From assembly GCF_003614435.1 (NCBI RefSeq), contig NZ_CP025546.1:1054001-1118000 (forward strand): DNA of 64,000 bases, in the 5' to 3' direction. The DNA is from Mycobacterium paragordonae. GTDB lineage: Bacteria > Actinomycetota > Actinomycetes > Mycobacteriales > Mycobacteriaceae. Position numbers and translations under genes: made by a program. The notes beneath the pieces are model-generated. The model was given only the letters and a program-made list of their open reading frames with translations, was not told the DNA's origin and did no database searches. Below are positions 1-64,000 of this stretch, piece by piece (positions within the stretch are counted from its first letter, which is position 1; the number at the start of each line of letters is the position of its first letter).

Positions 1-362
1 TCGTCCAGGCTTTCCACCCCGGCCTGCGCGACGGTGGCGTTGCTGGTGATCCGCTGCGCACGCGCGCCGGGGATGACGGTCTGGCTGGTCAACTGGTCAT
101 AACTTTTCAGGAAATCGCCGGTCAGCAGGGCCTTGGCGGCATTGACGTCGTCCTCGACGGTGTCGGGCGTGTAGCTCAGCACCCTGACCGCCCCGGTGGT
201 CGCGGCCACCATCGCCGCCTGGCGAGCGGAAGCCTTGTCGGCCACCGGCACCGTCGGCCGGCTCTTGGCCACCAGCTGCCAAGCCCCCACCGACGCCGCG
301 GCGATGGTTGCGGCGCTCAACGCGACGATGAGCAGCCACCAGGTGACGCGTCGGGCGGTCAT
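1..362 (-). CDS. Mce-associated (Mam-type) membrane protein, 3' end cut by window edge
   Basis: The reading frame starts at an ATG whose first four bases overlap the stop of the upstream kinase gene (ATGA), so the two are probably translationally coupled. The product opens with a short basic stretch and one membrane segment (about residues 8-25, hydrophobic and Ala/Leu rich), followed by an extracytoplasmic region with the pattern of Mce-associated proteins (AARQAAMVA-type helix, then a VLSYTPDTVEDDV stretch). About 120 residues are visible and the C-terminus lies beyond base 1. Mam proteins stabilise or accompany Mce lipid importers; no mce genes are visible here, so its partner is more likely the kinase. 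Confidence 0.75.
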   Translation of the reverse strand, partial: MTARRVTWWLLIVALSAATIAAASVGAWQLVAKSRPTVPVADKASARQAAMVAATTGAVRVLSYTPDTVEDDVNAAKALLTGDFLKSYDQLTSQTVIPGARAQRITSNATVAQAGVESLD

Positions 363-1771
363 GGGACGAACTCCACCTTGGACACCTTGTAATCGTTGGA
401 CACCCGGTAATCGCTGCCCGACTTCTCGACCCGCAGTAGCAAACGCCAGCTCCGCGGTTCCTGGCTGGGCTGGCTGTTCGTCGAACTCGTCGAGCTCGCG
501 GCGACCAGCACAGTGGCTGTCGTGCCGGTAAGTGACTGCAGGCCGGCGGATTTCACCGACCCGGTGGTGACGGTGTTCGCCTGCACCAGCACTTCGGTGA
601 AATTGGCGCTGTTCTTCGCGAAATCATCGTGGAATTCACCGGTCGACCCGTCCAGCAGCCGTTGCACGTCGCTCTTCGCCGACTTCGCGCTGACAGTGGT
701 CAGCCACAGCGCGAACTGCTTGCCGTAGTCGACATACGGTTGCCACTGCGGCGCCGCGGTGGATCTGGGTTCCGGCCGCAGCAGCTGCGTCGCGGCGAAG
801 CCGGCGGCGCCGAGCAGCAGCACCACCAGGACCAACGGGACCACGATCGCCGGCCAGCGCGGCCGCGCGGGCATGGGTTGCGCGGGGGGCCAGGGCATCG
901 CGGGCTGGGTCGGGTACTGATAGACAGCCGGCCCGATGACCGCCGCGCGAAGTGCCTGCGCGAAATCCGAACAGCGCGCGAAGCGCTGCCCGGGATCTTT
1001 CGACATCGCTTTGGCCAGAACGGGATCCAACCGCGCCAGCTCGGGTCGGCGCTGCGATACCAGTGGTGGCGGCGCGGTGAGATGCTTGCCGATCACCGCC
1101 GCCGCATTGGAGTGCTCGAATGGCGGCACGCCGGTCAACAGGTGAAAAGCCGTGGCGGCCAACGCATATTGATCGGCACGTCCGTCCAACGGCTCGGCCA
1201 TCAGCTGCTCGGGCGCCGCGTAGGCGATCGAACCGACCGTCGCATTCGTCGTCGTCAGCCCGCCGATGTCATCCGTCCTACGGGCAATACCGAAGTCTGC
1301 CAACAGAATTCGCTGCCGGTCCGGCCCGGGGTGGGTGAGCAGGATGTTGGCGGGCTTGACGTCGCGGTGCAGCAGGTTGCGCTGGTGGGCGTAGTCCAGC
1401 GCGTCGGCGACGGCCGTGACGATGTCCAGCACAAGATGCTCGGGCATGCCGGACGGGAAGTCCTCCCGCAGCGCCCGAGCCGCGTCGGTGCCGTCGACGA
1501 AGTCCATGGTGATCCACAGCTGACCGTCGAACTCGCCGCGGTCGTGCAGGCCGACGATGTTGGGGTGCCACATGCCGGCCGCCAGGTCGGCCTCCCGGTT
1601 GAAGCGCTGCCGGAAGTCGGCATCGTCGGTGAGCGCGGCGGGCAGGATTTTCAGCGCGTCCCAGCGCGGCAGCCTGGGATGTTGAGCCAGGTAAACCTCG
1701 CCCATCCCCCCGGAGCCGAGCAGTCGCGCGATGGTGAAACCGGCAAAGACGTCGCCATCGGCCAGCGGCAT
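359..1771 (-). CDS. PknF-like membrane Ser/Thr protein kinase with Mce-associated-type ectodomain
   Basis: A 470-residue kinase when started at the ATG that gives the PknF-like N-terminus MPLADGD; a longer frame reaches 1840 but would run to within 9 bp of menD. Kinase features are a Gly-rich loop (residues 19-26), ATP lysine Lys41, HRD at 135-137, DFG at 159-161 and an APE-type motif. A Pro-rich linker (about 288-306) leads to one membrane helix (307-331). The C-terminal part (about 345-470) is not a PASTA domain but resembles Mce-associated proteins (VDYGKQFALWLTTV, then DVQRLLDGSTGEFHDDF and a terminal KVSKVEFVP). It should sense something outside the membrane and phosphorylate targets inside. 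The next gene encodes a free-standing protein of the same ectodomain type. Confidence 0.9.
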   Translation of the reverse strand: MPLADGDVFAGFTIARLLGSGGMGEVYLAQHPRLPRWDALKILPAALTDDADFRQRFNREADLAAGMWHPNIVGLHDRGEFDGQLWITMDFVDGTDAARALREDFPSGMPEHLVLDIVTAVADALDYAHQRNLLHRDVKPANILLTHPGPDRQRILLADFGIARRTDDIGGLTTTNATVGSIAYAAPEQLMAEPLDGRADQYALAATAFHLLTGVPPFEHSNAAAVIGKHLTAPPPLVSQRRPELARLDPVLAKAMSKDPGQRFARCSDFAQALRAAVIGPAVYQYPTQPAMPWPPAQPMPARPRWPAIVVPLVLVVLLLGAAGFAATQLLRPEPRSTAAPQWQPYVDYGKQFALWLTTVSAKSAKSDVQRLLDGSTGEFHDDFAKNSANFTEVLVQANTVTTGSVKSAGLQSLTGTTATVLVAASSTSSTNSQPSQEPRSWRLLLRVEKSGSDYRVSNDYKVSKVEFVP

Positions 1772-1849
1772 AACAGCAAATCCTACTGATCGGCTCGATC
1801 GACGAGCGGTGGCCGGTTGTGACAAGGCCGGTTGTGACACCCTGTAGAG

Positions 1850-3499
1850 GTGAACCCCTCGACGACCCAGGCGCGCGTCGTCGTCGACGAATTGATTCGC
1901 GGCGGCGTCCGCGACGTGGTGTTGTGTCCCGGCTCACGCAACGCGCCGCTGGCATTCGCACTGCAGGACGCCGACCGGGCGGGCCGGCTGCGGCTGCACG
2001 TGCGCATCGACGAACGGACCGCCGGCTATCTGGCCATCGGCCTGGCCATCGGCGCGAACGCGCCGGTGTGCATCGCCATGACGTCGGGCACTGCGGTAGC
2101 CAACCTCGGGCCGGCGGTGGTCGAGGCGAACTATGCCCGGGTCCCGCTGATCGTGCTGTCCGCCAACCGGCCCTACGAACTGCTGGGCACGGGCGCCAAC
2201 CAGACCATGGAGCAACTCGGCTATTTCGGCTCCCAGGTGCGGGCCACCATCAGCCTGGGCCTGGCCGAAGATGTGGCCGAGCGGTTGCCCGCCCTCAATG
2301 CCACCTGGCGTTCGGCAACCTGCCGAGTATTGGTGGCCGCCATGGGTTCTCGCACAGCGAACGCCGGTCCCGTGCACTTCGACATCCCGCTGCGCGAACC
2401 TCTGGTGCCCGATGTCGAGCACCTGAATGCGCCGACTCCGGCGGGGCGCCCCGACGGGAAACCGTGGACCTACACCCCGCCGGTCACCTTCGATCAACCG
2501 CTGGACATCGACCTCACGCCCGATACGGTCGTCATCGCCGGCCACGGCGCCGGCACGCACCCCAACCTGGCCGACCTGCCGACCGTCGCCGAGCCGACGG
2601 CGCCGCCGGCGGCCAACCCGCTGCATCCGCTGGCGCTGCCGCTGTTGCGTCCCCAGCAGGTGATCATGCTGGGTCGCCCCACGCTGCACCGGCCGGTGTC
2701 GGCGCTGCTGGCCGATGCGGCGGTGCCCGTGTTCGCGCTGACCACGGGGCCCCGCTGGCCCGACGTCTCGGGCAATTCGCAGGCCACCGGCACCCGCGCC
2801 GTCACCACCGGAACGCCGGACCCGGCCTGGCTGCGCCGCTGCGCCGAACTCAACGAGCACGCCGTCGCCGCGGTGCGCGGGCAACTGGCCGAGCACCCGC
2901 TCACCACCGGTCTGCACGTCGCCGCCGCGGTCGCCGACGCGCTGCGACCCGGTGACCAGTTGGTGTTGGGCGCATCCAACCCGGTGCGCGACGCCGCGCT
3001 GGTCGGGCTGGACGCCCGCGGCATTCAGGTGCGGTCCAACCGCGGCGTCGCCGGAATCGACGGCACCGTGTCCACCATCATCGGGGCCGCGCTCGCGTTC
3101 GAGCGCGTCGGCAATCCCGATGCGCCGCCGCGCACGGTCGCACTGATCGGGGACCTCACCTTCGTGCACGACAGTTCGGGGCTGCTGATCGGGCCCACCG
3201 AACCGACCCCACGGCAACTGACCATCGTGGTGTCCAACGACAACGGCGGCGGCATCTTCGAACTGCTCGAGCAGGGCGACCCGAGGTTCTCCGACGTATC
3301 CGCACGGGTCTTCGGTACCCCGCACGACGTCGACGTGGGCGCGCTGTGCCGCGCGTACCACGTGGAGAGTCGCCAGATCGAGGTGGACCAGTTGGCCGCC
3401 GCCCTCGACGAGCCCGGCACCGGCATGCGGGTATTGGAGGTCAAGGCGGACCGGTCGTCGCTGCGGCGACTGCACGCGGCCATCAAGGCCGCGTTGTGA
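1850..3499 (+). CDS. menD: MenD, 2-succinyl-5-enolpyruvyl-6-hydroxy-3-cyclohexene-1-carboxylate synthase
   Basis: A thiamine-diphosphate enzyme of menaquinone biosynthesis that joins isochorismate and 2-oxoglutarate in the cytoplasm. The 549-residue product has the usual family length. It shows the N-terminal [12 protein letters not shown] motif, the conserved acidic [12 protein letters not shown] segment, and a C-terminal ThDP/Mg-binding region around [13 protein letters not shown] and SNDNGGGIF. The GTG start follows GAGG closely. It is the head of a rightward string with the DUF3592 gene, whose GTG overlaps the menD stop. In M. tuberculosis menC and bpoC precede menD; here a divergent kinase does. 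Confidence 0.96.
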
Positions 3500-4005
3500 C
3501 ACGACTCGCCAGATCGCCGAAAGACTTGCTGCGCATCCTGATTCACGGAACCAGCGAAGAGCTGCCGGATACCCGGCCCAGGATGGTGGTGCGCTGGGCG
3601 CGCATCACCGTGTTGATCGTCATACTTCTGGTCACCCTGCAGTCGGTGCTGTTGGTGGCCGGGGCGTGGCGTAATGACCTGGCGATCAAACGCAACATGG
3701 GAGTCGCGCAGGCCGAGGTGCTCAGCGCCAGCCCGCGGCGCTCGACCATCGAGTTCGTCACCCCGGACCGCGTCACGTATCGGCCGGAACTCGGCGTGCT
3801 CTACCCGTCCGAATTGGCCACCGGCATGCGGATCTACGTCGAATACAACAAGAAGGACCCGAACCTGGTGCGGGTACAGCACCGCAACGCCGGCCTGGCG
3901 ATCATCCCGGCGGGCTCTATCGCGGTGGTGGCCTGGCTGATCGGTGCGGGGGCCTTGATCCTGTTGGCGGTGCTGGACAAGCGGCTGAACCGGGCCGACT
4001 CCTAG
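3496..4005 (+). CDS. DUF3592-type membrane protein (Rv0556-like)
   Basis: A 169-residue membrane protein started at the GTG that overlaps the menD stop (GTGA); a longer upstream frame lies inside menD and is a shadow. Two hydrophobic helices are visible, near residues 32-54 ([20 protein letters not shown]) and near 136-158 ([21 protein letters not shown]), flanking an extracytoplasmic beta-rich segment typical of DUF3592. It ends in a basic tail. The tight coupling to menD is conserved in mycobacteria, but the function is unknown; a structural or redox-related role in menaquinone metabolism is only a guess. Confidence 0.85.
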
Positions 4006-4076
4006 CGCGGACAGATTTCGCGTCGCGTATTCCAGGCGGCAACCTGGCCGACAGGCGCTACTGCCACTGTGGTGGC

Positions 4077-5213
4077 GTGCGCGTTGCAATCGTCGCCGAA
4101 TCATTCCTGCCGCAGGTCAACGGTGTGAGTAACTCGGTGGTCCGGGTTCTCGAGCATCTGCGCCGCACCGGTCACGAAGCCCTCGTCATCGCCCCGGACA
4201 ACCCGCCCGGTGAGACCCGTGCCGATCGCGTGCACGACGGTGTGCGGATCCACCGGACGCCAGCGCGGATGTTTCCCAAGGTGACCACGCTGCCGCTGGG
4301 CGTGCCCACCCCGCGTCTGCTGCGCGTGCTGCGCGGATTCGATCCCGACGTGGTACATCTCGCCTCGCCGGCGCTACTCGGATACGGCGGGATGCTGGCC
4401 GCGCGCCGGCTCGGCGTCCCGACGGTGGCCGTGTACCAGACCGACGTTCCGGGTTTCGCGGCCAGCTACGGCATCCCGATCACCACGCGGGCCGCGTGGG
4501 CATGGTTCCGGCACCTGCACAGTCGCGCCGACCGTACCCTGGCGCCGTCCACCCCGACAATGGAAGTTCTTGCCGCACAAAGTTTCCCACGAGTCCACCG
4601 ATGGGCGCGCGGCGTCGACCTGATTCGGTTCGCGCCGTCCGCGCGGGACGAGGCGCTGCGCCGGCAGTGGTCTCCGGACGGCCGGCCGGTCGTCGGGTTC
4701 GTCGGTCGGCTCGCCCCGGAGAAGCACGTCGAACGGCTCGCGGTGCTCGCCGGCGCCGGCACCGTGCGGCTGGTGATCGTCGGCGACGGCGTCGATCGCG
4801 CCAAACTTGAGAAGTCAATGCCCACAGCGATTTTCACCGGTGCGCTGTACGGTGCCGAGCTCGCGGCGGCGTACGCCAGCATGGACGTCTTCGTGCATCC
4901 CGGCGAACACGAGACGTTCTGTCAGGTCGTGCAGGAAGCGCTGGCGTCGGGGTTGCCGGTCATCGCCCCCGACGCCGGCGGCCCGCGCGACCTGGTCGCG
5001 CCATGTCGCACCGGCCTGTTGCTGCCGGTGGCCGAGTTCGAGACGCGGCTGCCCGGGGCCGTCGAGCACCTGCTGGCCGAGCGCCAGCGCTATTCGCAGG
5101 CCGCTCGGCGCAGCGTGCTCGGCCGCAGCTGGTCGGTGATCTGTGACGAACTGCTCGGCCACTACGAGGCCGTGCTGGCGCGTCCCGAACGGCCCGCCCG
5201 CCGGTACGCGTGA
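4077..5213 (+). CDS. mgtA: GDP-mannose-dependent alpha-mannosyltransferase MgtA (formerly PimB, Rv0557)
   Basis: A GT-B fold, GT4 glycosyltransferase of 378 residues, as in M. tuberculosis Rv0557, to which it aligns almost throughout by eye. The N-terminal half has the [15 protein letters not shown] acceptor loop and the C-terminal half the [15 protein letters not shown] nucleotide-sugar start and the [16 protein letters not shown] motif with the conserved E-x7-E pair. The enzyme adds mannose to glucuronosyl diacylglycerol (ManGlcAGroAc2), and was once thought to act on PIM. The start is a GTG; no strong ribosome site is obvious. It sits 71 bp after the DUF3592 gene, probably in the same transcript. 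Confidence 0.93.
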
Positions 5214-5217
5214 AAAC

Positions 5218-6042
5218 CTAGCCCTGAGCCAGCTCAGCCACCGGTTGCCACTCTTCCCAGGTGCGCAGCCGATTCTCGTAGTCGGCCCGGGCCGTCTCCA
5301 GCGGCGAGGCGCCGAAGAAGACCCGCAACGGCGGCTCTTCCGCATCCACCACCTTCAGCACCGCCGCCGCTGACGCGGACGGGTCACCCGGGGCCGCCCA
5401 CCGCTGTTTGCGCCACTCGTCCTGCTTGGCGTGCACTTCGGCATATTCCGGCAGGCGTTCGGCGCGCCGGGACGACGATCCGGCCCAGTCGGTGTCGAAC
5501 CCGCCGGGCTCGATCAACGTGACGTGGATGCCGAACGATGCGACCTCCTGGGCCAGCGCCTGCGAGAAACCCTCCAGCGCCCACTTCGAGGCGTGGTAGA
5601 TGCCGACGTCGGGAAACGCGGTGATGCCGCCGATCGACGAGACCTGGATGATGTGCCCGCTGCGCTGCGCCCGGAGGTAGGGCAATGCGGCCTGGGTGAT
5701 CCACAGCGCGCCGAACACGTTGGTTTCGATCTGGTCGCGCGCATCCTGCTCGGACACCTCCTCGACGAAACCGAACTGCCCGTAGCCGGCGTTGTTGACC
5801 ACGATGTCCAGGCGCCCGAAGTGCTCGTGGGCGTGCTTGACGGCGGCGAAGTCCGCAGCCCTGTCGGTGACGTCCAGCCGGATCGGCAGCAACGCGTCGC
5901 CGTACTGACTTGCCAGGTCGTCCAGCGAGGCGGTGTTGCGTGCCGTGGCGGCCACTTTGTCGCCACGTTCCAGTGCGGCCGTGGCCCACTGACGTCCGAA
6001 GCCCCGCGATGTACCGGTGATAAACCAAACTTTTTCGCTCAC
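5218..6042 (-). CDS. Short-chain dehydrogenase/reductase
   Basis: A classical SDR of about 274 residues. The cofactor motif is TGTSRGFG near the N-terminus, NNAGYG marks the middle, and the catalytic YHASK is present. The GTG at 6042 is chosen because it puts VWFITGTSRG at the usual distance; a TTG four codons upstream is also possible. The substrate cannot be told. It stands alone on the minus strand between mgtA and menG, which are neighbours in M. tuberculosis, so it looks like a lineage-specific insertion or a gene lost elsewhere. Its end meets the mgtA stop with only 4 bp between. Confidence 0.88.
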   Translation of the reverse strand: MSEKVWFITGTSRGFGRQWATAALERGDKVAATARNTASLDDLASQYGDALLPIRLDVTDRAADFAAVKHAHEHFGRLDIVVNNAGYGQFGFVEEVSEQDARDQIETNVFGALWITQAALPYLRAQRSGHIIQVSSIGGITAFPDVGIYHASKWALEGFSQALAQEVASFGIHVTLIEPGGFDTDWAGSSSRRAERLPEYAEVHAKQDEWRKQRWAAPGDPSASAAAVLKVVDAEEPPLRVFFGASPLETARADYENRLRTWEEWQPVAELAQG

Positions 6043-6107
6043 GCAGTCTTGCAACGCATTGACCGGCGACGAATTCCCCCTGCCGGCGGCCGGGTAGCGT
6101 CTCAGAG

Positions 6108-6797
6108 GTGAGCCGCGCCGACCTCGACAAGGATCCCCGGGACGTCGCGTCGATGTTCGACGGGGTCGCCCGCCGATACGACATCACCAATACCGTGCTG
6201 TCGCTGGGCCAGGACCGGTTCTGGCGGCGCGCTACCCGCTCGGCCCTCAAGATCGGGCCGGGGCAGAAGGTGCTGGATCTGGCGGCGGGAACGGCGGTGT
6301 CGACGGTCGAGTTGGCGAAGTCCGGGGCCTGGTGTGTGGCCGCGGATTTCTCGGTCGGCATGTTGTCCGCGGGCAGCGCTCGCGATGTGCCGAAAGTCGC
6401 CGGCGACGCGACCCGGCTGCCGTTCGCCGACGAGGTGTTCGACGCGGTCACCATCAGCTTCGGGTTGCGCAACGTGGCCGACTTTGCTGCGGGCCTGCGC
6501 GAGATGGCGCGGGTCACGCGGCCGGGCGGCCGGCTGGTGGTGTGTGAATTCTCCACTCCCACAAGCCCTTTGTTCGCCACCGCGTACAAGGAGTACCTGA
6601 TGCAGGCGCTGCCGCGGGTGGCCCGCGCGGTGTCCAGCAACCCCGATGCCTATGTCTATCTGGCGGAGTCGATCAGAGCCTGGCCCGATCAGGAGGCGCT
6701 CGCGCAGGAGATCACCCGCGCGGGATGGTCAGCGGTGCGGTGGCGGAATCTGTCCGGCGGGATCGTGGCGTTGCACGCGGCGTACAAGCCGCTCTGA
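6108..6797 (+). CDS. menG: Demethylmenaquinone methyltransferase MenG/UbiE
   Basis: A SAM-dependent methyltransferase that makes the last ring methylation of menaquinone. The 229-residue length fits. The N-terminus [18 protein letters not shown] and the SAM-binding VLDLAAGTA (residues 55-63) identify the UbiE/MenG family, as do the central [10 protein letters not shown] motif and the C-terminal [10 protein letters not shown]. The GTG start is preceded by CAGAG. It corresponds to Rv0558. The gene after it is convergent, with a GC hairpin between. Confidence 0.95.
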
Positions 6798-6806
6798 GCG
6801 CGCACT

Positions 6807-6830
6807 GAGCCTGCGTTTTTCGCAGGGCTC
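6807..6830. terminator. GC-rich hairpin between menG and the DUF732 gene
   Basis: A stem CCTGCG / CGCAGG encloses a TTTTT loop, and three more outer pairs (GAG/CTC) form if one G is bulged. It sits in the 81-bp gap between two convergent genes, where a bidirectional terminator is expected. No T-run follows on either strand, so it would have to be a mycobacterial-type hairpin without a U-tract. Confidence 0.4.
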
Positions 6831-6878
6831 TACTCGCGAGTCCTCTACAGATTTGCGGCCTCGGTAAGCCGCGAGCTG

Positions 6879-7214
6879 TTACGTGCCCGCCCGCTGCAAG
6901 AAGCCCACCTGCTCGGGGCAGTAGTGGTCGAGCGCCGCGCCCAGGAACTGGAACGCCTGCCCCTGGGTGGTGCCCCGCGGCAGATTGCGCTGCAGGAAAG
7001 TGGCCGACTTGTAGGGATCCCCGTCCACGCCGCGCTCGATGCGCTGGCAGCTGATCTTGCCCAACCAGGCGTTGTAGTCCTGGGGGCCGTAGATGCCATA
7101 GGTGTGCAGTTGAGCGTTGAACGGGGCGTCGTAGTCGTCGGCCTGGGCGGGTGCCGCCACTCCGATAGCGGCGACCGCCATGGCCGCGAAAGCACCCAGC
7201 TTAAATGCCTTCAT
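6879..7214 (-). CDS. Small exported DUF732 protein (Rv0559c-like)
   Basis: A 111-residue secreted protein. The ATG at 7214 opens directly into a signal peptide (MKAFKLGAFAAMAVAAIGVA, then APAQA cleavage before DDYDAP). The mature part has two cysteines (in KISCQRIERG and LDHYCPEQVG) that should form the DUF732 disulfide, and a conserved DYNAWLGK-type helix. Frame upstream of 7214 is fortuitous. In M. tuberculosis Rv0559c follows Rv0560c and is induced with it by salicylate; here too the methyltransferase gene lies just upstream on the same strand, 46 bp away. Confidence 0.88.
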   Translation of the reverse strand: MKAFKLGAFAAMAVAAIGVAAPAQADDYDAPFNAQLHTYGIYGPQDYNAWLGKISCQRIERGVDGDPYKSATFLQRNLPRGTTQGQAFQFLGAALDHYCPEQVGFLQRAGT

Positions 7215-7260
7215 TAGACGGACTATACACCTGGACCCGGGTCTGCGATCACGCCCGCTA

Positions 7261-7998
<738 letters not shown>

Positions 7999-8020
7999 GG
8001 ATTACCGGCTCCTGCGGCCG

Positions 8021-9259
8021 CTAACTAAACGGCGGGCGGCGGTCGATCAGCCGCGACGCCCGGCCGCCGCCGCGCCACACCCGCGCCACCCAGTCGGCGT
8101 CCTCGTCGGTGACCAGATTCGCCATCACCCGCACCGCGATGCGCATCAGCGTGGTCGAGCGCATCGCGATCGGCCCGGTTGCCGGCAGGAACCGCTGGAA
8201 GGTCAGCAGCAGCGCCAGTCGGCGCGCGACGGAGAATCCGCGCGCGTAGTGGTCGGTGAGCAGCGCGGGCCACAGCTGGGAGAAATCCGGGGCTTCCAGC
8301 ACCTCGGCGGCCAGTCGGCCCGTCTCCAGCCCATAGTCGATGCCCTCGCCGTTCAGCGGGTTCACGCAGGCCGCGGCATCGCCGATCAGCATCCAATTCG
8401 GCCCGGCGACACCCGACACCGCGCCACCCATCGGCAGCAACGCCGAAGCCACCGCCCGCGGCGGCCCCTCGAATCCCCACTCGTCGCGCCGCAGATCGGT
8501 GTAATAGGAGATCAGCGGCCGCAGTGCCAGATCGGCCGGCCGCTTGGTGGTCGACAGCGCTCCAACGCCGATGTTCACTTCGCCGTTGCCCAACGGGAAG
8601 ATCCAGCCGTAGCCCGGCAGCACGGCGCCGTCGGGGGAGCGCAGTTCCAGGTGCGACGTCAGCCAGGGGTCGTCGCTGCGCGGCGTGGCCAGGTAACCGC
8701 GGGCGGCCACCCCGTACACCGTCTCCTGATGCCAGCGGCGGCCCAGCTTGCGGCCCAGCGACGAGCGTGCGCCGTCGGCGACGATAAGTTGGTCACACCA
8801 CACCTCGGTACGGTCGGCCAACGTCACCGACGTCACCCGCCGAGACGAATCGTGATGCACTCCAACAGCTTTGGTGCCCAGCAGCATGCGCGCCCCGGAC
8901 TCTTCGGCAACCTTGCGGATCCGGTCGTCGAGCTCCAGGCGCGCCACCGCGCTGCTGTGCGCCGGGAATGATGCGCCCGGCCACTGCACCTCCACCTCGC
9001 CGCCGAAGCCGCTCATCCGCAGGCCGTGGTGCCGGATGCGGCTGGACAGCCAGTCGCCCAGCCCCAGCCGCTCCAACTCGAGGATGGCCCGGGGGGTGAG
9101 CCCGTCGCCGCACGCCTTGTCCCGGGGGAAGCTGGCCGAATCGATGACGAGGACGTCCCGGCCCGCCCTGGCGGCCCAGGCGGCCGCCGCCGACCCGGCC
9201 GGTCCGGCACCCACCACCACCACCTGGGCGCGCAGGGCTCTGGGGTCTGCGTTTTCCAC
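8021..9259 (-). CDS. menJ: Menaquinone reductase MenJ (geranylgeranyl reductase family, Rv0561c-like)
   Basis: A 412-residue FAD enzyme that saturates the beta-isoprene unit of menaquinone-9. It has the FAD-binding GAGPAG (residues 17-22), the family CGDGLTPRA motif (50-58) and a second FAD contact GDAAACVNPLNGEGIDYGLE. The C-terminal half carries a YARGFSVARRLALLLTFQRF helix near the membrane face. Length and order match Rv0561c. It diverges from grcC1 with only 20 bp between the starts, so both promoters must overlap or lie inside the genes. Confidence 0.92.
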   Translation of the reverse strand: MENADPRALRAQVVVVGAGPAGSAAAAWAARAGRDVLVIDSASFPRDKACGDGLTPRAILELERLGLGDWLSSRIRHHGLRMSGFGGEVEVQWPGASFPAHSSAVARLELDDRIRKVAEESGARMLLGTKAVGVHHDSSRRVTSVTLADRTEVWCDQLIVADGARSSLGRKLGRRWHQETVYGVAARGYLATPRSDDPWLTSHLELRSPDGAVLPGYGWIFPLGNGEVNIGVGALSTTKRPADLALRPLISYYTDLRRDEWGFEGPPRAVASALLPMGGAVSGVAGPNWMLIGDAAACVNPLNGEGIDYGLETGRLAAEVLEAPDFSQLWPALLTDHYARGFSVARRLALLLTFQRFLPATGPIAMRSTTLMRIAVRVMANLVTDEDADWVARVWRGGGRASRLIDRRPPFS

Positions 9260-9279
9260 GCCACCAGTATGTTGGTCGA

Positions 9280-10287
9280 ATGAGAACTCCGGCGACGGTG
9301 GTGGCGGGCGTGGACTTCGGTGACGCCGGATTCGCCGCGACTGTCCGTGACGGTGTCGCCCGGGTCGAGCAGCTCATGGACGCTGAGCTGCGCGGTTCCG
9401 ACGAGGTGATGACCGAATCCCTGCTGCATCTGTTCCAGGCCGGCGGCAAGCGGTTCCGCCCCCTGTTCACGGTGCTGTCCGCGCAAACCGGCCCGGACCC
9501 GGACAACCCGGACGTGACCCTGGCCGGAGCCGTGGTGGAACTCATCCATCTCGCGACGCTGTATCACGACGACGTGATGGACGAGGCGGAAGTCCGCCGT
9601 GGAGCGCCCAGTGCCAACGCCCGCTGGGGCAACAACGTCGCCATCCTGGCCGGTGACTACCTGTTGGCGACGGCATCGCGCCTGGTCTCCCGCCTGGGAC
9701 CCGACGCCGTGCGGATCGTCGCCGATACCTTCGCTGAGCTGGTCACGGGCCAGATGCGGGAGACCCGCGGGACCCCGGACGGGGTGGACCGCATCGAGCA
9801 GTACCTGAGGGTGGTCCACGAGAAGACGGGCAGCCTGATCGGCGCCGCCGGCCGGTTCGGGGGGATGTTCTCCGGCGCCGACGATGACCAGATCGAGCGG
9901 CTGAGCCGGCTGGGCGGCATCGTCGGCACCGCCTTTCAGATCGCCGACGACATCATCGACATCGACAGCGAGTCCGACGAGTCGGGCAAGGTGCCCGGCA
10001 CCGACCTGCGCGAAGGGGTGCGCACGCTGCCGATGCTGTACGCCCTGCAAGGCACCGAGCCCGACGGCGCGCGGCTGCGCGAGCTGCTGGCCGGACCCAT
10101 CCACGACGACGGCGAGGTGTCAGAGGCGCTCGCCCTGCTGCGCACGTCGCCGGGCATGGCCCAGGCCAAGCAGACGCTGGCGGGCTATGCGGACCGGGCG
10201 CATCACGAGCTCAGTCTGCTGCCCCAATCTCCGGGCCGCGACGCGTTGCAGGCGCTCGTCGACTACACCGTCAGCCGGCACGGCTGA
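9280..10287 (+). CDS. grcC1: Polyprenyl diphosphate synthase GrcC1 (Rv0562)
   Basis: A trans-prenyltransferase of 335 residues that chains isopentenyl diphosphate onto an allylic primer, likely to supply the menaquinone side chain. Both aspartate-rich motifs are intact: first DDVMD at 97-101 and second DDIID at 223-227. The GGKRFRP substrate motif is at 55-61. The sequence is close to Rv0562 along its length. Its neighbours menJ and menG act on the same product, which supports the menaquinone role. Confidence 0.94.
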   Translation: MRTPATVVAGVDFGDAGFAATVRDGVARVEQLMDAELRGSDEVMTESLLHLFQAGGKRFRPLFTVLSAQTGPDPDNPDVTLAGAVVELIHLATLYHDDVMDEAEVRRGAPSANARWGNNVAILAGDYLLATASRLVSRLGPDAVRIVADTFAELVTGQMRETRGTPDGVDRIEQYLRVVHEKTGSLIGAAGRFGGMFSGADDDQIERLSRLGGIVGTAFQIADDIIDIDSESDESGKVPGTDLREGVRTLPMLYALQGTEPDGARLRELLAGPIHDDGEVSEALALLRTSPGMAQAKQTLAGYADRAHHELSLLPQSPGRDALQALVDYTVSRHG

Positions 10288-10366
10288 ACCGGTCTGCAAA
10301 AATCGGAACCTGAACCGTCCTCCCAGGCGTTATCCGGCTGTAATCAAGTCGTAGGAGGACACACCC

Positions 10367-11230
10367 ATGACCTGGCATCCGCATGCCAACAGGCTGAAGA
10401 CGTTCCTGCTGTTGGTCGGTATGTCGGCGATGATCGTGTTCGTCGGCGCGCTGTTCGGCAGAACGGCCCTGATTCTCGCGACCCTGTTCGCCGTCGGGAT
10501 CAACGTCTACACCTACTACAACAGCGACAAGCTGGCGCTGCGGGCCATGCACGCGGTACCGGTGTCGGAGTTGCAGTACCCCGCCATGTATCGGATCGTG
10601 CGCGAGCTGGCCACCGCCGCGCACCAGCCCATGCCGCGGCTGTACATCAGCGACACCAACGCGCCCAACGCATTCGCGACCGGCCGCAATCCGCGCAATG
10701 CCGCCGTGTGTTGCACCACCGGCATTCTGCGGATCCTCGATGAGCGCGAGCTGCGCGCCGTCCTGGGCCACGAGCTGTCGCACGTCTACAACCGCGACAT
10801 CCTGATCTCCTGTGTGGCCGGTGCTCTCGCGTCGGTGGTCACCGCCCTGGCCAACATGGCCATGTGGTTCGGCGCATTCGGCGGCAACCGCGAAGGTGGG
10901 GTCAATCCCTTTGCGATGCTGCTGGTTTCACTGCTCGGACCGATCGCCGCGACGGTCGTGCGGCTGGCGGTGTCGCGCTCGCGGGAGTATCAGGCCGACG
11001 AGTCGGGCGCGATGCTGACCGGCGACCCGCTCGCCCTGGCGTCCGCGTTGCGCAAGATCTCCGGCGGCGTGCAGATGGCACCCCTGCCGCCCGAGCCGCA
11101 ACTGGCCAACCAGGCTCACCTGATGATCGCCAACCCGTTCCGGGCCGGCGAGCGCATCGGGTCGATGTTCTCGACGCACCCGCCGATCGAGGACCGCATC
11201 CGCCGGCTGGAGCAGATGGCGCGAGGATAG
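10367..11230 (+). CDS. htpX: HtpX-type membrane zinc metalloprotease
   Basis: A 287-residue M48 protease for quality control of membrane proteins. Two N-terminal helices (about 12-30 and 32-50) precede the zinc motif HELSH (His135, Glu136, His139) and a second pair of helices (about 150-170 and 183-205). The third ligand lies in the SREYQADE segment. A strong ribosome site AGGAGG lies 8 bp before the ATG. It corresponds to Rv0563. Confidence 0.95.
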
Positions 11231-11291
11231 CCGCCGGGAATAACTCTGTGCGGCAACCGGATTCGGACGATGAATCGATCGGTTGGCTTGG

Positions 11292-11807
11292 CTACGTCAC
11301 CGCTGTCAGTCGCGCGAGCACAGTCCCGTCGGAGGCGACGAGGTCCAGCTCACCCGGGGATGTCGCCATGCGGCTGGTGCGCATAAGGGCTGACTGCACG
11401 GCCCTTTCCACCGCCATCACCTCAGGGCGACACATCATCTTGGTATAACCCAGATCGGAGAAACTGAGATCCGCTCCCGCCGAGACGTAGCGTCCAGTGA
11501 ACTGATTGCAGCCCGTATCGCCGGTTGCTGTGCCATCGACTGAAAGTTGCAGCGTCGGTTGGACCGTCTCCGGCGTTGGCGCGCCCATGATCTCGACGAA
11601 GCGCCACGAGCTGCCGGCGATCGGAGACGTGACGGGCTCCTCGGGCAGCCTGGTCCAGGCCTCAGCGTGGGCCGACATATCAAGCGGCCGAACATATTGC
11701 GGCACGGTGGACGAATATGCCGATAAGGCGGTGGCTTCCGCGGGAGCGCAGTTGAATGCGGTCACCACCGCCGTTATCACCGCCGCGATCACAATCGCGC
11801 GAACCAT
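11292..11807 (-). CDS. Exported META-domain (HslJ-like) protein
   Basis: A 171-residue secreted protein with a hydrophobic signal (MVRAIVIAAVITAVVTAF, then APAEA). The mature part is one META domain: WRFVEIMGAP at the start, the conserved TGCNQFTGRY motif, and MMCRPEVMAVE carrying a second cysteine, as in HslJ-like proteins. The ATG is preceded by GAGAGG; upstream frame to 12002 is not needed. META domains are found in motility and stress-resistance proteins, but the function here is open. It is convergent with htpX. Confidence 0.82.
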   Translation of the reverse strand: MVRAIVIAAVITAVVTAFNCAPAEATALSAYSSTVPQYVRPLDMSAHAEAWTRLPEEPVTSPIAGSSWRFVEIMGAPTPETVQPTLQLSVDGTATGDTGCNQFTGRYVSAGADLSFSDLGYTKMMCRPEVMAVERAVQSALMRTSRMATSPGELDLVASDGTVLARLTAVT

Positions 11808-12030
11808 GTAACGCCTCTCAATCTGCTGAATGCGGGCCGGCTTCCTGGTGGTAACGGTTCCGCATTGGGACCGAGTCCGAGAAGGGCCATTTGGACCGAA
11901 GCGGGAGAGACTTATGGCCTCGCCGCCGATGGTTCGCGTGCTGTTCCTTCTGCAACCATTGGTTTCGGCGTGCGGAAGTAGGGCCATTCGCCCCTTCTTC
12001 AACCCCGTTGATCGATGGCACTGTCAGCCC

Positions 12031-12831
12031 ATGAGGCGGACGATGTGGGTTCTTTCGGCCGTTGGCCTGCTGCTTGTGGGAACCGCGTGCAGCAATCCAG
12101 GGCATCCGGCGGCTACGACGCCGAAGTCGACGACACCCGCCGCCGGCGCCGGCACTGTGCGGGTCTACTTCATGCGGTCGGAAAAGATCGCGACCGCCGG
12201 GCGCCAGCTGGCCGGCTCCAGTAAGGATCAAACAGTGCAAGCACTTCTTCTGGGGCCCAACGACTTCGAACGAAGCATCGGCATGTCGACCGACATTCCA
12301 GCCGGTACCAAGCTGCTCGGTCTTGACGTCAAGGACGGCACCGCGACCGCCAACCTGTCCGACAACTTTCAGCCGGGCGGCGCAGCCTTGCAGCCCACGC
12401 AACCCCGCGTCGCCGAAATCGTGTTCACTCTTACCCAATTTCAGGACGTGCGCCAGGTGACCATCACCCTCAACGGCAAACCCTTGGAAGGCGCGGCCGG
12501 ACTCGAGCGCGGCGACCTGGAGGCCGTGACACCGAAGATCCTCGTCGAGTCTCCAGTTCCCGCCGCACCCGTAACCTCGCCGTTGACCGTCTCCGGAGCC
12601 GCCAACGTCTTCGAAGGAACGGTCTCCTACTCGCTGCAGGCTCCCGACGGCGCAGAGTTGGACCACGGTTTCACGACTGCGACGCAACAGCAGTGGAGCA
12701 ACTGGTACGCCTTCAGCTTCACCACCAGCTACCCGTCGCAGCAACATGGTCCCGGCCACGTCGTCGTCTGGGAGACGAGCATGAAGGACGGATCGCGGGT
12801 CAATGTCTACGACGTGCCGGTGAACATGTGA
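12031..12831 (+). CDS. GerMN / Gmad2-domain lipoprotein
   Basis: A 266-residue exported protein. The start MRRTMWVLSAVGLLLVGTAC gives a signal peptide with a lipobox-like end, so Cys20 is probably lipidated. After a Thr/Pro linker there is a GerMN domain (VRVYFMRSEK to about residue 150, including the LLGPNDFERSIGM and VKDGTATANLS motifs) and an immunoglobulin-like Gmad2 domain (PVTSPLTVSGAANVFEGTVSY onward). LpqB and related mycobacterial lipoproteins use GerMN domains, though LpqB is larger. The frame upstream to 11830 runs through noncoding sequence. Confidence 0.85.
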   Translation: MRRTMWVLSAVGLLLVGTACSNPGHPAATTPKSTTPAAGAGTVRVYFMRSEKIATAGRQLAGSSKDQTVQALLLGPNDFERSIGMSTDIPAGTKLLGLDVKDGTATANLSDNFQPGGAALQPTQPRVAEIVFTLTQFQDVRQVTITLNGKPLEGAAGLERGDLEAVTPKILVESPVPAAPVTSPLTVSGAANVFEGTVSYSLQAPDGAELDHGFTTATQQQWSNWYAFSFTTSYPSQQHGPGHVVVWETSMKDGSRVNVYDVPVNM

Positions 12832-12948
12832 GCCGAGCCGCAGTGCGGGCGGTTGCAGCGAAGCCTGCTATGACCGCTGATTCAACCCAAGGGACTACTG
12901 CCGCAACAGTTCCCAGCTGTCCTGCCTGACCCATTGCATCAAGAACTG

Positions 12949-14109
12949 CTAACGCTGGCCGGCAGGCTCGATCACCGACAAAGTGCCGTCGTTGAAGTTG
13001 GTGACATAGACGGTGTGTGTCCCTGGATCCACCGCGACGCCGTGCCCCAGCGATGCCCCGGTAAGAGGGCCGGTGACCGTGACCGCGCGGGTTGACCCGT
13101 CGATCACCGCCAGCGTGTCGTTGGCGTACTTGGGAACGTAGACGGTGTGGGTTCCCGGGTCCACAGCCAACCCGTCTGGGTCCTTGCCGATAGACACGGT
13201 TGCGACCACCGTGCGGGTCGACGGGTCGATCACCGAAACTCTGCCACTGCGCGACGGCGGCTGCGTATCGTTCGGCGCGGTCTCGGGGTCGACGGTAGCG
13301 ACGTAGACGATGTGCGTGCCGGGGTCGACCGCAACGGCTTTGGGCCACCGAGCAACGGGCATCGTCGCGGTGACGGTGTGCGTCGACCCATCGATCAGCG
13401 ACATGGTGTCGTCGCCGGAGTTGGTGGCGTAGACGACGTGGCTGCCCGGATCCACCGCCACCTCGCCCGCGAATTTGCCGACCGGCACGGTCGCCGTGAC
13501 AGCGTGTGTCGACCCGTCGATGACAGACACCGCGCCGGCGCCGCCGTTGGGGTCCGAACTGCCAACGTAGGCGGTGTGGGTGCCCGGATCGACGGCAACT
13601 GAGGACGGGCCAGGTGCGACGGGCACGGTGGCGATCACCGTATTGCGACCGCCGTCGACCACCGACACGGTGTTGTCGGTGGAGTTGACGACGTAGACGG
13701 TGTGGCTGCCCGGATCCACCGCCACCGCGCCCGCGTGCTTGCCCACCGGCACCGTGGCGGTCACCGAGCGCTTCGACCCGTCGATCACGATGAGGGTGCC
13801 GTCGCCGCTGTCGGAGTCCAGGTTGCCGACATAGATGGTGTGGGTTGCCGGGTCCACCGCTACCCCGCCCGGGCCCTTGCCGACGGGAATGGTTGCGGCA
13901 ACCTTGTATTGGGCTTGCCCGCTGGACGGTGTCGTCGAGGGAGAAGTCGCTTTCGACCCCTGACCGCCGGACGGGCCCCCGCATCCAGACAGGGATGCGG
14001 TCAACACGACGGCCCCGACGACCGCGAGCATGCCAGTTTGCACCGCGACGGGTACGGTCCGCCGGTGCTGCCGATTCGGGCTTGGCTTGCGTTGGTCCGC
14101 TGCCTTCAT
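12949..14109 (-). CDS. YVTN seven-repeat beta-propeller lipoprotein
   Basis: A 386-residue protein begun at an ATG with GGGAGG just upstream. A basic N-terminus leads into one hydrophobic stretch ending LTASLSGC, a lipobox, so the protein is probably an exported lipoprotein. After a Ser/Thr-rich spacer come seven repeats of about 42-48 residues with the pattern VAVDPGTHTVYV...TxSVIDGSTHxVTATVPVG, typical of YVTN propellers. Some blades carry inserts (for example DPETAPNDTQPPSRSG). No enzyme motif is visible; a ligand- or protein-binding role outside the membrane is likely. The next gene upstream encodes a paralogue. Confidence 0.88.
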   Translation of the reverse strand: MKAADQRKPSPNRQHRRTVPVAVQTGMLAVVGAVVLTASLSGCGGPSGGQGSKATSPSTTPSSGQAQYKVAATIPVGKGPGGVAVDPATHTIYVGNLDSDSGDGTLIVIDGSKRSVTATVPVGKHAGAVAVDPGSHTVYVVNSTDNTVSVVDGGRNTVIATVPVAPGPSSVAVDPGTHTAYVGSSDPNGGAGAVSVIDGSTHAVTATVPVGKFAGEVAVDPGSHVVYATNSGDDTMSLIDGSTHTVTATMPVARWPKAVAVDPGTHIVYVATVDPETAPNDTQPPSRSGRVSVIDPSTRTVVATVSIGKDPDGLAVDPGTHTVYVPKYANDTLAVIDGSTRAVTVTGPLTGASLGHGVAVDPGTHTVYVTNFNDGTLSVIEPAGQR

Positions 14110-14172
14110 CTGGGTGCCTCCCTCTCTGGACCCGGTATTACCAGGAATGATTCCGTCCACTTCTCTGGCCCC

Positions 14173-15324
14173 TCAGCGAGCTTCGATCACCGACAGGGTT
14201 TCGTCGCTGTGGTTGGCGACGTAGACGGTGTGGGTCTGCGGATCCACCGCAACCCCTTCCGGGCTGCGGCCCACGTGCACGGTGGCGGTAACCGCGTGCG
14301 TCTTTCCGTCGATCACCGACACCGTGCCGTCGCCGCCGTTGGTGACGTAGACGGTGTGGGTGAGCGGATCCACCGCAACCCCTTCCGGGCTGCGGCCCAC
14401 GTGCACGGTGGCGGTGACCGCGTGGGTGTTTCCGTCGATCACCGACACCGCGTCGTCGGCGAACTTTGCGACGTAGACCGTGTGCGTGTCCGAATCCACC
14501 GCAACACCGCGATTGACGTCGTTCCGGCCTGTTACGCGGCTGCCGACGTGCACGGTGGCGGTGACGGTGTGGGTCGACCCGTCGAGCACCGACAAGGTGT
14601 CGTCGAAACCGTTGACGACGTACACGTTGTGGGTGCCTGAATCCACCGCCAGGTGTACCGGATACTCGAGTGGCACGGTGGCGGTGACCGAGTGCGACGA
14701 CCCGTCCAGCACGGACACAGTGTCATGGCCCGTGGCTGCGTAGACGGTGTGGGTGCCGGGATCCACTGCCACGCCGTTGAGTGCCCCGCCCACGGTGGCG
14801 GTGACGGTATGGGTCGAACCGTCTATCACCGACATCGGTTCGGTTGAAGTCGAGACGTAGACCGTGTGGGTGCCTGAATCCACCGCCACATCATTCGGCC
14901 ACCGGCCGACCTGCACGGTGGCGGTGACCGTGTGCGTCTTCGCGTCGATCACCGACACCGTGTGGTCGCCGAAGTTGGCGACGTACACCGCGTGTATGAC
15001 GGGGTCGACCGCCACCCGCGAGGTCCCACGGCCGACCGGCACGGTCGCGGTGACCCGGTAGGGGCTGTCATGTCGATGCAGTGACTTCACTAACGCGATA
15101 GCGCCGATGATCACCAGCACGCCCGCGACGGCCAGCAGCAGCAAAAGTCCGCGCTTACGAGTGCGGCTCGGCCGGTCGGTGCTCATCACATCATCGTCAC
15201 TGTCTTCGCTGCGCGGCAACAGGACCGAAAGTCCTCTGTCGTCGGGACGGTTTGCCTGCTTCGTGAGCGCTGAACCGGTGGCGCTCAACGGCCGCGGGAA
15301 GCTGATCCTGCTCGGGCGCAACAT
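14173..15324 (-). CDS. YVTN seven-repeat beta-propeller membrane protein
   Basis: A 383-residue paralogue of the neighbouring propeller. The ATG at 15324 is preceded by GGTAGG at 7 bp; another ATG at 15186 would remove about 46 hydrophilic residues. A basic RKRG patch precedes a single membrane helix (LLLLLAVAGVLVIIGAIALV), with no lipobox, so this one is anchored by a helix. Seven repeats of about 42 residues follow, the last two almost identical. Likely transcribed with the 12949 gene, 63 bp downstream. Confidence 0.87.
   Translation of the reverse strand: MLRPSRISFPRPLSATGSALTKQANRPDDRGLSVLLPRSEDSDDDVMSTDRPSRTRKRGLLLLLAVAGVLVIIGAIALVKSLHRHDSPYRVTATVPVGRGTSRVAVDPVIHAVYVANFGDHTVSVIDAKTHTVTATVQVGRWPNDVAVDSGTHTVYVSTSTEPMSVIDGSTHTVTATVGGALNGVAVDPGTHTVYAATGHDTVSVLDGSSHSVTATVPLEYPVHLAVDSGTHNVYVVNGFDDTLSVLDGSTHTVTATVHVGSRVTGRNDVNRGVAVDSDTHTVYVAKFADDAVSVIDGNTHAVTATVHVGRSPEGVAVDPLTHTVYVTNGGDGTVSVIDGKTHAVTATVHVGRSPEGVAVDPQTHTVYVANHSDETLSVIEAR
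14238..14415 (-). repeat. 126-bp near-identical tandem repeat inside the propeller gene
   Basis: The 52 bases at 14238-14289 recur without change at 14364-14415, a period of 126 bp, or exactly 42 codons. The intervening bases are also very alike. This encodes blades six and seven (GRSPEGVAVDP, THTVYV). The other blades have diverged much more, so this pair is a recent duplication or has been homogenised. Confidence 0.9.
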
Positions 15325-15406
15325 GATTGGACCTACCGCGTGAAGCGGGACGCATCGCGCTCCGCTACTTCGGCTTGGTCGTGGAGATGTGTCCACCGCG
15401 GATTGC

Positions 15407-16012
15407 TCAGTAATCGACGATCGTTGAGAGCTGTGAGCTGCGTTTTCTGACGAGCACCCCTACCGAGAGCGCGGTGATCACAGCACCGGCGCACGCGGAG
15501 GCAAAGCCGGAGAACAAATAGGTGGTCGGGGTACCCATATCGTCTCCGTTGCCAACGGACAAGAACCCGAGATAGCAGCCCGCCAAACCCGTCAGGATCC
15601 AGGCCGTTCCCGCGATGACGCTGTACTTGGGGTGGGCTTCAGGTCTGGCCAGGCAGAGGATTCCCAAGATCAACGACACCACGCAGAGTGTCGGCGTCAC
15701 CAGAAAGTAAGTGCGCCAGATGGTGTCGACCAACTCGGGGGCATTCGCCCGGCGGGTAGGCACGTTCGGTAGCAGGCCGGCGTGGAAATACCCGAAGACG
15801 AGCCCGAGTAAGAGCAGCGAAATCCCTTGGGCGACGGTAAGAACTGAGGCCTTCCCACCGCTTTCGGTTGCAGGGTCATGCGTTCCAGCGCTGGGCTCGT
15901 ACACCCCGCCAGGTGGGACGAAGGCCCCCCAGTTGTGGCCGTCCCAGTATCGGGAGCCTGCCGCCCCGGCAGGATCCGGGTACCAACCCGGCGGGTTCAG
16001 CGACGATGTCAT
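15407..16012 (-). CDS. DUF2510 membrane protein with four predicted helices
   Basis: A 201-residue protein that begins with the DUF2510 signature (PPGWYPDPAGAAGSRYWDGHNW), a small cytosolic WW-like module found at the N-terminus of many actinobacterial membrane proteins. Four hydrophobic stretches follow (near residues 56-75, 95-117, 126-148 and 164-187). The C-terminus is basic (RKRSSQ). No function is known; the module may bind partners at the membrane. No operon partner is evident. Confidence 0.8.
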   Translation of the reverse strand: MTSSLNPPGWYPDPAGAAGSRYWDGHNWGAFVPPGGVYEPSAGTHDPATESGGKASVLTVAQGISLLLLGLVFGYFHAGLLPNVPTRRANAPELVDTIWRTYFLVTPTLCVVSLILGILCLARPEAHPKYSVIAGTAWILTGLAGCYLGFLSVGNGDDMGTPTTYLFSGFASACAGAVITALSVGVLVRKRSSQLSTIVDY

Positions 16013-16183
16013 CGGAAATCATTCTCCGCCAAAGCATGGCCGCTGTTTGAGGCATAGGTTCTTCCGTTGGTGTCAAGGTGACTCACTCGATTCAACGTGT
16101 CCTCCGAGCAAGTGTGCGGATTCGAAAACTGTTGTCATGATGCTGGTTTGACGCGGTCGGTGCGTCTGTCGGGCTAAGTGGCG

Positions 16184-16429
16184 TTAACCACGCACGGAGG
16201 TCACCGAGGGCGTTCTATTAGGTACCTCGAAGCGGCTGCTGATGGAGGTGAGCCACGACGTGATCGAGCTGATGATGCTCGACACACTTGTGGGGGAGAC
16301 GGCGGGTGGTGCGGGAGCGTTTGCACTGCTGCTGCCGCAGGCCGCAGCCCCACCTACGGCGCCCATCGTGATCAGTGCGGCAGTCCCCGCTGTAGCGGCG
16401 AGATGACGAACTGAGGAACCTGCGCTCAT
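16184..16429 (-). CDS. Small exported or lipid-anchored protein of unknown function
   Basis: An 81-residue frame starting MSAGSSVRHLAATAGTAALI, with a signal-like stretch ending GGAAAC, a possible lipobox. The rest is Ser/Pro rich, then a SSIISSITSWLTSISSRF amphipathic segment. The ribosome site is GAAGGGAG, with GTG and ATG starts adjacent (16432 and 16429). The frame is open further upstream to 16717, but that part has no exported character. I do not recognise the family. Confidence 0.5.
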   Translation of the reverse strand: MSAGSSVRHLAATAGTAALITMGAVGGAAACGSSSANAPAPPAVSPTSVSSIISSITSWLTSISSRFEVPNRTPSVTSVRG

Positions 16430-16538
16430 CACGGCGCTCCCTTCGTCCACGACGTGGGTAATCCTCACGTGACTAGCCGCTTGAGGGCTAGGGCCGAAAG
16501 TCCTGTGGCCGATTCCGGCTGCGCGTAAGAAGAGTTGC

Positions 16539-17042
16539 ATGACGATGCCTTCGCCCGGTCCGACCCCGAGGTGGTTCCCGGTCTGGGTTCGGTCGGTCGT
16601 TGTTGTGATCCTTCTTGTCGTCGCGGCCTCGGCTGCCGGCCTCCTGGCGGGGAACCGCGGTCGGCCGACGCCGAGTCCGCAGGGTGTAGCGGGCAGGTCC
16701 CAGCTCATCGATCTCACCTTGCCGGCAGGCTCGAAGCTGATCGGTTCGACGCATACGGGTGAATGGGACGCAAGCGAGTTCTGGGAAATGGCGCTGCCAT
16801 TCGACCAGGAGGTGGCATCGATCCGCCGTCAGTTGCCGGTGGGTGGCGAACTTCAAGGCCTCAAGTGGTGTCTGGAGGAGGTGAACAACAACGTCGGTTA
16901 TGTCCATTGGAAGTGGGGTGACGCAGCGACGCAGAGAGTGATCGTGGTCGACGTGTTCCGGCTTTTCAGCCCGCTCCAGAAGAACGGCGGTGTCAACATT
17001 CATAAGACGGCCAATACGCCGGACCCGTGCTCCGGGGCCTAG
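16539..17042 (+). CDS. Unknown membrane-anchored protein, 167 residues
   Basis: A basic, Pro-rich N-terminus precedes one membrane helix (SVVVVILLVVAASAAGLLAG, about residues 19-38). The outer part, about 125 residues, has an aromatic, mixed alpha/beta look (LPAGSKLIGSTHTGEWDASEFWEM, KWCLEEVNNNVGYVHWKWGD) and two cysteines (KWCLEE and the C-terminal DPCSGA) that could pair. It starts 110 bp from the divergent small gene at 16184. I do not recognise it; the ATG has only a weak ribosome site. Confidence 0.6.
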   Translation: MTMPSPGPTPRWFPVWVRSVVVVILLVVAASAAGLLAGNRGRPTPSPQGVAGRSQLIDLTLPAGSKLIGSTHTGEWDASEFWEMALPFDQEVASIRRQLPVGGELQGLKWCLEEVNNNVGYVHWKWGDAATQRVIVVDVFRLFSPLQKNGGVNIHKTANTPDPCSGA

Positions 17043-17112
17043 AACCTTCGGAAGCCGACTTCGGAAGTCGACTACGCGTTGTACGACTGGTGGACGCAAA
17101 ACAGTTAAGCGC

Positions 17113-18636
17113 CTACGCGGCTTCTTCGGATGCGCTCCTTCCCACCAGCGACACCGAAGGCGTGCGTGGCGGATGCCCGCGCTCGAGCAGTCCGTCGATG
17201 TGCAACGTTCCACCGGTTGACTCGTGTTGCTGCTGCCAGTCGGTAATCGATTGGTGCGCAGCGTGATCGAGGTAAGTGACCGCGATGTGCAGGGTGACGG
17301 TGCTGCCGGGGGGCACCGCGGCCAGTACCCGGGTCAGCCGCGGCAGGCTGAGGAAGGTGCAGGCGCCCTCGATGGTGACGCGCCACTGATCGCCGTCGGG
17401 AACGGCCTCCACCTTGGCCCGGATCACCCGCCATCCGGTCATCGCGATGGCCAGAGCCAACCCGATCAGGACGCCGTGCAGGAGGTTGAGGAAGACGACG
17501 GCGACGATGGTCACCAGATAGATCGCGAAATCGCCGGTCTTGACTGCGGTTTCGATGTGCGCCGGTTGTAACAGCTGAATTCCGATCACGATCAGCAGCC
17601 CGGCCAGCGCGGCGCTGGGGATCTGTTCGATCAGGCCCGCGAAGGGCAGCGCGAACAGCAGGATCCAGAACCCGTGCAGAATCGTCGAGGCGCTGGTTTT
17701 GGCCCCGGCCTTGATATTTGCCGAGCTGCGCACGATGACCCCGGCGATCGGCAGGCCGCCGACGGCGCCCGAGACGATGTTGGAGGCACCCTGTCCGATC
17801 AGCTCTCGGTCGAGGTTGGTGCGCGGCCCGGTGTGCATCCGGTCGGTGGCGACCGCCGTCAACAGGCTCTGCACGCTCGTGATCAGCGTGACAGTGATGA
17901 TGCCGACCACCACGGCCCCCCAGTTGCCGTGCGGTATCGACGGCAACTGCAACGCGTCGATCACGGAGCCTTCCAACGTGATACGTGAAACGGTGAACGG
18001 AAACACCACCGAGATCACCGTCACGACCACGATGGCGACCAGTGGGCCCGGAACGGCGGCCAACTTGGCCGGAGCCCACCGCCACGCGACCATGATCGCT
18101 ATCACCAGCAGGCCGAGGAAGAGTCCGGGCCGGTGCGCGCCGAGGATCTGGGCAGGCAGTTCCACCACGTTGACCCAGGCCGAGCTGTGCGACTCCCCGC
18201 CCAACAGCACATGCGTCTGCTGCAGCGCGATGGTGATCCCGATGCCGGCCAGCATCGCATGCACCACCACCGGCGAAATCGCAAGCGCCGCACGGGCAAC
18301 GCGGCTGAGCCCCAACAGAACCTGCATGAGGCCCGCGACAGCGGTGATGAAGCACGTTATACCCCAGCCGAATTCGGCTATCAGATCGGCAACGATCACC
18401 GTCAGTCCGGCGGCCGGACCACTCACCTGCAGTGGCGACCCGCCCAGTGCCCCGCCGACGATGCCGCCGACGATCGCGGCGATCAGACCGGCGAGCACCG
18501 GCGCGTCGGAAGCGATCGCGATGCCCAGCGACAAGGGCAGTGCCACCAGGAAAACCACCAGCGACGCCGGCAGGTCGTGTTGCATGACGGCCCGCAGCCG
18601 ATCTGTTCGCGAGGCGCCCCCGATTTCGTCGGTCAA
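17113..18636 (-). CDS. SulP-family anion transporter with STAS-like tail
   Basis: A SLC26/SulP permease of about 507 residues. It contains the family start DLPASLVVFLVALPLSLGIA, a run of some ten membrane helices, the SGPAAGLTVI motif and a C-terminal cytosolic STAS-like domain (from about SLPRLTRVLAAVPPGSTVTLHI). Bicarbonate or sulfate are the usual substrates; no carbonic anhydrase is fused or adjacent. The TTG at 18636 is preferred because GAGGGAG lies 6 bp upstream; an in-frame ATG at 18678 is the alternative. An inverted repeat lies about 95 bp upstream. Confidence 0.88.
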   Translation of the reverse strand: MTDEIGGASRTDRLRAVMQHDLPASLVVFLVALPLSLGIAIASDAPVLAGLIAAIVGGIVGGALGGSPLQVSGPAAGLTVIVADLIAEFGWGITCFITAVAGLMQVLLGLSRVARAALAISPVVVHAMLAGIGITIALQQTHVLLGGESHSSAWVNVVELPAQILGAHRPGLFLGLLVIAIMVAWRWAPAKLAAVPGPLVAIVVVTVISVVFPFTVSRITLEGSVIDALQLPSIPHGNWGAVVVGIITVTLITSVQSLLTAVATDRMHTGPRTNLDRELIGQGASNIVSGAVGGLPIAGVIVRSSANIKAGAKTSASTILHGFWILLFALPFAGLIEQIPSAALAGLLIVIGIQLLQPAHIETAVKTGDFAIYLVTIVAVVFLNLLHGVLIGLALAIAMTGWRVIRAKVEAVPDGDQWRVTIEGACTFLSLPRLTRVLAAVPPGSTVTLHIAVTYLDHAAHQSITDWQQQHESTGGTLHIDGLLERGHPPRTPSVSLVGRSASEEAA

Positions 18637-18728
18637 CGGATGCTCCCTCGTCAGATGTAGCGGGGGACAATGCGACATCCGCCCCGTGTCAGCCGTAACG
18701 CTCTGACGCACAAGCGAATACGAACTGA

Positions 18729-18750
18729 CCCGAAACGCCGTTGTTTCGGG
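18729..18750. promoter_or_regulatory. Perfect inverted repeat CCCGAAAC-6-GTTTCGGG upstream of the SulP gene
   Basis: Two 8-bp arms with a 6-bp centre, in the 243-bp gap between the end of gpdA1 and the start of the SulP gene, both read leftward. It could be an operator for the transporter or a terminator for gpdA1. No T-run follows, which favours the operator slightly. Confidence 0.4.
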
Positions 18751-18879
18751 CGGCCCGCATGACGACCTTTGAACGACGGTATGGGGGGCAACCGGCAGCG
18801 GCAACCGGACGCGCTGGCTGCATAGCGAACGCAAATTTTCTATGCGCCGCACCTGATCAGCGCCTGCAGGAGCTTGGGG

Positions 18880-19905
18880 TCAGAACCCGGAGCCGTGCAC
18901 CTCGTGTCCGGGTTCCTCGGCGGCCAGGCCGCTGTAGGCCTGCTCGACGGTGGAGCCGTGATTGATCACGGCGTCAACCTCGCGCGCGATCGGCATATTC
19001 AACCCGAATTCCTCAGCGAACTCCATGATCACGCTGGCGGCCTTGACACCCTCGGCCACCTGGTTCATCGACGCGATGATCTCGTCGATGGGCTTGCCGG
19101 CGCCCAACTGTTCGCCGACGTGGCGGTTGCGGCTGCGCTGGCTGGTACACGTGACGATCAGGTCGCCCAGACCGGCCAGGCCGGGGAATGTCTCGGCGTT
19201 GCCGCCCATCGCCACACCGAGCTTGGTCATCTCCCGCAGCGCCCGGGCGATCACCAGTGCCCGGGTGTTCTCGCCGATCCCCAGCGAATAACCCATCCCG
19301 ACTGCGATGGCGAAGACGTTCTTCAGCGCCCCCGCCATCTCGACGCCGACCACGTCGTCGGTGGTGTAGACGCGGAAACGCCGGGTGCGGAACAGCGTTG
19401 ACAGCCGCGTGGCCAGGTGTTGGTCCGGCATGGCCAGCACCGCGGCGGCGGCGTAACCCTCGGCGACCTCACGGGCGATGTTGGGTCCGGCCAGAATTCC
19501 GGCCGGATGCCCGGGCAGGATCTCCTCGATGATCTGGGACATCCGCATGTTGGTGCCCTGTTCGAGACCCTTCACCAGTGAGACCACCGGCACCCACGGC
19601 CGCAGTTCTTTGGCCAGTTCGTTCAGCACTCCGCGGAAGCCGTGCGACGGCACACCCATGACCAGTACGTCGGCGCAATTCGCGGCTTCGGCGAAGTCGG
19701 TAGTGGCGCGCAGCGAGCTGCTCAGCGCTACCTCGTTGCCCAGGTACCGGCTGTTGCGGTGATTCTCGTTGATGTCCTTGGCCGTGTCCTCCGACCGCAC
19801 CCACTGCAGCGTCGGTCCGCGGCGCGCGCAGATTGAGGCCACAGTGGTGCCCCAGGAACCGCCACCGAGGACAACGACATTGGGTTCGCGCTTCTCACCT
19901 GCCAT
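18880..19905 (-). CDS. gpdA1: NAD(P)-dependent glycerol-3-phosphate dehydrogenase GpdA1
   Basis: A 341-residue enzyme, the same length as Rv0564c and very close to it. It reduces dihydroxyacetone phosphate to sn-glycerol 3-phosphate for phospholipid synthesis. The Rossmann motif VVVLGGGSWGT is at residues 9-19, the substrate region GPNIAREVAEGYAAA follows, and the catalytic lysine is in GALKNVFAIA. The ATG giving MAGEKREPNVVVLGGG is chosen over a frame open to 20052, which would cross the tandem repeat and the start of the divergent gene. Confidence 0.95.
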   Translation of the reverse strand: MAGEKREPNVVVLGGGSWGTTVASICARRGPTLQWVRSEDTAKDINENHRNSRYLGNEVALSSSLRATTDFAEAANCADVLVMGVPSHGFRGVLNELAKELRPWVPVVSLVKGLEQGTNMRMSQIIEEILPGHPAGILAGPNIAREVAEGYAAAAVLAMPDQHLATRLSTLFRTRRFRVYTTDDVVGVEMAGALKNVFAIAVGMGYSLGIGENTRALVIARALREMTKLGVAMGGNAETFPGLAGLGDLIVTCTSQRSRNRHVGEQLGAGKPIDEIIASMNQVAEGVKAASVIMEFAEEFGLNMPIAREVDAVINHGSTVEQAYSGLAAEEPGHEVHGSGF

Positions 19906-19931
19906 GAACGCCAGCCTATTGCCGCGGCCTT

Positions 19932-19973
19932 CGAATACCAACGACCGAACACCAACGACCGAATACCAACGAC
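19932..19973. repeat. Three 14-bp tandem repeats between gpdA1 and the divergent protease gene
   Basis: The unit CGAATACCAACGAC occurs three times in a row (19932, 19946, 19960), with one T-to-C change in the middle copy. It lies in the 128-bp divergent intergenic region, 27 bp before gpdA1. It may be a neutral slippage tract or an array of protein-binding sites affecting both promoters. Confidence 0.85.
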
Positions 19974-20033
19974 CCACGGGCAGAGGACTTCGGGCCCTTC
20001 CGGCCGGGGCGCCGACGCCGGGAAGGTGAAGTA

Positions 20034-21461
20034 GTGACCCTATGCCGAGCAATGCTCGCCGCAGCCGCGCTCGTCGTTTCGGTGTCGTGGCCCGCCACTG
20101 CGGTGGCCGACGGTGGCCGACCGCAGGCCAACGCTGAACAGATTGCGGCGGCGCGGATACGGCCGGCCGTCATGTTCCTCGGTGTCGAGGCATACGGCAT
20201 GGTCAAGTTGCCCGACGGGAAGACGCTGTCGTTCTTCGGCGAAGGGTCCAACGCCCCATTCGTCACCACCTGGAACTGCACCGGATTCGTCGTCAACCCC
20301 GACGGCTGGGTCGCCACCGCCGGGCACTGCGCCGACCCGGACACGGCGAAGGAGCAGATACTCAAACGGGCCGTCAGCGAGTACCAGGCCCAATATCCGG
20401 ACGCTCCGGTCAGTCAGGACCCGCTGGCGACGCTGGAGTGGCTGGCGAAGAACGCGCGGGTGGAGGGAACCGTGCCGGGCACCGGGCCGCAGTTGAACCT
20501 GACGCTGATCTACGGCACCGGGACGAAGATCGCGGAGAAGATGCCCGCCTCCGTCGTGGACTTCAAGCCACTCGGCAAAGGTGACGTGGCTCTGCTGAAG
20601 GTCGACAAACACAATCTGCCGTCGTCCGAACTCACCACCGACTCCGCGGTCAGCATCGGCACACCCGTGCTGACGGTCGGTTACGCCGAACCCACCGCAC
20701 GGCTGACCGGCCGCTCGCTCGACCCGACCAACAAGAGCGGCAAGGTGAGCAAGAAGTCGAACGTGAAATCGAGCCCGGTCTACGAGATCGACGCCGCCGT
20801 CGCCGAAGGAATGAGCGGCGGCCCGACCGTGGATCTCAGCGGAAAGGTGATCGGCGTCAACAGCTTCGGCCCCGCCGGCGAACCGCAGCCGTTCAACTTC
20901 ATCGCGCCCTCGGACACACTCGCGACGATGATGGCGGCCAAGGCCGTCAAGGGCACGCTCGGGCCCGCCGACCAGGCCTACCGCCGCGGACTCAGCCACT
21001 ACCACGAGGGCCGCTACAGCGATGCGATCACCGACTTCGACCTGGCCTTGACGCTGTCGCCCGATTACCCCGGCGCCGCCGACCTCAAGACCAGCGCGGC
21101 CAATCTTCGCCAGCAGTACGGTGACGTCTCGGTGTTCGAGCGGTCAAACCTGTTGTGGTACATCGCCGCTGGTGCCTTGCTGGTGCTGCTTGTCGGCGGC
21201 TGGGTGACTCTCCTGGTGGTCCGGAACCGCCGGCAGCGTCGTGCGGAAACCGAAACCGAAACCGAAACCGAAGCCGCCGAAGCAGCCGAGCCGGTGCCGG
21301 ACGACGATGATTCGGCCGGCACCGTGCGATCTCTGGGACTCGTGCCGCCCGCCGGACCCGACGAACCGCACTTCTGCGCCAACTGCGGCGCGCAACATCA
21401 CCACACCGAGAAGTTCTGCCCGAACTGCGGCAAGAAGATCTCGCTCGGGGCCTCCGCTTAG
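20034..21461 (+). CDS. Exported trypsin-like serine protease with TPR, membrane helix and zinc ribbon
   Basis: A 475-residue protein with unusual architecture. A signal peptide (residues 1-26, ending ATAVA) leads to a trypsin-like domain with catalytic His98 (VATAGHCA), probable Asp184 (KGDVALLKV) and Ser261 (AEGMSGGP). One TPR-like helix pair follows (about 314-347, AYRRGLSHYHEGRYSDAITDF), then a membrane helix (373-396), an acidic TE-repeat linker, and a C-terminal zinc ribbon with Cys448, 451, 462 and 465. The protease and TPR should lie outside, the ribbon inside. A GTG start is used. It diverges from gpdA1. HtrA proteases share the catalytic core but end in PDZ domains. Confidence 0.88.
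   Translation: MTLCRAMLAAAALVVSVSWPATAVADGGRPQANAEQIAAARIRPAVMFLGVEAYGMVKLPDGKTLSFFGEGSNAPFVTTWNCTGFVVNPDGWVATAGHCADPDTAKEQILKRAVSEYQAQYPDAPVSQDPLATLEWLAKNARVEGTVPGTGPQLNLTLIYGTGTKIAEKMPASVVDFKPLGKGDVALLKVDKHNLPSSELTTDSAVSIGTPVLTVGYAEPTARLTGRSLDPTNKSGKVSKKSNVKSSPVYEIDAAVAEGMSGGPTVDLSGKVIGVNSFGPAGEPQPFNFIAPSDTLATMMAAKAVKGTLGPADQAYRRGLSHYHEGRYSDAITDFDLALTLSPDYPGAADLKTSAANLRQQYGDVSVFERSNLLWYIAAGALLVLLVGGWVTLLVVRNRRQRRAETETETETEAAEAAEPVPDDDDSAGTVRSLGLVPPAGPDEPHFCANCGAQHHHTEKFCPNCGKKISLGASA
21246..21269 (+). repeat. Four GAAACC hexamers encoding Thr-Glu repeats
   Basis: Four perfect in-frame copies of GAAACC lie just after the membrane helix of the protease gene and encode alternating Glu and Thr. 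Length changes here would stay in frame and alter only the cytosolic linker. Confidence 0.85.
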
Positions 21462-21470
21462 CCGGTCGGT

Positions 21471-22952
21471 TCAGCCGGCCAGCGCGGCGCGGTCGGCGGC
21501 CCGGCCGAACTCCATGGCCTCGTCGATCCGGTCGAACCGGTAGTCGATCGCGTCGGCGAAATAGTTCTGCCGCACGTTCCAGGGGCGTTTGGTGCCCGAC
21601 TTGGGCAGCGCGTGCAGCGCCCGCTTGACGTAACCCGCCTGGATGTCCCACGCCGGTTTCTCCGTCATCGCCTGGTCGCCCAGGTGCGGGCTGGCGTGGG
21701 TGTAGCCGTGCTCGGCCATGTAGGCCAGCAGCTTGGCGGTCGCCCGCGCGGTCATGTCCGCCCGCAAGGTCCACGAGGCGTTCGTATAGCCGACGCACCA
21801 GAACAGGTTGGGCACGTCCTCGAGCATGTGCGCCTTATAGACGAAGCGGTCCCGGGGGTTGATATCGACGCCGTCGATGCTGATCGCGGCGCCGCCGAGG
21901 GCCTGCAATTGCAGGCCGGTGGCGGTGACGATGACGTCGGCGTCCAGATGCCGCCCGGATTTCAGGGCGATGCCGGTCGCGTCGAAATGGTCGATGTGAT
22001 CGGTGACCACCTCGGCGCGACCGTCGGCCACGACCTGGTACAGGTCGGCGTCCGGGATCAAACACAGCCGCTGGTCCCACGGGTTGTAGCGGGGCTTGAA
22101 GTGGGTGTCGACGTCATATCCGGCCGGCAGGTTCTGCACCGCCTTGCGCCGCAGCAGCCACTTGATCAGCGGCGGCGTCTTGCGCGACAGGAACCACAGC
22201 ACGCCCTCCATCAGCGCGTTGTAGAACCGGATGGTCAGGTGAGCAAGCCTGCGGGGCAGCAGCTTTCGGCTCAGCCAGGCGACCTTGCTGTACTTGGACG
22301 ACGAGATCAGGTACGTGGGCGAACGCTGCAGCATGACCACCTTGCCGGCCTTTTCGGCCATCGCGGGAATCAGCGTCACCGCGGTGGCGCCGCTGCCGAT
22401 CACCACCACGTTCTTGCCGGTGTAGTCCAGGTCCTCCGGCCAGTGCTGCGGGTGCACGACGGTGCCGCCGAATTGCTCGATGCCGGGGAAGTCGGGGGTG
22501 TAGCCCGCGTCGTAGTCGTAGTAGCCGCTGCCGAAGAACACGAACCTGCTGCGGCACTGCTGGGTGACGCCGTCCCGCTCGAAGCTGACCGTCCAGGTGT
22601 CGGTGGCCGAATCCCAGTCGGCGCCGCGGACGTGGCTGCGGAACTGGATGTGCTTGTCGATGCCGTACTTGCGGGCCATGGCGGTCAGGTACTCGCGGAT
22701 GTGTTCGCCGTCGGCGACGCCTTCCTCGCGGGTCCACGGCTCGAACGGGAAGCTGAGCGTGAAGATGCTGCTGTCCGAGCGCACGCCCGGGTACCGGAAC
22801 AGGTCCCAGGTGCCGCCGATGCGCTCGCGGCGCTCCAGGATGGTGTAGCTGAGCCCCGGGTTGCGCTGCAGGATGCGGTAGGCGGCCCCCAGGCCGGAGA
22901 TGCCGGCGCCGACGATGAGGACGTCGACATAGTCCGTCTCTTCGCGAATCAC
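21471..22952 (-). CDS. Flavin-containing monooxygenase, Baeyer-Villiger type (Rv0565c-like)
   Basis: A 493-residue enzyme using FAD and NADPH. The first Rossmann motif is GAGISGLGAAYR near the N-terminus, the second is GSGATAV. Between them is the Baeyer-Villiger fingerprint, F-x-G-x3-H-x3-W (in FGGTVVHPQHW). Substrates are ketones or thio compounds, and related mycobacterial enzymes activate thioamide prodrugs. The length and place, between gpdA1 and YajQ, match Rv0565c. It converges with the protease gene at 9 bp. Confidence 0.92.
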   Translation of the reverse strand: MIREETDYVDVLIVGAGISGLGAAYRILQRNPGLSYTILERRERIGGTWDLFRYPGVRSDSSIFTLSFPFEPWTREEGVADGEHIREYLTAMARKYGIDKHIQFRSHVRGADWDSATDTWTVSFERDGVTQQCRSRFVFFGSGYYDYDAGYTPDFPGIEQFGGTVVHPQHWPEDLDYTGKNVVVIGSGATAVTLIPAMAEKAGKVVMLQRSPTYLISSSKYSKVAWLSRKLLPRRLAHLTIRFYNALMEGVLWFLSRKTPPLIKWLLRRKAVQNLPAGYDVDTHFKPRYNPWDQRLCLIPDADLYQVVADGRAEVVTDHIDHFDATGIALKSGRHLDADVIVTATGLQLQALGGAAISIDGVDINPRDRFVYKAHMLEDVPNLFWCVGYTNASWTLRADMTARATAKLLAYMAEHGYTHASPHLGDQAMTEKPAWDIQAGYVKRALHALPKSGTKRPWNVRQNYFADAIDYRFDRIDEAMEFGRAADRAALAG

Positions 22953-23090
22953 GTGATTCAGCCTAGGGAGCGATCAGTCCATTGAGCCAGGGACCTTCGG
23001 CCTTTGGCCCGTGACCGTGTGGTCGCGAAAGGAACCTGGCTGCGATTTCGTGACCCGATTTTCGCAGTGGGGTTCCGTTCGCGGACAAGA

Positions 23091-23582
23091 TCACCGGTAG
23101 TTCACGAACTGCAGCGCCACGTCGAGGTCGGCCTGCTTGAGCATCGAGATGACGGCCTGCAGGTCGTCACGCTTCTTGCTGGTCACGCGGACCTCGTCGC
23201 CCTGGATCTGCGTCTTGACGGTCTTGGGCCCGTCGTCGCGGATCAGCTTGGTGATCTTCTTGGCGTTCTCGCTGCTGATGCCCTGCTTGAGGGTGCCGCT
23301 CAGCTTGTAGGTCTTGCCGGAGGCCTGCGGTTCGCCGGCCTCGAAAGACTTCAGCGAGATGTCGCGCCGGATCAGTTTCTCCTTGAAGACGTCGAGCGCG
23401 GCCTTGACCCGCTCTTCGGTCGACGAGGTCAGCTCGATGCCTTCCTCGCCTTTCCACGCGATCTTGGTGTCGGTGCCGCGGAAGTCGAAGCGCGTGGACA
23501 GTTCCTTGGCGGCCTGGTTGAGCGCGTTGTCGACTTCCTGCCGGTCGATCTTGCTGACGATGTCGAACGATGAGTCCGCCAT
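23091..23582 (-). CDS. YajQ-family nucleotide-binding protein (Rv0566c)
   Basis: A 163-residue protein with the family start [22 protein letters not shown] and the RFDFRGT motif; two ferredoxin-like halves are expected. YajQ proteins bind nucleotides, in some bacteria cyclic di-GMP, and may act with transcription factors. GAAAGGAC lies before the ATG. The gene precedes tRNA-Tyr on the other strand by 67 bp. Confidence 0.94.
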
Positions 23583-23649
23583 GCGTTGCGTCCTTTCGCA
23601 GTGCTGCCCGTTTGTGAACTGTCTACCCCGTCGTTGTACCCTGCTAGGC

Positions 23650-23733
23650 GGCAGGTTGCCCGAGCGGCCAATGGGAGCGGACTGTAAATCCGTCGCGAAA
23701 GCTTCACAGGTTCGAATCCTGTACCTGCCACCA
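23650..23733 (+). tRNA. tRNA-Tyr (anticodon GTA), CCA encoded
   Basis: The acceptor stem GGCAGGT (23650-23656) pairs with ACCTGCC (23723-23729), followed by discriminator A and an encoded CCA. The D arm GCCCGAGCGGCC, the anticodon loop ACTGTAAATC, a long variable arm and the T arm ACAGGTTCGAATCCTGT are all present, as for a class II tRNA. Anticodon GTA reads Tyr codons. Confidence 0.97.
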
Positions 23734-23740
23734 CAAGGTC

Positions 23741-23770
23741 GGCGAGCTATTTCTCGCCCCGCGAGGGGCG
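23741..23770 (+). terminator. Overlapping hairpins after tRNA-Tyr
   Basis: Just 8 bp after the tRNA, GGCGAG/CTCGCC forms a 6-bp stem with a CTATTT loop, and the overlapping CGCCCC/GGGGCG forms a 6-bp stem with a GCGA loop. Only one can form at a time. There is no T-run. They are a plausible tRNA terminator. Confidence 0.4.
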
Positions 23771-23858
23771 TGACCAGCGGCTCAGTCCGCAGCGACTCCG
23801 CAGTAGATAAGGCGCCGCATCGAAGGCGTCCACTGTCAAAGACGACGGAAGTACGTCG

Positions 23859-24251
23859 CTAGACAACCGTCTCCACCCACTTCATCAGCATCAGAACGAG
23901 AAACGTGAGGTATGCCAATGCGAAGCCCGCGGCGATTGCGAGGCTTCCCAGCACGACGCCCGTGATCGCGAATGATTTCTTGTCGGCTTCGCCGCGTCGG
24001 ACGCGCTTGAGGGCAACGAACCCGGTCGCTACCGCGACGACGCCGAGAATCGCCCCACCGAATATCGGCCAGCCCGTTCCCAGCGCCAACGCCACCGCGT
24101 CTGCCAGCAGGGCCATAACCGCGACAACGAACGAAGCTGTCCCGGTGCCGTTCTTCGGGGTGGTGACCGGCGCGGTGCGGTCCGAGCACTGCAGCGGCGG
24201 GTAGCCCGTTGTGCTGCAGGGGTTCTCAGGCCTATCCGCGTATTCGGTCAT
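23859..24251 (-). CDS. DUF4190-type small membrane protein
   Basis: A 130-residue protein with a short cytosolic start (MTEYADRPENPC) and three hydrophobic helices: TASFVVAVMALLADAVALAL, IFGGAILGVVAVATGFVAL, and the C-terminal ITGVVLGSLAIAAGFALAYL. The RVRRGEADKKSFAITGVVLG loop between helices two and three is characteristic of DUF4190. Three codons upstream another ATG is possible. Function unknown; no operon partner is evident. Confidence 0.75.
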   Translation of the reverse strand: MTEYADRPENPCSTTGYPPLQCSDRTAPVTTPKNGTGTASFVVAVMALLADAVALALGTGWPIFGGAILGVVAVATGFVALKRVRRGEADKKSFAITGVVLGSLAIAAGFALAYLTFLVLMLMKWVETVV

Positions 24252-24339
24252 GATGTCCACCGCCCCGACTGTGCTCCCTCAACGTGCCGCCCTACAAGGG
24301 CCTTTCGGCCCCGGTCGACTCCGCGAAGCGAAAGCTGAG

Positions 24340-24732
24340 TCAGCCCGTGCAGTGCAGCTCGACGATGCGGCCCGCTCTGACTATGGCCAGCGCGTTGGCT
24401 TGAGCAGCGCCGGCGTTCGCCCCCCAGGCGCCGCCCCAGCGGCCGGACCCCAGGGCCAGCGCAGCGCAGCCATTGTGCGCCCACGACGTCACCTGACAGC
24501 CGCTGCCGTGCGGCTGGCAATTGCCGAGCGCGATATGGGTGGCCTCCTCCATCGTGGAGGCGTTATTGGCCCACCCGGTGTACCCGGTGATCGGGGAGTA
24601 GGCGATCACGGTGTACAGAACACCTGCGGCCACCCCTGCGTGTGCGTCGGGTGAACCCGCGACAGCGCCGCCGAAGAGAGCCGCTATCGCCGTACCGACC
24701 GCGGCCACCGAGAAGAAACGGTTACCGTTCAT
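24340..24732 (-). CDS. Exported DUF4189 protein
   Basis: A 130-residue secreted protein. MNGNRFFSVAAVGTAIAALFGG begins a signal peptide ending near SPDAHA. The mature part matches DUF4189: AYSPITGYTGWANNASTMEEA, an ALGNC cysteine, QVTSWAHNGCAALAL, and a closing LHC cysteine. Four cysteines should form two disulfides. DUF4189 proteins are exported and poorly understood. The start carries AAGGAAATTCGA upstream. Confidence 0.82.
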   Translation of the reverse strand: MNGNRFFSVAAVGTAIAALFGGAVAGSPDAHAGVAAGVLYTVIAYSPITGYTGWANNASTMEEATHIALGNCQPHGSGCQVTSWAHNGCAALALGSGRWGGAWGANAGAAQANALAIVRAGRIVELHCTG

Positions 24733-24934
24733 TCGAATTTCCTTGCTGCGTAGCGATGTTGATCGATGGGCCAAGCATGGGATTGGCGGCTGAACGGATT
24801 CTCCAGAATTCCTTGGTGCCGCTCGGCGGAGGGTCGAATGGACCCGTGATCATCGCTGTGGTCGATGCCGCAGTCGCGCAGTTGCGAGCACCTCCCATAC
24901 TTCCTACGGACAGCGGTATCAAGGAGGGATGACA

Positions 24935-26731
24935 GTGTCGTCAGTAACCACGTCGAATCTGGCGTCGATGTTCTTCGAAAGGGTCGGCGCTTCTGCCCGT
25001 AAAGAGGCGTTCCGGCGCCTGAGCGGCGACCGTTGGGTGTCGGTCACCTGGCAGGAGACCGCCGACCGCGTGCGGGAACTGGCGGCGGCGTTGCTCGCGT
25101 CGGGCATCGAACCCGAACAGCGCGTCGCCATCATGTCGGGCACCCGGTACGAGTGGATCCTGGCCGACCTCGCCGTGATGTGCGCCGGTGCGGCGACGAC
25201 GACCGTCTACCCCAGCACGCACGCCTCCGACGCCACCTACATCGTGGCCGACTCGGAGTCGCGGATCGTCTTCGCCGAGGACGCCGCGCAGGTCGCCAAA
25301 CTCGCCGACAACCGCGGCGAGCTGCCGGACGTACAGCTGGTGGTGGTCATCGACGGGGACGGTGACGGCGAGTGGGTCATCACTTTCGACGAATTCACCC
25401 GCCGCGGCGCCGCTCACTTGCAGGAACAGCCGAAGTGCGTAGAGGAAGCCGCAGCCACGGTGACCAGCGAATCGCTCGCCACCCTGATCTACACGTCGGG
25501 AACCACCGGGCGGCCGAAGGGAGTGCGCCTGGCGCACCGGTCGTGGACGTCGGCGGCGGGGTTCATCCGCAACGAGGGACTCCTCGGCGAGGACGACCTG
25601 CACGTGCTGTGGCTGCCCCTGGCCCACTCTTTCGGCAAGGTGCTGCTCGCCAGCCAGCTCGCGTGCGGATTCGTCAGCGCGGTCGACGGACGTGTCGACA
25701 AGATCGTCGAGAACATGGGCGTCGTGAAACCGACGTTCATGGCCGCGGTGCCCCGCATCTTCGAGAAGGCGCACGCCCGGATCGTGATGACTAGCCAAGG
25801 TGCCGGTGGCATCAAAGCCCGGCTGTTCGATCAGGCGTTCCGGGTCGGGCTTGACGTATCTCGGCGCCGCCGCGACGGCAAGCCGGTCCCGCTGCCGCTC
25901 AGGTTGCAGCAGCAGCTGTTCGACCGCCTGGTGTTCAGCAAGGTGCGCGAGGTCTTCGGCGGGCGGCTGCGTTTCTTCGTCTCCGGCTCGGCGCCGCTCA
26001 ACCGCGAAATCGCCGAATGGTTCCTCGCCGCCGGAGTGCTGGTGCTGGAAGGCTATGGACTCACCGAATCCGCCGGCGCCGGATTCATCAACCGGCCCGA
26101 CAACTACAAGCTCGGCACGGTCGGCCTGCCCTTCGACGGCACGGACGTGCGGATCGGCGACAACGGGGAGATCCAGCTGCACGGTCCCTTGGTGATGACC
26201 GGATATCACCATCTGCCCGACAAGACCGAGGAGGCGATGACCAAGGACGGCTGGCTGCGCACCGGCGATCGCGGCAGCCTCGATTCCGACGGATTCCTCA
26301 CCATCACCGGCCGCATCAAGGAGCTGTTCAAGACGTCCGGCGGCAAGTACGTCGCGCCGCCGGCCATCGAAGCCAAGTTCATGGCGCTCTGCCCGTACGC
26401 CAGCCAATTCATCGTCTTCGGGGAGGCGCGCAACTACTGTGTCGCGCTGATCGCACTCGACGGCGAAGCACTGACGAAATGGGCTCAAGAACAAGGGATT
26501 TCGGAGACGTCCTTCGCCGAACTCACCCGCAACGCCCAGGTCCGCGAGATGGTCGACGGCTACGTCAGCCAGTTGAACAGCGAACTCAACCGCTGGGAGA
26601 CCATCAAGAAGTGGGAGCTGATCGACCACGAATTATCCGTCGACACAGGGGAACTCACTCCGTCGCTGAAGTTGAAGCGGGCGGTGGTCGAGCAGAACAA
26701 CAAGAAGGTCATCGACGAGTTCTACGTCTGA
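24935..26731 (+). CDS. Long-chain acyl-CoA synthetase (FadD15-like)
   Basis: An adenylate-forming enzyme of about 598 residues that activates fatty acids to acyl-CoA via acyl-AMP. Motifs are LIYTSGTTGRPKG (P-loop-like), EGYGLTES (A5), and GWLRTGDRG with the closing lysine region SLKLKRAVVEQN. The start matters: AAGGAGGG ends directly against the ATG at 24929, too close to serve it, but is 6 bp from the GTG two codons on, so 24935 is preferred. The family resembles FadD15/FadD11. It stands alone, with convergent and divergent neighbours. Confidence 0.9.
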   Translation: MSSVTTSNLASMFFERVGASARKEAFRRLSGDRWVSVTWQETADRVRELAAALLASGIEPEQRVAIMSGTRYEWILADLAVMCAGAATTTVYPSTHASDATYIVADSESRIVFAEDAAQVAKLADNRGELPDVQLVVVIDGDGDGEWVITFDEFTRRGAAHLQEQPKCVEEAAATVTSESLATLIYTSGTTGRPKGVRLAHRSWTSAAGFIRNEGLLGEDDLHVLWLPLAHSFGKVLLASQLACGFVSAVDGRVDKIVENMGVVKPTFMAAVPRIFEKAHARIVMTSQGAGGIKARLFDQAFRVGLDVSRRRRDGKPVPLPLRLQQQLFDRLVFSKVREVFGGRLRFFVSGSAPLNREIAEWFLAAGVLVLEGYGLTESAGAGFINRPDNYKLGTVGLPFDGTDVRIGDNGEIQLHGPLVMTGYHHLPDKTEEAMTKDGWLRTGDRGSLDSDGFLTITGRIKELFKTSGGKYVAPPAIEAKFMALCPYASQFIVFGEARNYCVALIALDGEALTKWAQEQGISETSFAELTRNAQVREMVDGYVSQLNSELNRWETIKKWELIDHELSVDTGELTPSLKLKRAVVEQNNKKVIDEFYV

Positions 26732-26734
26732 CGG

Positions 26735-27667
26735 CTACCGCAGCTGCGGCATCACGTCATTGGCCAACAGCTCCAGATGCGCCAGGTCGGACATGTCGAG
26801 CAGCTGCGCGTACACCCGCCGCACCCCCAACTCGCCCCACGGACCCAGCTTGTCGACGATCTCACCCGGCGTGCCGACCAGTGGACTGTTGGAGCGCATC
26901 TCGTCGACCTCCCGGCCGATCACCGATGCGCGACGGGACACCTCCGCCTCGTCGCGGCCGGCGCACAACACGAAAGCGCTCGAGTACACGATCGAATCGG
27001 TGGCACGGCCGGCCGCCGCAACGGCGTCGCCCACCCGCTGGAACTGTTGACGCACCACGTCGATCGTCGCGAAGGGCACATTGAATTCGGCCGCATACTT
27101 TGCCGCCAGCGCCGGCGTCCTTTTCGCCCCGGTGCCGCCGATGACGATCGGCGGGTGCGGGTTCTGCACCGGCTTGGGCAGGCCCGGCGAGCCGGCGATC
27201 GGGTAATGCTCACCGGCGAAGTCGAACGTCTCACCCGCTGGCGTGGTCCACAGCCCGGTAATGACGGCGAGTTGCTCGGAGAGCCGGTCGAAGCGTTCGC
27301 GCACCGACGGAAACGGTATCCCGTACGCCTGATGCTCTGCTTCGAACCAGCCGCTGCCCAGGCCGAATTCGACACGGCCGCCGCTCATTTCGTCCACCTG
27401 TGCCACCGCGATCGCCAGCGGCCCCGGGTAACGGAACGTCGCCGACGTCACCAGGGTGCCCAACCGGATGCGCGACGTCTCGCGGGCGATGGCGCCCAAA
27501 GTCACCCACGAGTCGGTCGGCCCCGGCCCGCCGTCACCGCTCATGGCCAGATAATGATCCGAGCGGAAGAACGCGTCGAAGCCGAGATCCTCGGCGGCTC
27601 GCGCGACGGCCAACTGGTCGGCGTAAGTGGCACCTTGCTGCGGCTCGACAAAAGCACGGAAGTCCAT
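26735..27667 (-). CDS. LLM-class F420-dependent oxidoreductase
   Basis: A 310-residue luciferase-like TIM barrel. The start MDFRAFVEPQQGATYADQL, the FRSDHYLAM segment and GRVEFGLGSGWFEAEHQAYGIPF are typical of the F420-dependent TIGR family rather than flavin luciferases. Substrate unknown. An ATG ten codons upstream is in frame but less likely. It converges with the acyl-CoA synthetase, with 3 bp between the ends, and lies 52 bp from the next gene on its strand. Confidence 0.88.
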   Translation of the reverse strand: MDFRAFVEPQQGATYADQLAVARAAEDLGFDAFFRSDHYLAMSGDGGPGPTDSWVTLGAIARETSRIRLGTLVTSATFRYPGPLAIAVAQVDEMSGGRVEFGLGSGWFEAEHQAYGIPFPSVRERFDRLSEQLAVITGLWTTPAGETFDFAGEHYPIAGSPGLPKPVQNPHPPIVIGGTGAKRTPALAAKYAAEFNVPFATIDVVRQQFQRVGDAVAAAGRATDSIVYSSAFVLCAGRDEAEVSRRASVIGREVDEMRSNSPLVGTPGEIVDKLGPWGELGVRRVYAQLLDMSDLAHLELLANDVMPQLR

Positions 27668-27718
27668 GGGTTCCCTCGTGATTGGGTTGCACCGCAACGT
27701 GATAGCGGCACGGTCGAC

Positions 27719-28696
27719 TCAGGATACGCCAGTGGGCTTGCGGTCGGAATCGTTGAACCGCACGCTGACGCGCTGAAAGCGTTTGACGCGTTCGGCTTTG
27801 GCTTTTCTGGTGTAGGTCTTGCGGTCGGCCGGCGTCAGATCCGCGTCGTCGGTGAACGGGGTGAGCAACGACCGCGGGTGCAGCCCTTCGACCAACACGA
27901 CGTTGATCTCGGCGCACAACACCAGCGTCGACGACACCAGGAACAGAAACGCCAGCATTCCCAGCACCAGTGCGAACACGCTGTTGGTTGCGCTGGAGGA
28001 CTTCACCACATGGCCGATGTATCCGGCGCCGAACCACTGCAGAATCTGCCAGACGATGGCCGCCGCAATCGCTCCCGGCAACACCTGCCGGTAGGTGAGT
28101 TCGCGGGCGGTGGTCACCCGGAAGGCCACTAGGCAGATGCCCGCGTTGATGGCGACCGCGACAAGAGCGACGCCGATTCGGCCGAACGGGCCCAATGTGC
28201 TTGTCGCGTGCGCGATCGCCGACAGCAGGGTGGTGGCGACGGCCGCCGAGCCGAGCACCAGTAACAGCAGGAAACTGCGCACCCGGGACCGGATCGGATC
28301 CGGACGCTCGTGCCGCGGCACCGCCCAGACCGAATCCATCGCATTCTGCAGCGCCTGCCCCACGCCCAGACCGCCGTACAGTGCGCCGAATACTCCGACC
28401 GCGACCGCGCCCGCACCGCCGCTGAGTCCTTCCGGCTGATGCAACTGGCTGCCGATGACCGGGAATTGGCTCAACGTGCTCTGCAGCACCTGCGCCTGTA
28501 GGTCGGGTCTGCCGGCCAGCAGCACCCCGAGACCGGTGGTCAACAGCAGCAACAGGGGGAACAGCGAAACGAAGGCGTAGTACGTGATCAGCGCGGCCAG
28601 ATAGCCGCCCTGATCGTCGAGGTACTTGTAGATGACCGCGATGGCGACGCCCACCGTCCGATTGCGTTGCTGCAATCTGTCCAGCCAGCCGACCAT
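27719..28696 (-). CDS. BrkB/YihY-family membrane protein
   Basis: A 325-residue inner-membrane protein with six predicted helices (starting AALITYYAFVSLFPLLLLLTT and ending MLAFLFLVSSTLVLCAEINVVL). Once called RNase BN or virulence factor BrkB, the family has no proven enzyme activity. A basic C-terminal tail (TRKAKAERVKRFQR) is cytosolic. It is divergent from katE; the 148 bp between should hold both promoters. Confidence 0.9.
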   Translation of the reverse strand: MVGWLDRLQQRNRTVGVAIAVIYKYLDDQGGYLAALITYYAFVSLFPLLLLLTTGLGVLLAGRPDLQAQVLQSTLSQFPVIGSQLHQPEGLSGGAGAVAVGVFGALYGGLGVGQALQNAMDSVWAVPRHERPDPIRSRVRSFLLLLVLGSAAVATTLLSAIAHATSTLGPFGRIGVALVAVAINAGICLVAFRVTTARELTYRQVLPGAIAAAIVWQILQWFGAGYIGHVVKSSSATNSVFALVLGMLAFLFLVSSTLVLCAEINVVLVEGLHPRSLLTPFTDDADLTPADRKTYTRKAKAERVKRFQRVSVRFNDSDRKPTGVS

Positions 28697-28844
28697 CGCC
28701 GCTCACTTCAAACTCTGCCACACCCCGGATTGGAGATTGTCGCTGGAAATACCCGAAACCGTGCCGGGTCAATCTCTTTGCTTAAGCCGAGATCTAGCGG
28801 GTACCCGAGCGCCCTGAATCCACGACCCAGCTTTTGGAGCAGCC

Positions 28845-30956
28845 ATGCCACCGCGCCGCCAGCCCGACCAGACCGCCCCCAAGCGAACGAGCCCGACCGG
28901 CAACACCAACGGTGAGGCCGGAGATTTCGACGTCCGCGCCCAGGGCGGCAAGTATCTGACCACCGCTCAGGGCCTGCGCCTTCCCGACACCGACCACTCG
29001 CTGAAAGCCGGCAATCGCGGACCCAGCCTGCTCGAGGATTTCCACCTGCGCGAGAAGATCACCCACTTCGACCATGAGCGCATCCCCGAGCGGGTCGTGC
29101 ATGCCCGCGGTGCGGCCGCGCACGGGATCTTCGAGTCCTACGGCACCGCGGCGTCGGTCACCAGGGCCGGGTTCCTCGCCCGCAAGGGTAAGAAAACCGA
29201 GGTGTTCTGCCGATTCTCGACGGTGCTGGGCTCCCGGGGATCTGCCGACACCGTCCGCGACACCAGAGGATTCGCGGTCAAGTTCTACACCGACGAGGGC
29301 AATTTCGACTTGGTGGGCAACAACATTCCGGTGTTCTTCATCCAGGACGGCATCAAGTTCCCCGACGTCGTCCATGCGGCGAAGCCCCATCCCGACCGCG
29401 AGATCCCGCAGGCCCAATCCGCGCACGACACCTTCTGGGACTTCGTCTCGCTGCACACCGAAGCCACGCATCACGTGCTGTGGAACATGAGCGATCGCGG
29501 CATTCCGCGTTCCTTCCGCACGATGGAGGGATTCGGCGTCCACACCTTCCGGCTGGTGAACAAGAAGGGCAAGACGAGCCTGGTCAAGTTCCACTGGAAG
29601 CCGGTCGCCGGCGTGCATTCCCAGGTCTGGGAAGAAGCCCAGATCACCGCCGGTGTCGATCCCGACTTCCACCGCCGGGACATGGCCGATGGCATCGAAG
29701 CGGGCGCCCCACTCGAATACGAGCTCGGCATCCAGGTCATGCCGGACGACGGCACCGACAGCTTCCAGGGCATCGATCTGCTCGACCCGACCAAGCTGGT
29801 GCCCGAGGAGATGGTGCCGGTGCAGCTGATCGGCAAACTGACCCTCAACGGCAACCCGACCAATTTCTTCGCCGAAACCGAGCAGGTCGCGTTCCATCTC
29901 GGCAACCTGGTGCCGGGCATCGAACCGACCAACGACCCGCTGCTGCAGGCCCGATTGTTCTCCTATCTGGACACCCAGCTCACCCGGCTCGGTGGTCCCA
30001 ACTTCACGCAGCTGCCGATCAACCGGCCGCATTGCCCGGTGAACGACATGCTGCGCGACGGCATGCACCAGACCGCGATTCACACCGGCCAGGCGCCGTA
30101 CCGCCCCAACAGCATTGACGACGGGGAACCGTTGGTCGCCAATGCCGACGAAGGCGGGTACGTGCAGACACCGCGGCAGGTGCAGGGTCCGACGGTGCGG
30201 GAAAACCCGTCCTCGTTCGAAGACCACTTCACCCAGCCGGCCATGTTCTACCGGAGTCTGTCCGCCGTTGAGCAGGCGCACATCATCGAGGCTTTCACGT
30301 TCGAACTCGGCAAGTGCTACGAGCAGTCCATCAAGGAACGCCAACTCGAGGTCCTGGCCAACGTCGACGCCGATCTGTGCAAGCAGGTGGCCATCGGTCT
30401 CGGACTACCGGCTCCCAAGGGCAACCCGCCCAAAGACGTTCTGCTGTCCCCGGTTCTGTCTCAGGTGGTCGAGACCCCCGGCCCGATCGACGGCCGCAAG
30501 ATCGGCATCATCGCGGGAGCGGACTCCGATCTGGGTGGCGTGTCCAAGCTCGTCGACGCCGTCCTCGGGCTTAACGCGACGCCGTTGGTGACCGCACCCG
30601 TCGGTGGCGTCCTGAAGTCCGGCCGGCGCAGCGTGATCGTCGAACGGACGCTGCTGACCACGCGGTCCATCGAGTTCGACGCGGTGGTGGTTGCCGCCGG
30701 AACGAAGCCCACCAACGATCTCAAGCTGGTTCTGTTGCTGCAGGAGGCCTTTCGGCACTGCAAGCCGATCGCCGCGTGGGGTGACGGGACGGCTGCGCTG
30801 ACAGCCGCGGGCATCCCGTTGGACGCGCCGGGCGTGCTGGTCGCCGACAAGATGGACCGCAAGTTCACCGCCGCGCTCGCCAAAGCCGTCGGCCTGCACC
30901 GGGTGTGGGAGCGGGCCGTCGACGTGATGGCGTCCGAGGTCGCGCCGGCGCGCTGA
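28845..30956 (+). CDS. katE: Large-subunit monofunctional catalase KatE (HPII type)
   Basis: A 703-residue haem catalase, the size of the large-subunit clade. Catalytic His86 lies in RVVHARGAAAHG, the distal Asn in VGNNIPVFFIQD (near 159-160) and proximal Tyr374 in RLFSYLDTQ. The C-terminal part from about residue 545 is the DJ-1/PfpI flavodoxin-like domain (GRKIGIIAGADSDLGG) of HPII. It removes hydrogen peroxide in the cytoplasm. A GGAG ribosome site precedes the ATG. M. tuberculosis relies on KatG and lacks such an enzyme. Confidence 0.96.
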   Translation: MPPRRQPDQTAPKRTSPTGNTNGEAGDFDVRAQGGKYLTTAQGLRLPDTDHSLKAGNRGPSLLEDFHLREKITHFDHERIPERVVHARGAAAHGIFESYGTAASVTRAGFLARKGKKTEVFCRFSTVLGSRGSADTVRDTRGFAVKFYTDEGNFDLVGNNIPVFFIQDGIKFPDVVHAAKPHPDREIPQAQSAHDTFWDFVSLHTEATHHVLWNMSDRGIPRSFRTMEGFGVHTFRLVNKKGKTSLVKFHWKPVAGVHSQVWEEAQITAGVDPDFHRRDMADGIEAGAPLEYELGIQVMPDDGTDSFQGIDLLDPTKLVPEEMVPVQLIGKLTLNGNPTNFFAETEQVAFHLGNLVPGIEPTNDPLLQARLFSYLDTQLTRLGGPNFTQLPINRPHCPVNDMLRDGMHQTAIHTGQAPYRPNSIDDGEPLVANADEGGYVQTPRQVQGPTVRENPSSFEDHFTQPAMFYRSLSAVEQAHIIEAFTFELGKCYEQSIKERQLEVLANVDADLCKQVAIGLGLPAPKGNPPKDVLLSPVLSQVVETPGPIDGRKIGIIAGADSDLGGVSKLVDAVLGLNATPLVTAPVGGVLKSGRRSVIVERTLLTTRSIEFDAVVVAAGTKPTNDLKLVLLLQEAFRHCKPIAAWGDGTAALTAAGIPLDAPGVLVADKMDRKFTAALAKAVGLHRVWERAVDVMASEVAPAR

Positions 30957-30958
30957 TC

Positions 30959-32527
30959 TCACACGGTCGCGCGGTCGCGGCCCTCCCAATAGGGCTTGCG
31001 CAGCTCTTTCTTGAGGATCTTGCCGGTCGGGTTGCGCGGCAGCTCGTCGGCGAAGTCGATGGACTTCGGGCACTTGTAGGCGGCCAGTCGCTCGCGGGCG
31101 AAGGCGATGATCTCCTCCGCGGTAGCTTCACCCTCAAGTGCGACAACGGCTTTCACCACTTCGCCCCACTTGTCGTCGGGCACGCCGATGACCGCCACCT
31201 CGACCACCGCCGGGTGTTCGGCCAATACCTGCTCCACCTCGATCGAGTAGATGTTCTCGCCACCGGAGATGATCATGTCCTTCAACCGGTCCTCGACGAA
31301 GATGTACCCGCCTTCGTCCACGCGGCCGATGTCGCCGGTGCGGAACCAGCCGTCGTCGGTGATCGCCTCGGCGGTCGCCTCCGGCCTGTTGTGATACCCC
31401 TTCATCAATTGCGCTGAGCGGAACCACAATTCGCCCTGCTCACCGGTGGGGACATCTTCGAGCGTGTACGGGTCGACGACACGCACCTCGGCGCCCGGCA
31501 CCAACGTTCCGGCGCTGCTGAGCCGCTCGGGCCGGTCGGTGGCGCGGTGGGCATCGGGCAGCAGATGACTGATCACGCCACACAATTCGGTCAGTCCGTA
31601 GGCCTGGATGAAGTCGGTGTTCGGCCACGCCTCCAGGGCCGCGCGCAGCAGCGGCAGCGGCATCGGCGAGGCGCCGTACGAATAGGTCTTCAGTGCGCCG
31701 AACAGTTTCACCGCGTCCTCGCCGGACTCCAGCACCTTGGCCAACACCGCCGGAACCAGGAATGTTCGGTTGGCACCCTTGAGGATTGCCCCGGCCAGCG
31801 TCATGCCGTCGACGTCGCGCGTCATCACGCTCGGCACCCCGTCGTGAATCCCGAACTGTACGTAGGACGAACCGCCGACGTGGAACAGCGGCATCGACAC
31901 CATGCTCTTGTCGCCCGGGTCGAACTCGAAGCCTTCGTGTGCGTTGACCGTGTGCGCGATCATGTTCGCCTGCGTCAACTGCACGCCCTTCGGGCGCCCG
32001 GTGGTGCCCGAGGAGTACATGATGATGCACACGTCGTCGGGTTCGACGTCGTCGGCCCGCCCCACCGGGGTCGCCCCGGCCAGCAGCGCTTCGTATTCGT
32101 CGCCGTCGCCGCCTTCGGGCGTTACGGTGATGACGTGCTCGACGTGGGTGAGGTCGCCGCGAATCTTGTCGATGCTCGGTTTCAGCTCGGCGCCCACGAT
32201 CAGGACCTTGGCGCCCGAATCGTTGAGGACGTAGTCGAGTTCGTCGGCGGCGAGCCGGAAGTTGATGATCGCGTTGGCCGCGCCGAGCGATGCGGCGGCA
32301 ATGGTCAGCTCGACACACGCCGGGTGGTTCTTGTCCAGGAATGCCACCACGTCACCGCGCTTGACACCGAATGCGCGCAGCGCCCCCGCCAGGCGGCGCA
32401 CCCGGTCGTTCCACTGTGCCCAGGTCCACTTCCGGTCCAGATAGTCGATCGCCTCCTCGTCCGGCTTGGTCGCGGCCCAGTGGGCGAGACGGTCGTCCAG
32501 GAAACGGGGGTCTGCTAGGTCAGGCAT
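30959..32527 (-). CDS. Acyl-CoA synthetase (FadD type)
   Basis: A 522-residue class I adenylate-forming enzyme. Motifs are IIMYSSGTTGRPKGVQ, AYGLTELCGV, the WFRTGDIGRVDEGGY hinge and the catalytic lysine region PRNPTGKILKKELR. The acid substrate is unknown. The ATG giving MPDLADPRFLDDRLAHWA is used; an upstream frame to 32641 is fortuitous. It converges with katE at 2 bp. An SDR gene of the mycofactocin type lies 55 bp upstream on the same strand and may be co-transcribed. Confidence 0.92.
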   Translation of the reverse strand: MPDLADPRFLDDRLAHWAATKPDEEAIDYLDRKWTWAQWNDRVRRLAGALRAFGVKRGDVVAFLDKNHPACVELTIAAASLGAANAIINFRLAADELDYVLNDSGAKVLIVGAELKPSIDKIRGDLTHVEHVITVTPEGGDGDEYEALLAGATPVGRADDVEPDDVCIIMYSSGTTGRPKGVQLTQANMIAHTVNAHEGFEFDPGDKSMVSMPLFHVGGSSYVQFGIHDGVPSVMTRDVDGMTLAGAILKGANRTFLVPAVLAKVLESGEDAVKLFGALKTYSYGASPMPLPLLRAALEAWPNTDFIQAYGLTELCGVISHLLPDAHRATDRPERLSSAGTLVPGAEVRVVDPYTLEDVPTGEQGELWFRSAQLMKGYHNRPEATAEAITDDGWFRTGDIGRVDEGGYIFVEDRLKDMIISGGENIYSIEVEQVLAEHPAVVEVAVIGVPDDKWGEVVKAVVALEGEATAEEIIAFARERLAAYKCPKSIDFADELPRNPTGKILKKELRKPYWEGRDRATV

Positions 32528-32582
32528 GTGAAGAGCCTTCCATGTCGGGTGCTTACTCGGAAGCACACAGTGTTGGAGCGCA

Positions 32583-33386
32583 TCAATGGATGCGGGCGCT
32601 GCCGCCCAGCCCGACCTCCAGCACGCTGCCCGTGATGACACCGGGGTCGGTGACCAGGTACAGGACGCCGCGGCTGACGTCTTCGGGCTGGAGCCATGGT
32701 TGGGGTATCGGGTTGGCCCTCATCATGCGCCGCACCAGGTCATCGGGAACATCGTCGCCGCCGGCGGGCTGCACCATCGGGGTCTGGGTGGTGGTCGGGC
32801 AGATCACGTTGACGGTGATCCCCTCCTTGGCGACCTCCAGCGCGACGGACTTGGCGAGCCCGATGATGCCCCATTTGGTGGCGTTGTACGCAGCGAGATC
32901 CGGGATCCCCATCCGGCCACCCATCGAGGAAGTCACCACGATTCTGCCGAAGCGCTGCCGGCGCATCACCGGGATGGCGGCCCGCAGCGTGTGGAACACA
33001 CCGGTCAGGTTGGTGTCGATGAGTTGTTGCCACACCTGGTCGCTGACCTGGTCCAGCGGACCGGTGCTGACGATGCCGGCGTTGGCCACAACGATGTCGA
33101 GGCTGCCCAGGTCGGCGACCGTCTGCTCGACCGCGGCGGCGACCTGCGCAGCGTCGCGCACGTCGACGGCAATCGGCAGGCAGCGCCGTCCCAGGGCCTC
33201 GACGAGCCTGGCCGTCTCCCGCAGATCATCCTCGGTGCCGAGTGGGTAGGTGAGATCCGCCATGGCGCCGGGCGCATCGGCGACGACGATGTCCGCCCCT
33301 TCGCCTGCCATTGCCACCGCATGCGCGCGGCCCTGCCCCCGGGCCCCTCCGGTGATCAGCGCAACCCGGCCGTCCAAAGCACCCAT
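32583..33386 (-). CDS. Mycofactocin-type SDR oxidoreductase
   Basis: A 267-residue SDR with cofactor motif TGGARGQGRAHAVAMAGEGADIV, NAGIVS, and catalytic YNATK. The insert after the second strand (YPLGTEDDLRETARLVEALGRR) is the mark of the actinobacterial family that carries a non-exchanging NAD and passes electrons to mycofactocin. Likely an alcohol dehydrogenase for a non-polar substrate. Mycofactocin genes themselves are not in the window. Confidence 0.88.
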   Translation of the reverse strand: MGALDGRVALITGGARGQGRAHAVAMAGEGADIVVADAPGAMADLTYPLGTEDDLRETARLVEALGRRCLPIAVDVRDAAQVAAAVEQTVADLGSLDIVVANAGIVSTGPLDQVSDQVWQQLIDTNLTGVFHTLRAAIPVMRRQRFGRIVVTSSMGGRMGIPDLAAYNATKWGIIGLAKSVALEVAKEGITVNVICPTTTQTPMVQPAGGDDVPDDLVRRMMRANPIPQPWLQPEDVSRGVLYLVTDPGVITGSVLEVGLGGSARIH

Positions 33387-33441
33387 AGCGCAGACGTTAG
33401 CCCCCGGCCGCGAAACCGGTTGCGGCGGGAGCTTCTTCAGG

Positions 33442-33660
33442 TCAGTGGCGCTGCCACGGCGGGCGCGGATTGGGGATGCACACGCCCCGCACGCATCCCA
33501 GGACGCCCCGCACAGGTGGCGGAGTCGCTTTGGGCGGCGGCTGACATCCGGTGGCCGGACAGGGCGGGTCGCCGGGGCCGTAGTCCGCGTGGGCCGGCGG
33601 CACGGCCAACAAAGACCCCGCGGTCAGCGCTGCTGCGACGAACACCTTGACTGCGATCAT
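33442..33660 (-). CDS. Small exported Pro/Cys-rich protein
   Basis: A 72-residue frame: signal peptide MIAVKVFVAAALTAGSLLAV with PPAHA cleavage, then about 45 residues with four cysteines and many prolines (DPPCPATGCQPPP and GVLGCVRGVCIP). An ATG nine codons upstream is also in frame. The family of short secreted Pro/Cys proteins is common in mycobacteria, function unknown. Confidence 0.6.
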   Translation of the reverse strand: MIAVKVFVAAALTAGSLLAVPPAHADYGPGDPPCPATGCQPPPKATPPPVRGVLGCVRGVCIPNPRPPWQRH

Positions 33661-33755
33661 CTGACTCTGCCCTCGAACGAACTGCATGCAAGGTCAACGA
33701 TAACGCGCGGTGCGCGGTTCGGAGATGCCCGCGAATAAGCGCATAGGCTTTGCAT

Positions 33756-34715
33756 ATGAGCGCCGGGGAGCAGCGCGGGGGAATCGATCTGACCAACCTG
33801 GATCAGCCGCTGAGTCCCGATGCCGGCGCCAGCAAACGCGACCTGGTCGACTACCTGGATGCGGTGGCGGACCGGATGGTGCCCGGATTGGCCGGGCGGC
33901 CGCTGACCGTGCTGCGGGTATTGCGCGGCCGGGCGCCCTTCATGCAGAAGAACGTCCCCAAATACACGCCGGACTGGGTGCGGACGGTGGCCATCTGGGC
34001 GGAGGCATCCCACCGCGAGGTGCATTACCCCGTGTGTGACGACCGGCGAACGCTGCTCTGGCTCGCCAATCAGCGCGCCGTCGAATACCACCCCGCGTTG
34101 GGTTTGGCCGACAACATCTACCGGCCGACACACCTGGTGCTCGATCTGGACCCGCCTGCCGAGGGTGACTTCGCCGCTGTCGTGAAAGTGGCCTACCAGG
34201 TGCGGCAGGCGCTGCGGGACTGCGGTCTGGCCGGGGCGGTCAAGACCAGCGGTGCCAAGGGCCTGCACGTGTTTGTTCCCATCGACGACCACGCAGCCGT
34301 CGACGATGTCGCGGCGGCCACCCGCGCGCTGGCCGCTCGCGCCGAGGCGCTCGACCCTGATTCGGCGACAACGGCTTTCATCGTCGAGGACCGCGGCGGC
34401 AAGGTTTTCGTCGACGCGACCCGGGCCGGGGGCGCCACCGTCGCGGCTGCCTACAGTCCGCGGCTGCGTGCGGGCACGCCGGTGTCGTTTCCGTTGGACT
34501 GGGCGGACCTCGATCGGGTGCACCCCGGTGACTTCACGGTGCACACGGCCATCAACTCCCTTGCCGGACACGACCCCTGGGCCGAGTCCATGCCTGCGGC
34601 GCAACGGCTGCCGAGCGATCTCATTGAACAGGGCCGCACCATCCCAGTCGCCCGAGTCGCCGCGATGCACGAAGGAAAGCGGCGCGCGCGAGCGCGCCGC
34701 GCCGAGCAGGAATGA
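33756..34715 (+). CDS. Stand-alone LigD-type primase-polymerase
   Basis: A 319-residue archaeo-eukaryotic primase-like polymerase with no ligase or nuclease domain. Metal ligands are Asp130 and Asp132 (LVLDLDPP) and a third Asp in KVFVDATRAG. The HYPVCDDRRTLLWLANQ segment and SGAKGLHVFVPI (phosphate binding) are also typical. Mycobacterial paralogues (PolD1, PolD2, Prim-PolC) work beside LigD in end joining or short-gap repair. No Ku or ligase gene is adjacent. The ATG at 33756 follows a TTG two codons upstream. Confidence 0.88.
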   Translation: MSAGEQRGGIDLTNLDQPLSPDAGASKRDLVDYLDAVADRMVPGLAGRPLTVLRVLRGRAPFMQKNVPKYTPDWVRTVAIWAEASHREVHYPVCDDRRTLLWLANQRAVEYHPALGLADNIYRPTHLVLDLDPPAEGDFAAVVKVAYQVRQALRDCGLAGAVKTSGAKGLHVFVPIDDHAAVDDVAAATRALAARAEALDPDSATTAFIVEDRGGKVFVDATRAGGATVAAAYSPRLRAGTPVSFPLDWADLDRVHPGDFTVHTAINSLAGHDPWAESMPAAQRLPSDLIEQGRTIPVARVAAMHEGKRRARARRAEQE

Positions 34716-34718
34716 GAA

Positions 34719-35087
34719 TCAGTCGATTTTCGAAGCCTGGTAGTACGCGATGCGCCAGCCGCCGGAGCCCTGGGTTACCAGCACCCCGATCCGCACGCTG
34801 ACGATGCTCCGATCCGGGAACGCGAAGTCGGCGTGCAGATAGCCCAGCACAGCGCCAGCGGCCACCGGCCGGGTTTCCAGGATGCGGTAGGACACCGTCA
34901 TGCCGTGCGGCTGTGAATCGTAGTAGGCGTAAACACCTTGCTGCCCAACGCTGTACGGGCGCAGGCCCTGGAAGATGGCGTCCTCGGTGAACTGGTCGGC
35001 GACCCGGTCGGGTTGGTGGCTGTCGATGCCCGCCTTCCAGCGGTCCATCACCTCACGGACGGCCTGGTCGAGTTCAGTGCCCGGCAC
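34719..35087 (-). CDS. SnoaL-like / SgcJ-type protein
   Basis: A 122-residue protein of the NTF2-like fold: DQAVREVMDRWKAGIDSHQPDRVADQFTEDAIFQG is the usual helix start, and RIGVLVTQGSGGWRIAYYQASKI the final strands. The GTG at 35087 is chosen because GGAGG lies 5 bp upstream; it overlaps the SDR gene by 14 bp. In-frame ATGs 4 and 6 codons upstream lack a good site. The fold is used for small hydrolases and isomerases as well as non-enzymes, so its task is open. Confidence 0.72.
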   Translation of the reverse strand: MPGTELDQAVREVMDRWKAGIDSHQPDRVADQFTEDAIFQGLRPYSVGQQGVYAYYDSQPHGMTVSYRILETRPVAAGAVLGYLHADFAFPDRSIVSVRIGVLVTQGSGGWRIAYYQASKID

Positions 35088-35781
35088 TTTGACCTCCATC
35101 CACATGCAGGATCTCGCCGGTGACGAACGAGTTGCCTTCCAGGTACAAGACCGCGTCCACCACCTCGCCGATCTCACCCAGCCGGCCGAGGGGATGCATC
35201 TTCGCCAGCACCTCATGGGTCGACGGGTCGTGCATCGGTGTGCGGATGTTGCCCAGCGCAACGGCATTGACCCGGATTCCCCTGTCGGCATACTCGACGG
35301 CCAGCGCCTTGGTCGCCGCGTTGAGCCCGCCCTTGGTGAGCGACGCCAGCACCGAAGGCACGGCGGAATTTGGATGATCGACCAGGCTGGTGGAGATGTT
35401 CACCACATGGCCGCCACCTTCCCGGCTCAGCATCGCCGCGATCGCGGCCCGCGAAACTTCAAAGAAGCCACGAAGATTCACTCCGGTGACGGCGTCGTAG
35501 TCCTCGTCGGTGTATTCCGTGAACGGCTTGGGAACGAAGATCCCGGCGTTGTTCACGACGGTGTCGACGCGCCCGAACCGCTTTAGCGCCGCGTCCACGA
35601 TGCGGGCGCCCACTCCGGGCTGCGCCACGTCGCCGGCTACGGCGAGCACCAGCGGATCTGTGCTGTCGGCGATGCGGCGCGAGTTGGCGACTACGGCGTA
35701 ACCGCGTCGGCGATACCCGGCGACGAGCGCGTCGCCGATCCCTTGCGAGGCGCCCGTGATGATGGCGACACGTTCATCCAT
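35074..35781 (-). CDS. Short-chain dehydrogenase/reductase
   Basis: A 235-residue SDR beginning MDERVAIITGASQGIGDALV. The cofactor motif TGASQGIG and NNAGIF are intact. At the active-site position the usual YxxxK is not evident: the segment after STSLVDHPNSAVPSVLASLTKGGLNAATKAL has SVLASLTKGG, so the tyrosine appears replaced by Ser or Val while the lysine remains. Catalytic competence is therefore doubtful. It overlaps the SnoaL-like gene. Frame upstream to 35838 is not needed. Confidence 0.85.
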   Translation of the reverse strand: MDERVAIITGASQGIGDALVAGYRRRGYAVVANSRRIADSTDPLVLAVAGDVAQPGVGARIVDAALKRFGRVDTVVNNAGIFVPKPFTEYTDEDYDAVTGVNLRGFFEVSRAAIAAMLSREGGGHVVNISTSLVDHPNSAVPSVLASLTKGGLNAATKALAVEYADRGIRVNAVALGNIRTPMHDPSTHEVLAKMHPLGRLGEIGEVVDAVLYLEGNSFVTGEILHVDGGQSAGH

Positions 35782-35884
35782 GAGCCGGTCCGGTCCCTTC
35801 TTTACTCGGTGTCTCGTACTCGGTGTCGTCGTCAACAACCATTAGGCTCCGGAGCATTCCGTCCGCAGCAGTGGAGGTGAGCCG

Positions 35885-36826
35885 ATGCTGAGCCAGGTCG
35901 ACATCGCAGTCGTCGGCGTGCACGTTCTCGACACTCACGTCCTGGGGGTCGCCTCTATTCCCGACGGCTCCGAGGGCCAGCTGGTCGAGGCCATCAGGAT
36001 CTCCCCGGCCGGCACCGCGGGCGGAACCGCGGTGGTGCTCAGCCGCCTGGGGGCCCGGGTCCGCTCCTACGGAGCAGTGGGAACCGATGCGCTCGGTGAC
36101 ACACTGCTCGGGTTGCTCTCGGCCAACGGGGTCGATGTCGCCGGCATCGTGCGCACCACCGCCAGTCAGACTTCGGCGTCGGTCATCCCGGTACGGCCGA
36201 ACGGTGACCGGCCGGCCTGGCACTGCCCGGGTGCCAACGCCACCCTGACCCTGGACGCGCTCGATCTCGACGCCATCGCCCGCGGCGCGCACCTGCATCT
36301 TGGGGGACCCGAATTCCTCGGCGGGGCGGCCGCCGCGACCCTGCTGAAGCGCGCCAAGGACAACGGGCTGTCGACCTCCGTGGACATCCTTGCCGGTGGC
36401 AACCCCGGTCTGCTGGCATGGATCGCCGAGGCGTTGCCATACACCGACTACCTGTTGCCCAACGACGAGCAGGTGCTCGGCTTCACCGGCGCCGCCGATC
36501 TGCAGGCCGGGTCCAGGGCCCTGCTGGAGGCCGGGGCCGGCTGCGTCGCGGTGACCCGTGGCGGTGCGGGCGCGCTCGTCGTCGTTCCCGGGGAAACGAT
36601 TGCGGTGCCCGCGCACCAGGTCGACGTCGTCGACACCACGGGGTGCGGCGACGCGTTCTCGGCCGGGTTCATTCTCGGTCGCGCTTTGGGGCGCGACCTG
36701 GCTGAGTCGGCTCGGCTGGGATGCGCCACCGCGGCGCAGGTTGCCGGCGGAGTAGGCACCGACGCAGGTACCTACGACCTGGCGGCGGTGGACGCCTTCA
36801 TGGCTCAGAACCAGGGGCCCGGGTAG
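35885..36826 (+). CDS. PfkB-family sugar/nucleoside kinase
   Basis: A 313-residue ribokinase-like enzyme. GGTAVVLSRLGARVRSYGAVGTDALG is the N-terminal PfkB signature and DTTGCGDAFSAGF the C-terminal one, with catalytic Asp256 in GCGDAF. The sugar or nucleoside cannot be told. GGAGGTGAGCCG precedes the ATG. Its end overlaps the convergent lipoprotein gene by 22 bp. It stands alone on its strand and no sugar transporter is near. Confidence 0.9.
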   Translation: MLSQVDIAVVGVHVLDTHVLGVASIPDGSEGQLVEAIRISPAGTAGGTAVVLSRLGARVRSYGAVGTDALGDTLLGLLSANGVDVAGIVRTTASQTSASVIPVRPNGDRPAWHCPGANATLTLDALDLDAIARGAHLHLGGPEFLGGAAAATLLKRAKDNGLSTSVDILAGGNPGLLAWIAEALPYTDYLLPNDEQVLGFTGAADLQAGSRALLEAGAGCVAVTRGGAGALVVVPGETIAVPAHQVDVVDTTGCGDAFSAGFILGRALGRDLAESARLGCATAAQVAGGVGTDAGTYDLAAVDAFMAQNQGPG

Positions 36827-38166
36827 CGGCCGTCGGTGTCGCGCACCAACAGGATCTCCCGGCAGTCCCCTTTCTGCTGGGGAGCGGTTTCGCCGCTGCA
36901 CACCAGGGTCCAGCCGGATATGCGCCCGAACGGCCGGTCGGTCCAGTTCGTGGCGACCGGGTTGGTCTCCGGAAGCGCGAGCACGGAATGCGTGCCCGCG
37001 GAATTGGTGATGTACAGGTGGTCACCGAAGAACGCGAGCTTCGAAATCGGTTGCTTCTTGGCCTCATCCCGTGGGGTGAGCAGATCCCAGTGCTGGGTGC
37101 GCAGATTCCATACGCCATAACCGAACTGGGAGCCGGCCGAGCCGCGCCCGTCGATGAAGAGCTTGCCGTCCGACAGGGTCGCGGTCAGGCCGCCGCCCGA
37201 AATCCGATCCGTGTCACCGAATTTGACGAGAGCCCGCGACGTCAGGTCGTAGAACGTGGTCGACATGACCGGCGGGTTGTGCGAGTCCCAGTGCGTGATC
37301 TGTACGAGTCTGTCTGGGCCATCGGATAATTCGGCGTCGACGGTCGCGACGTCGGGGTCCTGGTAGACGGGTTCGCCGGTGGGCAGCCGCAATTCGGCCC
37401 CCAACGGGCCGCCGGGAGTCGCGCTGCGCTGGAAGGACAGCACGTCCTGCCAGACCCGGGCCTGCTCCGGGTCCTCCCAGCGGGTGGCCAGGTCGGTATT
37501 GGACAGAATGGTCGTCTTCGGGGCTGCCGGCGCCCCGCGGGTGTCGGTGAAGGCGTTGACGAGGGCCACGCCGGTGGTGGTCGGCGCCAGTCGCCAGTCC
37601 TTGGGCGGGGCTACTTTCAGCTCCGGTGTGGGCGGAAGCACCTCCCGGGTTGCCAGCGGCTGACTCGATTTGAGATCGAACAGGTAGGCGGTCGCCTTGA
37701 CGGCAGCCGGTGGCCGGCCGGGTGTGGTGCTCGCTACGACTGCGGTGCTCGCTACCACGTAGACGACTTTCATGTCGCCGACGTTGTTGGACAGCGCGCA
37801 CACCGCGCCGGTGACGGTCTCGCCGGCGGCCGCCATCGGCACCGCCGGCATTATCAAATCGGCAGTTTTCGGATCCAGGACTTTGGGCCGGATATCTTCC
37901 AAAGCGGATTTGCTGTCCGAGAATTCAGTGGGACAGCCGAAGTAGACGGTATCGCCGTATGTTTTCCAATCCTTTGCCAGCGGGCTGACATGAGGTGGCT
38001 GCGGCGCCACAGTATTGGGCGGCGGCTTGACGGTGGTGTGCGTGGTCTGGGCGGCGGGCGGGGTGACGGTCGCTGACGTGGAGCAGGCGGCAATCCCCAG
38101 GCCGGCCGGTAGGGCGACCAGCGCAGGCATGCAAACGGACGCGAACAGCCTGTTCGGCACCCTCAT
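36805..38166 (-). CDS. Exported lipoprotein with beta-rich body, unknown function
   Basis: A 453-residue protein. The signal peptide ends ALPAGLGIAAC, a lipobox, with Cys28 as anchor. A Thr/Pro spacer (about 29-60) leads to a long beta-rich domain with repeating short strands and W/Y turns (for example QPISKLAFFGDHLYITNSAG and DGKLFIDGRGSAGSQFGYGVW), which looks like a propeller without clear repeat units. Cysteines in FGCPTEF, AVCAL and GDCREIL could pair. I do not recognise the family. Confidence 0.75.
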   Translation of the reverse strand: MRVPNRLFASVCMPALVALPAGLGIAACSTSATVTPPAAQTTHTTVKPPPNTVAPQPPHVSPLAKDWKTYGDTVYFGCPTEFSDSKSALEDIRPKVLDPKTADLIMPAVPMAAAGETVTGAVCALSNNVGDMKVVYVVASTAVVASTTPGRPPAAVKATAYLFDLKSSQPLATREVLPPTPELKVAPPKDWRLAPTTTGVALVNAFTDTRGAPAAPKTTILSNTDLATRWEDPEQARVWQDVLSFQRSATPGGPLGAELRLPTGEPVYQDPDVATVDAELSDGPDRLVQITHWDSHNPPVMSTTFYDLTSRALVKFGDTDRISGGGLTATLSDGKLFIDGRGSAGSQFGYGVWNLRTQHWDLLTPRDEAKKQPISKLAFFGDHLYITNSAGTHSVLALPETNPVATNWTDRPFGRISGWTLVCSGETAPQQKGDCREILLVRDTDGRYPGPWF

Positions 38167-38277
38167 CAGCGTTCCCCCCGCTAAGTCATGTGTTCTCTGA
38201 GCCTAAAGGCGATTGCTGCTCGGGGCGAATCGAGCGCTTTTGCCGCAGCGTTTGCCCGGCGTGGTAGACCAAGGGTC

Positions 38278-39720
38278 ATGACTGGGCTTGCCGAAGAAAC
38301 ACGGTGGATGGACGCCACGGACCAGGCGGCTCTGGTTGCCCGGGGAGAGGTCACCCCGGTCGAGCTGCTGGAAGCGGCGATCGCACGCATCGAGCAGTCC
38401 GACGCGGCGCTGAACGCCGTCGTCATCGAATGGTTCGAGCACGCCCGGTCGATCGCTGCGGACCCGGGTCTGCCTGGCGGCCCGTTCCGCGGAGTGCCGT
38501 TCCTGCTCAAGGACCTCTACACCAGCTTTGCCGGGCAGACCCTGTCCAACGGGAATGTGGCGCTGAAGGAGGCGGGCAAGATCGACACCGCCGACACCAC
38601 CCTGGTGTCGCGGTTCAAGGCGGCGGGATTGGTCATCGCCGGCCGCACCAACAGCCCCGAGATGGGCAGCCTCCCCACCACCCAGCCGCTGGCCTGGGGG
38701 CCCACCCGCAATCCCTGGGCGCTGGACCGGACCCCGGGCGGATCCAGTGGCGGGGCGGCCGCCGCCGTGGCGGTGGGGATGGTGCCGTTCGCCAACGCTT
38801 CGGACGGTGGCGGCAGCATCCGCATTCCGGCGTCCTGTTGCGGGTTGGTGGGCCTCAAGCCCAGCCAGGGCCGCATCACCGTGGGGCCGAAACGCGCCGA
38901 AGCGGGGCTCGGTGTCGAGTTGTGCGTCAGCCGCACGGTCCGCGATACCGCCGCCCTGCTCGATGCGGTGCATGGGCCGGGCGTCGGCGACACCGTGATT
39001 GCGCCCGCACCGGAACGCCCGTATCTGCAGGAGTTGGGTGCCGATCCCGGCAGGTTGCGGATCGGGCTACTCGATATCCATCCGCGCGGCGGATTCGTGC
39101 ACGAGGACTGCGTGTCCGCGGTACGCGCCGCCGGGTCGATGCTGGAGGGCCTCGGGCACGTCGTCGAGCCCGCCTGGCCGTCCTGTCTGGCGGATCCGAG
39201 CTTGCAGCAGAAATTCATGGCGCTGTGGGTCACCCAGATGGCGATGGCCGCGCGCGGCTTCAGCGAAACGCTCGGCCGCGAGGTGACGGCTCAGGACATC
39301 GAGCCGGTCAATTGGGCGCTGATCGAGCGTGCCCGGCACGTGACGGCGGTGGACTACGCCGCGGCAGAGAACGCGGTGTACGCGTTCCGCCGTTCGTTGC
39401 AGCAGTGGTGGGCCGACGGTTGGGACCTGCTGCTCACCCCGACGGTCGCCGAACCCCCGCCGCCACTGGCCGAATTCGACAACAATCCCGGACACCCGAC
39501 TGCGCCGATGCGCCGCGGCGGCGAGTTCGCGGCATTCACACCGCCTTTCAACATGAGCGGCCAGCCGGCCATCAGCCTGCCGCTGCACCGCAACGCGGAC
39601 GGTCTGCCCGTCGGTGTTCAGCTGGCAGCCGCGTACGGACGCGAGGATGTCCTGATCCGTGTTGCCGCACAACTGGAATCGGCCCATCCCTGGGCGTCTC
39701 ACCGGCCCTCGATTCCGTGA
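38278..39720 (+). CDS. Amidase-signature hydrolase
   Basis: A 480-residue amidase. The catalytic triad is visible: Lys78 (FLLKDLY), cis-Ser156 (GGSSGGAAAAV) and Ser180 (DGGGSIRIPAS), with the 24-residue Ser-Ser spacing found in fatty acid amide hydrolase. Substrates may be aryl or acyl amides. The ATG giving MTGLAEETRWMDATDQA is used instead of a frame open from 38188. The next gene starts in its stop codon. Confidence 0.93.
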   Translation: MTGLAEETRWMDATDQAALVARGEVTPVELLEAAIARIEQSDAALNAVVIEWFEHARSIAADPGLPGGPFRGVPFLLKDLYTSFAGQTLSNGNVALKEAGKIDTADTTLVSRFKAAGLVIAGRTNSPEMGSLPTTQPLAWGPTRNPWALDRTPGGSSGGAAAAVAVGMVPFANASDGGGSIRIPASCCGLVGLKPSQGRITVGPKRAEAGLGVELCVSRTVRDTAALLDAVHGPGVGDTVIAPAPERPYLQELGADPGRLRIGLLDIHPRGGFVHEDCVSAVRAAGSMLEGLGHVVEPAWPSCLADPSLQQKFMALWVTQMAMAARGFSETLGREVTAQDIEPVNWALIERARHVTAVDYAAAENAVYAFRRSLQQWWADGWDLLLTPTVAEPPPPLAEFDNNPGHPTAPMRRGGEFAAFTPPFNMSGQPAISLPLHRNADGLPVGVQLAAAYGREDVLIRVAAQLESAHPWASHRPSIP

Positions 39721-40064
39721 CCCTCGAGGAGCGGGGCGCCTCGCCCGACGGCCGCTTCATCGTCCGCGTCGAACCGCTGGAGGCGCGCGCGTTCCAGTGG
39801 GTGGATACGCCTCAATTAGTCGATACCGCAACGGGTCTGGTGCTGGTACAGCTGGCGGACGCCTGTTGGCACCTGGACTCTGCGGACTGGTGCGGTGAGT
39901 CGGTGGTGGTCATGCGGTTGCGGCACTTTCCCGATGGCCTGCCGAGCTATGAAGTGCGCGTCGACTGCGGGCAGTTCACCGCCTCGGTTGACGGTGTCGA
40001 CCCGCGGCCGTTGGCTGAGCTCGAGGAAATGCTGGAGACTGCGGCTAGAGGTCGAACGCGATAG
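39717..40064 (+). CDS. Small conserved unknown protein coupled to the amidase
   Basis: A 115-residue protein begun at a GTG that overlaps the amidase stop (GTGA), so it is coupled by translation. It is acidic, has no signal or membrane segment, and shows an alternating strand pattern (GRFIVRVEPLEARAFQWVDTPQLVD, VVVMRLRHFPDGLPSYEVRVDC). The same frame is open upstream to 38304 on the amidase shadow strand. I do not recognise it. Its end overlaps the convergent P450 gene by 20 bp. Confidence 0.65.
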   Translation: MTLEERGASPDGRFIVRVEPLEARAFQWVDTPQLVDTATGLVLVQLADACWHLDSADWCGESVVVMRLRHFPDGLPSYEVRVDCGQFTASVDGVDPRPLAELEEMLETAARGRTR

Positions 40065-41274
40065 GCAGACTAAGCGGCCCGCTCAAGCTCACCATCGGCT
40101 TCCAGGGAGCGGGTCCGGTGATGCTCGGATTCCGAATCCGGCCGGTGAGCACCGTCAGCGCCTCGGCGAGTTCCCGTCTGGCCAGGTTGGCGCCCAGGCA
40201 GTAGTGGATGCCGCCACCGAAGGTCAGTATCGCCGGAGCCCCCTCGCGGGTGATGTCGACCCGGTCGGGGTCGTCGTACACCGACGGATCCCGGTTGGCC
40301 GCAGCGGTATTGACCAGAATCATGGTGCCCGCCGGGAAGAGGTAGCCGTCGAGTTCGGCATCCTCGGTCACCAGTCGAAGGGTGCCACACGCGATGGGGG
40401 AGTGGCGCATCGTCTCCTCGACCGCGTGCATTGCCAGCGCTGGGCGCTCCGCCAGGAGCTCCCACTGATCCGGGTGCTCACAGAGCACGTGCACCGATGC
40501 CGCCAGCTGATTCCGTGTGGTGTCGGTACCCGCCAGCAACAATCCGCCCGCGAGCATGCGCAATTCAGCGGGGTTGAGCCGGTCGCCGTCGTCCTCGGCG
40601 CGGATCAGGTCCGACAGCAGGTCCTCGGTTAGGCTGTGCCGGCGCCGGGCGACCATCTCGTCGACGTAGTCGTCGAGTTCTCCCCAGGCGCGCATGACGT
40701 CGGGCTCGATCTCACTGACACCGGCGATGAAGCTGAAGGCCTTGAAGATCTCGTCGGCCCACAGCGAGAACTGTTGCCAGTCCTCGCGCGGTGCGCCGAG
40801 CAGCGCGCAGATGATCGGGACGGGGTAGGGGCGGGCGAGGTCGTCGACCACCTCGCAGTGTCGGGCACTGGCGACCTGGTCGACGAGGTCGTTCATCATC
40901 GCAACCATGGTGTCGTGCAGGCGCAGTGTCGCGCGGGGAGTGAACGCCTTGGACGTCAGGCTGCGCAGACGATGATGCGCGGCGCCTTCCAGACACAGCA
41001 GACTATTCATCACCTTGTCCCACAACGGACCCGAATTGATACCCTGCACAACAAGATTCAAGCCAGGGGGGATGGTGAACCGACTGTCGCGAAGTACCGA
41101 GCGAACCAGGTGATACGACAGCACTTCGGGCCCGAACGGTCCCAGTGCGACAGGCGCCTGCCGTTGGGCGGCCTGGATGCGTGGATACACCTCCGCCGGG
41201 GTTTCGGTGGGTTCATAGGACAGCGTCGGTAAGTCCGCGTCGAAAACGCTTCGGGAAGCAGTGCCGACGCTCAT
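40045..41274 (-). CDS. Cytochrome P450
   Basis: A soluble 409-residue P450. The haem ligand is Cys359 in FGGGIHYCLGAN; the I-helix oxygen motif is AGTDTTRNQ and the K-helix ExxR is EETMRH. The class needs ferredoxin and reductase, neither of which is adjacent. The substrate and CYP family were not resolved. The ATG giving MSVGTASRSVFDADL is chosen. A good promoter with a TTGACA -35 lies about 130-160 bp upstream. Confidence 0.93.
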   Translation of the reverse strand: MSVGTASRSVFDADLPTLSYEPTETPAEVYPRIQAAQRQAPVALGPFGPEVLSYHLVRSVLRDSRFTIPPGLNLVVQGINSGPLWDKVMNSLLCLEGAAHHRLRSLTSKAFTPRATLRLHDTMVAMMNDLVDQVASARHCEVVDDLARPYPVPIICALLGAPREDWQQFSLWADEIFKAFSFIAGVSEIEPDVMRAWGELDDYVDEMVARRRHSLTEDLLSDLIRAEDDGDRLNPAELRMLAGGLLLAGTDTTRNQLAASVHVLCEHPDQWELLAERPALAMHAVEETMRHSPIACGTLRLVTEDAELDGYLFPAGTMILVNTAAANRDPSVYDDPDRVDITREGAPAILTFGGGIHYCLGANLARRELAEALTVLTGRIRNPSITGPAPWKPMVSLSGPLSLPIAFDL

Positions 41275-41404
41275 GACGGCCTTGCCAACGTGCCCGGCAG
41301 GCTGGTCTGCCCTGAAACAAGTGCGGGATCGTTCATCGCTAGCCACCTGTCCACTGACGAAGTGCGGCCCTGGGGCCCGCAGACCGCCGGGACAACTGTC
41401 ACAC

Positions 41405-41434
41405 AATGTATGGCCGCGGCTTGGTGCTTGTCAA
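41405..41434 (-). promoter_or_regulatory. Candidate SigA-type promoter of the P450 gene
   Basis: Reading leftward, TTGACA (41434-41429) is followed after 18 bp by TACATT (41410-41405). Transcription would begin near 41398, leaving a leader of about 124 bases before the P450 ATG. No other good pair was seen in the gap. Confidence 0.5.
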
Positions 41435-41483
41435 CGAAAGCTGAACCCAGGTCAGAAAGTTGCGTGAGCCTGCTCGCGTATCG

Positions 41484-41509
41484 CCATACGATTACTTCGA
41501 AACGTATGG
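41484..41509. promoter_or_regulatory. Palindrome CCATACG-N12-CGTATGG upstream of the P450 promoter
   Basis: Two perfect 7-bp arms separated by 12 bp, with two more symmetric pairs inside. It lies 50 bp upstream of the P450 -35 box and just beyond the csp terminator. It has the look of a dimeric regulator site. It does not fit the KstR motif TnnAACnnGTTnnA. Confidence 0.45.
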
Positions 41510-41554
41510 TCGGTCTGTGCGCTGCCTGCCTTTGGTTAGGGAGTTGGGCGGCGC

Positions 41555-41598
41555 CGAAAACAACATGGGCCGGCAGGACACCGCCTGCCGGCCCATGT
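41555..41598 (-). terminator. Rho-independent terminator of the cold-shock gene
   Basis: A perfect 15-bp stem (41563-41577 with 41584-41598; arm ACATGGGCCGGCAGG) and a 6-base loop. Reading leftward it is followed by GTTGTTTTC, a T-run rarely seen in mycobacteria. It starts 17 bp after the csp stop codon. Confidence 0.9.
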
Positions 41599-41614
41599 GT
41601 GAAGAACTGTCGGA

Positions 41615-41818
41615 CTACAAGACGGTCACTCCCGTGGCCTGCGGTCCCTTGGCGCCTTGGCCGATGTCGAATTGGACTCGCTGGTTCTCCTCGAGCGAAC
41701 GGTAACCACTCCCGTTGATCTCGGAGTAGTGAACGAACACATCTCCCGTGTCACCGTCGGGAGCGATGAATCCGAAGCCCTTATCACTGTTGAACCACTT
41801 CACAGTCCCCTGTGCCAT
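41615..41818 (-). CDS. CspA-family cold-shock protein
   Basis: A 67-residue single cold-shock domain. RNP1 (KGFGFIAP) and RNP2 (DVFVHYSEI) are intact, and the protein aligns with M. tuberculosis CspA (Rv3648c) by eye. It binds single-stranded RNA or DNA and acts as an RNA chaperone. GAGAGAG sits before the ATG and a TGC-TAGTGT extended -10 lies about 50 bp upstream. A strong terminator follows. It is isolated between two P450 genes. Confidence 0.95.
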
Positions 41819-42181
41819 ACTTATCTACTCTCTCATTCTGAACGGATGCCGAAAAACATCCCGCATCACACTAGCACGGGCGGCCGAGTCGCATTCGCCT
41901 TCGTGCATGAGGTTTCATCACAGGTTCAGACATTGCGATGCTGCGGCACTCGTCTGATCAACGAAACTTATTGCCGTGGACCGTATTTGACTATTTTCGT
42001 AGCTCTCTGCCGGGGTGGCGCCAATATGAAGGTCCCGTATCCCGGCAGTTGATTATCGGCGAATTATCCAGTGCCGCAGCAATAATCCGTGCCGAACCGA
42101 TCGGGATGCTTTCAGAACGCCAACCAAATCACCGGCAGCGCCCAGGCAGTTGACCCGTCAGCCGCGGGCGTCGACGATCGA
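41819..42181. other. 363-bp divergent region between the cold-shock and P450 genes
   Basis: The stretch is AT-richer than its surroundings. It holds the csp leader and promoter. A plus-strand frame extends the P450 back to 42089, but that part has no P450 character. No other element was recognised. Confidence 0.6.
41868..41873 (-). promoter_or_regulatory. Candidate extended -10 box of the cold-shock gene
   Basis: Reading leftward, TGC-TAGTGT makes an extended -10 element. No good -35 accompanies it. The leader of about 43 bases would hold a small hairpin GGATG-TTTTTCGG-CATCC, which might take part in temperature control. Confidence 0.4.
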
Positions 42182-43543
42182 ATGATGCTGCCGACGAACT
42201 CTGCGAAGCTCCCGCCGGGACCCCGGTTACCCAGCTGGGTACTGGCCGCGCTGATGATGGGCCGCGGACCGGCGGCGGTCGCTGCCTGCCAGCGTCGTTT
42301 CGGCAGCGTGTTCACCCTGCGGGTGGCGCTGTTGGGCACCATGGTGTACCTGGGCGACCCCGCGGATATCAAGACCGTATTCGCCGGCGATCCGCGCATC
42401 TTTCACGCCGGTGAAGCCAACAAAATCCTGCGCGGGCTGCTGGGCGACAGCTCACTGCTGGTTATCGACGACGAGGTGCACCGGGAGCGGCGCCGCCTGA
42501 TGCTGCCCCCTTTCCACCGCGACGCCGTGGCCCGGCAGGCGGACCTGATGGCCGAGATCGCCGCGGACAACATCGCCCGATGGCCGGTGGGTCAGTCATT
42601 TGCAGTGGCGCCCAAGATGTCTGAGATCACCCTCGAGGTCATTCTGCGCACGGTGATCGGTGCCTCCGACCCGAGCCGGCTCGCCGCGCTGCGCACGATC
42701 ATGCCGCGGCTGCTCAACCTCGGACCCTGGCAGAGCATCGCCATCGCCAACCCGAAGTTGCTTCGCCGCCGGCCGTGGCGAAACCTGCGCAGGCACATCG
42801 CTGAGGCTGACCGCCTGCTCTACGCCGAAATCGCGGATCGACGCGCGGATCCGGACCTGGCACAGCGGACCGACACCCTGGCGATGTTGGTGCGGGCCGA
42901 CTGTGGGCTGACCGACCGGGAACTCCGCGACCAGTTGATGACCCTGTTGGTGGCCGGCCATGACACTACCGCGACCGCCCTGTCGTGGGCCTTGGAGCGC
43001 CTGACCCGTCACCCCGCCGTCCTGGCCAGAGCGGTCCGGGCGGCCGAGGCCAGCGCGGCGGGTGATCCGTCCGGCGACGAGTACCTCGATGCGGTGGCCA
43101 AGGAGACGCTGCGGGTCCGCCCCGTGGTGTTCGACGTCGGCCGGGTGCTGACCGAACCAGTCGACCTGGCCGGCTACCGGTTGCCCGCCGGAGCCATGGT
43201 GGTCCCGGGAATGGGCCTGGTCCACGCCAGCCCGGCGATATATCCGGATCCGAACCGGTTCGACCCCGACCGGATGCTCGGCGCCGCCCTCAGTCCCAGC
43301 ACGTGGCTTCCGTTCGGTGGCGGCAACCGTCGTTGTATCGGAGCCACCTTCGCCATGGTCGAGTTGCGGGTGGTGCTGCGCGAAATACTGTGCCGGGTGG
43401 AATTGGACACCACGACCGCCGGCGGCGAACGCCAGAAGCTCAAACACGTCATCGTCATTCCGCACCGCGGTGCACGGGTCAGCGTTCGCGCAGTCAGGCC
43501 GGTCGGCTCGGCAGCTCCCGACGCCGGCGCAATCCACCGGTGA
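42182..43543 (+). CDS. Cytochrome P450 (CYP138-like)
   Basis: A 453-residue P450 with a LPPGPRLP start as in CYP132/135/137/138 of mycobacteria, which resemble eukaryotic-type P450s. The haem ligand is Cys385 in FGGGNRRCIGA, the I-helix AGHDTTATAL and the ExxR KETLRVRP. Start: two ATGs in a row (42182, 42185). The downstream PLP enzyme gene overlaps its stop by GTGA, so the two are translationally coupled and may act on one pathway. Confidence 0.92.
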   Translation: MMLPTNSAKLPPGPRLPSWVLAALMMGRGPAAVAACQRRFGSVFTLRVALLGTMVYLGDPADIKTVFAGDPRIFHAGEANKILRGLLGDSSLLVIDDEVHRERRRLMLPPFHRDAVARQADLMAEIAADNIARWPVGQSFAVAPKMSEITLEVILRTVIGASDPSRLAALRTIMPRLLNLGPWQSIAIANPKLLRRRPWRNLRRHIAEADRLLYAEIADRRADPDLAQRTDTLAMLVRADCGLTDRELRDQLMTLLVAGHDTTATALSWALERLTRHPAVLARAVRAAEASAAGDPSGDEYLDAVAKETLRVRPVVFDVGRVLTEPVDLAGYRLPAGAMVVPGMGLVHASPAIYPDPNRFDPDRMLGAALSPSTWLPFGGGNRRCIGATFAMVELRVVLREILCRVELDTTTAGGERQKLKHVIVIPHRGARVSVRAVRPVGSAAPDAGAIHR

Positions 43544-44532
43544 CCACCTACCTCCACGAGCGCTTCCCCGAGCTGCGCGACACACTGCACCGCGCCCAGC
43601 TCGGCGACGGCCCCACGCTCGTGCGCCCACTGCCCGGCCTGAGCGCCTCCGGCCCGTCGCTCTGGCTCAAGGACGACGGCGTCTACGGCAACGGCGGCTG
43701 GGGCGGCAACAAGGTCCGCAAGCTGGAATGGCTCTTACCTGACGTGAAAAGGTCTGGGCGACAGACAATCCTGACCTTCGGCGGACTTGGCACGAACTGG
43801 GGCCTGGCGACCGCACGCTACGGCCGCGATCTCGGCCTGCGCACCGCGCTGGCACTGATCGACCAACCGGTCGACGAACACGTCGCTGCTCAGCTGGAGC
43901 GCTTGCGGGCCTGCGGCGCCGACATCTACTTCACGCACAACAAGTTTCGTACGGTGGCCGCGGTGCCCTACCTGTATCTGCGCCACCGCCGGCCCTATCT
44001 GCTGCCCGCCGGGGGATCTGCACCGCTGGGCGTCGTGGGGTATGTCGAGGCCGCACTGGAAATCGCTGCCCAGGTCGAGACCGGCGCGCTGCCGGCGCCG
44101 GCGTCCGTCGTGGTCGCCGTGGGCTCGGGCGGCACGGTCGCCGGTCTGCACTTGGGTCTCGCGCTGGCCGGTCTCACCAGCACCCGGGTGATCGGCGTGG
44201 TCGTCAACGACACGCTGCGTCTGGACCACCGATCGATCACGTCGCTCGCTGAGCGCGCCGCGCGCCTGCTGCAAAGCCGCGGCGCGCGCGTGCCCGCCAC
44301 CCCGCTGCCGGCGGATCGCCTGCTGCTGGTGCGCGACTGGCTCGGGCAGGGCTACGGCCACCCGACGGCCGAGGGCACCCGGGCGCTGCGGCTCGCGCAC
44401 GACGCGGAGCACCTTGACCTCGAGCCCGTCTACACCGCCAAAGCGATGGCCGCACTCCTGGAACTGCACTCCAGCGGACGGCTACCCGACGGGCCGGCGC
44501 TCTATCTCCACACCAACGGGCCGCGTGGTTAG
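43540..44532 (+). CDS. PLP-dependent enzyme, ACC deaminase / D-cysteine desulfhydrase type
   Basis: A 330-residue fold-type II PLP enzyme. The PLP lysine is probably Lys58 in GGWGGNKVRKLEWLL; TFGGLGTNWG is the N-loop (usually GGxxSNH; here the serine is replaced by Thr and His by Trp) and VAVGSGGTVAGL the phosphate-binding loop. ACC deaminases and D-cysteine desulfhydrases share this fold; the changed N-loop means the substrate could differ. GTG start in the P450 stop. The frame upstream to 43303 is a shadow inside the P450. Confidence 0.85.
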   Translation: MTTYLHERFPELRDTLHRAQLGDGPTLVRPLPGLSASGPSLWLKDDGVYGNGGWGGNKVRKLEWLLPDVKRSGRQTILTFGGLGTNWGLATARYGRDLGLRTALALIDQPVDEHVAAQLERLRACGADIYFTHNKFRTVAAVPYLYLRHRRPYLLPAGGSAPLGVVGYVEAALEIAAQVETGALPAPASVVVAVGSGGTVAGLHLGLALAGLTSTRVIGVVVNDTLRLDHRSITSLAERAARLLQSRGARVPATPLPADRLLLVRDWLGQGYGHPTAEGTRALRLAHDAEHLDLEPVYTAKAMAALLELHSSGRLPDGPALYLHTNGPRG

Positions 44533-44636
44533 CCGGGTCGGACGGGTGCCAGTCGAGACGGGGCCGGACCGGTGTGCCCCCAGGACGCTTTCCGCAACCC
44601 GAGGTAGCGAAATAGCGCAGGCCGACTAATGTCGCG

Positions 44637-45818
44637 GTGGTGGAGTTCGAGCTCGACGACGAGCAGCGGGCGTGGCTGGCCGAGGTGCGGCAGTTCCTCC
44701 GGGACAACGTCAACCCTGCGCTGCGTGCCGAGATGGCCGAGCATGACCTCGAATTCCAAGGTGGTGAGCTGACGGCATTCCGCCGCAAGATCGGCGAACG
44801 CGGCTGGTTCGGACTGAACTGGCCACGCGAATACGGCGGACTGGGACTGACCGCCGTCCACCAACACCTGCTGATGAGCGAATTCGAGTACTGGGGCGTG
44901 CCCGGGCCGGACCTCACGGTCACCTCGGTGGCGCCGATGATCATGCGGCACGGCACCGAACAGAACAAGCAGGAATTCCTACCGCCCATCGCCAGGGGTG
45001 AATTGGTCTGCGCCGTCGGCTATTCAGAACCGAACGCCGGCACCGACCTGGCCAGCCTGCGCACCAGGGCCGTGCGCGAGGGCGACGAATGGGTGATCAC
45101 CGGCTCCAAGATCTGGAACAGCGGAGCCCAGCGTTGCACACACGAATGGTTGTGCGTACGAACCGATCCCGACGCGAAACGGCACCGCGGCATCTCGGTG
45201 ATCATGGTGCCCATCGACAGCCCGGGTATCGAAGTCCGGCCGCTGTATGCATGGTCGGGCTACCGCACCAACGAGACGTTCTTCCGCGATGTGCGGGTAC
45301 CACTCGGCAACCTGATCGGTGAGGTGAACAAGGGCTGGACCTACATCACCGGGGCGCTGGATCTGGAGCGCGGCGCGCTGACTAACGCCGGCGATCTGCG
45401 CCGCGCCCTGGATGACCTGGTGGCGCTGGCGGGCCGGCCGCTTCGCGACGGCTCGGTGCCGGCCCACCAACCCGCCTTCCGGCGCCGCCTGGCACAGGCC
45501 GAGGCCGACGTCGAAGCGGCCAGGCTGATGGGATACGAGGCGGCATCCCTGCTCGACAGCGGACGGATACCTTCGGTCGAGGTGAGCGTAGAGAAGATCT
45601 TCACCAGCGAATTGCGCCAGCGCATAGCGGATCTGGCGCTCGATCTGCTGGGCCCGGACGGGCTGCTGGCCCACCGCAGCGCCGCGGCCCCGCTGGCCGG
45701 GTTCTTTGAGCGCCTCTACCGGGTGTCGCCGCTGATGCGCTTCGGTGGCGGCGCCAACGAGGTGCTGCGGGATGTGATCGCCCAGCGTGGCTACGGCATG
45801 CCGTCCTACGGTCGGTGA
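44637..45818 (+). CDS. Acyl-CoA dehydrogenase, large subunit type
   Basis: A 393-residue FadE. GYSEPNAGTDLASLRTRA is the FAD/substrate signature, ITGSKIWNSGA follows, and RFGGGANEVLRDVIAQRGYG the C-terminal one. It begins at one of two adjacent GTGs. The next gene, 4 bp on, encodes a second, shorter FadE. Such pairs form the alpha2-beta2 enzymes (ChsE-type) that oxidise steroid side chains. First of seven closely packed genes. Confidence 0.93.
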   Translation: MVEFELDDEQRAWLAEVRQFLRDNVNPALRAEMAEHDLEFQGGELTAFRRKIGERGWFGLNWPREYGGLGLTAVHQHLLMSEFEYWGVPGPDLTVTSVAPMIMRHGTEQNKQEFLPPIARGELVCAVGYSEPNAGTDLASLRTRAVREGDEWVITGSKIWNSGAQRCTHEWLCVRTDPDAKRHRGISVIMVPIDSPGIEVRPLYAWSGYRTNETFFRDVRVPLGNLIGEVNKGWTYITGALDLERGALTNAGDLRRALDDLVALAGRPLRDGSVPAHQPAFRRRLAQAEADVEAARLMGYEAASLLDSGRIPSVEVSVEKIFTSELRQRIADLALDLLGPDGLLAHRSAAAPLAGFFERLYRVSPLMRFGGGANEVLRDVIAQRGYGMPSYGR

Positions 45819-45822
45819 TCGG

Positions 45823-46929
45823 ATGCGCTTACTTCCCGATCAGGATGAGCGCGATCTGGCCGCCCTGTGCCGCAGCCTGTTGGCCGCGCAGAGTCTCGAC
45901 GGCACGCACGTCCCGCCCACGCTTTTCAAGGCGCTTGCTGACTCCGGCCTGCTCGGCCTGGCGATCGGCGAGGAGTTCGGCGGCGCGGGCGGCACGTTGA
46001 GCGATCTCGGTATCTTCTGCCTCGAGACGGGGCGCGCGTTGTGCCCTAACGCCGTTCACAGCACCCTGCACGCCTCGTTGGCAATTGACTGGCTGGGCGG
46101 CCCTGCCGCGCGCGCCACCTGGTTGCCGCAGCTGACCTCCGGAACGTCGCGCGCCGCAACGGCACTGTGGAGTCCGCGCGACGCGTCCGTGCCGGATTCC
46201 GGCGTGCGCGGATTCGCCGCTGCGGACGGCCGGTGGCGGTTGTCCGGGGTGGCCGACTTCGTCGCCGACGCCGACCTCGCCGACCTGATCGTGGTCGCCG
46301 CGCAAACCGATTCTGCCACTGGCGTTTTCGTCATCGACATGTCGGCCGGCGGGATCATAGTCGAACCGCTGCCGATGATGGGTGGACACCGCGTCTGCAC
46401 GGTCACCTTCGACGACGTGCTGGTGGAGGACGACGAGCGGGTCCTGAGTGCCGATGTCTGCCGCAGTACGTTGCGTCGGGTGGCCAATGCCGCGGTGGCG
46501 TTGCTGTGTCTGGATCTGGTCGGGGTGGGTGAGGCGGTGCTGCAGCGCACCGTGGACCACACCACGATGCGTGAGCAATTCGGCCGGCCGATCGCATCGT
46601 TTCAGGCGGCTCAGCATCTGGTGGCCAACATGCGCATCGCGCTCTCGGCCGCGCGCCTGGCGGCGCAATCGGCGGTGTTCTGGATCGGGCGCGGTCGCAC
46701 CGCGACCCGCGAGACCGCCATCGCCAGGATGCACGCCGCCACCGTCAAGCAGATCACCCTGGACGGGCATCAACTGCACGGCGGGATGGGGTATGTCGTC
46801 GACACCGATCTGCACCTGTTCTCCGAACGCGCCCGGGTGCTGGCGACCTGGGGTGGTGGTGCCGATGAGGCCGCGAAATGGCTTGAGGAAGAGATGAATT
46901 GGGAAGGCAGAGATGGACAGCCTGATTGA
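45823..46929 (+). CDS. Acyl-CoA dehydrogenase, second subunit type
   Basis: A 368-residue FadE. The GEEFGGAGGTLSDL start, the middle region (FVIDMSAGGIIVEPL) and LHGGMGYVVDTDLHLFSERA near the end place it in the family; the FAD-binding loop of the upstream gene is poorly kept in the middle (AATALWSPRDASVPDSG), as expected if one subunit of the pair has degenerated. The ATG at 45823 is preferred over the frame from 45787, which lies inside the previous gene. Overlaps the next gene by 17 bp. Confidence 0.92.
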   Translation: MRLLPDQDERDLAALCRSLLAAQSLDGTHVPPTLFKALADSGLLGLAIGEEFGGAGGTLSDLGIFCLETGRALCPNAVHSTLHASLAIDWLGGPAARATWLPQLTSGTSRAATALWSPRDASVPDSGVRGFAAADGRWRLSGVADFVADADLADLIVVAAQTDSATGVFVIDMSAGGIIVEPLPMMGGHRVCTVTFDDVLVEDDERVLSADVCRSTLRRVANAAVALLCLDLVGVGEAVLQRTVDHTTMREQFGRPIASFQAAQHLVANMRIALSAARLAAQSAVFWIGRGRTATRETAIARMHAATVKQITLDGHQLHGGMGYVVDTDLHLFSERARVLATWGGGADEAAKWLEEEMNWEGRDGQPD

Positions 46930-47410
46930 CCCGGAGTCCGCCGCACGGGTCGGCACCGTGGTGGCGACCGCGACCGGGGAGGTGAACAAGCGGGACTGGC
47001 AACGCTGGGCCGCCGCCGTCGACGATCACAACCCGCTGTGGTTCGACACCGACTATGCCCGCTCGCACGGGTATCGCGACATCATCTGCCCGCCACTGTT
47101 TCTGCAGTACGCCATCCTCGGCGTGACCAAGCTGGGCGACCTGCGGCCCGACGGATCGTCCGGCGCAGTGACCGGCAGCCTGGCCTTCCCACGTGCCCCG
47201 CGGCGTATGGCCGGCGGCGAAAGCACCACCTTCCACGGGCCGGCCTACCACCGCGACGAGATCGAGATGGTGCGCACCATCGAGTCGATCGTGGAAAAGG
47301 AGGGCAGGTCAGGCAGATTCGTGTTGGTGACCTGGCGCGGCGAATACCGCAATCAGCGCCGCGAAATGATCGCCGAGGCCACCATGTCGATGATCGCCAG
47401 GCCCGCATGA
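46913..47410 (+). CDS. MaoC-like hydratase subunit, N-terminal type
   Basis: A 165-residue hot-dog fold protein like the MaoC part of ChsH2: NKRDWQRWAAAVDDHNPLWFDTDYARSHGYRDIICPPLF. The catalytic D-x4-H signature of hydratase 2 enzymes is not complete here, as expected when the partner subunit supplies it. It should pair with the next gene product to hydrate an enoyl-CoA with a bulky side chain. Its stop is overlapped by the next start (ATGA). Confidence 0.88.
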   Translation: MDSLIDPESAARVGTVVATATGEVNKRDWQRWAAAVDDHNPLWFDTDYARSHGYRDIICPPLFLQYAILGVTKLGDLRPDGSSGAVTGSLAFPRAPRRMAGGESTTFHGPAYHRDEIEMVRTIESIVEKEGRSGRFVLVTWRGEYRNQRREMIAEATMSMIARPA

Positions 47411-47832
47411 CCGGCCAGGTGTACCTCGAGGACGTCGAACCCGGTTACGCCATACCGGTGTTGGCCGTCACCGTGACCGAGACACAGATGTTCTTCTTCA
47501 GCGCCGCGACATACAACGGTCATCGCATCCACTACAACAAGGACTTTGCGCGCGACGCCGAAGGCTACGACAACGTGCTGGTGCAGGGCCCCCTGCAGGC
47601 AGCCCTGTTGTCGCGCGCACTCACCGACTGGGTCGGCGGTGCCGGTCGCCTGGTGTCGTTCTCGGTGCAGAACCGGGCCATCGCCTACCCCGGCCAGGAA
47701 TTGCGTTTCGGCGGCGTGGTCACCGGTAAGCGGGATCTGCTGGTAGACCTCGACATCTTCTGCCGGCGTGGGGACGACGTGCTGATGCCGGGGACCGCGA
47801 CCGTCGGATTGCCACGAAGGAACGCCTCGTGA
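47407..47832 (+). CDS. MaoC-like hydratase, catalytic-type subunit
   Basis: A 141-residue hot-dog protein like ChsH1. The hydratase region is AATYNGHRIHYNKDFAR, with candidates Asn and His for the catalytic pair (normally Asp and His), followed by the GYDNVLVQGPLQAALLSR helix. The ATG at 47407 overlaps the previous stop. An upstream frame to 47038 is a shadow in the previous gene. Its stop overlaps the GTG of the thiolase gene. Confidence 0.88.
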   Translation: MTGQVYLEDVEPGYAIPVLAVTVTETQMFFFSAATYNGHRIHYNKDFARDAEGYDNVLVQGPLQAALLSRALTDWVGGAGRLVSFSVQNRAIAYPGQELRFGGVVTGKRDLLVDLDIFCRRGDDVLMPGTATVGLPRRNAS

Positions 47833-49031
47833 CCGGACTGCGCGGCGAGGCCGCCATCATCGGAATCGCCGAACTACCGGCCGAAAAGCGCCAGAGCGCC
47901 CCGCCGTCGTTCACCCTCGATCAATATGCGCGGCTGGCCAGGCTGGTAATCGAGGACGCCGGAGTGAAGGCCGATGTGGTGAATGGTTTGTCGTGCCACG
48001 GCATCACGGAGTCGGACATGTTCGCCCCGGCCACCCTGTCGGAATATCTGGGCATCCCACTGGACTTCGGTGACCGCGTCGACCTGGGCGGGGCCACCGC
48101 CGCCGGCATGGTGTGGCGGGCCGCCGCCGCGGCCGAATTGGGCGTCTGCGACGCGGTGCTGGCGGTCGTCCCCGGATCGCAGGAGATTCCGCGCTCCGCA
48201 ACGCGTCCCGCCCGCACCCTGAGTTGGTACGGGGCGTCGAGCAACAACTACGGTTCGCCGCAGGCCGAGTTCGAGATCCCGTACGGCAACGTCGGCCAGA
48301 ACGCCCCGTATGCGCAGATCGCGCAGCGCTACGCGGCCGAATACGGTTATGACGCGGCCGCATTGGCGAAGATCGCGGTAGACCAGCGGACCAATGCCTG
48401 CGCCCACCCGGCGGCGGTGTTCCACGGCAAGCCGATCACCGTCGATGACGTGCTCAACAGTCCGGTGATCGCCGACCCCATCCACATGCTCGAAACGGTG
48501 ATGCGGGTGCAGGGCGGGGCCGGGGTGCTCATCGCCAACGCCGACGTCGCGCGAAGTTCCCGCCACCGCCCCGTCTGGATCAAGGGTTTCGGCGAGCACA
48601 TCCGATTCAAGACGCCCACCTACGCCGACGACCTGCTGCACACGCCGATGGCCCGGGCGGCCGAGAAGGCTTTTGCGATGGCAGGTTTGGGCCGCGAGGA
48701 CGTCGATGTCGCCTCGATCTACGACTGTTACACCATCACGGTGCTGATGACGTTGGAAGACGCCGGATTCTGCCGCAAGGGCGAGGGCATGGCGTGGTTG
48801 GGCCGGCACGATCTCACCTTCGGCGGCGACTTCCCGCTCAACACCGCCGGCGGTCAACTGTCCTACGGGCAGGCCGGCATGGCCGGCGGTATGCACCACG
48901 TGGTGGACGGGGCCCGTCAGATCATGGGCCGGGCCGAGGCCGCGCAGGTGCGCGACTGTGACACGGCGTTCGTGACCGGCAACGGCGGGATCATGAGTGA
49001 ACAGGTGGCGCTGGTGCTGGGGGGTGACTGA
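47829..49031 (+). CDS. Ltp2-like thiolase-fold lipid-transfer protein / aldolase
   Basis: A 400-residue thiolase superfamily protein. It has the DLGGATAAGMVWRAAAAAELG nucleophile-elbow region, AEFEIPYGNVGQNAPYAQIAQRYAAEYG, DVASIYDCYTITVLMTLEDAG and the glycine-rich close GNGGIMSEQVALVLGG. Ltp2 is a retro-aldolase releasing propionyl-CoA from the steroid side chain when joined to a DUF35 protein; the next gene encodes one. GTG start in the MaoC stop. Confidence 0.92.
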   Translation: MTGLRGEAAIIGIAELPAEKRQSAPPSFTLDQYARLARLVIEDAGVKADVVNGLSCHGITESDMFAPATLSEYLGIPLDFGDRVDLGGATAAGMVWRAAAAAELGVCDAVLAVVPGSQEIPRSATRPARTLSWYGASSNNYGSPQAEFEIPYGNVGQNAPYAQIAQRYAAEYGYDAAALAKIAVDQRTNACAHPAAVFHGKPITVDDVLNSPVIADPIHMLETVMRVQGGAGVLIANADVARSSRHRPVWIKGFGEHIRFKTPTYADDLLHTPMARAAEKAFAMAGLGREDVDVASIYDCYTITVLMTLEDAGFCRKGEGMAWLGRHDLTFGGDFPLNTAGGQLSYGQAGMAGGMHHVVDGARQIMGRAEAAQVRDCDTAFVTGNGGIMSEQVALVLGGD

Positions 49032-49032
49032 G

Positions 49033-49449
49033 ATGACCGAGCCGCGCCCGCTGCCCGAGCCGACACCGGTCTCGCAGCCGTTCTGGGACGCGTTGCGCGA
49101 GCACCGTATTCGGATCCAGTACTCGCCGTCGTCGGACAGTTACGTCTTCTACCCGCGCACCCTGGCACCCGGGACTCTCGCCGACGATCTGGAATGGCGG
49201 GACATCGACGGTGCCGGAACGCTGTACACCTACACCGTCGCCCGCCGCCCGACCGGGCCGCCCTGGGCCGAACACCTGCCGCAGCTGCTCGCGGTCGTGC
49301 AGTGGGATGCCGGGCCGCGGATCAGCACCGAACTGGTCGATATGGAGCCCGAAGAGATTCGCATCGGGATGCGGGTGTCGCCGGTTTTCCACGACGTTCC
49401 CGGCCAGCCGATGACGTTGTTGTACTACACCAAAGAGACTGGTAAGTAA
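49033..49449 (+). CDS. DUF35 OB-fold protein lacking the zinc ribbon
   Basis: A 138-residue protein with the DUF35 pattern: PVSQPFWDALREHRIRIQYSPSSDSYVFYPR, then a GAGTLYTYTVARRP strand and the OB core. The four cysteines that normally bind zinc between these parts are absent; the protein has no cysteine at all. It should dock to the Ltp2-like protein. In the cholesterol igr operon this domain is fused to the MaoC protein ChsH2; here it is a separate gene. The stop overlaps the next ATG (TAATG). Confidence 0.88.
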   Translation: MTEPRPLPEPTPVSQPFWDALREHRIRIQYSPSSDSYVFYPRTLAPGTLADDLEWRDIDGAGTLYTYTVARRPTGPPWAEHLPQLLAVVQWDAGPRISTELVDMEPEEIRIGMRVSPVFHDVPGQPMTLLYYTKETGK

Positions 49450-51032
49450 TGCCTTTCGAGACTATCCAGCAGCTGTTACGTTCTCGCATGGAAGACGACG
49501 GCGTCGCGGTCGCGCACGGTGATCAAACGTGGACGTGGCGCGAGCACCTCGCTGAGGCATCGGCGGAGGCGTCCTTACTGCTCGGGCTGATGGCAGATGA
49601 CCGTCCGCTGCATGTCGGGGCGCTGCTGGGAAATTCTCCGGCGATGTTGCGGTCGATGGCGGCGGCGGCGCTGGGCGGATATGTGTTGTGCGGCATCAAC
49701 ACCACCCGGCGCGGGGAGGGGTTGGCCGCCGACGTCCGCCGGGCTGACTGTCAGATCTTGCTGGTCGACACCGGGCACCGAGGCCTGCTGGACGGTGTGG
49801 ACCTGACCGGAGTGACCGGCGTGAACGTCATTGACGTCGACGCTACGAGTTATCGGAACTCGGTGGCGGCCGCGAAACCGCTTGTGCCCGTTGAGGTGAG
49901 CGGCGCCGATCCGGTGGTGATCATCTTCACGTCCGGCACCAGTGGTGACCCGAAGGCGGTCCGGTTCGCGCACGCGATGGGGGTCATGTGCGGTGCCAGC
50001 CTGGTCGAGCGCTTCGGATTGGCCTCCGACGACGTGTGTTACCTGTCCATGCCGTTGTTTCACTCCAACGGGGTGGCGGCGGGCTGGACAGTGGCGATCT
50101 CCTGTGGCGCGACCATGGTGCCGGCCAAGTTCTCGCCGTCGCGGTTCCTGGCGGAGATCCGCCGCTACGGGGTGACCTACATGAACTACGTCGGCAAGCC
50201 GTTGGCTCTGGTTCTTGCCACCCCCGAGCAGCCCGATGACGCCGACAACCCACTTCGCGCGGCGTTCGGCAACGAGGCCACCGAACACGATCTCGACCGG
50301 TTCGCGCGACGTTTCGGTTGCCGGGTGGTGGACAGCTTCGGCTCCAGCGAGTTCGCCGTCGTCGTGATGCGTGAGGACGGCACCCCACCGGGATCGATCG
50401 GCAAGGGGTATCCCGGCGTCAGCGTGTACCACTCGGAGACCGTAACGGAATGCGCGCCAGCGGTTTTCGACGAGCACGGGGCCCTGGTCAACTTCGACGA
50501 GGCCGTCGGCGAACTGGTCAACACCTTCGGTGCCGGCGGATTCACCGGCTACTACAACGACGCCGATGCCACCGATGAGCGGATGCGCCACGGCATGTAC
50601 TGGTCGGGCGACCTCGCCTACCGGGACGCCGATGGCTGGATCTACCTCGCCGGGCGCACCGCGGACTGGATGCGGGTCGACGGGGAGAATCTGGCGGCTG
50701 GTCCCATCGAGCGGGTGTTGCAGCGGTTGCCGGAGATCAACCACGTCGCTGTGTACGCGGTGCCCGACGACAGTGTCGGCGACCAGGTGATGGCGGCGAT
50801 CGTGTTGAACAACGGAGCGACGCTGACCCCCCGGCAGTTCGGCGACTTCCTCGCTGCGCAATCCGACCTCTCGCCGAAGGCCTGGCCCCGGTACGTGCGG
50901 ATCTCCGCGGCGCTCCCGCGCACCGCCACCAACAAGATTCTCAAACGCGAACTCATCGCCGAGGGCCCGACTGCGGGGGACGGAGTGCTGTGGCAGCGAG
51001 AGGCGAGGGGTCTTCGCTACCGTGCGGGTTAG
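49449..51032 (+). CDS. Acyl-CoA synthetase (FadD17-like)
   Basis: A 527-residue adenylate-forming enzyme. Core motifs are VIIFTSGTSGDPKAVRF, DSFGSSEFAVVV, MYWSGDLAYRDADGWIYLAG and the lysine region RTATNKILKRELI. It resembles FadD17, one of the steroid side-chain ligases of mycobacteria, in the TSGTSGDPKAVRF variant. It most likely makes the acyl-CoA used by the FadE, MaoC and Ltp genes before it; the last gene of the string. Confidence 0.9.
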   Translation: MPFETIQQLLRSRMEDDGVAVAHGDQTWTWREHLAEASAEASLLLGLMADDRPLHVGALLGNSPAMLRSMAAAALGGYVLCGINTTRRGEGLAADVRRADCQILLVDTGHRGLLDGVDLTGVTGVNVIDVDATSYRNSVAAAKPLVPVEVSGADPVVIIFTSGTSGDPKAVRFAHAMGVMCGASLVERFGLASDDVCYLSMPLFHSNGVAAGWTVAISCGATMVPAKFSPSRFLAEIRRYGVTYMNYVGKPLALVLATPEQPDDADNPLRAAFGNEATEHDLDRFARRFGCRVVDSFGSSEFAVVVMREDGTPPGSIGKGYPGVSVYHSETVTECAPAVFDEHGALVNFDEAVGELVNTFGAGGFTGYYNDADATDERMRHGMYWSGDLAYRDADGWIYLAGRTADWMRVDGENLAAGPIERVLQRLPEINHVAVYAVPDDSVGDQVMAAIVLNNGATLTPRQFGDFLAAQSDLSPKAWPRYVRISAALPRTATNKILKRELIAEGPTAGDGVLWQREARGLRYRAG

Positions 51033-51070
51033 GGCAAGATGAGTGTGACCCGTAGAGGGGGGCGGAGGCT

Positions 51071-52024
51071 GTGAACTCTCTCGACTTTGACAGTTGCGAC
51101 CTGGGCGAGACCGAAGAATTCCTGGTGCGCAACTACACCGCGATGCGTATCGGGGCCAACGGTGAAAATCGCCGCGCCCGCATTCAGCGGCGGTGGGCGG
51201 GTCCCGTCACCTTCGACGAGCTGTCGTTCAGTTACGACATGAGCTACAACGCCGACCCGTTGGGCAAGATCCTGTTGTGCCGGGTACACAGCGGGCGGAT
51301 CCTGGAGAATTTCATCGGAGAACCCCAAGATGTGTTCGCTCCCGGCGACGTGACCTTGTTCTCGCCGCCCGAACTGCCTTATTCCGGGCAGGTCTGCCGG
51401 GCCGCCTACGACCTCACAGGGTTGCATCCGACGTTGCTGGACCGCACCGCCAACAGTGCCCCCGGCGCCCGGAACGAGCCGGTGCGATTGACCGGTCATC
51501 GGCCCGTCACGGCCGCGGCCGGCCGACGACTGAGCGCCGTCATCGACTACCTGCGTGACCATGTTCTGTCCGACCCGGTTGCCTGTGCGTCGCCGCTGGT
51601 CAGCGGCACCTTTGCGGCCCATCTCGCGGCCGCGGTGCTGGCTGCCCTCCCGAGCAACGCCTTGCTCGATCCCACTCCCACCGACCGCCGGGACGCCGCC
51701 AAACCGGTGCTGCTGCGGCGGGTGATTGCGTTCATCGAGGAGAACGCGCACCGGGACATCATGCTGGGCGATATCGCCGACCACGTCTACGTAACGCCGC
51801 GGACCCTGCAGTACATGTTCCGTCACCACCTGGACTGCACGCCCATGGACTACCTGCGTCGGGTCCGGCTGCATCGCGCCCACCACGAGTTGCTCATTGG
51901 GACACGTGAGTCCGCCACCGTCACGCAGATCGCCAATCGATGGGGTTTCGCCCACGTGGGCAGGTTCGCCGCCTATTACCGGCAGATCTACGGACGCTCA
52001 CCGCACGACACATTGCGCAACTGA
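51071..52024 (+). CDS. AraC-family transcriptional regulator
   Basis: A 317-residue regulator. The N-terminal half (residues 1-190) resembles AraC-binding-like domains; the C-terminal part is the two-HTH AraC domain (RRVIAFIEENAHRDIMLGDIADHVYVTPRTLQYMFRHHL, then WGFAHVGRFAAYYRQIYGRSPHD). The GTG start has GGAGG upstream. Being 38 bp after the FadD gene it is probably in the same transcript and controls the catabolic string, perhaps by a steroid or acyl-CoA effector. Confidence 0.93.
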   Translation: MNSLDFDSCDLGETEEFLVRNYTAMRIGANGENRRARIQRRWAGPVTFDELSFSYDMSYNADPLGKILLCRVHSGRILENFIGEPQDVFAPGDVTLFSPPELPYSGQVCRAAYDLTGLHPTLLDRTANSAPGARNEPVRLTGHRPVTAAAGRRLSAVIDYLRDHVLSDPVACASPLVSGTFAAHLAAAVLAALPSNALLDPTPTDRRDAAKPVLLRRVIAFIEENAHRDIMLGDIADHVYVTPRTLQYMFRHHLDCTPMDYLRRVRLHRAHHELLIGTRESATVTQIANRWGFAHVGRFAAYYRQIYGRSPHDTLRN

Positions 52025-52788
52025 GACGGTGGCTCACCGGCCCCTTCGTCGGGGTGCTCGAGTCCGATGATCTTCTCCGCGATGTGCACGAGCTTGGTAT
52101 TGGATTCCTGAGACAACCTGCGCAGCATGGTGAAGGCGGCGATGGCGCTGATGTCGAAGCGCTCCATCAGGATGCCCTTGGCCTGGCCGATGACGTCTCG
52201 GCTGGCCAGCGCGGCGCGGAAGTGCTGGTTGTTGCGGATTGCGTTCCACGCCAGGCTGGTATGCGCCGCGTAGATCAGGCCGAGCTCGACGGCTTCGTCG
52301 TTGAAAGCCCACGGGGAGTCCGCGTAGAAGCTGATCGCGGCGGGCGCCGTTTCGTCCGCGAACAGCGGAAACGACACCATCGAGCGAATTCCGGTTCGGC
52401 CCAGTGCCGCGTCTCGATAGCGTGGCCAGCGCTGATCGGCGGCCAGGTTGTCGACGCGGATGGTGCGCCGCTCCCAGGCCGCGGCCAGGCAAGGGCCCTG
52501 ACCGACGTCGTGCTGCGCGGCGTCCGACAGGGCGGGGTCGCGATGGCTGGCGGCCAACGTGCGGACCGTCCCGCAGTCGTCGAAGACGGTGACACCGAGG
52601 TACTGGGTGCCCGGTACCGCCGCCACCGTGATCGCGATGATGTCGCGCAACACCGTCCCGAAGTCCGCCCCGCGGCTCCGCTGCAACTCGTCGACCAGCC
52701 TGAGCACCGCGTAAATGCTTTGATGTTCGGTCGACAGACTCTGTTCAGCTACTTCCGATAACCGCGAGCCGACGTCGTGGCCCCTCAC
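51988..52788 (-). CDS. GAF-ANTAR regulatory protein
   Basis: A 266-residue protein. A GAF domain covers about residues 35-170 (GTQYLGVTVFDDCGTVRTL to YAAHTSLAWNAI), and the C-terminal ANTAR helix bundle follows (ASRDVIGQAKGILMERFDISAIAAFTMLRRLSQESNTKL). ANTAR domains bind dual stem-loops in nascent RNA and prevent termination. GGAGGG lies 5 bp before the GTG at 52788, so this start is preferred over the GTG at 52821. It overlaps the AraC gene end by 37 bp, tail to tail. Confidence 0.9.
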   Translation of the reverse strand: MRGHDVGSRLSEVAEQSLSTEHQSIYAVLRLVDELQRSRGADFGTVLRDIIAITVAAVPGTQYLGVTVFDDCGTVRTLAASHRDPALSDAAQHDVGQGPCLAAAWERRTIRVDNLAADQRWPRYRDAALGRTGIRSMVSFPLFADETAPAAISFYADSPWAFNDEAVELGLIYAAHTSLAWNAIRNNQHFRAALASRDVIGQAKGILMERFDISAIAAFTMLRRLSQESNTKLVHIAEKIIGLEHPDEGAGEPPSQLRNVSCGERP

Positions 52789-52990
52789 GATTTCCCTCCA
52801 GCACTCGGTGGCTGCATCCACACCGGATTATCCAGGCAACCGATGGCGCCGACAACCTCCGCCGGCCGCCGAAATGACGCCGCGCGCAGCCCCGGATCAG
52901 CACGAAAAGTTGTGGCACCGGTCCTTTCGCAGCCAGTAGCCGTCAGAAGGCCGTCGCGCGATTTTCGCGGAAAGGATTTCCGCCGCTGGC

Positions 52991-54253
52991 TCAGTTTTCG
53001 TATTTTGGCTGCCCGCCGCAACCGCCCTGATACTCGACCGGCCAATGCTTGATGCCGGTGATGAACGGTGACCGCAGTCGCTCCGGATCCCCGGCCGACG
53101 CCAGATCGGGCATGGTGTCGGCGATCGCATTGAACATCAGGTCGATGGTCATGCGCGCCAGGTTGGCGCCGATGCAGTAGTGCGCTCCGGTACCGCCGAA
53201 ACCGACGTGTGGGTTCGGGCTGCGCAGGATGTCGAACCGGTAAGGGTCCGCGAAAACGTCCTCGTCGAAGTTGGCCGACCGGTAGAACATCACCAACCGC
53301 TGGCCCTTCTTGATGGCCACCCCACCAAGTGCGGTGTCCGCCAACGCAGTTCGCTGGAACGCGGTGATCGGCGTGGCCCAGCGGATGATCTCGTCGGCGG
53401 TGGTGGCGGGGCGATGAGCTTTGAACAGCTCCCACTGCTCCGGAAAGTCGGTGAAGGCCATCATGCCTTGCGTGATCGAGTTTCGGGTCGTCTCGTTGCC
53501 GGCGATGGCCAGCGTGACCACGAACATGCCGAATTCGGCCTCGGTGAGCCGCTGGCCGTCGGCGTCGGCCCGGATCAGCGTGGTCACGATGTCATCACCG
53601 GGCTCCGTCGCCCTGCGTTCGGCCAATTGCATGGCGTACCACATCATTTCGGCCGCCGAGGTCAGCGAGTCGTGGTCGGCGAATTCCGGGTCGTCGGCGC
53701 CGATCATCTGATTGGACCAGTCGAACAGCTTGTCGCGATCCTCGGCCGGAACGCCGAGCAACCCGGCGATCGCCTGCAACGGCAGCTCGCACGCCACCTG
53801 CCTGACGAAGTCACCCGAACCCTGTGCCGCAGCCTGGGCGGCGATCTGGCGGGCACGCTCGGCAAGATCGGCGCGCAAGCGTTCTACGGCGCGGGGGGTG
53901 AACCCGCGCGCGATGATTTTGCGTAGGCGGCTGTGCTCGGGGTCGTCCATCATGATCATCGATGCCCGCCCGAGCTCGATTTGGGCCTGCGCCGCCTCCT
54001 GCGGGTAACGCGGCACCACGGATTTCTCGGCCGACGAGAAGACGTCGCTGCGCAGCGAGACCTCGCGAACGTCACAGTGCTTGCTCACCACCCAGTAGCC
54101 GCCGTCGCCGAAGCCGCCCTGATCGAGCGGCTGGTCGTTCCACCAGATCGGCGCAGTGGCGCGCAGCTCCGCGAGCTCTTGAACCGGCAACCGGTGCGCA
54201 TAAATGTCGGGGTCGGTGAAATCGAATCCTGGCGGCAGGTTCGGGGCGGCCAT
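52991..54253 (-). CDS. CYP125-family cytochrome P450 (steroid side-chain hydroxylase paralogue)
   Basis: A 420-residue P450. The N-terminus PNLPPGFDFTDPDIYAHRLPV and long stretches after it are nearly those of M. tuberculosis CYP125, which oxidises the terminal (C26) methyl of cholest-4-en-3-one. The haem ligand is Cys360 in FGGTGAHYCIGA, the I-helix AGNETTRNS is at 251-259 and the ExxR is EIIR (288-291). Its C-terminus is longer by a few residues (GGCGGQPKYEN). Its place near a side-chain degradation string argues for a related steroid substrate. Confidence 0.93.
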   Translation of the reverse strand: MAAPNLPPGFDFTDPDIYAHRLPVQELAELRATAPIWWNDQPLDQGGFGDGGYWVVSKHCDVREVSLRSDVFSSAEKSVVPRYPQEAAQAQIELGRASMIMMDDPEHSRLRKIIARGFTPRAVERLRADLAERARQIAAQAAAQGSGDFVRQVACELPLQAIAGLLGVPAEDRDKLFDWSNQMIGADDPEFADHDSLTSAAEMMWYAMQLAERRATEPGDDIVTTLIRADADGQRLTEAEFGMFVVTLAIAGNETTRNSITQGMMAFTDFPEQWELFKAHRPATTADEIIRWATPITAFQRTALADTALGGVAIKKGQRLVMFYRSANFDEDVFADPYRFDILRSPNPHVGFGGTGAHYCIGANLARMTIDLMFNAIADTMPDLASAGDPERLRSPFITGIKHWPVEYQGGCGGQPKYEN

Positions 54254-54381
54254 CGCGTGGCTCCTTCAAGGCTCCTCGGGGAGGGTTATGGCGATGCTAT
54301 CGGCGGCCCCGTGCATGAGCGCAAGAGTTTCGCAAGAAATCCGCGAACATCGGGCAAGCACACGGCGGCACCCTGGGAACC

Positions 54382-54690
54382 ATGAAAATCGCGGCGAAAC
54401 TCATTGCAGGACTGGCGGCCGTCCTGCTGCTGACGGCAAGCCCCGCGCACGCCGACGCGCAGTCCGATGTGCAGGAGCTGCAGCGGCAGACGTCTGAATT
54501 GCATGCGAACTGGGACAACCTCTCCCAGGCGCAGCGAAATCAGCAGCTGACTGCGCTACAGCGGCAGGCGACCATCGTTCAGGGCGAAGTGGATAACCTG
54601 CCTCCGGAGCAACGGCCCGAGATCCAGGCCAGGCTGACGCAGGTGACCTTCGAGCTGGCCGACATCCTGCGCAAGGTCTGGCCCTATTGA
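54382..54690 (+). CDS. Small exported helical protein
   Basis: A 102-residue secreted protein. MKIAAKLIAGLAAVLLLTAS begins a signal peptide ending SPAHA. The mature part is almost wholly helical, with heptad-like repeats (SDVQELQRQTSELHANWDNL, QRQATIVQGEVDNLPPEQRPEIQARL). No cysteine is left. It is not one I recognise. It is alone on its strand and converges with the FUSC gene at 5 bp. Confidence 0.75.
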   Translation: MKIAAKLIAGLAAVLLLTASPAHADAQSDVQELQRQTSELHANWDNLSQAQRNQQLTALQRQATIVQGEVDNLPPEQRPEIQARLTQVTFELADILRKVWPY

Positions 54691-54695
54691 TGACA

Positions 54696-56963
54696 TCAGT
54701 TGCGTTGTGGTACAGAAACTTTCAAGCCCGCTTCGCTGTCGAGGTGGGTTGCCGAGGCGACGATCGCACGGTCTATCTGACGCAACGGATGAAGCACTGA
54801 GGGGTGCCGTTGCGTATCGGGCCCGGACGCCGTCGGGGTGAAGGTGCTGTCGTGCTGCCGGGCCAGCGCCTCGGCGGCGTCCAGGGCATCGGCGGCAGAG
54901 ACGACGGAGGGGGCGTGCGCGCCGTCGAGGGTAGCCACCAGTGAGTCGATGTTGCGCTGAATCTGGTTGGCGGCAGCCGTCACCGCGGCGGCAAGGTCCT
55001 GGGGGCAGTCCGGATTCCGGTACTGCTCGCTGCGCCGGGCCAGGATGCGGGCGTAGCGGTCGCAGGCGCGGAACAGTCTCAGCCGGCGCTGGATGCTGCG
55101 CCGTCCGGCGAATCCGGCGACGCCGGCCAACAACGGCTTCGCGGTGGCCCGGACCTGTTGCAGCTTGCGATCGAGCTGGCGTGCCTGCTCGGTCGGGCTT
55201 TCCGGTAGGTCGTGGTTGAACATGGTCGCGATGGACGTCGCGATCAGAGCGGACAATTCGGCCAGAAAATCGCGGGTATCCTGGCGCAGCACGGTGCCGA
55301 TGTTGGTGGGCAGCACCAGAATTGCGACCGCGCAACCCACCACGGCACCGATTGCGGTCTCCTCGATCCGCACCAGCAGCACGTCGAAACTGAATTGTCC
55401 GAGCAGCCCGTACAGCAGGGCGAGCATCGTGGTGATCCAGAAGGCCATCAGGCTCTGCGTCAGCTGCATGAAATAGAAGGCACAGAAGAGACAGACGAAG
55501 ATCATCACCAGCGAAGCGGTGCGGTCGCCGGCGACGAGCGTCGCGACCAGGATGCCGCACGGCACGCCCAGAACGGTGCCCAGCAGCCGCTGCCAGCCCT
55601 TGGTGAGAATGTCGCCCCAGGTGTTGGTTCCGGCGAACACCACGAACGCGGCGATCACCGCCCAGTACCAGCGGGCCGGCGACACCAGGTCCCCGAACAC
55701 GATCGCCAGCGACGCCGCGACGGAGGCCTGGATGGCTTGCCGGGTGGTCGGGAGCAGCCCGTGCGCGGCTTCGTTGGATTCCGGGTCGGAGTCCGGGTCT
55801 GAGCCGGAGTCCGGTGCACTGTCGGCACCGGCGACCGCCTCGTCAGGGTCCCGCGTCGTCGCGCCGTCGGTCACGGCGTGCTCGATCTGTTCCCGCACCT
55901 CCGATGTCGCTGTCGCCGCGGAGATGATCGCCAGGGCAAGGCGGCGCACCGCGGCATGGTGGGGCTCGCAGGGCGGCTCGGGCTGCCGGTCCAGGATGTC
56001 CTGCGCCTGATTCGCCGCGCGGGTCAGCCCTGCCGAATTGGGAAGGCCGATGGCCCAGGCGAGTTCGGTGAGCGCGGCGGCGAGATCGCCGCGCGTTGCC
56101 GGCGGGATCTCCAACTCCTCCGATGCCGCGCGAATCCCGGCAATCGCCACCCATTCCACAGCGAGTTCGGCGTCATAGAGCCACGGCGCCAACTGATCAC
56201 CGCCCTGCCCGAGCCACAGTGCCGCGGGGTTGGCTTTGTCTTCGATCTGGTCCTGCACCATCAGCGCCGTCTCGTTGAGTCGGGCGATGCGCACGCGCAG
56301 GCGCCGGTGGCGCCGTTCCTCGAGGCGTCCGTTTCGCACCACATCGGCGGTGGTGTCGACGACGATCGCCATCCGCGCGCGTAACGACCGAATGGTGGCC
56401 TGCAGCACGCGTTCCGGGCGATCGGGCAGCAGGTAGGTGGTCATCAGGAAGGTACACAAGGTGCCCACCAACACGGCGAGGATCATCCACGGCAGCTCGT
56501 GCACGCCGGCTCGCAGGAAGAGGTTGAAGAAGTAGGCCATGAACGCGACCATGCCGAGCGCCCGGCCGCGGGCACCGAATCGCCGGACATAGACCGCGAC
56601 GAAGACGACGACGACGAACACGATGTCGCTGGCCAATTGGTACGGCGTGAGCAGCGCGGCGGCGGCGATGGACAACGCCGCCGGCAAAGGCAACAACGCC
56701 ATCGTGATCCGTTGTTGGCGTGGGTCGGGCTCGTTGACCGATCGGGCCGCGATCATCGTGATCACGGCACCCAGCAGGGCGACGGTCAGCGGCTGGTGGG
56801 CGGCACTGGTCAGGACATACATCACCAGCAGGGAGCAGGCCAACGCAATCGTCGTGCGGGTAGCCAGCCGCAGCCGTAACAGGCCCGGGTCGGAGCCGAT
56901 GGTCCAGGTGCGCGCGCGCTGGTAGCGCCCGGTCATCGACGTCGGGAGATTGGCGGTCTTCAT
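54696..56963 (-). CDS. FUSC-family membrane transporter (aromatic acid exporter type)
   Basis: A 755-residue inner-membrane protein. Two sets of about six helices each (from TTIALACSLLVMYVLTSAA and from QASVAASLAIVFGDLVSP) are separated by a cytosolic segment of about 200 residues with an acidic DSAPDSGSDPDSDPES tract. The second set carries the FUSC signature GTVLGVPCGILVATLV. Related proteins export aromatic acids or lipids. The ATG overlaps the upstream hydrolase stop (ATGA). Frame to 57155 lies inside that hydrolase. Confidence 0.88.
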   Translation of the reverse strand: MKTANLPTSMTGRYQRARTWTIGSDPGLLRLRLATRTTIALACSLLVMYVLTSAAHQPLTVALLGAVITMIAARSVNEPDPRQQRITMALLPLPAALSIAAAALLTPYQLASDIVFVVVVFVAVYVRRFGARGRALGMVAFMAYFFNLFLRAGVHELPWMILAVLVGTLCTFLMTTYLLPDRPERVLQATIRSLRARMAIVVDTTADVVRNGRLEERRHRRLRVRIARLNETALMVQDQIEDKANPAALWLGQGGDQLAPWLYDAELAVEWVAIAGIRAASEELEIPPATRGDLAAALTELAWAIGLPNSAGLTRAANQAQDILDRQPEPPCEPHHAAVRRLALAIISAATATSEVREQIEHAVTDGATTRDPDEAVAGADSAPDSGSDPDSDPESNEAAHGLLPTTRQAIQASVAASLAIVFGDLVSPARWYWAVIAAFVVFAGTNTWGDILTKGWQRLLGTVLGVPCGILVATLVAGDRTASLVMIFVCLFCAFYFMQLTQSLMAFWITTMLALLYGLLGQFSFDVLLVRIEETAIGAVVGCAVAILVLPTNIGTVLRQDTRDFLAELSALIATSIATMFNHDLPESPTEQARQLDRKLQQVRATAKPLLAGVAGFAGRRSIQRRLRLFRACDRYARILARRSEQYRNPDCPQDLAAAVTAAANQIQRNIDSLVATLDGAHAPSVVSAADALDAAEALARQHDSTFTPTASGPDTQRHPSVLHPLRQIDRAIVASATHLDSEAGLKVSVPQRN

Positions 56964-58510
56964 CCCGACGGCAGGCTGAATGTCGGGATGGCGACGTGTC
57001 CGATGCAGGACTGATCGACATCGGTTCGCGGATTGTCGAGGAAAGTGGTCATGATCTGCTGGGCGCACGCCGATGCCGGAATCACGCCGTGGCCGACCCC
57101 TGGGAAACGCAAGGCGACCGAGTTGGGCAGCCCCGTCGTCACCTCTCTCACCCATTGCGGCGCGGTGCTGGAGTCGAATGAACCCGACAGGATCAGGGTC
57201 GGAACCTTGCTCAACGCAGGAAGTGTGTCAGCCGTGTCCGACCGGCCCAAACCCCATGCCTGGCACTCGCGGAATATCCAACTGCCGGTGGGCGTGATCC
57301 GCAGCACCGAGTCAGGCAAACCGGGCATCGCCTGTCGCGCCTGGGACAACGCCTGATCCGGGTCGGTCCAGGCGGCCATCTCCTGGCAGTACGTGCCCAG
57401 CGCAAGCCCGGCACCCAACAGGCCGCGCTCGGATTTCGATGGGGCGGCCGCGGCGATCCCGGCGGCGGCCAGGGCGCCATCCCCGCGAGACAGTTGATAG
57501 ATCATCCGCGGGATGTCGACGACTTTCGCCGGATCGGCGCTCCAATCGAGCACCAAGGGAACCACTTTGAACCCGTCGATGGTGACGTGCGTGGGCTCAC
57601 CCCCCGGGGCCGGCGTCGTCACTTCGATTGGGTTGCGGCTCAACGTGTTCACGGTGTCGACGAACACCGTCGGCAGGTTCGGGTAGGCGGCGGCGCAGGC
57701 CGGCTGGTTGGCACACGCCACGAAGATCGCGGCCAGACCGCTGGCGGGGGCGTCCCACCAGTGATCGACGATGTTCACGTGCGGCGCCACCACCGAATCC
57801 AGGACCATTGACCGGATGCCCTTGGGGTGGTTGCGCAGTAGTTGCTGAGCCAGGTCGGTGCCGTACGAGACGCCGTAGACGTTCCACTCGTTGATGCGCA
57901 GTTGCTCGCGAAGGTCGGCCATATCTGCGGCGTTCTCCCGGGTGTCGTAGGCCGCGAAATCGGCACCCGAGGACGACAGCCGGTTGCGGCAGGCGGCGAC
58001 GGCAGCGGCGTCGAGATCCGCGGTCGCGGGCGCCTGAAACGCCAATTGCACTGCGCGGGTTTCGAAGTCGTCCATCTCCGGACAGCTCAGGTGTGGGTCG
58101 CTGTGCACCGTGCCGCGCTGGTTGACGAAGATGACGTCGCGGTCGGCGTTCATCCCGGCAGCTACCACGGCCGGTGCGTTCAGTGTCCCGGCGCCGCCGG
58201 GGCCGCCGGCCAGGAACACGATGGGGTCCGGCTTGGGTGCGTTGTTAACCGCCTTCACCCGTGCGACGAGAATCCGGATCGTCCGGCTCTTGGGGTCGTC
58301 ACGGTTCTCCGGCACGCTGAGGTACCCGCAGCTGTAGTTCGAGCCCAGATCGGCCTGCGGCACTCCGGGGAAGTTGGGTTGCGGGCACGGCGCGCCCGCA
58401 TACGAGACTCGGCCGGTCGGACCGTGGGAACAGGCGACGGCGCCCGCGACCAGGACCAGCGACACCAGGTAGGCCAGCGCCCGGCACCCGGCGAATAGTG
58501 GCAAGGGCAA
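56960..58510 (-). CDS. TAP-like alpha/beta hydrolase lipoprotein (Hip1/CaeA-like)
   Basis: A 516-residue exported hydrolase. The signal peptide ends LVAGAVAC (Cys27, lipobox). The oxyanion region is FLAGGPGGAG, the nucleophile Ser215 is in GVSYGTD, and the C-terminal half (PTLILSGSFDSSTAPQW and GVGHGVIP) supplies Asp and His. It matches the TAP-like family of M. tuberculosis Rv2223c and Rv2224c, which are serine hydrolases of the cell wall. Translationally coupled to the FUSC gene after it. Confidence 0.92.
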   Translation of the reverse strand: MPLPLFAGCRALAYLVSLVLVAGAVACSHGPTGRVSYAGAPCPQPNFPGVPQADLGSNYSCGYLSVPENRDDPKSRTIRILVARVKAVNNAPKPDPIVFLAGGPGGAGTLNAPAVVAAGMNADRDVIFVNQRGTVHSDPHLSCPEMDDFETRAVQLAFQAPATADLDAAAVAACRNRLSSSGADFAAYDTRENAADMADLREQLRINEWNVYGVSYGTDLAQQLLRNHPKGIRSMVLDSVVAPHVNIVDHWWDAPASGLAAIFVACANQPACAAAYPNLPTVFVDTVNTLSRNPIEVTTPAPGGEPTHVTIDGFKVVPLVLDWSADPAKVVDIPRMIYQLSRGDGALAAAGIAAAAPSKSERGLLGAGLALGTYCQEMAAWTDPDQALSQARQAMPGLPDSVLRITPTGSWIFRECQAWGLGRSDTADTLPALSKVPTLILSGSFDSSTAPQWVREVTTGLPNSVALRFPGVGHGVIPASACAQQIMTTFLDNPRTDVDQSCIGHVAIPTFSLPSG

Positions 58511-58520
58511 AGGGGGACGC

Positions 58521-59006
58521 TCAGCCGGCCGGGGTGAATTTGATGGCGGCCAACTTGAGCCGTTGAATCGCCTCGGCGAACTCCTCCGCGGTCGGAATCC
58601 GGTTGTCGCGGAACTTCAGCCCCATCTGCCGCTGCGCACGCTTGACGCCATAGGACTGCGCGGACTGCAGGTACAGGTCACGGGTGACGGTGCGGTCCTC
58701 GATGAGTTCGCCGCGCATCGCGGTGGTCTTGCCGTTGTAGACCACCTGGGCGGGGCCACCGCCGCGGAAGTTGAACTTCCAGGCGGCGCTGGCCAGGGCG
58801 TAGAGGTCACTGTCAATGACGTGCGCGCTCACCGGGAGCTTGAACTGCTTGCCCGACTTGCGACCGGAGAAATTCAGCACCATGAACTGCTTGCGCAGCG
58901 ACCCGCCGAGCGGGGTCCCCAACAGAAAGCCCAGCGCCGGGTTGACGGCTTTGAGCAACGCTGAGGGTGGGTGGCCGACGTCAACCGCATACGACTGTTC
59001 TGTCAT
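58521..59006 (-). CDS. Deazaflavin-dependent nitroreductase-like protein (DDN family)
   Basis: A 161-residue split-barrel protein. GSLRKQFMVLNFSGRKSGKQFKLPVSAHV and FRGGGPAQVVYNGKTTAMRGEL are the F420-binding pattern, though it is one of the more distant members. Family enzymes reduce quinones or nitro compounds. ATG chosen to start MTEQSYAVDV. It lies 10 bp before the TAP-like gene on the same strand and may share its transcript. Confidence 0.8.
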   Translation of the reverse strand: MTEQSYAVDVGHPPSALLKAVNPALGFLLGTPLGGSLRKQFMVLNFSGRKSGKQFKLPVSAHVIDSDLYALASAAWKFNFRGGGPAQVVYNGKTTAMRGELIEDRTVTRDLYLQSAQSYGVKRAQRQMGLKFRDNRIPTAEEFAEAIQRLKLAAIKFTPAG

Positions 59007-59149
59007 GCGTTTCACCGTAGACAATCGCGCGGTGCTGCGGGAGACGCCTTGACGTCGCCGAGCGTGAAGACAGGGTGGGGATCGGGCCCGAATCTCGCCC
59101 ACTGTTCACGCTCGGTGGGGCGACCCGGCGGCAGGGCCCCGCACAGCAA

Positions 59150-59181
59150 AGCGCCGCGGAGTGAATCGGCTCCGCGGCGCT
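59150..59181 (-). terminator. Terminator of lpqN
   Basis: Perfect 12-bp stem AGCGCCGCGGAG / CTCCGCGGCGCT with an 8-base loop, 17 bp after the lpqN stop. Reading leftward it is followed by TTTGCTGTG, a weak T-run. The best hairpin in this 192-bp gap. Confidence 0.75.
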
Positions 59182-59198
59182 CTGCGTTCTTGACTGAC

Positions 59199-59888
59199 TC
59201 AGGGGGTGATCGTGGTCTGGTCGTCGATGACGGAGGTGGCGTCCATCAGCGGGCCGGCTTCGGCGTCGAGCGCGTCGGCGTCGAGCTGGAGCACGAACAG
59301 ACCGTTCGGGCCGGTGATCACCACGGTCTTCTGCGCAACCGTGCGCTTCTTGCCGTTCTTGGTGTAGGAGCCGCCGAACTGCCACGCCGGGAAGCCGCCG
59401 AGGGTGGATTCCTTACCGTTCGGGCTGCCACCCTCGAATTCGGGCAGGTTCTTCAATTCACCGGGCGCATATTCGATGATCTTCTTCGGGTCGGCGTTGC
59501 CTTCGAGCTTGGAGACGATCGCCACGATCGTGGGTGCATCGTTGGGGTCGGCCGGCGCGTCGAAGACGATGCCGCCGTAAGGCGCGCCCTGTCCCTCGGG
59601 AACGGAGTGCCATCCGTTGGGTACCGGCAGGTTGATGGTCGGGGAGCCGGGGTCGCCGTGGTGTACCGGCACCTCTTTGAGGTTGGCTTCCCGGATGTAG
59701 TCGGCAATGGTCTTATTGGCCTGCGCGCCCGGCGTTGCGCTGGTCGTCGTCGTGGAGGTCGACGTCGACGTCGAGGTGGACGTGCTCGTCGAAGTCGATG
59801 TCTTGACTTCGGTCTTGGTTTCGGAGTGGCAGCCAACCAGCGTCAGGCTCAGTGCCACCGTTGCGACTACTGCCGTCAGGTCCTTCAT
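59199..59888 (-). CDS. lpqN: LpqN-family lipoprotein (Rv0583c-like)
   Basis: A 229-residue lipoprotein with lipobox LTLVGC (Cys20). A Ser-Thr tract (residues 31-50) forms a spacer; its DNA is an imperfect tandem GTCGAC-type repeat. The body has LpqN/LpqT motifs (NLPVPNGWHSVPEGQGAPYGGIVFDAP and GFPAWQFGGSYTKNGKKRTVAQKT). LpqN is secreted and reported to bind a host ubiquitin ligase in M. tuberculosis. Divergent from GH92 with a palindrome between. Confidence 0.9.
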   Translation of the reverse strand: MKDLTAVVATVALSLTLVGCHSETKTEVKTSTSTSTSTSTSTSTSTTTTSATPGAQANKTIADYIREANLKEVPVHHGDPGSPTINLPVPNGWHSVPEGQGAPYGGIVFDAPADPNDAPTIVAIVSKLEGNADPKKIIEYAPGELKNLPEFEGGSPNGKESTLGGFPAWQFGGSYTKNGKKRTVAQKTVVITGPNGLFVLQLDADALDAEAGPLMDATSVIDDQTTITP

Positions 59889-59950
59889 CTATTGCATCTC
59901 CAGAAGTTGTGGCACCGGTATCTGTGTCGGTGACGTCGCAGAAGACACTA

Positions 59951-59970
59951 GCCGAATTGCGCAATTCGGC
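59951..59970. promoter_or_regulatory. Perfect 20-bp palindrome between lpqN and the GH92 gene
   Basis: The half-site GCCGAATTGC is repeated inverted without a spacer. It lies 62 bp from the lpqN start and 80 bp from the GH92 start, in the middle of the 162-bp divergent gap. A dimeric repressor or activator could serve both genes. ACACT and AGTGT flank it on the two sides. Confidence 0.6.
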
Positions 59971-60050
59971 GTCAGTGTGCGTCAGATACGTTCGGTGCGC
60001 CGTTTGCCGAAAAGGCCCCTGGAATAGCCGGCGTGCAGTAAGAGACATCT

Positions 60051-62672
60051 ATGCGGTCCCGAAGGACGCTGAGGATTACCGTTGCCATTGTCGCGGCGCT
60101 GGCTCTCTTCGTGCCCTTTTTCCTGCTGTCTCCCACTGCCTACGACGGCGAACCCGCGGCGGTGACGAACCCGGCGGAACATGTCGACACCCTCGTGGGC
60201 ACCGGTACCGGCGGCGACATCGTCGGGGAGATCAACAATTTCCCGGGCGCCACCGTGCCGTTCGGCATGGTGCAGTACTCGCCGGACACCGTCGGCAATT
60301 ACGCCGGTTATGACCACGCCAACGAGCGTGCCAGCGGGTTCAGCATGACCCACGCCTCGGTCGGCTGCCCTGCCTTCGGCGACATCTCGATGCTGCCGAC
60401 CACTAGTCCCGTCGACTCGCGACCGTGGCGGGCCTGGGACCGAATCGCCCACGACAACACCGAGTCCGGCGTCCCGGGCTACTACACGGTGCAGTTTCCC
60501 GATACCGGTGTCAAAGCCGAACTCACGGCGACCACCCGAACCGGGGTGGGCCGGTTCAGCTACCCACGCGACAATCAGCCGGCGCTGCTGCACGTGCGCT
60601 CGGGTGCGTCACTGGCGGGCAACTCACGCGCGGCCATTCAGCTCGGCGAAGACAACACCACGATCACCGGATGGGCGACCAGCGGCTCGTTCTGCGACAA
60701 GCAGAACACCTACACGGTGTATTTCGCGATGGAGTTCAACCAGCCCTTCATCTCCTACGGGACCTGGGACGGCTATTCGGTGTATGACGGCGCCCGGCAG
60801 GCGAATTCGCCGTACAGCGGTGGTTACGTGCTGTTCCCGGCGGGCGCGGTGCTCGAGGTGCGAACCGCCATCTCCTACGTGAGCATCGACGGCGCCCGCG
60901 CGAATCTGGCCGCCGAGCGCGGAACGTTCGACGGTGTTCGCGCCGCCGCGGCGAGTGCGTGGAACGATGCGCTGTCGCGGATCGCCGTGTCGAGCCGCAG
61001 CCCCGGCGACGTCACGACGTTCTACACCTGCCTGTACCGGTCGTTGCTGCATCCCAACACCTTCAACGACACAGACGGCCGCTTCATCGGTTTCGACAAC
61101 GCGATTCACACAGTGGCACAGGGGCGTACGCAGTATGCCAACTTCTCCGACTGGGACACCTACCGCAGCCTGGCCGCGCTGCAAGGGCTGTTGTTCCCCA
61201 AGCAGGCCAGCGACATGGCCCAATCCCTGGTCACCGACGCCGAGCAGAGCGGCTCACTGCCCCGTTGGGCGCTGGCGAATGCCGCGACGAGCCAGATGAC
61301 CGGCGACAGCGTGGTCCCGCTGATCGTGAACCTATATACGTTCGGGGCCAAAGACTTTGACACCGCGTCGGCTCTGCGCTTCATGGTCAGCGGAGCGACC
61401 CGGGGCGGTGCCGGTGTCGACGGCTACGTCGAACGGCCGGGGATCGGTGCCTATCTGCAGCTGGGTTATGTCCCACAGCTCACCGAATTCGGGCCGGGCG
61501 CCTCGATCACGCTGGAGTGGTCCATCGATGATTTCGCCATCTCCCGGTTCGCGGCCGCGTTGGGGGAGAACGGGATTGCCGCTGAGTTTCAGAGCCGGGC
61601 GCAGTACTGGCAGAACCTGTTCAATCCCACGACCGGTTATATCTCACCGCGCAGCCCGAGCGGTCTGTTCCGCGACGGCCCGGGGTTCCGGGAGTCGAGG
61701 TCGGCCTTCGGTCAGCCGGGTTACGACGAAGGCAACGCCGAGCAGTACCTCTGGCTGGTGCCACAGAACGTTGGCGGCCTGGTCACCGCGCTCGGGGGGC
61801 GCAAGGCGGCAGCGGAGCGCCTAGACCGATTCACCAAGCGTCTCAACGAGGGACCCAACGACCCGTATCTGTGGGCCGGCAATGAGCCGGGCTTCGGGGT
61901 TCCGTGGCTGTACAACTACATCGGCCGGCCGTGGCAGACGCAACGCACCGTCGACCGGGTCCGCGGGCTGTTCAGCCCGACTCCTGATGGCGCCCCGGGC
62001 AATGACGACCTCGGCGCGATGTCCAGCTGGTACGTCTGGGCCGCTCTCGGGATGTACCCGGTCACCCCGGGTACTGCGCTGCTCGCCATCAACACACCGC
62101 TGTTCGATCGCGCGGTCATCGCTTTGCCGACAGGACAATTCATTCGGATCACCGCGCCGGGCGCCTCGGGTCTCAACCGCCTGAAGTACATCAGAGGTCT
62201 GCGCGTCAACGGCGAACCGAGTGACCGGACGTATCTGCCCGAGTCGTTTATCCGCACCGGCGGCGAGATTGCGTTCTCGCTCGGGGCGCGGCCCGACAGC
62301 TGGGGCACCGCCGCATCCTCGGCGCCTCCGTCGTTCGGCGCGGGTGGTTCGGCGGTGACGGTCAACGTCGAGCGTCCGCTCGTGACGATCGCGCCCGGGA
62401 CGACCGGCTCGATACGGCTGGACGCGCAACGGATGATCGACGGGCCCCGCGATTACACGGTCACCGGTACGTCGTATGCGCCGGGAATCACGGTCGCACC
62501 GGCCTCCGGCCCTTTCGGGGACGATGGCGCCGCGCAAGTGGACGTCGCAATCACGGTGGCGCAGTCGGTACCCGTGGGTTACTACCAGGTGTATCTGACC
62601 ACGACCGTCGCAGGGAGCAGCAGATATCTGACCGTCATGGTCGACGTCGCGGGGGCGGATTCGGTCGAATAG
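60051..62672 (+). CDS. GH92-family exported alpha-mannosidase-like hydrolase (Rv0584)
   Basis: An 873-residue exported protein. A signal anchor ([17 protein letters not shown]) leads to the GH92 domain: [36 protein letters not shown] near the start, FSDWDTYRS in the centre, [22 protein letters not shown] and [23 protein letters not shown], which hold the acid and base residues (Glu in GNEP, Asp in GNDDLGAM). The last 120 residues form a beta domain. It probably trims mannosides at the cell surface; in length and place it is Rv0584. Confidence 0.94.
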
Positions 62673-62690
62673 AGTTGGTGCACCGTCGAA

Positions 62691-63551
62691 TCAGAGTCGG
62701 CGCACCCACCATCGGTCGCGGTCGACGTGGCCGGGTGACGACGGTCGGGGATGGTGCGTGGCGGCCCCGAGCACCTGCGTCGGACGCGGTCGACGGCCCG
62801 GTTCCTTGTCCAGGCAGGCGGCGACGATCGGAGCCAGCGTGTGCGGTACCCCGTCCAGATCGGGGTTGGCCGTCCTGATGTTCTCGAGCATGGCGAAATA
62901 GTGTCCGCCGTAGAACGGAGCGTGCCCGGCGGACGCGAAGACCATGACCGAGCCCAGAGCGAACACGTCGGAGGCCCAGCTGAGATTGACCTCGCCGCGT
63001 GTCTGTTCCGGCGACATGTACTCGGGGGTGCCGATTACGGTGCCGTAGTCGGTGATTCGGAGGTTGTCGACCGCGTGGGCGATGCCGAAGTCGATCACCC
63101 GCGGACCGTCCGGCGCAAGGATGATGTTGGACGGCTTGAGGTCGCGGTGCACGAGGCGGGCGTGATGGATGGCGATCAGCGCTTCGCACAGGCCGAGCAG
63201 CACGGTGGTAGCGGCTTCGGTGGAGAGCGCGCCGTGTTGTCTCACCGCCTCGTGCAGCGTTGGCCCCTCGACGTAGGCGGTTGCCAGCCAAGGGGTTTCG
63301 GCTCGGGGATCAGCATCGATGATCGGGGCGTTGAAGAAACCGCCGACCGCTCGCGCGGCATCGACCTCACGCGCGAAGCGTTCCCGGAATTGGCTGTCCT
63401 CGGCGAGTCCTGGATTGACCAACTTGATGGCGGCGAGCCTGCCGCTGGGCAGCCTGCCGAGGAACACCGTGCCCATGCCACCGCGGCCCAGCCGGCCGAG
63501 CAGCGTGAAGGGCCCGATCTGGCGGGGATCGTGTACTGACAAGGAGTCCAC
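62691..63551 (-). CDS. Soluble Ser/Thr protein kinase
   Basis: A 286-residue kinase without membrane helix. Gly loop GRGGMGTV (22-29), Lys43, HRD 135-137, DFG 154-156 and the PEYMSPEQ activation segment end are all present; the kinase domain fills nearly the whole chain and only a short basic tail (DRDRWWVRRL) follows. The GTG start lies 9 bp after the stop of the upstream membrane protein, so the two are probably co-transcribed. Confidence 0.92.
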   Translation of the reverse strand: MDSLSVHDPRQIGPFTLLGRLGRGGMGTVFLGRLPSGRLAAIKLVNPGLAEDSQFRERFAREVDAARAVGGFFNAPIIDADPRAETPWLATAYVEGPTLHEAVRQHGALSTEAATTVLLGLCEALIAIHHARLVHRDLKPSNIILAPDGPRVIDFGIAHAVDNLRITDYGTVIGTPEYMSPEQTRGEVNLSWASDVFALGSVMVFASAGHAPFYGGHYFAMLENIRTANPDLDGVPHTLAPIVAACLDKEPGRRPRPTQVLGAATHHPRPSSPGHVDRDRWWVRRL

Positions 63552-63560
63552 TGCGCGTAC

Positions 63561-64000
63561 CTACCTGATGGCGACGGTGACGTAGCTGCGGCCCGATGGA
63601 TCTTGCACTGCGACAGAACCGATTTCGTTGATCCGCAGGCTGGTTGCCGCGGTTCGGTTGGTGTCGCTGCCGTCGGTGATCCATTCGGCGATCTGGTGTG
63701 GGGTGCCGTCCTTGCCGACGACCACCAATCGCACGGTTCGGCCGGCCGGGATGCCCGCCACGTGTGCACCGATCAGGCAGCCTGATCCCTGCGGGCTGAT
63801 TGTGACGTCGAGTCGCGCACCACTACCCGGGTCGACACCGCTTGCCGTCGTCGTCGGCGGCGGGGTCGGGGTGGCGGTGACGGAATGATTCGGCGCCGGC
63901 GCTGTCGACGTCGTCGTCTGGGTCGCTACGACGCCGACCACCGAGACGCCGGCCGCGATGACGGCAGCGCCCACGCCCGCGCCGATGTACCGCCCAGCGC
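63561..64000 (-). CDS. Membrane protein with anti-sigma-like ectodomain, 5' end beyond the window
   Basis: The frame is open to the right edge, so the start is missing; the GTG at 63974 would cut into the membrane helix. About 146 residues are visible: a helix (GRYIGAGVGAAVIAAGVSVV), a Thr/Pro linker, and an outer domain of about 80 residues (LDVTISPQGSGCLIGAHVAGIPAGRTVRLVVV to QDPSGRSYVTVAI). This domain pattern is seen at the C-terminus of actinobacterial anti-sigma factors. Its missing N-terminus would decide the issue. It is followed at 9 bp by a kinase gene. Confidence 0.72.
   Translation of the reverse strand, partial: AGRYIGAGVGAAVIAAGVSVVGVVATQTTTSTAPAPNHSVTATPTPPPTTTASGVDPGSGARLDVTISPQGSGCLIGAHVAGIPAGRTVRLVVVGKDGTPHQIAEWITDGSDTNRTAATSLRINEIGSVAVQDPSGRSYVTVAIR

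Follow-up and report, generated by a model that had tools for sequence, protein, structure and literature searches.

The window, the whole 64-kb stretch of Mycobacterium paragordonae DNA analysed here, contains a string of seven genes at 44637-51032 on the + strand, in which neighbours overlap by 1-35 bases. The string opens with two acyl-CoA dehydrogenase (Pfam ACAD) genes, FadE-alpha (44637..45818) and its partner subunit FadE-beta (45787..46929). They are followed by the hotdog hydratase subunits MaoC-a (46913..47410; Pfam FAS1_DH_region, MaoC-like) and MaoC-b (47407..47832; Pfam MaoC). The start of MaoC-b was set at ATG 47407, where the proteins of its relatives begin, instead of at 47038 as in the mechanical ORF list. 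The remaining members are a thiolase-fold steroid aldolase of the Sal clade (47829..49031; Pfam Thiolase_C_1), its free-standing DUF35 partner (48997..49449; Pfam OB_ChsH2_C), and a FadD1-family acyl-CoA ligase (49449..51032; Pfam AMP-binding, NCBIfam FadD1). The initial annotation had described seven overlapping genes of steroid type that cover every step from activation to retro-aldol cleavage, with a FadD inside the string and a DUF35 not fused to MaoC. All seven are present at these coordinates and in these Pfam families, DUF35 has its own ORF, and the Sal-clade aldolase and the steroid-type ACAD alpha/beta pair support the steroid assignment. The string is followed by an AraC-family regulator (51071..52024, + strand), identified by profile matches and with a putative role in the operon. 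About 2 kb downstream of the string lies a gene absent from that annotation, the genome's second copy of CYP125, the steroid C26-monooxygenase family (52991..54253, - strand).

FadE-alpha matches Tcur3483 (E 8e-83) and 4x28 chain A (4e-77) in the PDB. Like the alpha subunits of steroid ACADs, it has a catalytic Glu, which is kept in the window and in 7/7 relatives; FadE-beta lacks it, as do 5/5 relatives. The pair thus shows the alpha (Glu) and beta (no Glu) split of heteromeric steroid ACADs, and a heteromer is predicted. For the genome's own loci, the names FadE26 to FadE29 and ChsH1/ChsH2 are assigned here from their neighbours. The FadE-alpha clade is sister to, and not within, a group formed by the genome's FadE26 and FadE29, Tcur3483, and the protein of a further string, L027 (85/87). 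FadE-beta falls in a clade (100/99) with own FadE27, FadE28, the L027 beta subunit (L027b), and the N-halves of fused ACADs, and is nearest, weakly, to these N-halves (82/71).

MaoC-a has Trp or Tyr at the His position of active hydratases in 73 of 79 relatives, and its PDB matches are weak (best E 1.2e-4). MaoC-b carries the motif NGHRIHY, present in 76/80 relatives, and matches itaconyl-CoA hydratase best (E 8e-10), with a ChsH chain at 8e-5. Its Asn replaces the Asp in the motif RDFQDVHH of the genome's own small igr MaoC, so hydratase catalysis must differ from that of the igr protein.

The closest PDB match of the aldolase is Sal of Comamonas testosteroni (CtSal; E 1e-131, 53% identity), followed by the 4u4e 'Thiolase' (9e-55) and TcLtp2 (1e-37). 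It had been called Ltp2-like; instead it is Sal-like, with 31% identity to own Ltp2, YDCY in place of YDHF, and a position inside the Sal family and apart from Ltp2 in a 35-row tree, where the node of proteobacterial and actinobacterial Sal has a support of 98/93. The YDCY motif (catalytic Tyr302 and Cys304), Gln161, Gln347, and Gln352 are all kept. Tyr302, Cys304, and Gln347/Gln352 form the catalytic set of Sal according to PMC12329534, in which R216A of CtSal reduces activity without abolishing it, and His59 is proposed to keep out flat sterols. The CoA-binding Arg216 is Pro in the window aldolase. In the actinobacterial Sal clade, 20/20 rows lack His59 and the longer beta2-alpha2 loop. The YDCY motif is shared by three plasmid relatives that are more distant, from Mesorhizobium, Sulfitobacter, and RHA1, and hence is not by itself specific for Sal-type steroid aldolases. 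By analogy, the likeliest reaction of the window aldolase would be cleavage of a 22-hydroxy C5 steroid-CoA.

Zinc-finger cysteines are absent from DUF35, whose finger region has no Cys in the window or in any of the 76 related loci with a DUF35 match. The pair is filed with the Sal aldolase clade and not with the proteobacterial Shy/Sal pair because the Cys3His1 zinc finger is missing. The zinc-free DUF35 is not a feature special to Sal, since own ChsH2 lacks those cysteines too.

The FadD, first read as FadD17-like, belongs to the FadD1 family. It reaches 919 bits against the FadD1 model (NCBIfam cut-off 800), misses FadD17 with 580 bits (cut-off 850), and gives 517 bits against CasI, which places it close to steroid ligases. 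A second FadD1-family copy in the genome, 66% identical to it, scores 1011 bits; the window FadD may therefore be a paralog of FadD1 proper. The P450 matches 3ivy at E 2.9e-192, solved CYP125 chains outrank other P450s, and it shares 66% identity with the CYP125 that accompanies igr. In M. neoaurum, additional CYP125s are described as oxidizing sterol chain ends (PMC13254585).

Conservation was assessed in 80 related loci from named genomes, the best 80 of 387 relatives (aldolase identity 78-93%), and the counts hence describe close kin. The six-gene core is kept in the same order in 70 of them, three Nocardioides loci included, which makes the string more than a chance arrangement. All seven genes stand in order in 65/80, with intervening extra genes allowed, as in Nocardioides; several of the ten loci without the ordered core are contigs that end early. 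The AraC gene, correctly placed after the string by the initial annotation, occurs in only 2/80 loci and is lineage-specific. CYP125 (at least 60% identity) lies near the string in 24/80 loci, always on the - strand and downstream in 21, and was not seen in the examined flanks of the other 56. Among 198 genomes sampled from the genus, 66 have a window-type aldolase as judged by identity band. A Rhodococcus plasmid has a 73%-identical aldolase in the same core, adjoined by a KshA_C protein (KshA-type oxygenase).

The genome's true igr operon lies elsewhere (L025) and comprises CYP125, an ACAD pair, a fused MaoC-DUF35, a small MaoC, and an Ltp2-type aldolase. Therefore, the window string is not a moved igr copy, the case in which the initial reading was to fall. 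It shares with igr (FadE28-FadE29-ChsH1-ChsH2-Ltp2) the ACAD heteromer, the MaoC pair, and a thiolase-fold aldolase with DUF35. In contrast, igr has an aldolase of the Ltp2 clade with YDHF, a DUF35 fused to MaoC, KstR sites, and, in the genome's own copy, no FadD. In the own FadE26-FadE27-FadD17 string (L163), a related ligase likewise comes after an ACAD heteromer. This string differs in its FadD17 proper (973 bits) and in showing no hydratase, aldolase, or DUF35 match in the 19 kb examined. L027 (C1:5.217 Mb) consists of CYP, FadE, MaoC, free DUF35, FadE, MaoC, and an Ltp2-type aldolase that is 68% identical to own Ltp2; the label of a second igr, given earlier to the window string, suits L027 better.

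The KstR operator consensus, TNNAACNNGTTNNA, has three exact matches at the own igr locus and none in the 64-kb window, where one-mismatch sites number 7 against 6.2 expected. Across 77 promoters (the window and 76 loci), the same pattern gives no exact and five one-mismatch sites. On the basis of the consensus sites of the two regulators, control by KstR or KstR2 was rejected.

The Sal/Shy system (PDB 9myr), which in Comamonas testosteroni acts on the C5 side chain of bile acids, resembles the window string in the Tyr/Cys motif, the Gln residues, the 53% identical aldolase, the DUF35 partner, and a hydratase encoded alongside. However, the window DUF35 is free and devoid of zinc cysteines, whereas that of Sal/Shy is fused and Cys3His1. 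The window string also has two MaoC proteins against one Shy, its aldolase lacks His59 and Arg216, and FadD and a nearby CYP125 are additional. A second likeness is Atf1/ChsH4 of M. neoaurum, a Sal-type aldolase with free DUF35 in a mycobacterial host, which cleaves C22-C23 and belongs to the HBC operon atf1-chsH4-chsE6-kstR3 according to PMC10398937. As described there, this operon is short and encodes neither a hydratase nor a ligase, in contrast to the window string. A paralog group, B (L023 in this genome; aldolase 65% and DUF35 64% identical to the window), is perhaps of the Atf1 type. In 20 B loci, hand-picked for long contigs, neither a MaoC pair nor a BVMO or esterase occurs, and no match exceeds 28% identity to FadD or 30% to CYP125; a fused ACAD (at least 64% identity) occurs in 12/20.

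Family, clade, catalytic residues, gene order, and neighbours are established for the string. With moderate confidence, it is read as a complete, KstR-independent Sal-type side-chain module for a sterol-derived acyl-CoA. From the sequences we infer the steroid substrate, the reactions, their order, and the bond. CYP125 would oxidize the side-chain end, and the FadD1-family ligase would form the CoA thioester or recharge the acid that remains after the cut. The FadE-alpha/beta heteromer would desaturate the chain between its alpha and beta carbons, and MaoC-a and MaoC-b together would hydrate it. The Sal-type aldolase on its free DUF35 would then make a retro-aldol C-C cut that yields an aldehyde or ketone, with acetyl-CoA or propionyl-CoA as the other product. 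On the model of Sal and Atf1, the bond cut would most likely be C22-C23 of a C5 chain, and next C24-C25 of the intact chain. Besides the aldolase and the ACAD split, this reading draws support from the neighbouring second CYP125, the closeness of the FadD to steroid ligases, the KshA_C protein of the Rhodococcus plasmid, the CasG-like ligases of Nocardioides, the Atf1/ChsH4 precedent, and the absence of His59 from the clade. Weighing against it are the wider occurrence of YDCY, Pro at the Arg216 position, the Asn of MaoC-b, the 56 loci in whose examined flanks no CYP125 was seen, the lack of the BVMO and esterase in the window's lineage, and the zinc-free DUF35 of own ChsH2.

A rather unlikely alternative is an aldolase/Baeyer-Villiger relay for chains with an alkyl branch on the beta-carbon, such as those of C24-branched phytosterols. 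Hydration would give a tertiary alcohol, the aldolase would release a ketone and propionyl-CoA, a Baeyer-Villiger enzyme would form an ester, and an esterase would split it. At at least 45% identity, a BVMO-like flavoenzyme lies nearby in 59/80 window-type loci and an HSL-family esterase in 58/80 (in 48 and 46 of these, respectively, inserted between the aldolase and FadD genes in the same orientation), and both are missing from the 20 hand-picked B loci. HSL motifs are intact in 43/44 called esterase proteins. Nocardioides loci carry an extra carboxylase subunit, ADH, ALDH, and, in two of the three named, a CasG-like ligase (725 bits against a cut-off of 750 with the N-terminus uncovered, and a 227-aa piece of 345 bits). 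The flavoenzyme of a Vibrio plasmid locus is Oxidored_FMN and was rejected as a BVMO. The fingerprint of type I Baeyer-Villiger monooxygenases is FxGxxxHxxxW; in the alignment, 57/57 BVMO-like neighbours have its F, G, and W, but the His is kept in seven and is Phe or Tyr in 50. Moreover, the window's lineage lacks both genes nearby (best genome copies 53% and 47% identical), and published work (PMC6273163) links C24-branched sterols to FadD19, Ltp3, and Ltp4. It is unlikely that the conserved locus as a whole is a KstR-independent relay that removes C24-branched side-chain ends with no need for C28 carboxylation. Such a relay would run from P450 oxidation through CoA ligation, dehydrogenation, tertiary alcohol, ketone, and ester to an acid that could serve steroid-24-oyl-CoA ligase.

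That the string serves non-steroid acyl-CoAs, branched or isoprenoid, is quite unlikely. Two of the three distant YDCY relatives, those of Mesorhizobium and Sulfitobacter, lie amid non-steroid genes (acetoacetyl-CoA ligase, sugar transport), and the itaconyl-CoA hydratase match of MaoC-b points the same way; the third YDCY relative, from RHA1, is unannotated. Against it stand the CYP125, KshA_C, and CasG-like neighbours across different genera and the steroid-type heteromeric ACAD. A second igr operon for a C3 (isopropionyl) side chain, as initially proposed, is very improbable and disfavoured: the string matches igr's activity set, but its Sal-clade YDCY aldolase and the position of FadE-alpha outside the FadE26/FadE29 group leave the C3 reading unsupported, L027 is the better candidate, and the Ltp2/C3 type was rejected for want of both Ltp2-clade placement and YDHF.

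The operon is not described in any title or abstract of the literature searched, whose coverage leaves out most subscription journals. Actinobacterial cleavage of the Sal type is known there from M. neoaurum Atf1/ChsH4, and similar aldolase genes, thl, appear in PMC12409849. Unlike the short Atf1/ChsH4 operon, the window string would be a self-contained, widely kept module beside a sterol P450. The locus points to a sterol route independent of KstR, and its aldolase, hydratase, and ACAD partners may be new tools for the production of C22 or C24 steroid synthons. Through it, the loss of the branch from C24-branched sterols becomes a directly testable question.

The string at 44637-51032 of the window comprises seven genes, all on the plus strand, with successive overlaps of 1-35 bases. 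A domain search bears out the initial annotation of two FadE, two MaoC, an aldolase, a free DUF35 protein and a FadD. Its reading as a second igr operon does not hold, since the aldolase belongs to the Sal family and has YDCY, not YDHF. The string makes up a complete actinobacterial module of the Sal type; it supplies a ligase, ACAD and hydratase of its own, and a sterol P450 lies close by. The genome is 7.22 Mb in size, and the closest named species by aldolase is Mycobacterium gordonae, at 91-92% identity. Another igr-like string of this genome, L027 (G000:C1:5217322-5223410), contains a CYP, FadE, MaoC, free DUF35 with four cysteines, FadE, MaoC, and an Ltp2-type aldolase. The latter has YDHF and is 68% identical to the genome's own Ltp2, and L027 is the better candidate for a second igr.

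Among PDB entries, the window aldolase matches Sal of Comamonas testosteroni (CtSal, 9myr) at E 1e-131, a thiolase of unnamed function (4u4e) at 9e-55, and TcLtp2 (6ok1) at 1e-37. The Tyr-Asp-Cys-Tyr motif and the glutamines given for CtSal (PMC12329534) are retained, Arg216 of CtSal is replaced by proline, and the own Ltp2 has YDHF in place of YDCY. In a 35-row tree the Sal family splits three ways, into proteobacterial Sal and the actinobacterial groups A and B. Group A (100/99) comprises the window aldolase, other mycobacteria, Nocardioides, and one Rhodococcus plasmid protein, while group B contains the second own copy, C1:278838. Support for joining A and B is 87/86, and 92/87 with the Rhodococcus DMU1 row, both under the starred level. 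In the actinobacterial Sal clade, each of the 20 rows has a shorter β2-α2 loop and lacks His59, a residue proposed to clash with flat sterols (PMC12329534). YDCY is also found outside the Sal family in a more distant group from Mesorhizobium, Sulfitobacter, and RHA1 plasmids. In the Mesorhizobium and Sulfitobacter plasmids (L188, L189), these aldolases lie beside acetoacetyl-CoA ligase, a zinc-ribbon (DUF35-like) protein, MaoC, and sugar transport genes, and the operons are probably not steroid-related.

The DUF35 partner, 150 aa long, is encoded on its own and has no cysteines in the finger region. These are likewise absent from all 76 related loci with a DUF35 match, the own B copy, and two Rhodococcus plasmid copies. 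The loss is no Sal hallmark, because the DUF35 domain of the own ChsH2 (igr locus L025) also lacks the zinc cysteines, unlike TcChsH2, which has them. FadE-alpha, in which the catalytic Glu is conserved, branches as sister (85/87) to a group of own FadE26, own FadE29, Tcur3483, ChsE4, and L027. FadE-beta lacks this Glu. Its clade (100/99) also holds own FadE27, FadE28, and L027b, together with N-halves from two fused ACADs, to which it is closest with weak support (82/71). The MaoC-b motif NGHRIHYD occurs in 76 of 80 relatives; its last Asp is Asn in the window, and so is the Asp found in the RDFQDVHH motif of the own small igr MaoC. In MaoC-a the usual His is replaced by Trp or Tyr in 73 of 79 relatives, the other six having no pattern match. 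PDB matches are weak for both MaoC proteins, and the ligase is of the FadD1 family.

Sal-type matches (E 1e-100 or better) occur in 133 of 198 genomes of the genus, and copies at 76% identity or more, a band taken as A type, in 66. At E 1e-70 or better, 11 of 396 genomes of the phylum have one, all from the same genus, despite which other searches found Sal relatives in Nocardioides and Rhodococcus.

Eighty named loci, the best of 387 relatives, were compared. The six-gene core (the string minus FadD) is in order in 70 and all seven genes in 65, and the AraC-type gene (51071-52024) is present in two. A BVMO-like gene occurs in 59 and an HSL-family esterase in 58 (at least 45% identity), on the same strand between aldolase and FadD in 48 and 46 loci, respectively. 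CYP125, identified by sequence match at 52991-54253 on the strand opposite to the string, is found in 24 (at least 60% identity). When only loci of 16 kb or longer are counted (66), 53 have BVMO, 53 esterase, and 20 CYP125. The window lineage (L062-L064) has CYP125 nearby, with BVMO and esterase absent nearby; the best own-genome copies are 53% and 47% identical. Directly upstream of the string (42089-44532) are genes for a P450 and for a D-cysteine desulfhydrase-like protein. This P450 recurs in 5/80 and PALP in 3/80 loci, only those of M. gordonae/asiaticum type.

Twenty B loci (~9 kb per side, hand-picked for long contigs) served as a control, and none had a match to BVMO, esterase, or either MaoC. 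FadD-like matches reached at most 28% (three loci), the single P450 match was 30%, and a fused ACAD (at least 64%) was present in 12. The A set is a distinct module because these B loci lack BVMO, esterase, and MaoC matches and a close FadD or P450. The own B locus, L023:8588-12453 (G000:C1:276588-280453), encodes a fused 745-aa ACAD, a Sal-type aldolase (65%), and a zinc-free DUF35 (64%), and is perhaps an Atf1/ChsH4-type operon.

KstR sites were sought with a consensus operator. The window has no exact site and seven one-mismatch matches against 6.2 expected. The own igr locus has three exact sites, and the 77 promoters searched have none, with one-mismatch matches in five.

From the families, clades, residues, and gene order observed for the string, we infer a steroid substrate and the bond cut. 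The steps would run from P450 through ligase, dehydrogenase, and hydratase to aldolase. In M. neoaurum, a route that cuts C22-C23 is reported, from knock-out and complementation, to depend on both Atf1, which shares 56% identity with Sal1, and ChsH4, a free DUF35 protein (PMC10398937), so by analogy C22-C23 is a first guess for the bond. Next comes C24-C25, given a C26-type start and CYP125; cleavage there would give an aldehyde if the substrate is cholesterol, and a ketone if it is a C24-branched sterol. A ketone product would be in keeping with the relatives' BVMO-like enzyme and esterase, but Phe or Tyr replaces the fingerprint His in 50 of 57 aligned sequences, which leaves Baeyer-Villiger activity uncertain. 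For C24-branched sterols, FadD19, Ltp3, and Ltp4 are reported as necessary (PMC6273163), and one reviewed scheme uses C28 carboxylation (PMC3546705).

Two neighbors in other genera tie the module to steroids: a CasG-like ligase in Nocardioides and a KshA-type oxygenase in Rhodococcus. Three Nocardioides loci (L121, L136, L138) have two CaiB-type transferases inserted in the core, and are neighbored by an acyl-CoA carboxylase subunit, a BVMO-like enzyme, an esterase, and an aldehyde dehydrogenase. The carboxylase subunit could fit either C28 carboxylation or the ketone/BVMO scheme. An alcohol dehydrogenase is found in two of the three, as is a CasG-like ligase, whose longer piece scores 725 bits (cut-off 750); the third locus stops before the ligase position. 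The Rhodococcus qingshengii plasmid NZ_CP147922.1 (L159), typed as mobilizable, carries an ABC importer, an ACAD pair, two CoA-transferases, a MaoC pair, Sal, DUF35, SDRs, a BVMO-like enzyme, and a KshA-type oxygenase with a KshA_C domain, and possibly represents a mobile steroid pathway.
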